From positions 1 to 34,973 of the forward strand of contig VGJY01000022.1 in assembly GCA_016867235.1 (NCBI GenBank): DNA of 34,973 nucleotides, written 5' to 3'. Both the position numbers and the translations under genes were made by a program. Of the stretch, positions 1 to 34,973 are shown one piece after another (positions within the stretch are counted from its first letter, which is position 1; each line of letters begins with the position of its first letter). This DNA comes from Candidatus Tanganyikabacteria bacterium. GTDB taxonomy: Bacteria > Cyanobacteriota > Sericytochromatia > S15B-MN24 > VGJW01. The notes beneath the pieces are model-generated. The model had not been told where the DNA came from. It made no database searches and saw only the letters and a list, made by a program, of their open reading frames with translations.

Positions 1-1
1 G

Positions 2-253
2 GCCCGGGCGGCGGGGGCAACCTACCGGCCGGACGCGCTGCGCCGGGTCCGCGAGACGCCGCCCCTGCACGGGGCCAGGCCCGGCGAGCGCCGGGTCCTG
101 CTGGCCGGCGCCTTTGCCGCGGCGCCGGTCGCCGGCTGCATCATCCTCGTCGACGACGTCCTCACAACCGGGGCGACGGCCCTTACCGCCGCTTCCGCCC
201 TTCGAGCCGCGGGCGCCGCAGAGGTGCGAGCTCTCGTGGTGGCGCGGGCATAG
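2..253 (+). CDS. comF: ComF family phosphoribosyltransferase, C-terminal part
   Basis: Only the last 83 residues are in the window; the gene starts upstream. The fragment has an Arg-rich stretch followed by the PRPP-binding loop ILVDDVLTTGAT and then a helix ending in LVVARA, the usual end of ComF proteins. The family has a type I phosphoribosyltransferase fold and is linked to DNA uptake in competent bacteria, though many members have no proven role. The typical Cys-rich zinc finger would lie in the missing N-terminus, so a different PRTase cannot be wholly excluded. The stop codon is at 251-253. Confidence 0.75.
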   Translation, partial: ARAAGATYRPDALRRVRETPPLHGARPGERRVLLAGAFAAAPVAGCIILVDDVLTTGATALTAASALRAAGAAEVRALVVARA

Positions 254-281
254 CGTCCGTTGCCGTGGGCCCGGTCCGGGA

Positions 282-296
282 GTTACGGTTCGTAAC
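282..296. promoter_or_regulatory. Perfect 6-bp inverted repeat overlapping a possible -10 box
   Basis: GTTACG-gtt-CGTAAC is a perfect inverted repeat with a 3-base spacer. It overlaps TAACAT (293-298), a plausible -10 hexamer 23 bases before the ATG at 322. A protein binding here would cover the promoter, so it may be an operator. No good -35 box is seen at the usual distance, and the regulator is unknown. Confidence 0.35.
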
Positions 297-321
297 ATTC
301 ACCCGGGGAGGAGGGGAGCCT

Positions 322-1182
322 ATGCGGGGCCTGATTGTCACGACCGCTGCCCTCGCGGGCGCATCGAGCCTGGTATGGAGCCTGCCGGCCGGCGCGCAAG
401 TGATGGAGCGGTCGCAGGAAACCATTCGCGTGCCGGTCGCCGAGGTCGCGACGCCCATCGGTCCGACGCGGATGTGGAGTGTCAACTCGGCGGTTACCTT
501 GCCAGAAGGCGTGTCGTTGCTCGGGTTCGACCTGAGACTCGGCGCGACTGGCCTTGCGCCGGTCTTCGCCGGCGCGCCGGGCGTCGCTCTGGGCGTGATC
601 GGCACCGGTCTCAACGTGCGGGCCGACGCCGCGGTGACCGACGGCTTCGAAATCGGAGCCGGGGTCGGCGCCTCGGCGACCGCTCCATGGAGGGGGCGGC
701 TGGATCTGCACGGCAAGTGGAACCTGATGCGGGAAGGCGTCGAAGGCGCGTGGCTGACGCTGGGCACCCTGGCGGGCGGCCAGCTCGAGATGGACGCCAA
801 CGGCGTTCCCAACCTCGGGCTCCAGGTCGGCATGCCGATCACCAAGGTGTTCCCGTTCACCAACATCCAGTACGCGGCTTTCACCATCCAGCCAAACTGG
901 AACCTCGGTCTGGCCGGATCCGCGCCCGGCTTGGCGGGAATCGGCGGGTTCAACTTCCTCGGCCTCGGCGTGGGGCTGGACCTGGCGATGACCGAGCGCA
1001 CCCACTTCCTGGCGGACACCAATTTCGGCCTCAAGGTCGGAGGGGTGACGACCGATTCGGCGCTCGGCCTGCGGTATGCGTTCAACCGCAACGTGGTGGG
1101 GTCCATCTACCTCGGCGTCGGAGCCGCGGGGCCCGGAGCGGGCATCTCCGGGCTGGGGATCGGCGGTACCTGGCGCATGTAA
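322..1182 (+). CDS. Secreted or outer-membrane beta-barrel-like protein
   Basis: This is a 286-residue protein of unrecognised family. The ATG at 322 was chosen because a strong purine-rich ribosome site (GGAGGAGGGGAG) precedes it and it gives a clean signal peptide (about residues 1-25, ending in AGAQ). An in-frame start at 265 would put 19 extra residues before that signal. The mature part alternates short hydrophobic and Gly-rich strands (for example LGFDLRLGATG, FNFLGLGVGLDLAM), as in small outer-membrane barrels. The last residues (GGTWRM) do not form the classic aromatic C-terminal beta-signal. It lies just upstream of the Wzc-like gene but has its own likely promoter. A soluble periplasmic beta-protein is the alternative. 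Confidence 0.55.
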   Translation: MRGLIVTTAALAGASSLVWSLPAGAQVMERSQETIRVPVAEVATPIGPTRMWSVNSAVTLPEGVSLLGFDLRLGATGLAPVFAGAPGVALGVIGTGLNVRADAAVTDGFEIGAGVGASATAPWRGRLDLHGKWNLMREGVEGAWLTLGTLAGGQLEMDANGVPNLGLQVGMPITKVFPFTNIQYAAFTIQPNWNLGLAGSAPGLAGIGGFNFLGLGVGLDLAMTERTHFLADTNFGLKVGGVTTDSALGLRYAFNRNVVGSIYLGVGAAGPGAGISGLGIGGTWRM

Positions 1183-1207
1183 CCCACCTGGGCTAGGGGG
1201 GCGCAAG

Positions 1208-1216
1208 TGATACCAT
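1208..1216 (+). promoter_or_regulatory. Extended -10 promoter (TGATACCAT), near-leaderless
   Basis: TGA-TACCAT ends 9 bases before the ATG at 1226. If transcription starts about 7 bases after the -10 box, the mRNA leader is only a couple of bases long. No Shine-Dalgarno sequence is present before that ATG. The same TGnTAnnnT shape recurs at 6434, 7443, 12753, 20304 and 26197 (minus strand). Confidence 0.5.
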
Positions 1217-1225
1217 TGGGTAGCC

Positions 1226-2428
1226 ATGCGCCCCCCGATCTTCGTGAAAACGCTCCGCGCATTCCTGCTCGCCACGCTGGCGCTCTGGGCGCCCGTCGCC
1301 TTGGCCGAGGGCATGAGCCATGCGGCCCTGACCGCCGAGTACGGCCCGACGGCGCCCGAGCGCATCGTCGCCGACCTGCAGGCCCGCGCCCGGAGCGACG
1401 TGCCGGCCCTGTTCCTGGGTGCCCTGCCCAAGGACCTGGAGGGGCGTGCATGGCAGATCGCCGTCGAGACGGCATCCGGGGGCATCTCCGTCCAGGTCGA
1501 GGTGGAGGGTTCGCCGGCCGACGCCAAGGCCGCGGCCCAGGCACTCATCGTGCCCCTCGAGGACCTCGTGCACGAGGTGGGCGGTGACTACTCGGCGCAG
1601 GTGACGCTCGAGTCTTCGGGGTTCGCGCTGCCCGGCCTGGCGCTGCCCAAGCTCGCCCTGCCGGAGTTGCCCAAGGTGCCGGGCATTCCGGGCGGTGCCG
1701 GCATGGCGGCGGTCGGGGCGATCGTCGCCGGCGCCGGCGCGCTCCTGGTGTTCTTCCTCATCCGGCGCGGGCTACGGGGCCCCAAGCGGCTCCCCCTCCC
1801 CACGCTGTGGGGGGCGCCGGTGCTGGGCCTGCTGCCCGAGAGTCTGGCACGGGTGGGCAAGCTCTACCACCTCCAGTCCAAGCCCTGCCAGGCGATGGGC
1901 TACTTCTTCATGCAGCAGGCGCCCAGCATCCGCAAGGTCGCCGTCACGGCGCCCACGCCCGAAGCGGGCGGCACCGTCGCGGTCACGCTGGGCCAGTTCC
2001 TGGTTCGCGAAGGCCAGAAGGTGCTGCTGGTGGACCTGTCGGGCGAGACCAACGTCGTGCCCGCCATCTTCGCGCGTTTCGGCGCTCCGCCCGGGGAAGC
2101 GTGCGACGGGGCCGCGGCGGGCACCGGCATCCAGGATCTCGACCTGATGACCATGTCCCGCGCTGACGCCGCGCTGCCCGAGTTGCCGGCCGAGATAGAG
2201 CACGGCTACGACCGCATCATCTACGTCATCCCGCCGGGCCAGCGCCCGCGCGGCGTCCCGTGCGTGGACGTGGTCCTCAAGCCGTCGCTCAAGGCGGCGC
2301 TCGCCGCGGCGTTCGGCGCGCCGCGCGTGGGCTGGGTGTTCTTCGGGGACGGCGTACCCATGCGCGTCAGCGACCGGTACTACACCCGCTACTACTACGA
2401 GAAGCTGCACGAAGTCTCCGCCACGTGA
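1226..2428 (+). CDS. Wzc/BY-kinase-like membrane protein with degenerate nucleotide site
   Basis: The 400-residue protein has the layout of a polysaccharide co-polymerase/tyrosine autokinase. An N-terminal signal or membrane segment (about 8-27) is followed by a short exported domain, a Pro-rich stretch (135-155), a membrane helix (about 160-179), the linker VLGLLPES (199-206) and a cytosolic P-loop-type domain. Known BY-kinases use Walker A PGEGKST, Walker A' and Walker B ending DTPP. Here Walker A reads PEAGGT (245-250) with no lysine. Walker A' keeps VLLVD (266-270), and Walker B reads IIYVIPP (331-337) with its Asp gone. The C-terminus still has a tyrosine cluster (Tyr385, 386, 389, 390, 391). 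I infer a catalytically dead or divergent homologue, perhaps a scaffold or a substrate of another kinase. The stop overlaps the DUF898 start. Confidence 0.7.
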   Translation: MRPPIFVKTLRAFLLATLALWAPVALAEGMSHAALTAEYGPTAPERIVADLQARARSDVPALFLGALPKDLEGRAWQIAVETASGGISVQVEVEGSPADAKAAAQALIVPLEDLVHEVGGDYSAQVTLESSGFALPGLALPKLALPELPKVPGIPGGAGMAAVGAIVAGAGALLVFFLIRRGLRGPKRLPLPTLWGAPVLGLLPESLARVGKLYHLQSKPCQAMGYFFMQQAPSIRKVAVTAPTPEAGGTVAVTLGQFLVREGQKVLLVDLSGETNVVPAIFARFGAPPGEACDGAAAGTGIQDLDLMTMSRADAALPELPAEIEHGYDRIIYVIPPGQRPRGVPCVDVVLKPSLKAALAAAFGAPRVGWVFFGDGVPMRVSDRYYTRYYYEKLHEVSAT

Positions 2429-3381
2429 CGCCCGAGCGCCGGTTCGCCTTCCACGGCCGCGGCGGCGCGGTGTTCGGCATCTACGCGGTGACCATTCTCC
2501 TCTCGATCCTGACGCTCGGCATCTACTACCCCTGGGGCAAGGTCCGGCTCAAGCGCTACTTCTACTCGCAGACCGAGTTCGAGGGCGATCGCTTCTCCTA
2601 CCACGGCACGGGTCGCGAGCTGCTGGTCGGCTGGCTCAAGGTGCTCCTGGCGCTGGGCGTGCTGTACGGCGGCATCATGGCGGCCGCGTTCGCCCTGCCG
2701 GACGACGATCCCCTGCAGATCCTGGTGTCCATCCTGCTCGGCCTGGCCGGCTGGGCCCTGGTCCCCGTGGCGCTGGTCGGCTCGCAGCGGTACCGGCTCA
2801 GTCGCAGCTCCTGGCGTGGCATCCGCTTCTCGTTTCGCGGGACCATCCGCGAGTTCTTCCCGATCTTCGCCAGGGGCTCGCTCCTCACGGCCCTGACGCT
2901 GGGCCTGTACACGCCCTTCTTCCAGAACGACCTGCGGCGCTACCAGGTGGGCCACTCGTTCTTCGGCACGACCGCCCTCTCTTACGACGGCGAGGGGCGC
3001 AAGCTGTTTCCCAAGTTCCTGGCGGCAATTGTCCTCACGCCGCTCACGCTCGGGCTGTACTGGTTCTGGTACCAGGCGGCGCGCGACCGCTTCTTCTGGT
3101 CGCACACGTGCGTGGCGGGGGCGAGGCTGCGCTACGACGTGAAAGGCGGCGACCTGCTCCTCATCGCGCTGGGGAGCGCGCTGGCCCTGGGGTTCACGCT
3201 CGGCCTCGCCTACCCCTGGGTGCGCGCTGCCGCCATGCGGTTCAAGCTGGAGCACCTGGTCGTGGCGGGGGACCTGGATCTCGACGCCGTGGTGCAGGAC
3301 GCTCGCGACGCTTCTAGCGCCGGCGAGGGACTGGCCGACTTCGTGGCCGAGTCCCTCTTCGACATCGAACTGGGCCTGTGA
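2425..3381 (+). CDS. DUF898 (YjgN-like) multi-pass membrane protein
   Basis: This 318-residue inner-membrane protein starts at a GTG that overlaps the previous stop (GTGA at 2425-2428), so the two genes are likely translationally coupled. It begins with the DUF898 signature: a hydrophobic helix, TLGIYYPWGKVR, then an aromatic-rich loop. The TLG-x-Y block followed by a basic/aromatic segment recurs at about residues 33, 160, 215 and, more loosely, 258, so the protein looks internally repeated. The biochemical role of DUF898 is not known. In other genomes it is often found next to an M48 peptidase, as it is here, which suggests a shared envelope quality-control role. The soluble acidic tail (about 280-318) is unusual. 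Confidence 0.8.
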   Translation: MTPERRFAFHGRGGAVFGIYAVTILLSILTLGIYYPWGKVRLKRYFYSQTEFEGDRFSYHGTGRELLVGWLKVLLALGVLYGGIMAAAFALPDDDPLQILVSILLGLAGWALVPVALVGSQRYRLSRSSWRGIRFSFRGTIREFFPIFARGSLLTALTLGLYTPFFQNDLRRYQVGHSFFGTTALSYDGEGRKLFPKFLAAIVLTPLTLGLYWFWYQAARDRFFWSHTCVAGARLRYDVKGGDLLLIALGSALALGFTLGLAYPWVRAAAMRFKLEHLVVAGDLDLDAVVQDARDASSAGEGLADFVAESLFDIELGL

Positions 3382-3469
3382 TCTTTCAGGCGGCGCACAG
3401 GCTCTGATGAGTTCTCCACCGGCTGCGCCGACACCGCCGAACGAAACGGCAGTCAGATTCGATGCGCCC

Positions 3470-3523
3470 GGGACCGCCGGCATCTTGCCGGCCTCATGGG
3501 GCCGGCGGGACGCCGGCGGTCCC
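3470..3523. repeat. 54-base palindromic dispersed repeat (full copy)
   Basis: Two 23-base arms (3470-3492 and 3501-3523) are inverted copies matching at 20 of 23 positions, and even the 8-base centre is nearly self-complementary. Each arm contains GCCGGC-n5-GCCGGC, so nested hairpins are possible. It lies alone between the DUF898 and M48 genes. A single arm, again matching at 20 of 23 bases, occurs at 26783-26805 inside a coding region. This is what a REP/MITE-like mobile palindrome looks like, although its GC-rich hairpin could also end or attenuate transcription. Confidence 0.6.
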
Positions 3524-3558
3524 AGGTGCCACGATCCTGACAACCCAAGGAGTTTCCT

Positions 3559-4665
3559 TTGAGCGATCTGCCGCGCCGGCGCCAGCCGGGAGCCGTCTGG
3601 GAAGGGCACTACTACGACGGCGCGTCGCCGCACCGCCACGACGTCCGGGTCGAGGTCACCGAAGCGGGCCTGGTCGTACAGTTCGCGGATGGCCAGGAAA
3701 CGCTCTGGCACTACGACGACCTGCTGCAGACGCAGGGCTTCCACGCCGGTGAGGTGGTCCGGTTCGAGCACGGGCCCGAATCGCTCGCCGTGCCCGACGC
3801 CGGCATCCTGCGGGCGATCCGGCTGCTCGCCGCCGGTTACGCGCAGCGGTTCCACGATCCCCGCTCCCGCTCCCTCGAGTGGCCCATCTTCATCGGCGCG
3901 GCGGTCGCGGCGGCGGGATTGCTGGTCGCCGGCTGGGTCTGGGGCCTGCCCGCGGCGACGGGCTTTGCCGCCGACCGCATCCCGGTGGCCTGGGAAGAAG
4001 AACTCGGGCGCTCGGTCACCGAGAATCTGGCGCCCCGGGACAAGCGCTGCGGGGATCCGGCCCGCCTGGCCGCGATCGAGGGGATGGTGGCCAGGCTCGT
4101 GGGCGACGGCTCGCGCTACCGCTACAAGGTGGCCGTGGCCAGGGAAGACGTGGTGAACGCGTTTGCCGCCCCGGGCGGCCACGTCGTCGTGTTCTCGGGC
4201 CTCCTGGAGCGGACGCGCCGGCCCGAGGAACTCGCCGGCGTGCTCGCCCACGAAATAGAGCACGTCGAACAGCGCCATGCCACGCGGGCCTTGCTGCGTG
4301 ACCTGTCGCTGCGAGCCGTCATCGGCCTGATCGCCGGCGACGCCGGGGCGCTCCAGGCGGCCATCTCCGCGGCCGGCACGCTGGCCGGCCTGCAGTACCG
4401 GCGCCACGACGAGGAGGCCGCCGACGTGGCGGGGATGAAGCGCATGCAGCGGATAAAGGCCGATCCGCAGGGCATGGTGTCGTTCTTCGAGATCCTGGAC
4501 AAGGAGAATCCCGATCTGGCGGGCCCCCTCGCCTACCTGTCCACGCACCCCCGCACGGGCGATCGCATCGCGCGGCTGCGGAACATGGCCGCGGAGGCCG
4601 CGTACCGCCCGGAGCCGTTGCTACCCGGGCGAGCCTGGGACGAAGTCAAGCGCCTCTGCCGCTGA
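3559..4665 (+). CDS. M48 family membrane metallopeptidase
   Basis: This 368-residue protein is a zinc endopeptidase related to HtpX/BepA/Oma1. The zinc motif is HEIEH (His231, Glu232, His235), with the third ligand in EEAAD (about Glu285). An N-terminal soluble domain (1-105) resembles the small domain found before M48 peptidases that accompany DUF898. It is followed by one membrane helix (about 108-130) and the protease domain outside it. The start is TTG at 3559, supported by AAGGAG seven bases upstream. The final 45 bases overlap the convergent NlpC/P60 gene. Such proteases clip misfolded or surplus membrane and outer-membrane proteins. The substrate here is unknown, but the neighbours (DUF898, Wzc-like protein) are candidates. 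Confidence 0.85.
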   Translation: MSDLPRRRQPGAVWEGHYYDGASPHRHDVRVEVTEAGLVVQFADGQETLWHYDDLLQTQGFHAGEVVRFEHGPESLAVPDAGILRAIRLLAAGYAQRFHDPRSRSLEWPIFIGAAVAAAGLLVAGWVWGLPAATGFAADRIPVAWEEELGRSVTENLAPRDKRCGDPARLAAIEGMVARLVGDGSRYRYKVAVAREDVVNAFAAPGGHVVVFSGLLERTRRPEELAGVLAHEIEHVEQRHATRALLRDLSLRAVIGLIAGDAGALQAAISAAGTLAGLQYRRHDEEAADVAGMKRMQRIKADPQGMVSFFEILDKENPDLAGPLAYLSTHPRTGDRIARLRNMAAEAAYRPEPLLPGRAWDEVKRLCR

Positions 4666-6432
4666 GGCCTGCCGGCTGGCCCCCAGGACGCGGCCACCGC
4701 CCAGGAAGCGCTTGGCGAGCGCCGACGCGTAGTGCTGGGCGCCGGGGATCAAGGCGTTGACCGTGACGCAACCGGCCGGAGCCGACGCGTGGATGAACTC
4801 GCCGCGGCCGAGGAACAGGCCCACGTGGCTCTTGAAGAAGACCAGATCGCCGGGCGCCAGATCCTTGACCTGAGTGACAGGGCCATGTGCCTGCCCCAGA
4901 GCCAGTTGCTGGTCCGAGTCCCTGGGCAACTGGATGCCGGCCATCTGGAACACGAGCTGGGTGAAGCCGCTGCAATCCAGGCCCCAGCCCGAGGTCCCGC
5001 CCCAGAGGTAGGGCACGCCGAGGAACGAGTGGGCCATCCGGATCAGGAGCTCCGGCGTCGGCTCGGAGAGGCCGGCGCGAAGGGGATTCGAGCCGTCGTC
5101 GGCCGGGACGTGCCGGCAGGCGGCTGCCGGCAGCAGGACCTCCTCGCGGCCGGGCGTGCGGCCCAGCAGATCGTCCCTCCTGCGGCCCACGAAGGCCAGC
5201 CGCGTGCCCGCCGACAGCGTCACCGAGCCGTGGGTAAGGCGTGGCGCCGTGACGAGGGGGCTGGTGATCAGGACCTGCTCCCGGGTGCGCCAGCGTTCGG
5301 CGTCGCGATCGGTCGCCGGCTGGAGGTTGGTGCTGCGGGCCCACGCGATCATCCCGTCGGGCGCCCGCACCTGCCACCACTCCTCCCCGGCTTCGAGCAC
5401 GTCGAGCAACGTGCCCATGACGACCTGGCTCATCATCTCGAACGCGTGGCCCGGGCCGCGCCGCAGGTGGATGACCGGGGCGAGGGCGATGGCTCGCGGC
5501 GGCGTGGCTCCCAGACGCTTGACCTGGTCCACCACGGGCGCCTCCGAAGATTCGCGGCAAGCCGTCACCACCTCGGGCCATTCCGGTACCGACGCGCGGC
5601 CTACGAGCTCCAGCTTGCCATCGCGCCAGACGGGCTTGACGTCCCAGGCCACCGTCCGGGCATCGGGCGCCAGCCGGGTGCGCTCGGCTTCCAGGACCGA
5701 CTGCACGCGCCCCAGGTTCTCGTGGGCGGCCCGGTAGTAGGAGTCGACCGTGGCGACGACCTTTGCCAGGGCGGCCTCGCCGATGCGCCCCTCGGTGAGG
5801 ATCGCCAGGAGGTAGCCCCCGGGGCCCTGATTGACGAAGACCAGGTGCCGGAAGCCCTCCCCCACGCCGCGCAGGTGCGCGGGATCGGCGGCAGCGGCCG
5901 AGAGCTTCCGCAGCGCGGCCGGCACCCGCGCGAGACGCATGAACGACAGCGCCTCCTGGCGCGCGCCTGGCGGCAGGTCGTCGCCGTGCACCAGGCGCGC
6001 GAGCAGGCCGGCGATCTCGTGGGGCGTGGTGACGTGGAGCGTGGCGTCGCTTGGCGGCCCGTCGAGCAGGGTCCGGGCCATGCCCCACTCCGTGAGGATG
6101 CGGTTGAGATCGTCGAGCGAGACGTGGTCGAGCAACAGGCCCGGCGCAAGCCGGTCCTCGCCCTGGAGCGTCCGCCGGATGAGGTCTCGCAACGTGACTT
6201 CCCCGCCCTCCCCGAGAGCGACGCGCCTGGAGAGGGCGATCTGGCCGTCCGCCGCCGCCTTGTAGGTCGCCAGCGCCAGCGGCAGGCGCACGAGATCGCC
6301 CGCCGGGAAGCGCCGATCGTTGTGGGTCCAGGCTTCGCCCGTGGCCAGGTGCCGGAACGCCAGGCCCACCTCGGCCCGTGGTGCCCGCAGCACCGGGGCC
6401 AGTCTCATCGCGAGGTGCAGGGGAAAATGCAC
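4621..6432 (-). CDS. Pseudo-beta-lactamase / SH3 / NlpC-P60 fusion
   Basis: The 603-residue protein has three parts. Residues about 20-240 follow the class A beta-lactamase/serine-hydrolase pattern, but the catalytic SxxK is DxxR (Asp46, Arg49 within FPAGDLVRLP), and the SDN and KTG motifs are not recognisable. Residues about 300-450 look like SH3b-type domains (for example GEEWWQVRAPDG). The C-terminal NlpC/P60 domain has Cys487 in LDCSGF, His536 in SHVG and His548 in FIHAS, so it should be an active cell-wall peptide endopeptidase like YkfC. No signal peptide is seen. GTG at 6432 is the longest start and ATG at 6408 is an alternative. It is divergent from an M19 dipeptidase, which fits recycling of cell-wall peptides in the cytoplasm. 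Confidence 0.8.
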   Translation of the reverse strand: MHFPLHLAMRLAPVLRAPRAEVGLAFRHLATGEAWTHNDRRFPAGDLVRLPLALATYKAAADGQIALSRRVALGEGGEVTLRDLIRRTLQGEDRLAPGLLLDHVSLDDLNRILTEWGMARTLLDGPPSDATLHVTTPHEIAGLLARLVHGDDLPPGARQEALSFMRLARVPAALRKLSAAAADPAHLRGVGEGFRHLVFVNQGPGGYLLAILTEGRIGEAALAKVVATVDSYYRAAHENLGRVQSVLEAERTRLAPDARTVAWDVKPVWRDGKLELVGRASVPEWPEVVTACRESSEAPVVDQVKRLGATPPRAIALAPVIHLRRGPGHAFEMMSQVVMGTLLDVLEAGEEWWQVRAPDGMIAWARSTNLQPATDRDAERWRTREQVLITSPLVTAPRLTHGSVTLSAGTRLAFVGRRRDDLLGRTPGREEVLLPAAACRHVPADDGSNPLRAGLSEPTPELLIRMAHSFLGVPYLWGGTSGWGLDCSGFTQLVFQMAGIQLPRDSDQQLALGQAHGPVTQVKDLAPGDLVFFKSHVGLFLGRGEFIHASAPAGCVTVNALIPGAQHYASALAKRFLGGGRVLGASRQASAAEALDFVPGSPG

Positions 6433-6433
6433 G

Positions 6434-6442
6434 TGCTAACCT
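6434..6442 (+). promoter_or_regulatory. Extended -10 promoter (TGCTAACCT), leaderless M19 gene
   Basis: TGC-TAACCT ends 8 bases before the ATG at 6451, where transcription would be expected to begin at or next to the start codon. No Shine-Dalgarno sequence is present. The divergent gene starts at 6432 or 6408, so its own promoter must lie inside the dipeptidase gene and the two promoters may compete. Confidence 0.5.
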
Positions 6443-6450
6443 GGTCCGTC

Positions 6451-7431
6451 ATGACTACGCCGAAAGCCCGATCCTACCACGATCTCGCCGTGGACCTGCA
6501 CAACCGTGTGCCGGTCGTCGACGGCCACGCGGACACGCTCGATCGGTCGCTCGAGGAGGGCGTCGCCCTGGGGCCGGCCCAGCCGATGCTGCACATCGAC
6601 GTCCCGCGGATGAAGGCGGCCGGCGTCAACCTGCAGGTCCTCTCCCTGTGGGTGCCGCCCGACCTCAAGGGCGAACGGGCGCTGCGCCGCGCCATGGCCA
6701 TGGCCGCCTGCTTCCATGCGGCCCGCCGCGCGGATCCGGACGTGCGCCTCGTCGCCTCGGTCGCGGACGTGGACGTGGCCCGGCCCGGCTTCGTCCTGTC
6801 CTTCGAGGGGGCCGAACCGCTCGCCGACGATCCTCACCTGCTGGACGCCTGGTACGCGCTGGGCCTGCGGATGATCGCCCTGACCTGGAACGGCCGCAAC
6901 GGTTTTGCCGACGGGCTGACGGTGGGTGACCGGCCCTCGGGAATCACCGGCCTGGGCCAGGACCTGCTGCGGCGGATGCGGGATCTCGGCGTCGTGCTCG
7001 ATCTCGCGCACATCGCCGAGGCCGGCTTCTGGCACGCCCTGGAGCTCACCGAAGGCCCCGTCGTGGTCAGCCACGCCAACGCCCGGGCGCTGTGCTCGCA
7101 TCCGCGCAACATGACCGACGATCAACTCCGGGCGATCGCCGGCCGGGGCGGCCTCGTGGGCGCCTGCGTCGTCCCCAAGTTCCTGGGCGAGGAGGCCGCC
7201 CTCGAAGACGTCGCCAGGCACGTCCTGCACATGGTCGAGATCGCCGGCGCCGATCACGTGGGACTCGGCTGCGACTTCGACGGCGTCACCTCCTTGCCCC
7301 GCGGTGTGGCCGGCATCCAGGATCTGCCGGCCCTCACCGCGCTCTTGCTCGAGCGGGGCCTGGCCGAGGAGGACATGGCCAAGATACTAGGCGGCAACTG
7401 GCTCCGCGTGTTCGGCCAGGTCTGGATGTAG
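6451..7431 (+). CDS. Peptidase M19, membrane/renal-type dipeptidase
   Basis: The 326-residue zinc dipeptidase has the family's conserved points. The first metal site is VVDGHADTL (His26, Asp28). A Glu lies in FEGAEPL, a His in VVVSHANARAL, and the closing block is LGCDFDG. Family members hydrolyse dipeptides, including those with a D-residue on the C-terminal side. Together with the divergent NlpC/P60 gene it could break L-Ala-D-Glu-type peptides released from the wall; this is inferred from context. A much longer frame reaches back to 4732 but runs antisense through the NlpC gene, and homology begins only near 6451, so the short start was chosen. Confidence 0.85.
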   Translation: MTTPKARSYHDLAVDLHNRVPVVDGHADTLDRSLEEGVALGPAQPMLHIDVPRMKAAGVNLQVLSLWVPPDLKGERALRRAMAMAACFHAARRADPDVRLVASVADVDVARPGFVLSFEGAEPLADDPHLLDAWYALGLRMIALTWNGRNGFADGLTVGDRPSGITGLGQDLLRRMRDLGVVLDLAHIAEAGFWHALELTEGPVVVSHANARALCSHPRNMTDDQLRAIAGRGGLVGACVVPKFLGEEAALEDVARHVLHMVEIAGADHVGLGCDFDGVTSLPRGVAGIQDLPALTALLLERGLAEEDMAKILGGNWLRVFGQVWM

Positions 7432-7442
7432 CCCCGGCGGAG

Positions 7443-7451
7443 TGCTAAACT
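7443..7451 (+). promoter_or_regulatory. Extended -10 promoter of the nucleotide-sugar operon
   Basis: TGC-TAAACT lies just after the dipeptidase stop and about 34 bases before the ATG at 7485. A GAGGAA ribosome site (7468-7473) follows. No clear -35 box is present, as is usual for extended -10 promoters. Confidence 0.45.
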
Positions 7452-7484
7452 GCGAATCTCCTGGTTCGAGGAATCGCCGTAATC

Positions 7485-8549
7485 ATGCCGTCATTCGCCC
7501 TCGACGCCGAAAGCGTCCGCACTCGCGATCCGCAGGACATGCTGGGTCGGGTGTACCGCCTCGCGGACGTGGCGGGGCCGGCCTTCGCCCGCGGCGCGGC
7601 CTGGCGCCCGCCCGCCCTGCGCCCCCGGCAGATCCTCGTCGCCGGGATGGGCGGCTCGGCCATCAGCGGCGACCTCGCGCGCACGCTCCTCGCGCCGGCG
7701 TGGGACATCCCGGTCGCCGTCTGGCGGCAGCCGGGCCTGCCCCGCTGGGCTTCGCCGGCCGACCTGCTGGTGTTCCTCTCGTACTCCGGGGAGACGAGCG
7801 AGACCCTGGCGGCATTCGGCGAGGCGGCGGCCCGCGGCATCCCCGGCGTGGCGATCACGGTCGGCGGGACGCTGGCGGCCCGCGCCGGCGCCGCGGGAAT
7901 CCCCATCCTGCCCCTGTCACCCGGATGGCAGCCGCGGGCGGCGCTGGGCGAGCTGTACTTCACGCTCCTGGGCGTCCTGCACGCCCTGGGGGCGCCGATC
8001 GACCCCGAGCCCGCCCTGGCAACCCTGCGAGCCAGGCGCGAGGAGTATGGCCCGGCCACCCGGGACAACCTGGCCATGCGCATCGCCGCCACGCTGCAGG
8101 GCACTGGTGCGCACAACGGCGGGCCCCGCCTGCCGGCGGCGGTGTTCGGCGTGGCATCGTCCACCGAGGCCGTGGCGCTCCGCTGGAAGTGCCAGCTCAA
8201 CGAAAACGCCAAGGCGACCGTGCTCTACAACGTGTTTCCCGAGCTCACCCACAACGAGATCGTCAACCTCGCCACGGCCGGCCCGACGAGAGGCCCCTTG
8301 ATCGTCCTGCGCGATCCGGCCGATCCGCCGCTCCTGCGGCGGCAGGTCGACGCCGCGATCGATCTCCTGGGCGGCGCCGCCTACGACCTGCAGGGCGAGG
8401 GCCCCGATGCCCTGGCTCGCCAGCTTTCCCTCGTGCTGCTCGGCGACTATGCGAGCGTCTACCTGGCCGTCCTGGCCGGCGTGGATCCCATGCCCGTCGA
8501 GCCGATCGTGGCGCTCAAGGGCCGGATGAACGCAGGGGGGACCGAATGA
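7485..8549 (+). CDS. Bifunctional phosphoglucose/phosphomannose isomerase
   Basis: The 354-residue SIS-domain isomerase is of the archaeal-type Pgi/Pmi family, which interconverts glucose-6-P, fructose-6-P and mannose-6-P. The first SIS half carries GMGGSAISGDL and then SYSGETSETL, the sugar-phosphate loop. The second half has the conserved Glu/His block FPELTHNEIV near residue 250. It opens an operon: its TGA overlaps the ATG of the nucleotidyltransferase (ATGA at 8546-8549). With the next two genes it supplies a full fructose-6-P to nucleotide-sugar route. Whether both isomerase activities are present cannot be told from the sequence. Confidence 0.85.
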   Translation: MPSFALDAESVRTRDPQDMLGRVYRLADVAGPAFARGAAWRPPALRPRQILVAGMGGSAISGDLARTLLAPAWDIPVAVWRQPGLPRWASPADLLVFLSYSGETSETLAAFGEAAARGIPGVAITVGGTLAARAGAAGIPILPLSPGWQPRAALGELYFTLLGVLHALGAPIDPEPALATLRARREEYGPATRDNLAMRIAATLQGTGAHNGGPRLPAAVFGVASSTEAVALRWKCQLNENAKATVLYNVFPELTHNEIVNLATAGPTRGPLIVLRDPADPPLLRRQVDAAIDLLGGAAYDLQGEGPDALARQLSLVLLGDYASVYLAVLAGVDPMPVEPIVALKGRMNAGGTE

Positions 8550-9637
8550 TCGGCCTGATCATCGCGGGCGGCGAGGGCACGCGGCTCCGGCCCCTCACCT
8601 ACCACACGCCCAAGCCTCTCGTGCCGCTGTGCGGCCGCCCGATCATCGACTACCAGATCGACCTGTGCCGGCGCCACGGCCTCACGGACATCGTGGTCAA
8701 CCTCCACTACCTGGCCGACGATCTCGAGCGGCACCTCGGGGACGGGCGCGCGCTGGGCGTGCGCATCCGTTACTCCCGGGAGCAGACGCCGCTGGGGACC
8801 GCCGGCGCGGTGAAGCTCGCGGCGCCGTTCTTCGACGGCGAGCCGATGGTCGTCTTCAACGGCGACGTCCTCACGGATCTCGACCTGTCGGCCCTGCTCG
8901 TCGCGCACCGGGCGAGCGGCGCCCGGGCGACGCTCACGGTCACCCCGGTGGCCGATCCCACTCCCTTCGGCCTGGTCCTGCACGGCGCGGACGGGCGCAT
9001 CGCGGGCTTCCTGGAGAAGCCCTCTCTCGAGGAAGCCCGGAGCCGCGCCCAGAGCTTCTGGATCAACGCCGGCACCTATGTGCTGCACCCCGACCTGTTC
9101 GACACCGTCCCCGCCGACACACCTTGGTCGTTCGAGCGGCAGGTCTTCCCGGCACTGCTGGAGGCCGACGTGCCCTTCTTCGCCTTCCGATCGGCGGCTT
9201 ACTGGCTGGACTGCGGCTCCCCGGCGGCCTACATCAAGGCCCATCGCGATCTCTTGTCCGGTGCCATGGCGCGGCCGGCGAGTTGGCGGGCCTGGCCGGC
9301 CGGGGCGGCCGAGCCCCTGGCCTTCGTGGAAGGCGATGTCGCGCTGCCGGAGGACCTGCGCATCGACTCCGGCCCGGTCTGGATAGGCGAGGGCGCCTCG
9401 CTGGGCAGCGGCGTCCGCCTCGGCGAGTTCGCGGTCGTGGGGCCCGAGGCCGTGCTGGACGACGGGGCCCGCGTGCAAGGCGCCATCGTGGGGCGCGGCG
9501 CCTACATCGGCCCAAACGCGCAGATCCTCGGCGGCATCATCGGCGCCCACAGCCGCATCGAGGCCGACGTCCGCATGAACGGCGGGACGTTGCTCGCCGA
9601 CCACAGCGTCATCGGGAGGGGGACTTGTCTGGCGTGA
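8546..9637 (+). CDS. Sugar-1-phosphate nucleotidyltransferase (mannose-1-P guanylyltransferase-like)
   Basis: The 363-residue enzyme joins a sugar-1-phosphate to an NTP. The N-terminal Rossmann-like domain has GGEGTRLRPLT (residues 8-18) and KPLVPLCGRP. FNGDVLTDLD binds metal, FLEKPS supplies the substrate lysine, and WLDCGSP follows. The C-terminal third (about 265-363) has left-handed beta-helix hexapeptides such as IGEGASLGSGVRLG. This is the two-domain layout of GDP-mannose pyrophosphorylases without the RmlC-like isomerase domain, which fits the separate isomerase gene upstream. Glucose-1-P as substrate is the alternative. The ATG overlaps the previous stop and follows a run of G (8534-8540) that serves as ribosome site. 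Confidence 0.8.
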   Translation: MIGLIIAGGEGTRLRPLTYHTPKPLVPLCGRPIIDYQIDLCRRHGLTDIVVNLHYLADDLERHLGDGRALGVRIRYSREQTPLGTAGAVKLAAPFFDGEPMVVFNGDVLTDLDLSALLVAHRASGARATLTVTPVADPTPFGLVLHGADGRIAGFLEKPSLEEARSRAQSFWINAGTYVLHPDLFDTVPADTPWSFERQVFPALLEADVPFFAFRSAAYWLDCGSPAAYIKAHRDLLSGAMARPASWRAWPAGAAEPLAFVEGDVALPEDLRIDSGPVWIGEGASLGSGVRLGEFAVVGPEAVLDDGARVQGAIVGRGAYIGPNAQILGGIIGAHSRIEADVRMNGGTLLADHSVIGRGTCLA

Positions 9638-11166
9638 GCGCAACGGCGGCGACCGGCGAACCGGTCAAGTTCGGCACGGACGGCTGGCGCGGCGTCATGG
9701 CCGCGTCGTTCACCTTCGACAACGTCGAACGCGTGGCGCAGGCAAGTTGCGATCACCTCAAGGCCAGGCACCCGGACTGGGCGTCCCGGCCCCTCATCGT
9801 CGGCTACGACACGCGCTTCATGTCGGAGCGCTTCGCCGCCGCGGCCGCCCGGGTCGGCGCGGCAAACGGCTTCCGCGTCCTGTTCTCGCGCGTTCCAGCC
9901 ACCACCCCCAACCTCTCGTGGCTGGTCAAGCAGACCGGCGCCTCGGCCGCGTTCATCATCACCGCGAGCCACAACCCCTACGAGTACAACGGCTTCAAGC
10001 TCAAGGCCGATTTCGGCGGCAGCGCGCCCACGGCCGACACCGAGGATGTCGAGAGGCGCCTGGGCGGCAGCGAAGACGTGCGCCGCGAGGGCGGCCGGCC
10101 GCCGGAGCGAATAGATCCGCGCGCTCCTTATCTCGACCAGTTGCGCAACCTGGTGGACGTCGATGGAATGCGCAACCGCCTCGCTCCCCGGCGCGGCGTC
10201 ACGACCGGCCTGCGCTGGCCCGACCTGTTCGTCGCCGCGGACGCCATGCACGGCGCGGGCGCCGGCTACCTTTCGGAACTCTTCGGCTATGCGCGGCCGC
10301 AGACCGATCTCGCACCGCCGCAGTTCCTTGCCGAGATCCGCACCGGTCGCGATCCGCTCTTCGGCGGCACCAACCCGGAGCCCATTTCGCCAAACCTCTC
10401 CGCCCTGGTCGATCTGGTACGCAAGGAGGCCACCCGCTACCCGATGGCCCTGGGCGTCGGGTTCGACGGCGACGCCGACCGCATCGGCGCGGTGGACGGC
10501 AGCGGATTGTTCGTCAACTCCCACCAGATCCTGGCGCTGATCCTGCGCCACCTGGTCGAGACCAAGGGCTGGTCGGGCGGCGTCGTCAAGACCTTCTCCA
10601 CGAGCCGCCTGGTCGAGAAGCTCGCGGCCTCCTACGGCTTGCCCGTCCACGAGGTCCCCATCGGCTTCAAGTACATCTGCGACCTGATGCTGCGCGAGGA
10701 CATCCTCATCGGGGGCGAGGAATCGGGCGGCATCGGCATCAAGAACCACATCCCCGAGCGGGATGGCCTGCTCTGCGGCCTCCTTCTGATGGAGATAGCT
10801 TTGTCCCGGGGCAAGGGGCTGGCCGCCCAGATCGCCGACCTGCATGAGACATTCGGGCCGCACCACTACGACCGGGTCGACCTGACGCTGCGCGACCGCG
10901 CCGCGCTCTCCGAGCTTCTCGCATCGCTCGCCAAGTCCCCGCCCGGCTCGGTCGATCTGTTGCGCGTCACCGACGTGCAGACCCTGGACGGTGTCAAACT
11001 GGTTTTCGACGACGGCGCCTGGCTCCTTTTCCGCGGCAGCGGCACCGAGCCTGTCCTGCGCATCTACGCGGAAGCGCCCGAGCCCGAAGAGGTCAAGCGG
11101 TTGCTCCGGTACGGCCGCGAGTTGGCCAAGGATGCCGGACAGCCCGTCGGGATGCTGGGACACTGA
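9625..11166 (+). CDS. Phosphoglucomutase/phosphomannomutase
   Basis: The 513-residue alpha-D-phosphohexomutase moves phosphate between C6 and C1 of mannose or glucose. It begins with VKFGTDGWRGVM. The phosphoserine loop is TASHNPYEYNGFK, the metal loop GVGFDGDADRIGA, the sugar loop GGEESGGIGI, and the phosphate-binding loop SGTEPVLRIYAEAP near the end. All key motifs are intact. TTG at 9625 sits five bases after GGAGG and overlaps the upstream gene by 13 bases. GTG at 9634, with a GTGA overlap, is the other candidate. In this operon it provides the step between isomerase and nucleotidyltransferase, which favours mannose-1-P as product. Confidence 0.88.
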   Translation: MSGVSATAATGEPVKFGTDGWRGVMAASFTFDNVERVAQASCDHLKARHPDWASRPLIVGYDTRFMSERFAAAAARVGAANGFRVLFSRVPATTPNLSWLVKQTGASAAFIITASHNPYEYNGFKLKADFGGSAPTADTEDVERRLGGSEDVRREGGRPPERIDPRAPYLDQLRNLVDVDGMRNRLAPRRGVTTGLRWPDLFVAADAMHGAGAGYLSELFGYARPQTDLAPPQFLAEIRTGRDPLFGGTNPEPISPNLSALVDLVRKEATRYPMALGVGFDGDADRIGAVDGSGLFVNSHQILALILRHLVETKGWSGGVVKTFSTSRLVEKLAASYGLPVHEVPIGFKYICDLMLREDILIGGEESGGIGIKNHIPERDGLLCGLLLMEIALSRGKGLAAQIADLHETFGPHHYDRVDLTLRDRAALSELLASLAKSPPGSVDLLRVTDVQTLDGVKLVFDDGAWLLFRGSGTEPVLRIYAEAPEPEEVKRLLRYGRELAKDAGQPVGMLGH

Positions 11167-12167
11167 TGACAGACAGATTGCGCGTGGCGGTCCTCTACGG
11201 CGGCAACTCGTCCGAGCGGGAAATCTCCCTGGCCAGCGGCGAGGTCGTCTTCAAGCACCTAGATCCGGCCAAGTTCGCGGCGCGGCTGGTGGATCTGCGC
11301 GAGTTGCTGCCGGGCGGCACCGTGGATCTCGCCGAGTTCGCGCGCGCGACCGACGTCGCCTTCATCGCCCTCCACGGGCCCGGCGGCGAGGATGGCCGGC
11401 TGCAGGGCCTGCTGGAGCTTTACGGCGTGCCCTACACCGGCTCGGGCGTGCTTGCCAGCGCGCTCGCCATGGAGAAGTCCGTGGCCAAGGCCATCTACCG
11501 GCAGGCCGGCCTGCCGGTCGCCAGGGATCTGGTCTTCGCGGCCCACGAGGTGCGGGCCATGGCCGCGTCCTCGGCGGTCGCCCGCGTGGGGGCCGAACTG
11601 GGCTGGCCCGCGGTCGTCAAGGCCGACAACCAGGGCTCGACCCGGGGCGTGCAGATCGCCCGCTCCCCCGAGGAGTTCGGCGCGGCGTGGGAAGAGGCGG
11701 CGCACTACGGGAGCGCCGTGCTGGTCGAGGAGTTCGTCGCGGGGCGCGAGTTCACGGTACCCGTGCTGGGCGGCGCGGCTCCCGAGGCCTTCCCGGTCGT
11801 CGAAATCGTGCCCAAGGCCGCCGAGTTCTTCACCTACGAGGCCAAGTACGCGCCCGGCGGATCGGACGAAATCGTGCCGGCGCGCATCGGCGCCGAGTTG
11901 ACGCGCCGCCTGCAGGATCTGGGCGTTGCCGCCCACACGGCCCTGGGCTGCTGGGGAGTGTCGCGCACCGACGTGCTGGTGTCCGAGGATCGCGGACCGG
12001 TGCTGCTCGAGACCAACACCATCCCCGGCATGACCGAGGGCAGCCTCCTGCCCAAGTCGGTCAAGGCCGCCGGGTGGACCTTCGCGCAGTTCGCCGAGAA
12101 GCTCATCGACTGGGCGCTCGAGCGCTTCCCCGACGCGGCCCGGCCCTCGCCGGCCGCCATGCGCTAG
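11166..12167 (+). CDS. ddl: D-alanine--D-alanine ligase
   Basis: The 333-residue ATP-grasp ligase makes the D-Ala-D-Ala end of the peptidoglycan stem peptide. It carries VAVLYGGNSSEREISL at the N-terminus, ALHGPGGEDGRLQGLLE, and PYTGSGVLASALAMEK. The ATP-binding lysine lies in WPAVVKADNQGST, and LLETNTIPGMTEGSLLP provides metal and substrate contacts. The sequence is full length. Its ATG shares a base with the previous TGA (TGATG), so it is coupled to the mutase gene. A wall-precursor gene inside a nucleotide-sugar operon suggests joint control of envelope building. Confidence 0.92.
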   Translation: MTDRLRVAVLYGGNSSEREISLASGEVVFKHLDPAKFAARLVDLRELLPGGTVDLAEFARATDVAFIALHGPGGEDGRLQGLLELYGVPYTGSGVLASALAMEKSVAKAIYRQAGLPVARDLVFAAHEVRAMAASSAVARVGAELGWPAVVKADNQGSTRGVQIARSPEEFGAAWEEAAHYGSAVLVEEFVAGREFTVPVLGGAAPEAFPVVEIVPKAAEFFTYEAKYAPGGSDEIVPARIGAELTRRLQDLGVAAHTALGCWGVSRTDVLVSEDRGPVLLETNTIPGMTEGSLLPKSVKAAGWTFAQFAEKLIDWALERFPDAARPSPAAMR

Positions 12168-12170
12168 GCG

Positions 12171-12713
12171 ATGGACCACCTCCTGACCCTCGTGGCGCTG
12201 GGCGTCGGCCTGGCAGCGATCGTCGTGGCGGCCCTGGGCAAGAAGGCCGGGCTCGTCCTGGCCGCCGCGGACGTCGTCGCGGTCCAGTTGTTTCCCCTCC
12301 TGGCGTTGCTCGGTCCGCGGGTCATCACCGGCGACGACGCGGCCGCCGCGCCGTCACCGGGCGCCCTGGCGGTGTCGGTCGTCTGGCCGCTGGCCTGGAC
12401 CGCCGTGCTCGTGGCGGTGGGCTTCGGCTTCGAACCCCTGCTGCGGCGCCTGGGCGTCGGCATCTACCGGCTGGATCGCCAGGTCATGCTGGGGGCCGCC
12501 ATCGGCATGATCGTGGCGCTCTTCGCCACGGCAGGCATGTCGATGATGGTCTTCGGCGCCTTCCTGGGGGCGCTGGCGGGGGGCCTCTTCAACGGCGTCT
12601 ACCTCAAGCGGGCGGCCACCGACGCGCTGGGATCGCTCCTGGGCCTGTTCGGCGCCGACGGGATCCGCCTGGTGTGCACGCTCTCGATCGTCGGGCTGGT
12701 CGTCCGGAGCTGA
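12171..12713 (+). CDS. Small multi-pass membrane protein, unknown function
   Basis: The 180-residue protein was not recognised. It has about five hydrophobic helices. The last two loops contain Gly/Ala-rich small-residue packing (for example GAFLGALAGGLFNGVYL), and Arg/Lys residues mark the cytosolic side. It starts three bases after the ddl stop and looks like the last gene of the operon. It might help export or flip a product of the operon, but nothing in the sequence proves that. Confidence 0.65.
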   Translation: MDHLLTLVALGVGLAAIVVAALGKKAGLVLAAADVVAVQLFPLLALLGPRVITGDDAAAAPSPGALAVSVVWPLAWTAVLVAVGFGFEPLLRRLGVGIYRLDRQVMLGAAIGMIVALFATAGMSMMVFGAFLGALAGGLFNGVYLKRAATDALGSLLGLFGADGIRLVCTLSIVGLVVRS

Positions 12714-12731
12714 GCGGCGGCCGCCGGAGCG

Positions 12732-12761
12732 TTGGCGCGCCGGCCGGCGCGCTGCTAGGAT
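12732..12761 (+). promoter_or_regulatory. Promoter TTGGCG-N18-TAGGAT with extended -10, leaderless
   Basis: The -35-like TTGGCG (12732-12737) and the TGC-extended -10 TAGGAT (12756-12761) are 18 bases apart. The -10 box ends 7 bases before the ATG at 12769, and no Shine-Dalgarno sequence is present. A transcript should therefore start at or beside the start codon. Confidence 0.55.
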
Positions 12762-12768
12762 CCTGGTC

Positions 12769-13227
12769 ATGGCAACCGTCGGCGAGCTGATGACCCGGGA
12801 CGTGACGACCGTGCCGCCCGACGCGACGGTTCACGAAATGCTTCGCATCTGGGATCAGCGCCATTTCGGGGCGTTCCCGGTGGTCGCCGACGGCCGCCTG
12901 GTCGGCATCGTGACCGAGGGCGACCTGCTGTACAAGGAGAGCCCCATCCGTCCCCCGGTCGTGCTGGCGCTGCTCGACGCCCTCATCCCCATCGGCGGGG
13001 GCCGCAAGCTCGACGAGGACGTGCGCAAGCACGCCGGTTACCGGGCGAAGGATCTGATGTCCGCGCCCGTGCTCACCGTCGGCCCCGACGAGGACGCTGC
13101 CCGCGCCGCCCGGATCATGGTCGATCGCAAGATCAAGCACCTGCCGGTGGTGGACGCCCGGGGCACCCTGCTGGGCATCCTGTCGCGCCGCGATCTGTTG
13201 CACCACCTGGTGCAGACTTTGGCCTGA
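12769..13227 (+). CDS. Two-CBS-domain protein
   Basis: This 152-residue protein consists almost entirely of a CBS pair (about residues 6-60 and 90-148). The repeats begin with the typical VGELMTRDVTTVPPDA and AKDLMSAPVLTVGPDE. Each ends with a (G)IVTEGDLL- or GILSRRDLL-type helix. CBS pairs bind adenine nucleotides and act as energy or second-messenger sensors. As a stand-alone protein it probably modulates another protein, unknown here. A cyclase gene lies 1.5 kb downstream, but no link can be shown. Confidence 0.88.
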   Translation: MATVGELMTRDVTTVPPDATVHEMLRIWDQRHFGAFPVVADGRLVGIVTEGDLLYKESPIRPPVVLALLDALIPIGGGRKLDEDVRKHAGYRAKDLMSAPVLTVGPDEDAARAARIMVDRKIKHLPVVDARGTLLGILSRRDLLHHLVQTLA

Positions 13228-13251
13228 CGTCGCCTTCCCGCTTTCCGCGGG

Positions 13252-13257
13252 TACACT
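13252..13257 (+). promoter_or_regulatory. Possible -10 box TACACT before the barrel gene
   Basis: TACACT lies 13 bases before the ATG at 13271 in a short GC-rich gap after the CBS gene. It would place the mRNA start near 13264. That argues against the alternative TTG start at 13262. It lacks the TG extension seen at the other sites, and no -35 box is evident. Confidence 0.35.
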
Positions 13258-13270
13258 GCCCTTGGAAGCC

Positions 13271-14350
13271 ATGCAGCGCCGGAACCTCGTCACGCAACTT
13301 GCCGCGGCCCTACTCTTCTTCGTGGTCGCGTACGCGGCCTCTTTGGCGCTTCCGGCAGGCGTTCCGCCCGCGCGGGCAGGCCTCCTCGGAGAAACCGATC
13401 CCATGCCCGAACCGGGCCAGTGGCGGATTCGCACCACCGCGTTCTACACGCCCTATTTCCTGACGCTGATCAACCTGGCCACGGGCAGCGCGCCGCCGCA
13501 GTACACGGTTTCCCTGAAGGACTGCAAGGATCCGCCGTCGAAGGACGAGGCGGATCGCTGCCCTCCGAAGGTCACCGATCGCCCGATCGAATCGCGCCAC
13601 CACGCCCAGGTGGCGGCCGTGGCCGAGGCGGGCCTCGCTCCGGGAATGGCCCTGCGCCTGGCCGTGCCGTTCGACTACGTCCAGCAGTACTCGTCCAACT
13701 CGAAGGACCTGCCGCCCTACATGAAGTCCCCGACGGCAATCGGCGTGGGCGACATCAGCATCGGCCTCGAACGATCGCTGTACGCATACCCCGGCGGCAA
13801 CATGCACCTCACGGCCGCGGCACGGATTCCCCCCATGGCACCGGCCCTGGGCAACGAGATCATCCGCCCCTGCATCACGGACCTCGCGGGCAAGAGCAAG
13901 GACTGCGTGGTGTTCATGGCGGCGCCGAGCGCGGATCTCTCCCTGGCGTTCAACCAGGCGCTGTACGCCGACCTGCTCCACTCGAGCGCCCGCGTCGCCG
14001 TCAACTACCCGTTCCGCCGATCCGGGGTCGAGGATGCCACGACATGGCGCGGCCTGCGGTTCGACTTCGGCGCCGGCCTGGAGGTGCGCCCCCTGCCCGG
14101 TCTGGGCCTGGAACTCAACGCCATCGGCCAGTGGGCCAATCCCGCCGAGCAGATAGAGGCGGGCACTTTCGACCACATCCTGGTTTCCACCACCGGCCAC
14201 GTCCGCATCGACCTGGCGCCGGCCATCTCCCTTCGCGTCGCGGACGGGATGGTCCTGCGGGCCTCCGCGGCGTCGCCGGTCATCCAGAGCGGGTATCAGC
14301 GCGACTTCCCGTTGCTCGCAGGTACCCTCGGCCTCACGGTCGAATTGTAG
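13271..14350 (+). CDS. Outer-membrane beta-barrel-like protein
   Basis: The 359-residue protein has a clear Sec signal peptide (about 1-36, ending ARAG). The mature region alternates short amphipathic strands with turns, and four Cys residues appear as two spaced pairs (about Cys77/Cys88 and Cys197/Cys209). The pattern resembles transporters of the phenol-degradation MetA-like barrel group, but I could not assign a family. It ends LGLTVEL, without an aromatic final residue. ATG was preferred over TTG at 13262 because of the likely transcription start. spoVS follows 12 bases after its stop, so both may share a transcript. Confidence 0.6.
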   Translation: MQRRNLVTQLAAALLFFVVAYAASLALPAGVPPARAGLLGETDPMPEPGQWRIRTTAFYTPYFLTLINLATGSAPPQYTVSLKDCKDPPSKDEADRCPPKVTDRPIESRHHAQVAAVAEAGLAPGMALRLAVPFDYVQQYSSNSKDLPPYMKSPTAIGVGDISIGLERSLYAYPGGNMHLTAAARIPPMAPALGNEIIRPCITDLAGKSKDCVVFMAAPSADLSLAFNQALYADLLHSSARVAVNYPFRRSGVEDATTWRGLRFDFGAGLEVRPLPGLGLELNAIGQWANPAEQIEAGTFDHILVSTTGHVRIDLAPAISLRVADGMVLRASAASPVIQSGYQRDFPLLAGTLGLTVEL

Positions 14351-14362
14351 AAAGGACCGTCC

Positions 14363-14653
14363 ATGCAACCGCCTGCTCCGGGCCAGCAGCCCAACCTGTT
14401 CAAGGTGGCGAGCACGTCCAATCCGGCCTCGGTCGCCGGCGCCATCGCCGGGACCATCCGCGAAAGGGGGCGCTGCGAGATGCAGGCGATCGGCGCGGGC
14501 GCGATCAACCAGGCGGTGAAGGCCATCGCCATCGCACGGGGCTACGTCGCGCCCTCGGGCCTCGACCTGGTCTTCGTGCCGGCCTTCCTCGACATCATGG
14601 TGGGCGGCGAGGAGCGCACGGCCATCAAGTTCGTCATCGAACCGAGACGATGA
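14363..14653 (+). CDS. spoVS: Stage V sporulation protein S homologue
   Basis: The 96-residue protein is an Alba-like, nucleic-acid-binding-fold member of the SpoVS family. It contains the family core: KVASTSNPASVAGAIAG, GAGAINQAVKAIAIARGY and ERTAIKFVIEP. In Bacillus it affects late sporulation, but SpoVS paralogues also occur in non-spore-formers, where their role is unclear. No other spore gene is visible here, so sporulation should not be inferred. AAAGGA precedes the ATG. The N-terminal ten residues, rich in Pro and Gln, exceed the usual 86-residue length. Confidence 0.92.
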   Translation: MQPPAPGQQPNLFKVASTSNPASVAGAIAGTIRERGRCEMQAIGAGAINQAVKAIAIARGYVAPSGLDLVFVPAFLDIMVGGEERTAIKFVIEPRR

Positions 14654-14699
14654 GCGGCCGGAAGAAGCCGAAACATCCGAGCGGCAGCGGCCGCTCATC
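14649..14699 (+). other. 11-bp inverted repeat at the spoVS stop
   Basis: GATGAGCGGCC (14649-14659) is repeated inverted at 14689-14699 around a 29-base loop. It could form a stem across the end of spoVS and the gap before the cyclase gene. No T-run follows, so it is not a standard intrinsic terminator. It may stabilise the 3' end or lower read-through. Confidence 0.45.
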
Positions 14700-14754
14700 C
14701 CGGCGCCCCGAGGCGCCCCACGCGAGCAGAACCTGGAGGACACCCATCCACTGA
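14650..14754 (+). CDS. Possible 34-residue basic peptide
   Basis: An ATG overlapping the spoVS stop (ATGA) opens a 34-codon frame ending two bases before the cyclase start. The peptide is rich in Arg, Ser, Pro and Lys with no domain. The coupling geometry is good but the sequence coincides with the inverted repeat above. It may be only a by-product of that structure, or a coupling device between the two genes. Confidence 0.25.
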   Translation: MSGRKKPKHPSGSGRSSRRPEAPHASRTWRTPIH

Positions 14755-14756
14755 TC

Positions 14757-17700
14757 ATGTCGGCAATCCTCGACACCGTCACCAGTTACGTTCCGCGACT
14801 GGCCATCCGGCGCAAGCTCGCCGATCCGACGCCGCTCTCCGGCCCGGAAATCGAGCACTTCCCGTCGGCGGTCCTCCTGGCCGACGTCTCGGGCTTCACC
14901 GCGCTGACCGAGGCCCTGGCGCAACGCGGTCCCGAGGGCGCCGAGGAGATGACCCGCGCGCTCAACAGCTACTTCGGGCACCTGATCGATATCATCTACG
15001 CCCATGGCGGCGACATCGTGAAGTTCGCGGGCGACGCCATGCTGGTCCTCTGGCCTGTCCTGGATGTCGTCGAGGAACTGCCGGCCAAGACCTTGCGGGC
15101 CACCCAGTGCGCCCTGGCGCTCCAGCGGCAGGTAGGCCGCGTCGAGACGATCCCCGGGGCGCCCCTGTCGCTCCACGCGGCGGTGGGCGCCGGCCAGATG
15201 GCGATGGCGCAACTGGGCGGCGTCTTCGGCCGCTGGGAGTACGTCATCATGGGGCCGGCACTGGCCGGGATGGGCAGCGCGGCGCACCAGAGCAAGACGG
15301 GCGAGGTCGCCATCACTCCCGAGGCGTGGGCGCTCATCCACGATCGCGCCGCGGGCGATCCCCTCGATCACGGGTGCGTGCGCGTGCGCGACGTCACGCG
15401 ACCGGTCGATCCGCGGCCGCTCCCGCCGCTGGGCGAGGCGGCCGACGCGGAATCGGTACTCAAGGGCTTCCTGCCGGGTGCCGTGCGGTTCCGGCTCGAA
15501 GCCGGCCACGCGAGCTGGCTGGCCGAACTCCGGCCCATCACCGTGCTCTTCGTCAACCTGCCGGATCTCGGCCACGAGACGCCGCTCGATCGGGCCCAGG
15601 CGCTGATGCACGCCCTCCAGACCGCGACCTACCGGTTCGAGGGCAGCATCAACAAGCTCAGCGTGGACGAGAAGGGCATCTCCCTGGTCGCGGCGCTCGG
15701 CTTGCCGCCGCTGTCGCATTACGACGATCCGGCCCGCGGCATCGGCGCGGCCCTCGCCATCAAGGAAAAACTCGACGCGATGGGGATCCGCTGCTCGATC
15801 GGCGTGGCGTCGGGACGCGCCTTCTGCGGCGAAGTGGGCAACGCCGCCCGGCGCGAGTACACCATCATGGGCGACGTCGTGAACCTGGCCGCCCGCCTGA
15901 TGCAGGCGGCCAAGGGCGGCATCTGCTGCGACGTGGCGACGCAACTGGCGAGCGCCGCCAGCTTCGAGTACGAGGCCTTGCCGGCCATCCCGCTCAAGGG
16001 GAAGACCGGCCTGTTCGCCCTCTTCCGGCCGCGGACCAAGCTGCGCAAGCGCCTGCCGTCGGAGGTGCGCCTGGTCGGCCGCACCGCCGAACGCATCGCG
16101 ATCGCCGAGCGGCTCCAGGCCGTGCGGGAACGCCGCGAGTGCCAGGTGCTGCTGGTCGAGGGCGAGGCCGGCATCGGCAAATCCAGCCTCCTGGCTTACG
16201 CCGCGGCGCAGGCCGCGGCGCTGAAGTACCGGGCGCTGACCGGCGTGGGCGACGCCATCGAACAGCAGACCCCGTACCTGGCATGGCGCCCGATCCTCTA
16301 CGAAGTGTTCGGCATCGACGACACCGACGAGGCGCAGGATCGACGGGACAAGGTCATGCGCCGCCTGGAGGCCCGGCCCGACGACGTTCCGCTCGCGCCC
16401 CTGCTCAACGCGGCGTTGCCGCTCGAGTTCCCGGACACCGACGTGACGCAGCACCTCGAGGGACCGGTGCGGTCGCGCCTGACCAACGACCTCATCTGCC
16501 GGCTGTTCAAGGATCTGGCCACGCATGCACCGATCGCGTTCGTGCTCGACGACGTCCACTGGATGGATTCGGCTTCGTGGGCGCTCGCCAAATCCGTCTC
16601 CCACAACGTGGGGCCGGCGCTGCTCGCGATGGGCTCGCGGCCGCTGGAGGACAAGCCGCCGGCCGAATTGATCGCACTGCTCGACGCCAGTTGCACGCGC
16701 ATCCAGCCCAGGTCCATGGCGTTCGAGGACGCTCGCACCCTGGTCTGCCAGAAGCTGGAGATCGACGAGTTACCGGACGAAGCCGCCAAGCTGATCCACG
16801 ACCGCACCGGCGGACATCCGCTGTTCATCGAGGAGGTGGCGTTCGCGCTCAAGGAGTCGGGCGCGCTGGTGATCGAAGGCGGCCGGGCGCATGCCGCACC
16901 GGGCAAGGATTTCAAGGCCCTCGACCTCCCGGGCACCGTCCAGGGTGTCATCACGAGCCGCATCGATCGCCTCCCGCCGGGCGAACAGCTGACGTTGAAG
17001 GTGGCGAGCGTGATCGGCCGCGTGTTCGATCCCCGGCTGCTGGCCGACATCCATCCGCTGGAGGAGGCGCGCCACAAGCTGCGGGAGCACCTCGATACCT
17101 TCCAGAGCGCGGACCTGACCCACCGGGAAATCGTCAAGGACGAAGAGCGCGAGGCGTTCAAGAGCGCGGTGACGCGAGACGTGGCCTACAGCCTCCTGCT
17201 GTACGCCCAGCGCAAGCGGGTGCACACCGCGGTGGCCGAGTGGTACGAGACCCAGCACGCCCAGGACCTGGCCGCATTCTTCCCGGTCCTCGCCCACCAC
17301 TGGGCCCTGGCGGACGTGCCGGACAAGGCCGCGCACTTCCTGGAGATGGCCGGCCACCAGGCCGAACGGAGTTTCGCATACAAGGAGGCGGCCAACCTCC
17401 TGCTGCAAGCCCTCGAGTTCGACGAGCGGCTGGGAGAGGGGAGCGATCCCGCACGGCGTCTGCGCATCCGCCAGTTCGTGGGCAAGGTCTACAAGGGAAT
17501 GGGTCGCCAGGAAGAGGCGCAAGCCGCGCTGCAGGAAGCGCTGGCCGGCGCAAGGCAACTCGGCGACGGCCGCGCCGAAGCCCAGGTCCTGACCTCGCTC
17601 GGGCACCTGCACAGCATCCGGAACGAGCGCGAGCAGGCCCTGGACATTCTGGGGCAAGCCAGCGCGAAGTGCCTGGAGGCGGGCGACGGGCAAGAGCGAC

Positions 17701-19004
17701 TCCGCTGCCTGAGCTACCTGATGCGGCTCTATTACCGGATGGGAAACTCGGAACTGGCGATCCGGACCGGCGAGGAAGCCATCGCCATGGTGAAGGATTG
17801 GCCCGAGAAGCTCGACGTGTCGGTCAACATGGCATACCTGGGGATGCTGTACGTGACCGCCGCCGTCCCCGGGATGGAGCCGGCCGAACGGATGTGGAAG
17901 GGCGTCGGCTACCTCCAGGAGGCGGTCGCGGCCAAGCGGCGCCTGTGCGACAAGCTCAACCTGTCGGATACGCTGATGCAACTGGGCAACGCGCAGTGGG
18001 TGCTGGGAGCCTTCCGCGATGCCCGCGAGTCGTTCGAGGAAGTCCTGGCGGTGGCCACCGGCATGGGGCTCAAGTACGACGAGACATGCGCTCGCATCAA
18101 CCTGGCCATCCAGTGCCACGAACTCGGGGATTTCCACGGCATGGAGCGCATGGCCGAGCACGCGCAGCAGGACTCGCGACGCCTCGGCTACGGGGATTAC
18201 GGCTGCATCGCCTCCGCCATCCGATCGCTCTCGCAGACCTACCTGGGCAAAACGGCCGACGGCCTCGAGACGCACGCCGAGATGGAGAAGGAACTGGCGG
18301 CCTTCCCCGACGACATGCGGCCGGGACTCGAGGTCACCATCATGCCGTACGTCGCCGAACGCCTGCTGCTGTGCGGGCGCCTCCCCGAGGGCCTGGCCGC
18401 CGCGCGCCGCGCCTGGGACCTCATGGAGCAGACGGGCGTGCGCGAGTACGAGCAGCGGCTGATGACCCTGCTGGGCGAGGCCTGCTACCGCCTCGGGCAA
18501 CTGGACGAGGCCCGCGACTGGTACGCGCGGGCGCTAGCTCTGGGCCTGGAGGTCGAATCGCCGGCCACCATCGCCCGTGCCCGCGCCGGGCACGGCATGC
18601 TGGCCCAGGCGGCAGGCGACCTGGCCGCCGCCCGGGCGGCCCTCGCCGAGGCCTTCAAGGCCGCCGAACCCATCGGCTCGCGCTATCTGACCGGCGAGAT
18701 CGCGGCGCGCCTGGCCTTGCTGGACGCCGCTGGCGGCGAGGCCGAAGAGGCGGCGCACGCCGCCGACGAGGCGCTGCGCTACGGCCTCGATGCGGCTTGC
18801 CCGCACCTGCAGGCGCTCGCGCAGTATGCGCAATCCCTGGTGGCGCCCGACCCGGAGCGCCGGCGCAAGCTGCTCGGGTGGGCGCAAAAGTTGCTGGACG
18901 AGCAGATCGCCGGCCTGAGGCCCGCGGACGCGGAGGCCTACGGAGCGCTGCCGGAGCGGCGCCTGGTCCGAGAGGCGGCAACCGGGGCGCCTTCGGCGAC
19001 CTGA
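14757..19004 (+). CDS. Soluble adenylyl cyclase-like protein: two cyclase domains, ATPase, TPR
   Basis: This 1415-residue protein has the order of ADCY10-type cyclases. Domain C1 (about 35-190) keeps both metal Asp residues (Asp43 in ADVSGFT, Asp93 in KFAGDAM) and Lys89, which sits where sAC has its base-recognising lysine. It lacks the Asn/Arg pair. Domain C2 (about 255-400) lost the first Asp (VLFVNLPD) but has Asn376 and Arg380 in VVNLAARL. One composite active site made of the two halves is therefore likely, giving cAMP. A STAND-type ATPase follows, with Walker A GEAGIGKS (469-476) and Walker B FVLDDVHW (595-602). TPR-like helices run from about 860 to 1390. No membrane segment is seen. 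Ligand and target are unknown. Its upstream neighbour is spoVS. Confidence 0.85.
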   Translation: MSAILDTVTSYVPRLAIRRKLADPTPLSGPEIEHFPSAVLLADVSGFTALTEALAQRGPEGAEEMTRALNSYFGHLIDIIYAHGGDIVKFAGDAMLVLWPVLDVVEELPAKTLRATQCALALQRQVGRVETIPGAPLSLHAAVGAGQMAMAQLGGVFGRWEYVIMGPALAGMGSAAHQSKTGEVAITPEAWALIHDRAAGDPLDHGCVRVRDVTRPVDPRPLPPLGEAADAESVLKGFLPGAVRFRLEAGHASWLAELRPITVLFVNLPDLGHETPLDRAQALMHALQTATYRFEGSINKLSVDEKGISLVAALGLPPLSHYDDPARGIGAALAIKEKLDAMGIRCSIGVASGRAFCGEVGNAARREYTIMGDVVNLAARLMQAAKGGICCDVATQLASAASFEYEALPAIPLKGKTGLFALFRPRTKLRKRLPSEVRLVGRTAERIAIAERLQAVRERRECQVLLVEGEAGIGKSSLLAYAAAQAAALKYRALTGVGDAIEQQTPYLAWRPILYEVFGIDDTDEAQDRRDKVMRRLEARPDDVPLAPLLNAALPLEFPDTDVTQHLEGPVRSRLTNDLICRLFKDLATHAPIAFVLDDVHWMDSASWALAKSVSHNVGPALLAMGSRPLEDKPPAELIALLDASCTRIQPRSMAFEDARTLVCQKLEIDELPDEAAKLIHDRTGGHPLFIEEVAFALKESGALVIEGGRAHAAPGKDFKALDLPGTVQGVITSRIDRLPPGEQLTLKVASVIGRVFDPRLLADIHPLEEARHKLREHLDTFQSADLTHREIVKDEEREAFKSAVTRDVAYSLLLYAQRKRVHTAVAEWYETQHAQDLAAFFPVLAHHWALADVPDKAAHFLEMAGHQAERSFAYKEAANLLLQALEFDERLGEGSDPARRLRIRQFVGKVYKGMGRQEEAQAALQEALAGARQLGDGRAEAQVLTSLGHLHSIRNEREQALDILGQASAKCLEAGDGQERLRCLSYLMRLYYRMGNSELAIRTGEEAIAMVKDWPEKLDVSVNMAYLGMLYVTAAVPGMEPAERMWKGVGYLQEAVAAKRRLCDKLNLSDTLMQLGNAQWVLGAFRDARESFEEVLAVATGMGLKYDETCARINLAIQCHELGDFHGMERMAEHAQQDSRRLGYGDYGCIASAIRSLSQTYLGKTADGLETHAEMEKELAAFPDDMRPGLEVTIMPYVAERLLLCGRLPEGLAAARRAWDLMEQTGVREYEQRLMTLLGEACYRLGQLDEARDWYARALALGLEVESPATIARARAGHGMLAQAAGDLAAARAALAEAFKAAEPIGSRYLTGEIAARLALLDAAGGEAEEAAHAADEALRYGLDAACPHLQALAQYAQSLVAPDPERRRKLLGWAQKLLDEQIAGLRPADAEAYGALPERRLVREAATGAPSAT

Positions 19005-19023
19005 TCCCGCGTAGTCGGCCTCC

Positions 19024-20256
19024 CTACCAGCCCCCGAAGACGTCCTTCAATCCGCGGGCCACCGAGCCGCCGAGGCTCGCCAGGCCGTCGCCGACCTTCC
19101 CGATCCCGTCGCCGATGCGGCCCGCGCCGTAGGACCAGGCCGCACCCGCCTTCGCCAGCCCCCAGCCGAGGCCCTGGGCGAGGCCGCCGCCGGCAAAGCC
19201 GAAAGCCGCGCCGACCTTGCCCAGGGCGCCGCCCTCGCGCCACTGCCGCTCGGCCCAGCCGAGGGCCGCGTCGCCGCCGCGGCCCAGGTACTGCCCGGCG
19301 CCGCCGACCAGCAGGCCGGGGATGCCGCCGACCACCTGGAACGCGCCGGCGAGCGCCCGCACGGGATTGCCCCCGAGGGCGCCGTTGACTGCGTTGGACA
19401 TGCCGCGCGCGGCCGTCCGGATGGGCTGCGAGTCCGAAAACACGCTGCCCAGCAGGCCGTCGCCGGCGAGCGCGATCTCGGAGGCCGGCCGCGACTTGCC
19501 GTCCAGGCCCTTGATCGGGCGGTCGCCGGCCGGCACGTAGCTGAGCATGACCCGGTCGAACCCCGTCGCGATCCCTCCCATCCGCAGGTCGCTCCAGCGT
19601 TTCAGGAAGTGGTCGGCCGCCTCTTCGTAGACCTCGCCGCCGCCGGGATCGGTGATGGTCAGGGAGGTGATCTTCCCGGAAGAGTCGGTCTTGTAGCCGG
19701 TCACCGCCACGTAATGCAGCGTGATGTCGCCCCCGTCGGAATCCGGGTCGACGACGACCTGCACGGGTACGCCCTGGTCGAGCATCTTGCGGATATCGTC
19801 CAGCGACGCGCCGGTCTTCATGTCCGCCCGGTAGCCGGCGGCGCGCGCCACGCGCAGCAACTCGTCGGGCGACGAGAACATGTCGCCGCGCCGCATGAGG
19901 CGGTCCAGGGCCTGGTGATTGCCGAGCCTGCTGCCCGGGTCCCAGTAGGCGAGGATGCCGGCCAGCGACGTCGTGCCGCAGGCGTTGCGATCGTCGCCGT
20001 CGAACTGGTTCTGCGGGCGCACCGCCAGGTTGCGCGGGGCCTGGTCGGCGGCCTCCGCGGCGCGGCGCGCCTCCCGGACCCGACGGATGGCCGCCTGGTA
20101 GAACGCGCGGTCCTCGGCCGCCAGGCGGGCGTGGTCGGGCCGCGAGAAGGAGTACCAGTCGGCCCGGCCGGGCTTTGGCGGCACCGCGCCGGTCGGCGCG
20201 GCGATCGGCGCCGTCGGCCGATTGCCGGCCGGTCCGGCTTGATCAACTCTTGGCAC
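19024..20256 (-). CDS. C39-like cysteine peptidase with glycine-zipper tail
   Basis: This 410-residue protein is read from a GTG with an excellent ribosome site (GGAGGTGA, six bases away). A Pro-rich N-terminus without signal peptide (1-35) precedes a papain-like C39 domain. The likely catalytic residues are Cys93 in RNACGTTS, His181 in ITLHYVAVTGY and Asp203 in TITDPGGG. Residues about 260-410 form repeated Gly/Ala-rich amphipathic segments (for example GGLAQGLGWGLAKAG), as in membrane-active or coiled glycine-zipper regions. This pairing is unusual. It may be exported by a non-Sec route, or act on membranes inside the cell; neither is shown. It converges on the cyclase gene with 19 bases between stops and diverges from rplU. 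Confidence 0.7.
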   Translation of the reverse strand: MPRVDQAGPAGNRPTAPIAAPTGAVPPKPGRADWYSFSRPDHARLAAEDRAFYQAAIRRVREARRAAEAADQAPRNLAVRPQNQFDGDDRNACGTTSLAGILAYWDPGSRLGNHQALDRLMRRGDMFSSPDELLRVARAAGYRADMKTGASLDDIRKMLDQGVPVQVVVDPDSDGGDITLHYVAVTGYKTDSSGKITSLTITDPGGGEVYEEAADHFLKRWSDLRMGGIATGFDRVMLSYVPAGDRPIKGLDGKSRPASEIALAGDGLLGSVFSDSQPIRTAARGMSNAVNGALGGNPVRALAGAFQVVGGIPGLLVGGAGQYLGRGGDAALGWAERQWREGGALGKVGAAFGFAGGGLAQGLGWGLAKAGAAWSYGAGRIGDGIGKVGDGLASLGGSVARGLKDVFGGW

Positions 20257-20303
20257 CCGCCGTCACCTCCGCGAGGTCATTATCCCCGCTCCGCCGGCGT
20301 TCA

Positions 20304-20312
20304 TGGTAGGAT
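20304..20312 (+). promoter_or_regulatory. Extended -10 promoter of rplU-rpmA
   Basis: TGG-TAGGAT lies about 100 bases before the rplU ATG, giving a leader of roughly 90 bases. This is much longer than for most promoters in the window and leaves room for ribosomal-protein autoregulation. The hexamer is identical to that at 12756. Confidence 0.45.
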
Positions 20313-20333
20313 GGGTCTTTCGTAAGTTTTGGG

Positions 20334-20353
20334 AAACCGCTCGAGACCGGTTT
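20334..20353 (+). promoter_or_regulatory. Hairpin in the rplU leader
   Basis: AAACCG (20334-20339) pairs with CGGTTT (20348-20353) around an 8-base loop in the leader of rplU. Leaders of bL21 operons are known to carry regulatory structures in some bacteria. Whether this one binds bL21 cannot be judged from the sequence. The stem is short, and the region between it and the ribosome site (20397-20405) shows no other strong structure. Confidence 0.3.
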
Positions 20354-20411
20354 TAACTGCCGTTTCCGGCGACCTGCGCTCGGCGAGTCACGTCGAAAGG
20401 ACAGTCCCGTC

Positions 20412-20720
20412 ATGTATGCCATCATCGCCACCGGCGGAAAACAGCTCCGCGTGGAAGAAGGCCGCTACGTCGACGTCGAGAAGCTCTCCGCCGAGGAAGG
20501 CGCCACGGTCGAGTTCGACCAGGTCCTGCTCGTGGCGGGCGAGGAGACGAAGATCGGCACGCCCACCGTGGCCGGCGCAATCGTCGTCGGCAAGGTCATG
20601 CGGCAATGGAAGGGCCCCAAGGTCATCGTCTACAAGATGCGGCCCAAGAAGCACTATCGCAAGAAGCGCGGGCATCGGCAGCCCTACACCCGCGTGCTGA
20701 TCGAGAGCATCAAGGGCTAG
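20412..20720 (+). CDS. rplU: 50S ribosomal protein bL21
   Basis: The 102-residue protein matches bL21 over its full length. It starts [17 protein letters not shown], has the conserved [20 protein letters not shown] tail with its Lys/Arg-rich rRNA-binding loop, and ends at residue 102 as usual. It binds 23S rRNA in the large subunit. The ribosome site AAAGGA lies nine bases upstream, and rpmA follows after 12 bases. Confidence 0.97.
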
Positions 20721-20732
20721 GGGGTCAGAGAC

Positions 20733-21005
20733 ATGGCGCATAAAAAAGGTGTCGGCTCCACGCGCAACGGGCGCGATTCCAATGCCAAGCGGCTCGGCGT
20801 CAAGAAGTACGGCGGCGAGTACGTGATTCCGGGCAACATCATCGTCCGCCAGCGCGGCACGCGGATCCACCCGGGCGACAACGTCGGCTGCGGCAACGAC
20901 TACACGCTCTACGCCCTCATCGAGGGCACGGTGGAGTTCCAGCGGCTAGGTAAGGATCGCAAGAAGGTCTCGGTCCTGCCCCTGGCGACCGAAGCCCAGG
21001 CGTAG
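20733..21005 (+). CDS. rpmA: 50S ribosomal protein bL27
   Basis: The 90-residue protein starts [16 protein letters not shown], whose flexible N-terminus reaches the peptidyl-transferase centre. There is no cleavable N-terminal extension of the kind found in Firmicutes. It also has the typical [14 protein letters not shown] core. The usual third gene, obgE, is absent: a terminator and decayed sequence follow instead. Confidence 0.97.
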
Positions 21006-21019
21006 CACCCGACTTCGCG

Positions 21020-21052
21020 GCGGCCCTCCTCGCGGGGGGCCGCTATTGTTGT
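21020..21052 (+). terminator. Intrinsic terminator after rpmA
   Basis: GCGGCCC (21020-21026) pairs with GGGCCGC (21037-21043) and is followed by TATTGTTGT. It starts 15 bases after the rpmA stop, as expected for a Rho-independent terminator of the ribosomal-protein operon. Confidence 0.75.
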
Positions 21053-21071
21053 CGGCGCGGGGCCGGGCGCC

Positions 21072-21292
21072 TTACTCCTTGCCCTCCAGCCAGTCCACGT
21101 CTGCGAGATCCTTGACTCGGCCGATCGCCGCATGACCTTGGTCGCGTTCTCGGGGGTCGGCCGAACCCATACGTCGAGGTCGTTCGTGGCCCGAGCCTTC
21201 TTCAAGGCTGCCAGCGCGTGGGCGCCAACAACCAGGAAATCAGCGCCCTCCGCGGATAACGCGGCTAACATGTCTAGGAAGTCTTGCGTCAA
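21072..21292 (-). pseudogene. Nucleotidyltransferase (AbiEii/MNT-like) pseudogene with internal deletion
   Basis: From a TTG at 21292 about 55 residues match the start of small minimal nucleotidyltransferases: TQDFLDMLAAL, FLVVGAHALAAL, then ATNDLDVWVRPTPENA. After that the frame turns to nonsense. In another frame the last part, AIGRVKDLADVDWLEGKE then TAA at 21072-21074, matches the usual C-terminus of the same family. The middle (roughly half of a normal 150-residue protein) is missing and the two ends are out of frame. This is a deletion relic of a nucleotidyltransferase module that is often paired with a small partner gene. Confidence 0.7.
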
Positions 21293-21404
21293 CTTCTTTT
21301 CCTGCGAACGAGTAGCAGCGCTCGGTCAAGATGCGCACGAAATCGAGCCGCTCCTGAGGAGTCAGACTCCACTCATAGCGGCGCTCAAATGACCTGGCGC
21401 CTAT
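21240..21404 (-). pseudogene. Fragment of the small partner gene of the nucleotidyltransferase
   Basis: The frame ending at 21240 keeps about 50 plausible residues (LTPQERLDFVRILTERCY then RLPRHVSRVIRGGR) that resemble the C-terminal part of small helical proteins encoded before such nucleotidyltransferases. It overlaps the TTG start of the next gene by 53 bases. Upstream of about 21404 the frame runs straight into the palindromic repeat at 21413-21463 and no sensible start is found. The 5' end was probably lost or replaced by the repeat. Confidence 0.4.
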
Positions 21405-21412
21405 CGGACGCA

Positions 21413-21463
21413 GGCACGGAGGCCTGCGCCACCGATGCAACGGGTGGGGCCGGCCTCCGTGCC
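21413..21463. repeat. 51-base palindromic repeat, second type
   Basis: Arms of 21 bases (21413-21433 and 21443-21463) are inverted copies with about 19 matches, including a perfect GGCACGGAGGCC outer part, around a 9-base loop. Its sequence differs from the palindrome at 3470-3523. It sits at the broken 5' end of the partner-gene fragment and looks like an inserted REP-like element. Confidence 0.55.
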
Positions 21464-21588
21464 GGCCGCGATGCCGGAGCGAAGTCATCAGAGCCGCGCT
21501 ATCAGGATCCGGCGGCAGCGGATCGCCCTTACGGATGACCCTGGTCGGCCAGTTGCTTCGGTCCACACTTGCATTCTACCCGCCCCAC

Positions 21589-21617
21589 TTGACCTGCCAA
21601 CTTCATTTCGTTACCAT
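21589..21617 (+). promoter_or_regulatory. Sigma70-type promoter of the Uma2 gene
   Basis: TTGACC (21589-21594), a 17-base spacer and TACCAT (21612-21617) make the most canonical promoter in the window. A leader of about 20 bases follows with a strong AGGAGGTGA ribosome site six bases before the ATG at 21644. The surroundings are noticeably less GC-rich than the rest of the window. Confidence 0.65.
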
Positions 21618-21643
21618 TGAACCTCGACAGGAGGTGACTGGCG

Positions 21644-22216
21644 ATGGCCACGCAGTCGCACCGCAGTTTCATGACGTACGAAGAGTTCGCGGCGTTGCCC
21701 CGCGAGGGGATGATCACGATGCTCCTCGACGGGGAGTACATCGTGGCCCCATCACCCGTCAGGCGGCACCAGATCATCCTCGGGCGGCTCCACCTGGAGC
21801 TCGGCCTCTGGCTCCGGGCGGCCGGCCGCGGCACGCTCTACCTCGCGCCGCTGGACGTCGTGCTGTCCAAGGCGGCGGCCCGCGTCATCCAGCCCGACAT
21901 CTTCTACCTGACCGACGACGCTCCCGAGCGGTGGGAAAACGGCATCCTGCTTGGCATGCCCGATCTGGCGATCGAGATCCTGTCGAAAAACATGAACCGG
22001 TACGACAAGGGCCGCAAGCTGGAATACTACGACGAGTACGGCACGCGCGAACTCTGGCACGTGCACCAGGAGCGGCCGAAAGTCGAAGTCTACCGCCGCG
22101 ATCCGGCCGGCCGGCTGGGGGTGGCCGCGACGCTCGGCGGAGGCGATCGGCTGGAAACGCCGCTCCTGCCGGGCTTCTCGCTGGAGCTCGCCCTGCTCTA
22201 CGCCGAGTTGCCGTAG
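21644..22216 (+). CDS. Uma2 family (DUF820) putative endonuclease
   Basis: This 190-residue protein has the restriction-endonuclease-like fold of Uma2. It shows the conserved blocks LLDGEYIVAPSP, HQIILGRLHLEL, IQPDIFYLTDD (Asp85) and DLAIEILSK (Glu111, Lys115). The usual YDKGRKLEYYDEYG that closes the PD-(D/E)XK core follows. Biological roles of the family are poorly known. It has its own promoter and ribosome site and stands alone beside a decayed region, suggesting it arrived or moves independently. The ATG at 21644 is well placed. Confidence 0.88.
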   Translation: MATQSHRSFMTYEEFAALPREGMITMLLDGEYIVAPSPVRRHQIILGRLHLELGLWLRAAGRGTLYLAPLDVVLSKAAARVIQPDIFYLTDDAPERWENGILLGMPDLAIEILSKNMNRYDKGRKLEYYDEYGTRELWHVHQERPKVEVYRRDPAGRLGVAATLGGGDRLETPLLPGFSLELALLYAELP

Positions 22217-22268
22217 CGCGCCGGCTACGCCACATGACGCCATTCTTCGCGGCATGCAGGGGCAAGCC

Positions 22269-25028
22269 ATGACATGGTTCATCATGGCTTGCGGGTTTGC
22301 GGCCGGCCTGGTGGCCGCGACACCCGCACTCGCCGCAACCGCTGCCGAGATCCCGCTGGAAGCCTGCGACGCCCCCGGGTTCCAGCAGATCCTGCGGCCG
22401 GCCGGCCCGCGCATGGACGCCCGCGCCGTGTGGCTCGACCGGAAGTTCTTGCGCTGGCCGGGCGCGGCGGCGACCGGCCGCTTCCGGCTCCACTACGGGC
22501 CAGGGGGGCTGCAGGCCAGGCGGGGAGCGCGGGTAAGCGGCGGGGCCGGCGCGATCGACCTGGCGCCGGCGCAACAAGCGCCGCCGGCGGACCTGGCCGG
22601 CCGCTTCGCCTACCTGGGAGCGGGCCCCCTGCTCGCCCTGCACGGTCGCGACCTGGCGCGGGTGCCCGACCTCCTGCGGATGGAACTGGTCCTGACGCGC
22701 GAAGCCGCCGACGGCACGGTAGAGGATGCCACCAGGCCGCAGATGGCGGGCGTGCTGGATGCCCTGTACGCGCCGGCCGCCGAAAGGGCGGCCCTCGGCG
22801 CGCTGCCGGGTAGCCGCGGCACCCGCTTCGCCTTGTGGGCTCCCACCGCGCACCGCGTCGCGGCGTGCGTGTATGGCACCGGCCACGGGCGCGCGCAGTT
22901 TGTCATACCCATGCGGCGCGCCGCCGCCTCGGGCGTGTGGTCGGCCGTCCGGACGGCCGACCTGTCCGGCCGCTACTACCGCTACGCGGTGGACGCCTCC
23001 GTGCCGGGAACGGGCCTGGTGCGCAACCTGGTGACCGATCCCTACTCGATCAGCCTCACGACCGACTCGCGGCGGAGCTACCTAGGCGATCTCGCGGCGC
23101 CGACACTGAAACCCCGCGGCTGGGACCGCCACGCCGCGCCCCGGACGGTGCGGGCGCAGACCGACATGGTGGTTTACGAACTCCACGTCCGGGACTTCTC
23201 CCGCGACGATCGCACCGTCAGCGCGGCGCGGCGCGGAAAGTACGGCGCGTTCAAGGAGACGCGATCGGCCGGCATGCGCCACCTGGCCGCCCTGGCGCGG
23301 GCGGGCCTGACCGACGTCCACGTGCTGCCGGTGTTCGATTTCGGCAGCGTGCCCGAGCAGGGCTGCGTGGAGCCGCGGCCGAGCGGCCCTCCCGCCGGCA
23401 CCGCCCAGCAGGCCCTGGTGAGCCGCAATGCCGCCCGCGACTGCTTCAACTGGGGCTACGATCCGGTCCACTTCAACGCCCCGGAAGGGAGCTACGCCGG
23501 CGATCCGGCCGACGGGGCGGTGCGCGTCCGCGAGTTCCGGGAGATGGTGCTGGCCCTGCACCGCGCGGGCCTGCGCGTGGGCATGGACGTGGTCTACAAC
23601 CACACCCTGGCGTCCGGGCAAGCCGAGCAATCGGTCCTCGACCGCATCGTGCCGGGCTACTACCACCGCCTGGACCCGGCCGGCGAGGTCGCGCGCTCGA
23701 CCTGCTGCGAGAACACGGCCGCCGAGCACCGCATGATGGCCAGGCTCATGATCGACTCGGCGGTCCACTGGGTCAGGCATTACAAGATCGACTCGTTCCG
23801 CTTCGACCTGATGGGCCACCACCCGCGGAACGTCATGGAGCGCCTGCAGGCGGCCGTGAACCTGGCGGCCGGCCGCCACGTCCCGATCATCGGCGAGGGC
23901 TGGAACTTCGGCGAGGTCGCGGGCGGCTCCCGCTTCGTGCAGGCGTCGCAGCTATCGCTGGGCGGCTCCGGAATAGGCACGTTCAGCGACCGGGCCCGCG
24001 ACGCCGCCCGCGGCGGCACGCCCTTCGAGAGCGGCCCGGCGCTCCGGGCGCAGCAGGGCTTCCTCACCGGCCTTTCGTACGATCCCAACGAGGTCGCCGC
24101 CACGTCGTCGCCATCCGAATTGCCGCGAGCGGCGGACATGGTCCGCATAGGGCTGGCGGGCACCATTCGAACCTACCCGCTGGAAACGCACGAGGGCCGC
24201 ACGGTCGCTCTCGAGGCGATCGACTACGCCGGCCAGCCAGCCGGGTTCGCAAGCGAACCCGGCGAGGTCGTCAACTACGTCGAGAACCATGACAACCACA
24301 CGCTCTTCGACATAAGTGCCCTCAAGCTGCCGCAAGCGACCAGCACCAGCGATCGCGCCCGGGTGCAGGTGCTGGGGGCGGCCATGGTGGCGTTCTCCCA
24401 GGGAGTGGCCTACTTCCACGCGGGCATCGACACCCTCCGCTCCAAGTCGCTCGACCGCAACAGCTACGATTCGGGCGACTGGTTCAACCGCCACGACTGG
24501 AGCTACCGCGACAACGGCTTTGGCGCCGGGTTGCCGCCGGAACGCGACAACGGCAAGGATTATCCGGTCCTGGCGCCGTTGCTGGCGGACGCCGGCATCA
24601 AGCCCGCGCCCGCCGACATCGCATTCGCCCGCGATGCGTTCCGCGATCTCCTGCGCATTCGGGCGAGTTCCACGCTGTTTCGCTTGCGCGGCGCGCGCGA
24701 CGTCTCGCGGCGGCTGCGCTTCTACAACACCGGCTCGCGCCAGGTGCCGACGGTGCTGGCGGGGCGCCTGGACGGACGCGGCTACCCCGGGGCCGCCTTC
24801 GGCGCCGTCCTGTACTTCCTCAACGTGGACAAGGTCGCGCACCGCCTCGCGATCCTGGCCGAGCGCGACCGGTCCTGGACGCTGCATCCCGTCCACCGCG
24901 CGCCTCGCGCCGCCGACCGGCGGGCCGCCGAGGCGCGATACGACCCGGCCACCGGCACGTTCGCCGTGCCGGCGCGCACCGCTGTCGTCTTCGTGAGCTA
25001 CTTGCCGGTGAGGGCGTTGAGGATGTAG
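22269..25028 (+). CDS. Secreted GH13 pullulanase / limit-dextrinase-type debranching enzyme
   Basis: The 919-residue enzyme hydrolyses alpha-1,6 bonds of pullulan, starch or glycogen. ATG at 22269 follows AGGGG by six bases and gives a signal peptide (about 1-22, ending PALA). ATG at 22254 would add five residues. An N-terminal carbohydrate-binding/N-domain region precedes a CBM48-like domain (WAPTAHRVA). The catalytic barrel has FNWGYDP, DVVYNHT, nucleophile Asp513 in [11 protein letters not shown], acid Glu543 in [11 protein letters not shown] and Asp675 in VENHDNHT. The [12 protein letters not shown] stretch is typical of the Klebsiella/plant limit-dextrinase group. No partner sugar transporter is visible nearby. 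The last 31 bases overlap the convergent gene. Confidence 0.93.
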
Positions 25029-25393
25029 ACCGGCAGCAGGATCGTGTCGACGATGAGTTCGGCCATTCCCTTGCCGTAGTCGTGGGCGCCCTTGACGGCC
25101 AGGGCCGCGCCGCCCAGGGCGACGACGCCGCAGGCGATGGGCGCCCAGACGGGGGCCGAAGCGGTCAGCGCCACGCCGACGGCACCGGCGGCCAGCAAGC
25201 CCGCTCCGCCGGCGAACTCGAAGATTCCCTTGCGCATGTCCTGCGCGGCGCTCTCGAAGGGCACGCGCGTGCTCAATTTCAGCTCGTCGCGGGTCGCCTT
25301 GGGCTCTGCGACCGGTTGTGCGACCGGCTTCGGCCCGGTCTTCGGGCTCATCTTGCCAACAGGTTGAATCTGGACCGAGTCCACTCCGGCCAT
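24998..25393 (-). CDS. Small two-helix membrane protein with Pro-rich N-terminus
   Basis: This 131-residue protein of unknown function starts at an ATG preceded by GGAGGAGGAGA, five bases away. Residues 1-35 are Pro/Lys-rich. The region 65-115 is strongly hydrophobic with small residues (for example GGAGLLAAGAVGVALTA), and a third short hydrophobic segment ([14 protein letters not shown]) lies near the end. It has no signal peptide. Its Pro-rich start and Gly/Ala helices recall the tail of the C39-like protein at 19024-20256, but the two cannot be called homologous from this alone. Its 3' end overlaps the pullulanase gene by 31 bases, tail to tail. Confidence 0.7.
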   Translation of the reverse strand: MAGVDSVQIQPVGKMSPKTGPKPVAQPVAEPKATRDELKLSTRVPFESAAQDMRKGIFEFAGGAGLLAAGAVGVALTASAPVWAPIACGVVALGGAALAVKGAHDYGKGMAELIVDTILLPVYILNALTGK

Positions 25394-25483
25394 GCGCGTC
25401 TCCTCCTCCAAACTGATTGGTCACGCCGGCACTCGAATCCGGCGCGTTCGCCGTTGCACTCGCTGGCAGCCGGCGTTCCGAAT

Positions 25484-25499
25484 TTGGGCTTTTCCCCAA
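25484..25499. terminator. Possible weak bidirectional terminator
   Basis: TTGGG (25484-25488) and CCCAA (25495-25499) flank a T-rich loop and are followed on the plus strand by GTTGTTAT. On the minus strand it lies 50 bases past the stop of the nuclease-like gene. The 5-bp stem is short. The rest of the 155-base gap 25394-25548 shows nothing else convincing. Confidence 0.3.
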
Positions 25500-25548
25500 G
25501 TTGTTATGCCGGAGGAAGGGGCGGCGCTTGCCTAAGGCGGGGTTAAAT

Positions 25549-26142
25549 TCAGTCCGAGGATTCGGGCGAATCGGAACCCTTGCGCTTGAGGTACTTGGCG
25601 AAGTCCGAGGCCTTGACCTGCTCGATGAACGATTTGAACTCGTCGGACTCGGCGTGGTACTTCTCGCTGAAATCGTCGATTTCGTTGAGGAACTGCGAGA
25701 CGTCGAGTTGCAGCAGGTCGGCGTCGGCCAGGATGGGGAGCTTGTAGGCGATGGCCACCTGGATGGCCTCGGTGGCCGTCATGTTGAGGCGCTGCACCTT
25801 GCGGTGGACGTCGCGGAACACCAGGACGCCCTGGACGTAGCTGCCGTTCGGGTCCTTGCCGTCGAGGGGCGCCAGGGGCTTGAGCTCCACGCGCATCAGC
25901 ACGCCGCCGAGCCGCTCGAGGAGGGTGCCGACGGCGATGGTCAGGCGCTCCGGGTAGCCCTCCAGCGCGCCTGGCGTGGACGCCGAGACGATTTGCTCGA
26001 TGTTCTCCCGGCTGGTCTCGAGCACGAAGCCACGCTGCTCGCGGCGCGAACCCAGGATGATGCCGTCACGGACGGGCGGCTCCAGGTCCGGCGAGATCTC
26101 GAAGGCTCCGAGGAGTGAGACTCGCCGCATCCGATTTGGCAC
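25549..26142 (-). CDS. Bifunctional nuclease (BFN/DUF151)-like protein, divergent
   Basis: The 197-residue protein follows the BFN fold: a strand opening, IAVGTLLERLGGVLMRVEL, YVQGVLVFRD, then TEAIQVAIAYKLPILADADLL. In known BFN proteins that last block reads DARPSDAIALAL. Here the Asp/Arg/Ser are replaced (NMTATEAIQVA), so nuclease activity is uncertain. A charged C-terminal tail (about 150-197) is added, a region that in other members is UVR-like. GTG at 26142 was chosen because GGAG lies five bases upstream; ATG at 26130 is an alternative. It is transcribed divergently from the EcfT-like gene, with a perfect extended -10 promoter and a leader hairpin. Confidence 0.7.
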   Translation of the reverse strand: MPNRMRRVSLLGAFEISPDLEPPVRDGIILGSRREQRGFVLETSRENIEQIVSASTPGALEGYPERLTIAVGTLLERLGGVLMRVELKPLAPLDGKDPNGSYVQGVLVFRDVHRKVQRLNMTATEAIQVAIAYKLPILADADLLQLDVSQFLNEIDDFSEKYHAESDEFKSFIEQVKASDFAKYLKRKGSDSPESSD

Positions 26143-26162
26143 GTGCACTCCAAATACATAGA

Positions 26163-26179
26163 GGCTGCGCCTCGCAGCC
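26163..26179 (-). promoter_or_regulatory. Tight leader hairpin of the nuclease-like gene
   Basis: GGCTGCG and CGCAGCC (in either strand's reading) form a perfect 7-bp stem with a 3-base loop. In the minus-strand transcript it lies within the roughly 40-base leader, about 11 bases before the GGAG ribosome site. It may protect the 5' end or respond to a binding protein. Confidence 0.4.
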
Positions 26180-26188
26180 AACCCGCCA

Positions 26189-26197
26189 ATTATAACA
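26189..26197 (-). promoter_or_regulatory. Extended -10 promoter TGTTATAAT of the nuclease-like gene
   Basis: On the minus strand TGT-TATAAT is a consensus extended -10 box. The predicted start near 26182 gives a leader of about 40 bases. On the plus strand the same AT-rich patch contains TATAAC (26191-26196), a possible -10 box for the EcfT-like gene at 26261, so both promoters may share this element. Confidence 0.6.
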
Positions 26198-26260
26198 CGC
26201 GCTTCATCAGCCCCTTTGCGGCCAGGTGTAAGGGAGCGGGATCTCGGGAACAGGCGCGAC

Positions 26261-27460
26261 ATGGACCCCAGGCTCAAGATCGGGTACCTGGTGGCGCTGG
26301 GCGTCGCCTTGTTCACGGTCCCGTGGCCCGCGGCAGTCTGGGGTCTGCTGGCCCTCCAGCCCATCCTCGCGCTCGCCGCGCGGATCCCGGTCGGCCATCT
26401 GGCCCGCTCGATCCGCCGGCTGGCCGTGCTCCTGGTCTTGCTCTCCCTGTCGTACGGGCTCGGGCAGGTGGGGGGAAAGTGGGGCTGGTCGCCGGACGGC
26501 GCCGTCGAGGGGATCCTGATGGCCGGGCGCATCCTGGCCCTGGTCTGGGGCTCGGTGCTCGTGCAACATTCGGGGCCGCAGGGCGAACTGGTCCGCGGAC
26601 TGGTCGGGCTCGGCATGCCGCGCCTCCCCTCGCTCGCCCTCGACATCTCGCTCGGCCTGCTCGGCGACGGAGCCCCGGCCGGCCGGGGACCGGGCAGCGG
26701 CAAGGGACGCGGCATCCCCGGTTCCGGAATGGGCCCGGGAAGCGGCATGGGACCCGGCATCCCCGGCTCCGGGATGGGACCCGGGAGCGCCGGCGTCTCG
26801 CCGGCCCCGGAGGAACGCCCCCCGGCCGCCGCGACGCTCAGGCAGGTCCTCGCGGGCGATCTGTCGATCCTGCTGCGCCCCCTGGAGACGCGGCTGCGCC
26901 AGGCCGAACGCCGCGCGGCGGAACTCGCCCCCGATCTCGAACCCGGGGCGGCCCGCGACCTGGCGCTGATCGCCGGCCTCGCGGTGCTCTCGCAGAGCAT
27001 CCGCTTCCTCCGCATCCTGCCGGGCATCCCGTTCGCCCCCGGCCACAAGAGCGTCGTGCTGCTGCCCCTCTACGTCGTCGCCGCCGACCGCACGCAGACG
27101 CGGTGGGGCAGCACGGCCCTGGGCACCACGCAGGGGATGCTGGCTTTCTCGTTCGGCGACGGCCAGTTCGGCGTCTTCGAGATCTGCAAGTTCATCACGC
27201 CGGGCCTGGCGGTGGATCTCCTCTGGCCCCTGGCGCGCGGCCGCGGAGCCGTGGCCTATGCGGCACTCGGCCTGGCCGCGGCGATCGCGCGGTTTGCCAC
27301 CATCGCCCTGGTGGCCCTGCTCGTGCAGGCCCCGCCGGTGTTCTGGGCCATGCTGGCGCCCGTCGGCGTGTTCCACCTGGTGTTCGGCGGCGCCAGCGGC
27401 TTCGTCACGTACCACCTCCTGCGCGCCCTTGGGCCGAGGCCCGCCCTGCCGATTACATGA
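26261..27460 (+). CDS. EcfT-like membrane protein fused to an S-component-like domain, with Gly-rich insert
   Basis: This 399-residue integral membrane protein begins DPRLKIGYLVAL, then GRILALVWGSVL and LGMPRLPSLALDISLGLL, as in EcfT/CbiQ transporter subunits. A helix with RPLETRLRQAERRAAEL resembles the coupling helices of EcfT. Between them lies a low-complexity insert (about 142-190) made of Gly, Pro, Met and Ser. The last 150 residues (PGHKSVVLLPLYVVAA to the end) form about five helices that look like a substrate-binding S component. No ATPase gene is nearby, so it would have to use a shared one. The transporter assignment is tentative; the start at 26261 has only a weak ribosome site. 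Confidence 0.5.
   Translation: MDPRLKIGYLVALGVALFTVPWPAAVWGLLALQPILALAARIPVGHLARSIRRLAVLLVLLSLSYGLGQVGGKWGWSPDGAVEGILMAGRILALVWGSVLVQHSGPQGELVRGLVGLGMPRLPSLALDISLGLLGDGAPAGRGPGSGKGRGIPGSGMGPGSGMGPGIPGSGMGPGSAGVSPAPEERPPAAATLRQVLAGDLSILLRPLETRLRQAERRAAELAPDLEPGAARDLALIAGLAVLSQSIRFLRILPGIPFAPGHKSVVLLPLYVVAADRTQTRWGSTALGTTQGMLAFSFGDGQFGVFEICKFITPGLAVDLLWPLARGRGAVAYAALGLAAAIARFATIALVALLVQAPPVFWAMLAPVGVFHLVFGGASGFVTYHLLRALGPRPALPIT
26711..26788 (+). repeat. 33-base in-frame direct repeats inside the EcfT-like gene
   Basis: Two 33-base units (26711-26743 and 26756-26788) differ at only a few bases and are separated by 12 bases, coding for GIPGSGMGPGS twice. They build the low-complexity insert. 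The second unit runs into the palindrome arm at 26783. Confidence 0.7.
26783..26805 (+). repeat. Single arm of the dispersed palindrome, inside a coding sequence
   Basis: These 23 bases match the left arm of the element at 3470-3492 at 20 positions, including GCCGGC-n5-GCCGGC. They are read as GSAGVSPA within the EcfT-like protein. No second arm follows. The frame stays open, so the insertion was tolerated. Confidence 0.55.
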
Positions 27461-27483
27461 ACGTCACGCGCCGGTAAATCGTC

Positions 27484-28080
27484 ATGGGTATGAGGGCCTG
27501 GCGAAAGGAGGATTCGGCGATCGGGTCAACGGACTGGCGACTGGCCGCCGCGATCGCCGCCGCCATGGCGAGCGGCATGCTCGGCTGCGTCGTCAACAAC
27601 GACGTCACGATCAACGTGGACGGCGGCGGGGCCGGTACCGACCTGGGCGGCGGCGGCACGACGCCGGTGAGGCCTCGCCTGACGCCGACGCCGACGCCGA
27701 GGGTGACCACCCGCCCCGGCACGTCGCCCGATCCGACCGGTAGCGCGCCCGGGACCGCGACGCCCGCCCCGACGGCCACGCCGAAACCCACGCCGACTCC
27801 CACGCCCACCCCCACGCCGACCCCCAGGTACAGCCTCTCGCCGCAGAGCGAAGGCGCCACCATCTCGGGCAATGTTGCCGACCCCAAGGCGCCGCGCCCG
27901 ACCGATCCCCCGCTGAGCCGCATCGGGCCGACCACGCCGCCGTTGCCGGGCGCGGCCCCGACGCCGCTCTTGCGTCTCACCCCCACGCCGCCCGGCGCGG
28001 GCTTCCCGATCGCCCTGCCGGGCGCCACGCCGTTCCTGCCGACTCCCGCCCCCACTCCCTCCGGAGGGAAAGCAAGCTGA
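27484..28080 (+). CDS. Thr/Pro-rich lipoprotein
   Basis: This 198-residue protein has an N-terminal export segment ending in a lipobox-like GMLGC (Cys38). Most of the remainder is disordered Thr/Pro repeat (TPTPTPTPTP near 100-115) and Pro-rich tail, as in surface stalks or spacers. The start is uncertain: ATG at 27484 or 27490 has no ribosome site, while AGGAGG at 27505 has no good start codon after it. The 27-base gap from the EcfT-like gene could allow a shared transcript. Its stop overlaps the next ATG (TGATG), so the two lipoproteins are probably made together. Confidence 0.6.
   Translation: MGMRAWRKEDSAIGSTDWRLAAAIAAAMASGMLGCVVNNDVTINVDGGGAGTDLGGGGTTPVRPRLTPTPTPRVTTRPGTSPDPTGSAPGTATPAPTATPKPTPTPTPTPTPTPRYSLSPQSEGATISGNVADPKAPRPTDPPLSRIGPTTPPLPGAAPTPLLRLTPTPPGAGFPIALPGATPFLPTPAPTPSGGKAS
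28056..28069 (+). promoter_or_regulatory. Palindrome enclosing the ribosome site of the propeller gene
   Basis: TCCCT-CCGG-AGGGA is a perfect 14-base palindrome that includes the only Shine-Dalgarno-like sequence (GGAGG) before the ATG at 28080. Its stem would hide the site unless ribosomes ending the upstream gene open it, a typical coupling arrangement. Confidence 0.35.
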
Positions 28081-31000
28081 TGCGCATCCTGCTTCGCCTG
28101 CTGCTGCTGGCCGCTGCCGCCGCCCTGCTCGCGGGTTGCCCCCGGCCCGCGTCGCAAGCGCTGGCCGGCCTGGCGCGCGTGCCCGGCGGCCTTTCCCTCC
28201 CCGGCCCGGGAGCGCCCGACTACACCATCCGCGGGCGAGTGGAGAACGCGCAGTTCCGCGTGCAGGCCGCCTTCGGGGATATCGCGCCCAACGCGACCGT
28301 GGCGCTCATCGACGGCACGTCGGGCGAGACGTTGCAGACCGCCCGGACAGACGCGTCCGGCGGGTTCACGATGGCGTTCCCCAGGGACTTCGTGCCGGAC
28401 AACACGAAGTTCTACACCCTCGAGGCCGTCAAGGGCGGCAAGATCAACGGCGGCTACAACTTCGCCGGCGCGCCCGCCATCCGGTTGCGCACGGTCCTCC
28501 AGTGGAGCCAGCAAGGCGAGTTCTGGATGAGCCTGACCGGGAAGAACACCGGCGATCCGGCGGTGATCAACCGATCCACGACCGCCGTGGCGGTCGCCGT
28601 CGGCTTGCGGCAGGCCGCCGTCACCGACCCGACCAACCGCGCCGTCTTCTACCGGGGCATCATCGGGCAGATCGACCTCAACGCGGCCGACGGCACCTAT
28701 CCCCACAAGTACGCGCAGGACGCGGTGAACTCGACGATCACCGTCGGCGAGTTCAGGACCCTGTTCGACCTGGTGGACCGCGCGCTGCTGAACGGCCAGG
28801 ATCCGGTGGGATCCATCGCCTGGGCCAACCAGCCCACCGACAACCCCCGGCAGTACGTGCTGATGCCGCAGGGTTTCCTGCTGTCGGGCTTCGACGTGAC
28901 GTCCGGGCGGGCCTCGGCCAGCGTCAAGGCCAACGGCGCCGGTTTCCCGCTCGACGCCAACCGCATCAAGGTCGTCTTTGGCGGCGGCGCCGAGGCGCGC
29001 ACGCTCGCCGTCAACCAGACGGGCACGCAGGTGACCTTCGAGGTGCCGGTGGGCGCCCTGTCGGGCCCCGTGACGCTCAAGGTCACCCTTCCGGGCTCTA
29101 CGGCCGAGCTGCTGCTCATCGGCCCGAGCTTCACGGTCCTCACCACCGACGGCCACAGCGTGCTGGATGCCGGCGGCAACTTCTGGGTGGCCGGCCGCGG
29201 CAACGACACGCTCTGGTCGCTGTCGCCCGGCGGGGGCTGGAAGAAGCGCTCGCCCGTCGCCGTCGCCTGGAAGGGCCCCCGGGGCTTGACGGTGGATCCC
29301 CAGAACCAGGTCGTCTTCACGAGCTGGGAGAGCGGCACGGTCAACCGCCTGATCCCGGGCACCGGGGATATCGGGTCGGTGAGCCAGCTATCGTCCGGCC
29401 TCGCGAATCCGTGGGGCATCGCACGCGAGCCCAACGGCAACTTCGTGGTCGCCAACCACGGCGGCAACGACATCCGGCGCGTGGCGCAGGGCGGCGGCAC
29501 GGCGGCCCACGTGGCGACGGTGAGCGCCCCGGCGGGCCTGGCAATTGGCCCGCAGGGCGACATGTTCGTCACGAGCCACACCACCGGCACGTTGATCATG
29601 TTCGCCTCCACCAGTCCCACGGTGGCGGTGCCGGTGCTGACCGGCCTCGCGAAGCCGGCGGGCGTGGCCGTGCAATCCGACGGCACCGTGGCGATCGCCT
29701 GCTACGGGTCCGACCAGATCGTGCGCTGGCACCCCTCCCGCGGGCTGCAGGCGCCCATCGTGCCGCGCGGCACGCACCTGGGCATCATCGACGTCGCGGC
29801 CGACGACCAGGGCCGCCTCTTCTTCGGGGCGTTCGACAGCCACACATTGGGCCGGGTCGAGTCCACCGGCGCCATCACCGATCTGGCCCTGGCGCCGCGC
29901 AACGTCTGGGGCCTCTCGGCCAGCAAGGCCGGCGACCTGGCGATCGGCATCATCAACGACCTGTGGCCCTACGGCTACCGGCCGCGGGACTCCCGCGTCT
30001 ACATCGCGCCATTCTCGACCGGGTCCTACCAGCCCTTTGTCCACATCGACGGCTTCTCCAACCCCGAGGCCGTGGCCTACGACGCCTCGGGCGATCTCTA
30101 CGTGGCCGACGCGGGCGCGGATAGGCTGTTCAAGATATCCAACCCGCCGTCCGGGGCCCGGACGCCGCTCATCGACGGCATCGGCCGCGTCGGGCAACTG
30201 GCCGTCGACGCGGCCGGAAAGGTGTACCTGGCGTCGCTCGGCGGGCCGCTCTCGATCTGGGATCCGGCGACGCCGGCCTCCTTGAAGCGTTTCGCCCCCG
30301 GCAGGGCGTTCTGGGCGGTGACGCGCGCCGATCTGTCCGGGGCCACCTACCTCGCCAGTCCGGGGGACGGGCAGATCGTCGAGATCGCCTCGGACGGCAC
30401 GCAGCGCAATCTCGCCGCGCTTCCGGGCGTCACGGGCCTGGCGGTCTCGGGCGCGTCGCTGTTCGCGGTCACCCGCGACTCGGGCGCCATCTACTCGGTC
30501 AACTCGACGACCGGCGCCACGACGCAAATCGCCGAGGTAGGGGCCGGCGCCGCCGACATGGCGATCGTGGGCACCGACATCTACGTGTCGCTGCTCTCGG
30601 GCCCGATCAAGAAGGTCGCCAGCCTCGGCACCGGCGCCATCTCGACGGTCCTCACCATTCCCGGCGACCACGCGGTGCGCATGTTCGCGCGCGCCTCATC
30701 GCCGCCCGAGATCTTCTACACGCTGCGCAAGACCGCGAAGGTGGAGAAACTCGCCAACCTGGCAGGCGCCGTCGCCTCGGTCTCGGTGGCGACCTTGCCC
30801 GCGTTCGCCGGCCCGGACCTGCGTTCGGATCCCGCCACGGAGAGCCTCAGCGGCCTGGCAGGCCTGGCGTACTACCTCTCGGACCTGTACGTGGCGCAGA
30901 GCGTGGGCGGCGCGGCGCGCATCTACAAGCTCACCGAACCGATCGCGGCCGACCAGACCGCGGCGGTGCCCTGGGCAACGCTGAACGCGCCCATCATGGG

Positions 31001-31574
31001 CCTGACCAGCTACAACCAGGGCGGCACCGGCATGCTCCTTGCAGCGAATCCCCAGGAGGGAACGGTCGCCGGCCAGGCCGGCCTGGATGCCAGCGTCGGT
31101 TTCTCGGTCAACACGAACTCCAGGGCCGTCGCATCGCTGGGAGTGGCCCTCGGCCGGGTCATGGGCGTGGCGCTCGTCCCGAGTTCCCCGAATTTCTACC
31201 TGCTCACGTCACCGACCCTCAACTCGACCGCGATCGCCAGCGTCGCCGGCGGCGCGACGTGGCGCCGCACGTCGGGTACGGCGCCCTGCTGCGGCGCCAA
31301 CCACCCGTTCGTGGACTCCTCCGGCAACCTGTACATCCCGAGCTACACCGGCCTCATGGGCATCCGGACGCTAGGCACCGGCGGCACGCCGGGCGGGGCG
31401 GATCTCGCGGGCACGACCTACGGCGCGATGTCGGGCGTGGCCGCCGACGCCAAGGGGAGCGGCCTGGTAGCCGGGTCGCTGGGCGGCGGCATCGCCAACG
31501 CGCCGCTCGTCCGCTTCTCGCCGGGTCAGGCGGCGATCCCGCTGGACAACTGGCCGTACGAACCCGGCTTTTGA
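28080..31574 (+). CDS. Large lipoprotein with NHL/SMP-30-like beta-propeller
   Basis: This 1164-residue protein has a lipoprotein signal ending LLAGC (Cys20). After it come a carboxypeptidase-regulatory-like beta-sandwich (about 40-125, GETLQTARTDASGGFTM) and an all-beta middle region. An IPT/TIG-like domain lies at about 275-345. From about 355 to the end are many propeller blades with the GLAxxPNGNFVVAN or DASGDLYVADAGADRLFKI pattern. Such propellers bind ligands or proteins, and the enzymatic use of this one is not evident. Two adjacent Cys (PCCG) occur near residue 1068. The start shares a base with the stop of the Thr/Pro-rich lipoprotein. A surface-exposed binding or scaffold role is likely. 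Confidence 0.8.
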   Translation: MRILLRLLLLAAAAALLAGCPRPASQALAGLARVPGGLSLPGPGAPDYTIRGRVENAQFRVQAAFGDIAPNATVALIDGTSGETLQTARTDASGGFTMAFPRDFVPDNTKFYTLEAVKGGKINGGYNFAGAPAIRLRTVLQWSQQGEFWMSLTGKNTGDPAVINRSTTAVAVAVGLRQAAVTDPTNRAVFYRGIIGQIDLNAADGTYPHKYAQDAVNSTITVGEFRTLFDLVDRALLNGQDPVGSIAWANQPTDNPRQYVLMPQGFLLSGFDVTSGRASASVKANGAGFPLDANRIKVVFGGGAEARTLAVNQTGTQVTFEVPVGALSGPVTLKVTLPGSTAELLLIGPSFTVLTTDGHSVLDAGGNFWVAGRGNDTLWSLSPGGGWKKRSPVAVAWKGPRGLTVDPQNQVVFTSWESGTVNRLIPGTGDIGSVSQLSSGLANPWGIAREPNGNFVVANHGGNDIRRVAQGGGTAAHVATVSAPAGLAIGPQGDMFVTSHTTGTLIMFASTSPTVAVPVLTGLAKPAGVAVQSDGTVAIACYGSDQIVRWHPSRGLQAPIVPRGTHLGIIDVAADDQGRLFFGAFDSHTLGRVESTGAITDLALAPRNVWGLSASKAGDLAIGIINDLWPYGYRPRDSRVYIAPFSTGSYQPFVHIDGFSNPEAVAYDASGDLYVADAGADRLFKISNPPSGARTPLIDGIGRVGQLAVDAAGKVYLASLGGPLSIWDPATPASLKRFAPGRAFWAVTRADLSGATYLASPGDGQIVEIASDGTQRNLAALPGVTGLAVSGASLFAVTRDSGAIYSVNSTTGATTQIAEVGAGAADMAIVGTDIYVSLLSGPIKKVASLGTGAISTVLTIPGDHAVRMFARASSPPEIFYTLRKTAKVEKLANLAGAVASVSVATLPAFAGPDLRSDPATESLSGLAGLAYYLSDLYVAQSVGGAARIYKLTEPIAADQTAAVPWATLNAPIMGLTSYNQGGTGMLLAANPQEGTVAGQAGLDASVGFSVNTNSRAVASLGVALGRVMGVALVPSSPNFYLLTSPTLNSTAIASVAGGATWRRTSGTAPCCGANHPFVDSSGNLYIPSYTGLMGIRTLGTGGTPGGADLAGTTYGAMSGVAADAKGSGLVAGSLGGGIANAPLVRFSPGQAAIPLDNWPYEPGF

Positions 31575-31607
31575 CGCCGCTCCAGCCCCGGAGGGATACT
31601 CGTATCC
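31571..31607 (+). promoter_or_regulatory. Promoter with palindromic -10 region before the EF-G-like gene
   Basis: TTGACG (31571-31576), which overlaps the upstream stop codon, and GATACT (31595-31600) are 18 bases apart. The -10 box lies inside a perfect palindrome, GGATAC-TC-GTATCC (31594-31607), a likely operator. The leader to the ATG at 31642 is about 35 bases and has GAAGGTAGG as ribosome site. Confidence 0.45.
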
Positions 31608-31641
31608 TTATTGACGCTCTAGAAGAAGGTAGGTGGCGTGT

Positions 31642-33678
31642 ATGGATGCATCCAAGAACCGGAACATCGTTCTGCTAGGGGCCGCGGCGACCGGCAAGAC
31701 GACGCTGGCAGAAGCACTGCTGCACGACATGGGCGCGACGACCGCCCGCGGCAGCATCGAGCACGGCAACACCGTGATGGATTTCGACGACGAGGAGCAC
31801 AAGCGCCACCAGTCGATCACCACGTCCTGGGCCCACGCCACCTACGAAGGCCATGACTTCAACCTGATCGACACTCCGGGATACGCCGACTTCCAGAGCG
31901 ACATGCGCTTCGGCCTCATGGCCGGCGACTCGGTCCTGCTGGTCATCGACGCGACGCGCGGCGTGGACGCCACCACCCGCAAGCTCTACAACCTCGCCAA
32001 GGAGCGGGAGTTGCCGGTCGCCATCTTCCTCAACAAGCTCGCCTCGGACAAGGCCCTGCCGTTCGAAGACCTGCTCAAGGCCGTCAAGGAGCACCTCTCG
32101 GTGCACGCCGCGCCCTTCGCCATCCCCGACGGCGTGGGCCTCGCCCACAAGGGAGTCGTGAGCCTCATCGCGGAGGGCGGCGCCCCGGCGGATCTGGCCG
32201 GCGCCGCCGAGAAGGCCCGCACCGCGCTGATCGAGTCGGTGGCCGAACTCGACGAGGCGCTGATGAACAAGTACTTCGAGGACGGCACGCTGTCCGCGGA
32301 GGATCTCGCCACCAACCTCCGCAAGGGCGTCGCCTCGGGCCAGATCCTGCCGGTGTACTGCGGGTCGGGCAAGGACAACCACGGGGTCAAGGAAATGCTG
32401 GCCGGCCTCCTGGCTTACGCCCCGGCGCCGACCGATCGCAAGCCGATCGTCGCCAAGGACCTGGATTCGGACGCCGTCGTCGAGTTCAAGTGCGATCCCG
32501 CGGGCCAGTTGCTGGCGTACGTCTTCAAGACCATCTCCGACCCGTTCGTCGGCAAGATCTCCATTTTCCGCGTCTTCTCGGGCGAGATGGCCCAGGACGT
32601 GGTGGCCCGCAATTCGCAAAAGAACTCCACCGAGCGCATGGGCCGGCTGTTCCGGATGCTCGGCAAGAAGCAGACCCCCTGCGACAAGATCGGCGCCGGC
32701 GACATCGGCGCGGTCGCCAAGCTCAAGGAGACCTTGACGGGCGACACCCTGTGCGGCGGCAACCGCAACCTGGCCGTCGAGGGCGTGCCCATCCCGCCCA
32801 GCATCTTCTCGATGGCCGTGGCTCCCAAGGCCAAGGGCGAGGAAACCAAGCTCGCCGAGGCCCTGCGCCGCCTCGAGGAAGAGGATCCGTCGCTCCACCA
32901 CACGGCCGAGGCCGCCACGCACCGCACGGTGCTGCAGGGCCAGGGCCAGAACCACCTGGACGTCGCCATCGACCGCCTCAAGAGCCGCTTCCACCTCGAC
33001 GTGGCGGTCTTCGAGCCCAAGATCCCGTACCGCGAGACGGTGCAGGGCCAGGCCCGCGGGCAGGGCCGGCACAAGAAGCAGACGGGCGGCCGCGGCCAGT
33101 TCGGCGACTGCTGGCTCCGCATCGAACCATTGCCTCGGGGCGGCGGTTTCGAGTTCGTCGACGAGATCAAGGGCGGCGCGATTCCCAACAACTACATCCC
33201 GGCCGTCGAGAAGGGCGTCCGCGAGATCCTCGAAGAGGGCATCCTCGCCGGTTATCCCATCGTGGACGTCAAGGTGATCGTGGACTTCGGCTCGTACCAC
33301 ACGGTCGACTCGTCGGAAATGGCCTTCAAGATCGCGGCACACCTGGCCATGAAGGAGATCTTCCCGAAGGCCAAGCCCGTGCTGCTCGAGCCCATCCTGT
33401 CGGTGGTCATCTCGGTGCCCGAGGATGCCGTCGGCGACACGATGAGCGACCTCAACACGCGGCGCGCGCAGGTCGAAGGCATGGAGGGCGGCACCGTCCG
33501 CTGCAAGATGCCGATGGCCGAACTCGCCGGCTTCCTGGCCTCCCTCAAGTCGTACACGAAGGGCCAGGGCACGGCCGAGGCCACCTTCTCGCACTACCAG
33601 GAGACCCCTGCCAACATCCAGCAGAAGGTCATCGACGACGCCAAGAAGGAGCGCGAGGCCGAACTCGCGGCGAAGTAA
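31642..33678 (+). CDS. Elongation factor G-like GTPase (EF-G paralogue)
   Basis: This 678-residue translational GTPase belongs to the EF-G-like branch, shorter than standard EF-G (about 690-700). G1 is GAAATGKT (13-20), the switch I region has SITTS (58-62) and G3 is DTPGYADF (77-84). The G4 motif is NKLA (131-134) where GTPases normally have NKxD, so the guanine-reading Asp is gone. Domains II to V follow with recognisable EF-G blocks such as GGRGQFGDCWLRIEP and KGVREILEEGILAGYP. Family members are ribosome-associated, with unclear roles. ATG at 31642 suits the ribosome site; GTG at 31633 is possible. Confidence 0.88.
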   Translation: MDASKNRNIVLLGAAATGKTTLAEALLHDMGATTARGSIEHGNTVMDFDDEEHKRHQSITTSWAHATYEGHDFNLIDTPGYADFQSDMRFGLMAGDSVLLVIDATRGVDATTRKLYNLAKERELPVAIFLNKLASDKALPFEDLLKAVKEHLSVHAAPFAIPDGVGLAHKGVVSLIAEGGAPADLAGAAEKARTALIESVAELDEALMNKYFEDGTLSAEDLATNLRKGVASGQILPVYCGSGKDNHGVKEMLAGLLAYAPAPTDRKPIVAKDLDSDAVVEFKCDPAGQLLAYVFKTISDPFVGKISIFRVFSGEMAQDVVARNSQKNSTERMGRLFRMLGKKQTPCDKIGAGDIGAVAKLKETLTGDTLCGGNRNLAVEGVPIPPSIFSMAVAPKAKGEETKLAEALRRLEEEDPSLHHTAEAATHRTVLQGQGQNHLDVAIDRLKSRFHLDVAVFEPKIPYRETVQGQARGQGRHKKQTGGRGQFGDCWLRIEPLPRGGGFEFVDEIKGGAIPNNYIPAVEKGVREILEEGILAGYPIVDVKVIVDFGSYHTVDSSEMAFKIAAHLAMKEIFPKAKPVLLEPILSVVISVPEDAVGDTMSDLNTRRAQVEGMEGGTVRCKMPMAELAGFLASLKSYTKGQGTAEATFSHYQETPANIQQKVIDDAKKEREAELAAK

Positions 33679-33692
33679 CGCCCCGAGAGGCG

Positions 33693-33720
33693 TTGACGAT
33701 ACGCCAAACCCGCATAGAGT
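33693..33720 (+). promoter_or_regulatory. Promoter TTGACG-N16-TAGAGT before the terminal lipoprotein gene
   Basis: TTGACG (33693-33698) and TAGAGT (33715-33720) are 16 bases apart in the gap after the EF-G-like gene. Transcription would begin near 33727, giving a leader of about 20 bases. Confidence 0.45.
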
Positions 33721-33746
33721 CCTCTCCCGGAATGGGGGAGGGCTTT
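33721..33746 (+). terminator. Hairpin that may end the EF-G-like transcript and hide the next ribosome site
   Basis: CCTCTCCC (33721-33728) pairs with GGGGGAGG (33734-33741), with one G-T wobble, followed by GCTTT. In a read-through transcript it would sequester the Shine-Dalgarno sequence GGGGGAGGG of the ATG at 33748. A transcript started from the promoter just upstream would lack most of the left arm and stay open. Confidence 0.4.
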
Positions 33747-33747
33747 C

Positions 33748-34973
33748 ATGCGCGGCAGGACATTGCGCCGGCTACTTGCTGCCGGCCTGGCCGGCACGGT
33801 CTCGGCTTGCGGGAGGCCGCCCGCGCCCACGGGGGTGGAGGCGCCCAGGGCTGATTCCCTGGAAATCCAGCAACTGGCGGAGCAGATCCAGTTCGACGAC
33901 GCCATGCTCGGCATGCTGCCGCCGTCGGTTCCCGGTGATGCGGCCGACCGGTTCCTGATGCCGCTGGCGCCCGACGAGATCTCGGCGGCATTCGAACCGT
34001 CGCGCTTCGCCGGGCGAGAGGGCACGTACGTCGGCTTCGCCCCCGGCATGTCGGTCTCGATGTTCGCGACCACGCGGTTCCTGCGGGCCGGCGACCTCTT
34101 CCTGCCCTACCGCCGCATCGGAGATAGATGGGCACCCTACTGCTTCAGCGACGTGGACCGCGGTTTCTTCTTCTTCCCGGCGTTCACCCTCGTGGCGGGC
34201 GTCCTGGTGCCGATCTTCCACGTGCGGCTGATCCCGGTGATCACCATTCCGGTGGTCTTCGTGGTGACGGTCCCGGTGGTCTTCGTCTCGCCGGTGCTGC
34301 TGGTCGCCGTGCCGCCGCCGATCTTCTTCCGCCCCATCCTGTACCGGCCGATCCCGATTGTGCCGCTGGAGCAGGTCGCGGTGCGCGTCCGCACCCTCGA
34401 AGTCGCGCAATTCATCCGGCCGGCGGTGGTCCTGCCGCCGCCGCTGGTGCGGCGCGTGCGGGAGCGGATCGCCGTCCGCCAGGACATCGCCGACGAGATG
34501 GTGGTCCAGCGCCTGCGCGATCAGCTCCGGGCCGAACGGGAGATGGCGCGGGACATCCGGCGCCTGGAACGCCTGGAGCGGATCACCCGCGAGCGCGCCG
34601 GACGCCTGGCCCGCGCCGAGGAGAGCCTGCGCCTGGCCCGCGAGGCCGAACGCCGGGCCGCCGAGGCCGAACGGCGGTTGCGCGATCGCGCCGACCTGCG
34701 CGAGCAGGTGGAGCGGCGCATACGCGAGCGCCAGGAGAGATCCGAGGCGCGCCGCGGGCAGATCCAGCAGCGCCAGCGCGAACGGGAGCAGGTGGTGGAG
34801 CGCGAGGCTCCGCCCGAGGTGACCAAGCCGCCCGAACCGCCGCCCGCGCCGTCGGAAGCCGAGCGGCCCACCCCTCCCGGCAAGCCCGAGGCCGAGCGGC
34901 CCACTCCGCCCGGCAAGCCGGAAGCCGAGCGGCCCACTCCGCCCGGCAAGCCGGAGGCCGAGCGGCCCACTCC
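33748..34973 (+). CDS. Lipoprotein with coiled coil and 11-residue repeats, 3' end missing
   Basis: At least 408 residues are encoded and the frame is still open at the window edge. A twin-Arg-containing signal segment ends in the lipobox TVSAC (Cys21). Residues about 30-125 are soluble. About 130-215 is an unusual Val/Ile/Pro/Phe-rich stretch (for example PVITIPVVFVVTVPVVFV) that could span or coat a membrane. A long Arg/Glu coiled coil (about 230-355) leads to a Pro-rich tail of EAERPTPPGKP repeats. No known family was recognised. A strong GGGGGAGGG ribosome site precedes the ATG. It might tether the outer membrane to another envelope layer; this is inference from shape only. Confidence 0.65.
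   Translation, partial: MRGRTLRRLLAAGLAGTVSACGRPPAPTGVEAPRADSLEIQQLAEQIQFDDAMLGMLPPSVPGDAADRFLMPLAPDEISAAFEPSRFAGREGTYVGFAPGMSVSMFATTRFLRAGDLFLPYRRIGDRWAPYCFSDVDRGFFFFPAFTLVAGVLVPIFHVRLIPVITIPVVFVVTVPVVFVSPVLLVAVPPPIFFRPILYRPIPIVPLEQVAVRVRTLEVAQFIRPAVVLPPPLVRRVRERIAVRQDIADEMVVQRLRDQLRAEREMARDIRRLERLERITRERAGRLARAEESLRLAREAERRAAEAERRLRDRADLREQVERRIRERQERSEARRGQIQQRQREREQVVEREAPPEVTKPPEPPPAPSEAERPTPPGKPEAERPTPPGKPEAERPTPPGKPEAERPT
34855..34973 (+). repeat. 33-base tandem repeat at the window end
   Basis: Units at 34855-34887, 34888-34920 and 34921-34953, plus a partial unit to 34973, are nearly identical and code for EAERPTPPGKP. The later units are the most alike, which suggests recent expansion. 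The array continues past the window, so its length is unknown. Confidence 0.9.

What the first reader, a model, noticed from the sequence alone, without database searches (positions are those of the whole stretch)
1226..2428. Wzc-like tyrosine-kinase homologue that lost its nucleotide site but kept its tyrosine cluster
The order exported domain, Pro-rich stretch, membrane helix, VLGLLPES linker and P-loop-type domain matches BY-kinases. The Walker A lysine is absent (PEAGGT), the Walker B Asp is replaced (IIYVIPP), and Walker A' is kept. Five tyrosines remain at the C-terminus (residues 385-391). A pseudokinase that keeps the phospho-acceptor tail could be a passive length regulator or a substrate for another kinase. 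It is coupled to DUF898, not to polysaccharide genes.
Basis: partly seen in the sequence, partly recalled or inferred. Interest (0 to 1): 0.72.

Follow-up and report, generated by a model that had tools for sequence, protein, structure and literature searches.

The report
Dead Wzc-like kinase, probable envelope scaffold
A membrane protein found only in one order of non-photosynthetic cyanobacteria descends from the Wzc-type bacterial tyrosine kinases that control surface-sugar production, but it has lost its ATP site in every relative, so it most likely works as a scaffold; similar 'dead kinases' are already known in other bacteria.

Summary
The 400-residue ORF at 1226-2428 has the BY-kinase (Wzc/CapAB) fold: the 46 best Foldseek hits in the PDB are all BY-kinases. 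Profile searches agree. It lacks the Walker A lysine and Walker B aspartate. Only the first aspartate of Walker A' remains.

These losses are shared by every ortholog that covers the sites (five plus the window; 28-50% identical). All come from one order of Sericytochromatia (Cyanobacteriota), so this is a conserved pseudokinase family and not decay in one genome.

(1) The tyrosine cluster is not conserved as a phospho-acceptor tail: counts are 5, 5, 4, 3, 2 and 2, with Y/F swaps. Only Y390 and R388 are invariant, and a helix is predicted there at low confidence. (2) DUF898 is incidental. It is absent from all seven relatives carrying the gene and sits beside M48 in two that lack it. The conserved neighbours are an outer-membrane-barrel-like gene and, nearby, sugar-nucleotide genes (PGI/PMI, GMPP-like, PGM/PMM).

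Best reading: a reduced, single-chain BY pseudokinase acting as a phosphorylation-independent envelope scaffold. Precedents are EcpK (Myxococcus) and HfsB (Caulobacter). It is a new variant of a known kind.

The parts
1226..2428 (+). BY pseudokinase-like membrane protein, 400 aa (whole ORF)
   Evidence: Intact ORF; relatives in 7 genomes of one order; Foldseek top hits all BY-kinases
1226..1306 (+). signal peptide or first transmembrane helix (residues 1-27, ALA-E motif; cleaved or not is unresolved)
   Evidence: Sequence; helix 5-26 in model; comparable N-terminus in relatives
1307..1621 (+). small periplasmic domain, beta-alpha-beta-beta-alpha-beta (residues 28-132)
   Evidence: AF2 of the domain alone: mean pLDDT 84.7, pTM 0.76; best PDB matches ferredoxin-like, no Wzz/Wzc among the 50 listed
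1622..1696 (+). proline-rich stretch (residues 133-157)
   Evidence: Sequence; pLDDT <50
1697..1765 (+). transmembrane helix (residues 158-180) followed by RRGLRGPKR, so C-terminal side in the cytoplasm
   Evidence: Model helix; positive-inside inference from sequence
1799..1921 (+). juxtamembrane linker and helix LPLPTLWGAPVLGLLPESLARVGKLYHLQSKPCQAMGYFFMQQA region, the most conserved part
   Evidence: 64-80% identity inside the family against 32-45% for the periplasmic domain; invariant G201, L203, P204, L216, Q217, C221, Q222
1958..1975 (+). degenerate Walker A, PEAGGT (residues 245-250)
   Evidence: Lysine absent in all six sequences covering it
2021..2047 (+). half-kept Walker A', VLLVDLSGE (residues 266-274)
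   Evidence: First Asp (D270) invariant, second Asp and Arg lost
2213..2236 (+). degenerate Walker B, RIIYVIPP (residues 330-337)
   Evidence: Asp position is V334; no Asp in any ortholog
2366..2416 (+). C-terminal aromatic helix with Y385, 386, 389, 390, 391 (residues 381-397)
   Evidence: Helix predicted at pLDDT about 40; R388 and Y390 invariant, other Tyr replaceable
322..1182 (+). conserved upstream partner: signal peptide plus outer-membrane beta-barrel-like protein (286 aa)
   Evidence: Present in 7 of the 8 carrier genomes; next to the gene, or separated from it only by metK, in six; no Pfam match; C-terminal Phe in relatives

Best explanation
The protein is a reduced, single-chain relative of the Wzc-type polysaccharide co-polymerase/BY-kinase (PCP-2a) that has become a pseudokinase. 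It is probably anchored in the inner membrane, with a small ferredoxin-like domain in the periplasm and a P-loop-derived domain in the cytoplasm that cannot bind or use ATP as a BY-kinase does. Shown here: the fold, the family-wide loss of the site, the intact conserved gene, the conserved neighbours, and that the conservation peak is the juxtamembrane loop and helix. Inferred: it acts as a scaffold ring whose assembly depends on partner binding and not on tyrosine phosphorylation, serving export or assembly of an envelope glycan together with the outer-membrane-barrel-like protein encoded just upstream. The aromatic C-terminal helix is inferred to be a structural clamp and not a phospho-tail.
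For: Fold: the top 46 PDB matches are all BY-kinases (Wzc, CapAB, BceF, Etk, VpsO), best E 4.8e-8; the first other P-loop protein, HypB, is rank 48 at 7.7e-4. Sequence: a profile of the family against all PDB chains puts CapAB first (E 0.009, colinear to the tail); hhalign against BY-kinases gives probability 96.6%, E 4.9e-10. Every ortholog covering the sites lacks the Walker A lysine and the Walker B aspartate. The gene has no internal stop in carriers at 28-50% identity. In E. coli Wzc, K540M, the engineered loss of the same lysine, gives a non-phosphorylated octamer (PMC8285477). EcpK and HfsB are BY pseudokinases needed for polysaccharide production; EcpK binds its PCP partner, HfsB stabilises its own, and both have a C-terminal helix instead of a disordered tail (PMC12004946). 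PGI/PMI and a GMPP-like gene lie near the gene in five genomes, PGM/PMM and D-Ala-D-Ala ligase in four. The upstream barrel-like gene co-occurs in 7 of 8 carriers.
Against: No Wzx, Wzy or OPX gene was recognised near the gene; the genome's canonical PCP-2a is on another contig. The periplasmic domain alone does not match Wzz/Wzc in the listed Foldseek hits. The N-terminal hydrophobic segment ends in ALA-E and may be a cleaved signal peptide, which would leave one transmembrane helix instead of the two of PCPs. Oligomerisation and partners are untested. In the window the sugar-nucleotide genes are separated from this gene by an oppositely oriented gene, so they are not one operon. Sericytochromatia has few genomes, so co-occurrence rests on one nested clade.
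Confidence: 0.55

Rival explanations
1. The protein is a BY-kinase-derived membrane adaptor that has left polysaccharide export altogether and now serves cell-wall or outer-membrane upkeep with its neighbours (barrel-like protein, NlpC/P60 hydrolase, M19 dipeptidase, D-Ala-D-Ala ligase).
For: Conserved neighbours include NlpC/P60 in window, G001, G005 and G009, M19 dipeptidase in window, G001 and G009, and the barrel-like gene. The periplasmic domain is not recognisably Wzz. No Wzy/Wzx nearby.
Against: Neighbours are on mixed strands and their order changes; G002 and G003 lack the barrel-like gene or NlpC beside it. PGI/PMI and the GMPP-like gene are conserved in the same place.
Confidence: 0.25
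2. The tyrosine cluster is a phospho-acceptor tail modified in trans by the genome's separate canonical BY-kinase, so catalysis and tail are split between two proteins.
For: Five Tyr in 385-391. The canonical PCP-2a kinase of the same genome has intact Walker motifs (GEGK, VDGD, VDLPP) but only two Tyr near its C-terminus; canonical kinases of five relatives are similar.
Against: Tyr count falls to 3, 2 and 2 in relatives with Phe, Met, Leu or Ser replacements; only Y390 is invariant. The region is predicted helical, though at low confidence. The canonical kinase is not linked to this gene. A low-molecular-weight phosphatase occurs in all ten genomes tested, so it is uninformative.
Confidence: 0.1
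3. The cytoplasmic domain still binds a nucleotide or another small ligand in an unorthodox way and works as a sensor.
For: The Walker A' strand VLxVD is retained in all six sequences and the Rossmann core is modelled well.
Against: Walker A loop, Walker B Asp and second A' Asp are all lost, and these positions vary freely between orthologs. Conservation peaks outside the old site.
Confidence: 0.06
4. The gene is decaying, or the resemblance to BY-kinases is chance.
For: Pfam scores stay below the curated cut-offs (AAA_31 E 0.014).
Against: Orthologs without internal stops in families f1 and f3, and a piece in f2; fold and profile evidence.
Confidence: 0.03

Closest known systems
EcpK of Myxococcus xanthus (BY pseudokinase, PMC12004946)
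   Same: BY-kinase-like Rossmann fold, Walker motifs lost, C-terminal alpha-helix instead of a disordered Tyr tail, losses shared by orthologs
   Different: EcpK is a stand-alone cytoplasmic protein acting on a separate PCP (EpsV) and has no C-terminal tyrosines; ours is fused to a membrane and periplasmic part and has an aromatic C-terminus
HfsB of Caulobacter crescentus (BY pseudokinase partner of HfsA; described in PMC12004946)
   Same: Catalytic residues lost; C-terminal helix modelled against the base of a transmembrane helix
   Different: Stand-alone protein, no Tyr-rich tail, in a holdfast Wzx/Wzy pathway
Wzc of E. coli (PCP-2a, PDB 3LA6, 7NHR, 9R62)
   Same: Fused layout, Pro-rich stretch and TM2, PVLGxxP linker, P-loop domain, Tyr at the C-terminus; best fold match
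   Different: About 720 aa with a large periplasmic domain and an active kinase; ours has about 105 periplasmic residues and no usable nucleotide site
CapA/CapB of Staphylococcus aureus (PCP-2b plus BY-kinase, PDB 4JLV, 4JMP, 3BFV, 2VED)
   Same: Best profile match in the PDB, colinear to the C-terminal tyrosines; small extracytoplasmic part
   Different: Two chains and an active kinase
Canonical PCP-2a kinase of the same genome (G000:C104, locus L008)
   Same: BY-kinase domain in the same organism
   Different: 699 aa, intact GEGK/VDGD/VDLPP, few C-terminal Tyr, among EPS-type genes on another contig

Membership tests
BY-kinase (active bacterial tyrosine kinase) | BY-kinase Rossmann/P-loop fold | tested here: met
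   Foldseek top 46 all BY-kinases; hhalign 96.6%
BY-kinase (active bacterial tyrosine kinase) | Walker A with the nucleotide-binding lysine | tested here: not met
   K position is G in the window and S/A/A/S/T in orthologs
BY-kinase (active bacterial tyrosine kinase) | Walker A' DxDxR | tested here: not met
   Only the first Asp kept: VLLVDLSGE
BY-kinase (active bacterial tyrosine kinase) | Walker B aspartate | tested here: not met
   V334 in IIYVIPP; none in orthologs
BY-kinase (active bacterial tyrosine kinase) | C-terminal Tyr-rich tail conserved in orthologs | tested here: not met
   5, 4, 3, 5, 2, 2 Tyr in G000, G004, G001, G002, G006, G009
BY pseudokinase (EcpK/HfsB kind) | BY-kinase fold with catalytic motifs lost across orthologs | tested here: met
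BY pseudokinase (EcpK/HfsB kind) | C-terminal alpha-helix in place of a disordered tail | tested here: inconclusive
   Helix 381-397 predicted, but pLDDT about 40
BY pseudokinase (EcpK/HfsB kind) | Binds a PCP partner and supports polysaccharide synthesis | not testable with these tools
   Needs experiment
PCP-2a (Wzc) | Cytoplasmic BY-kinase-type domain fused after TM2 | tested here: met
PCP-2a (Wzc) | Two transmembrane helices | tested here: inconclusive
   TM2 clear; first segment may be a cleaved signal peptide
PCP-2a (Wzc) | Wzz-type large periplasmic domain | tested here: not met
   About 105 residues, ferredoxin-like; no Pfam Wzz match and no Wzz/Wzc among listed PDB hits for the domain
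PCP-2a (Wzc) | Encoded with Wzx/Wzy/OPX genes | tested here: not met
   None recognised in the window beside it or in the neighbourhoods of relatives

The most novel reading that the evidence does not exclude
Catalysis and tail have been split within one genome: a canonical BY-kinase with an intact ATP site but few C-terminal tyrosines acts in trans on the aromatic tail of this dead, membrane-anchored homologue, coupling an outer-membrane barrel to sugar-nucleotide supply.
Probability: 0.07. Interest if true: 0.7.

Novelty: new variant of a known kind. Interest (0 to 1): 0.38.

Why it matters
BY pseudokinases have been argued to define a phosphorylation-independent way of running polysaccharide co-polymerases, but the worked examples (EcpK, HfsB) are stand-alone proteins in myxobacteria and Caulobacter. 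A conserved family in which the dead kinase is fused to its own membrane and periplasmic part, in a deep non-photosynthetic lineage of Cyanobacteriota, would extend that idea to a second layout and lineage. It also offers a natural counterpart of the Wzc K540M mutant, which forms a stable non-phosphorylated octamer.

Tried and rejected
Pfam, NCBIfam and single-sequence PDB searches gave nothing above threshold; only profiles and folds reached BY-kinases. A scan of viral contigs found no relative. The genome-contig scan found only the same order, so no named cultured carrier is known here. The weak G005 match looked like a truncated protein but simply runs off the contig end. DUF898 coupling was rejected by its absence from all other carriers and its pairing with M48 in G007/G008. 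Low-molecular-weight phosphatase as evidence for Tyr phosphorylation was rejected because it is found in all ten genomes, carriers or not. Equating the periplasmic domain with Wzz motif 1 was considered because the strand-helix order would allow it, but it was not supported. A first attempt to fetch regions failed on size.

Full report
Observation. The ORF 1226-2428 (+) encodes 400 intact residues. AlphaFold2 on an alignment of the window protein and five relatives gives a compact periplasmic beta-alpha-beta-beta-alpha-beta unit (30-130), a disordered Pro-rich stretch, a membrane helix (158-180), a Rossmann-type cytoplasmic domain (199-373) and a C-terminal helix (381-397, pLDDT about 40). The whole-chain confidence is moderate (mean pLDDT 68, pTM 0.46), but both folded domains are mostly at 60-91.

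Is it a BY-kinase homologue? Single-sequence searches are silent or below cut-off. A seven-sequence profile against all PDB chains puts CapAB chains first at E 0.009, with colinear alignment from the P-loop region to the C-terminal tyrosines. Profile-profile comparison with four full-length BY-kinases gives 96.6% probability and E 4.9e-10, covering TM2 to the tail. Three of those four were found with the same profile, so this is not fully independent. Foldseek against the PDB is independent of that choice: the 46 best matches are all BY-kinases (E 4.8e-8 to 3.3e-4), and the first other P-loop protein is HypB at rank 48. I regard the homology as established.

Is the site really dead? The lysine position is G248 here and S, A, A, S or T in the five orthologs that cover it. 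The Walker B Asp is absent in all six. Of Walker A' only the first Asp survives. Orthologs are 28-50% identical, come from two families of one order (plus a third family with a piece cut by the contig end), and contain no internal stops. This is a maintained family with a common loss, not decay of one gene.

The tyrosine tail. Five Tyr lie in 385-391 (shuffle rate 5e-5). In relatives the count is 5, 4, 3, 2 and 2, Phe replaces Tyr at several places, and only Y390 and R388 are invariant. The region is predicted as a helix, as reported for EcpK and HfsB, where it is not a phospho-tail (PMC12004946). I read it as an aromatic helix kept for packing; phosphorylation is possible but not favoured.

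Where is the conservation? Identity to the window protein is 64-80% over residues 190-234 inside the family (37-42% in the two f3 genomes), against 32-45% in the periplasmic domain and 40-48% at the old Walker A. The juxtamembrane loop and helix are therefore the likely working surface. In BY-kinases the equivalent region lies between TM2 and the kinase core.

Neighbourhood. In the order, the gene follows an outer-membrane-barrel-like gene directly (G000, G001, G004) or with metK in between (G005, G006, G009). Near it lie NlpC/P60 (window, G001, G005, G009), M19 dipeptidase (window, G001, G009), bifunctional phosphoglucose/phosphomannose isomerase (window, G001, G002, G006, G009), a mannose-1-phosphate guanylyltransferase-like gene (the same five plus G005), PGM/PMM and D-Ala-D-Ala ligase (window, G001, G002, G006). 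The GMPP and PGM assignments are by best NCBIfam or Pfam match below equivalog cut-offs. DUF898 and M48 are missing from the other carriers and are paired with each other in G007 and G008, which lack this gene. They are best seen as a module that landed here.

How it probably works. In Wzc the K540M mutant cannot phosphorylate itself and forms an octamer, held partly by the C-terminal tail reaching into the neighbour (PMC8285477). A natural protein with the same lysine gone should likewise not cycle by phosphorylation. EcpK and HfsB show that BY pseudokinases can support polysaccharide synthesis through binding (PMC12004946). I therefore infer a scaffold, probably oligomeric, in an envelope glycan process, with the upstream barrel-like protein as the first candidate partner. 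Steps shown: fold, loss of site, conservation, neighbours. Steps inferred: oligomer, partner, glycan role.

Membership and novelty. It meets the sequence and fold criteria of a BY pseudokinase. It fails those of an active BY-kinase, and it fails the periplasmic-domain and gene-context criteria of a PCP-2a: the periplasmic domain alone matches ferredoxin-like folds weakly and no Wzz/Wzc in the 50 listed hits. PMC12004946 already mentions non-canonical PCP-2a proteins lacking catalytic residues, so the general idea is known. The fused, much reduced layout restricted to S15B-MN24-order Sericytochromatia is the new part. The scan of 84,980 species found relatives only there, though that scan depends on one short conserved peptide.

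Noticed in passing
window 4621-6432 (-): Fusion of a class A beta-lactamase-like domain, an SH3b domain and NlpC/P60. The lactamase SxxK motif appears replaced (FPAGDLVRLP here, FAAGDLIRLP in G001), so this neighbour also seems to carry a dead enzyme domain.
   Followed up: partly
window 2425-4665 (+): DUF898 (YjgN-like) and an M48 metallopeptidase with an N-terminal DUF7092 domain sit side by side here and in G007 (L035) and G008 (L036), which suggests a mobile or co-functioning DUF898-M48 pair.
   Followed up: partly
L008 / L015 (G000:C104:2492-4588, -) and L050-L054: Canonical PCP-2a kinases of this order have intact Walker motifs but only one or two tyrosines near the C-terminus, so they lack the usual Tyr-rich tail.
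   Followed up: partly
window 322-1182 (+): Outer-membrane-barrel-like protein without any Pfam or NCBIfam match, conserved in seven genomes of the order; second copies occur in G005, G006 and G009.
   Followed up: partly
L029:642-2633: In G003 the gene has different neighbours: a DUF1538 membrane protein and a 370-residue protein of unassigned family lie upstream, and the barrel-like gene is on another contig.
   Followed up: no
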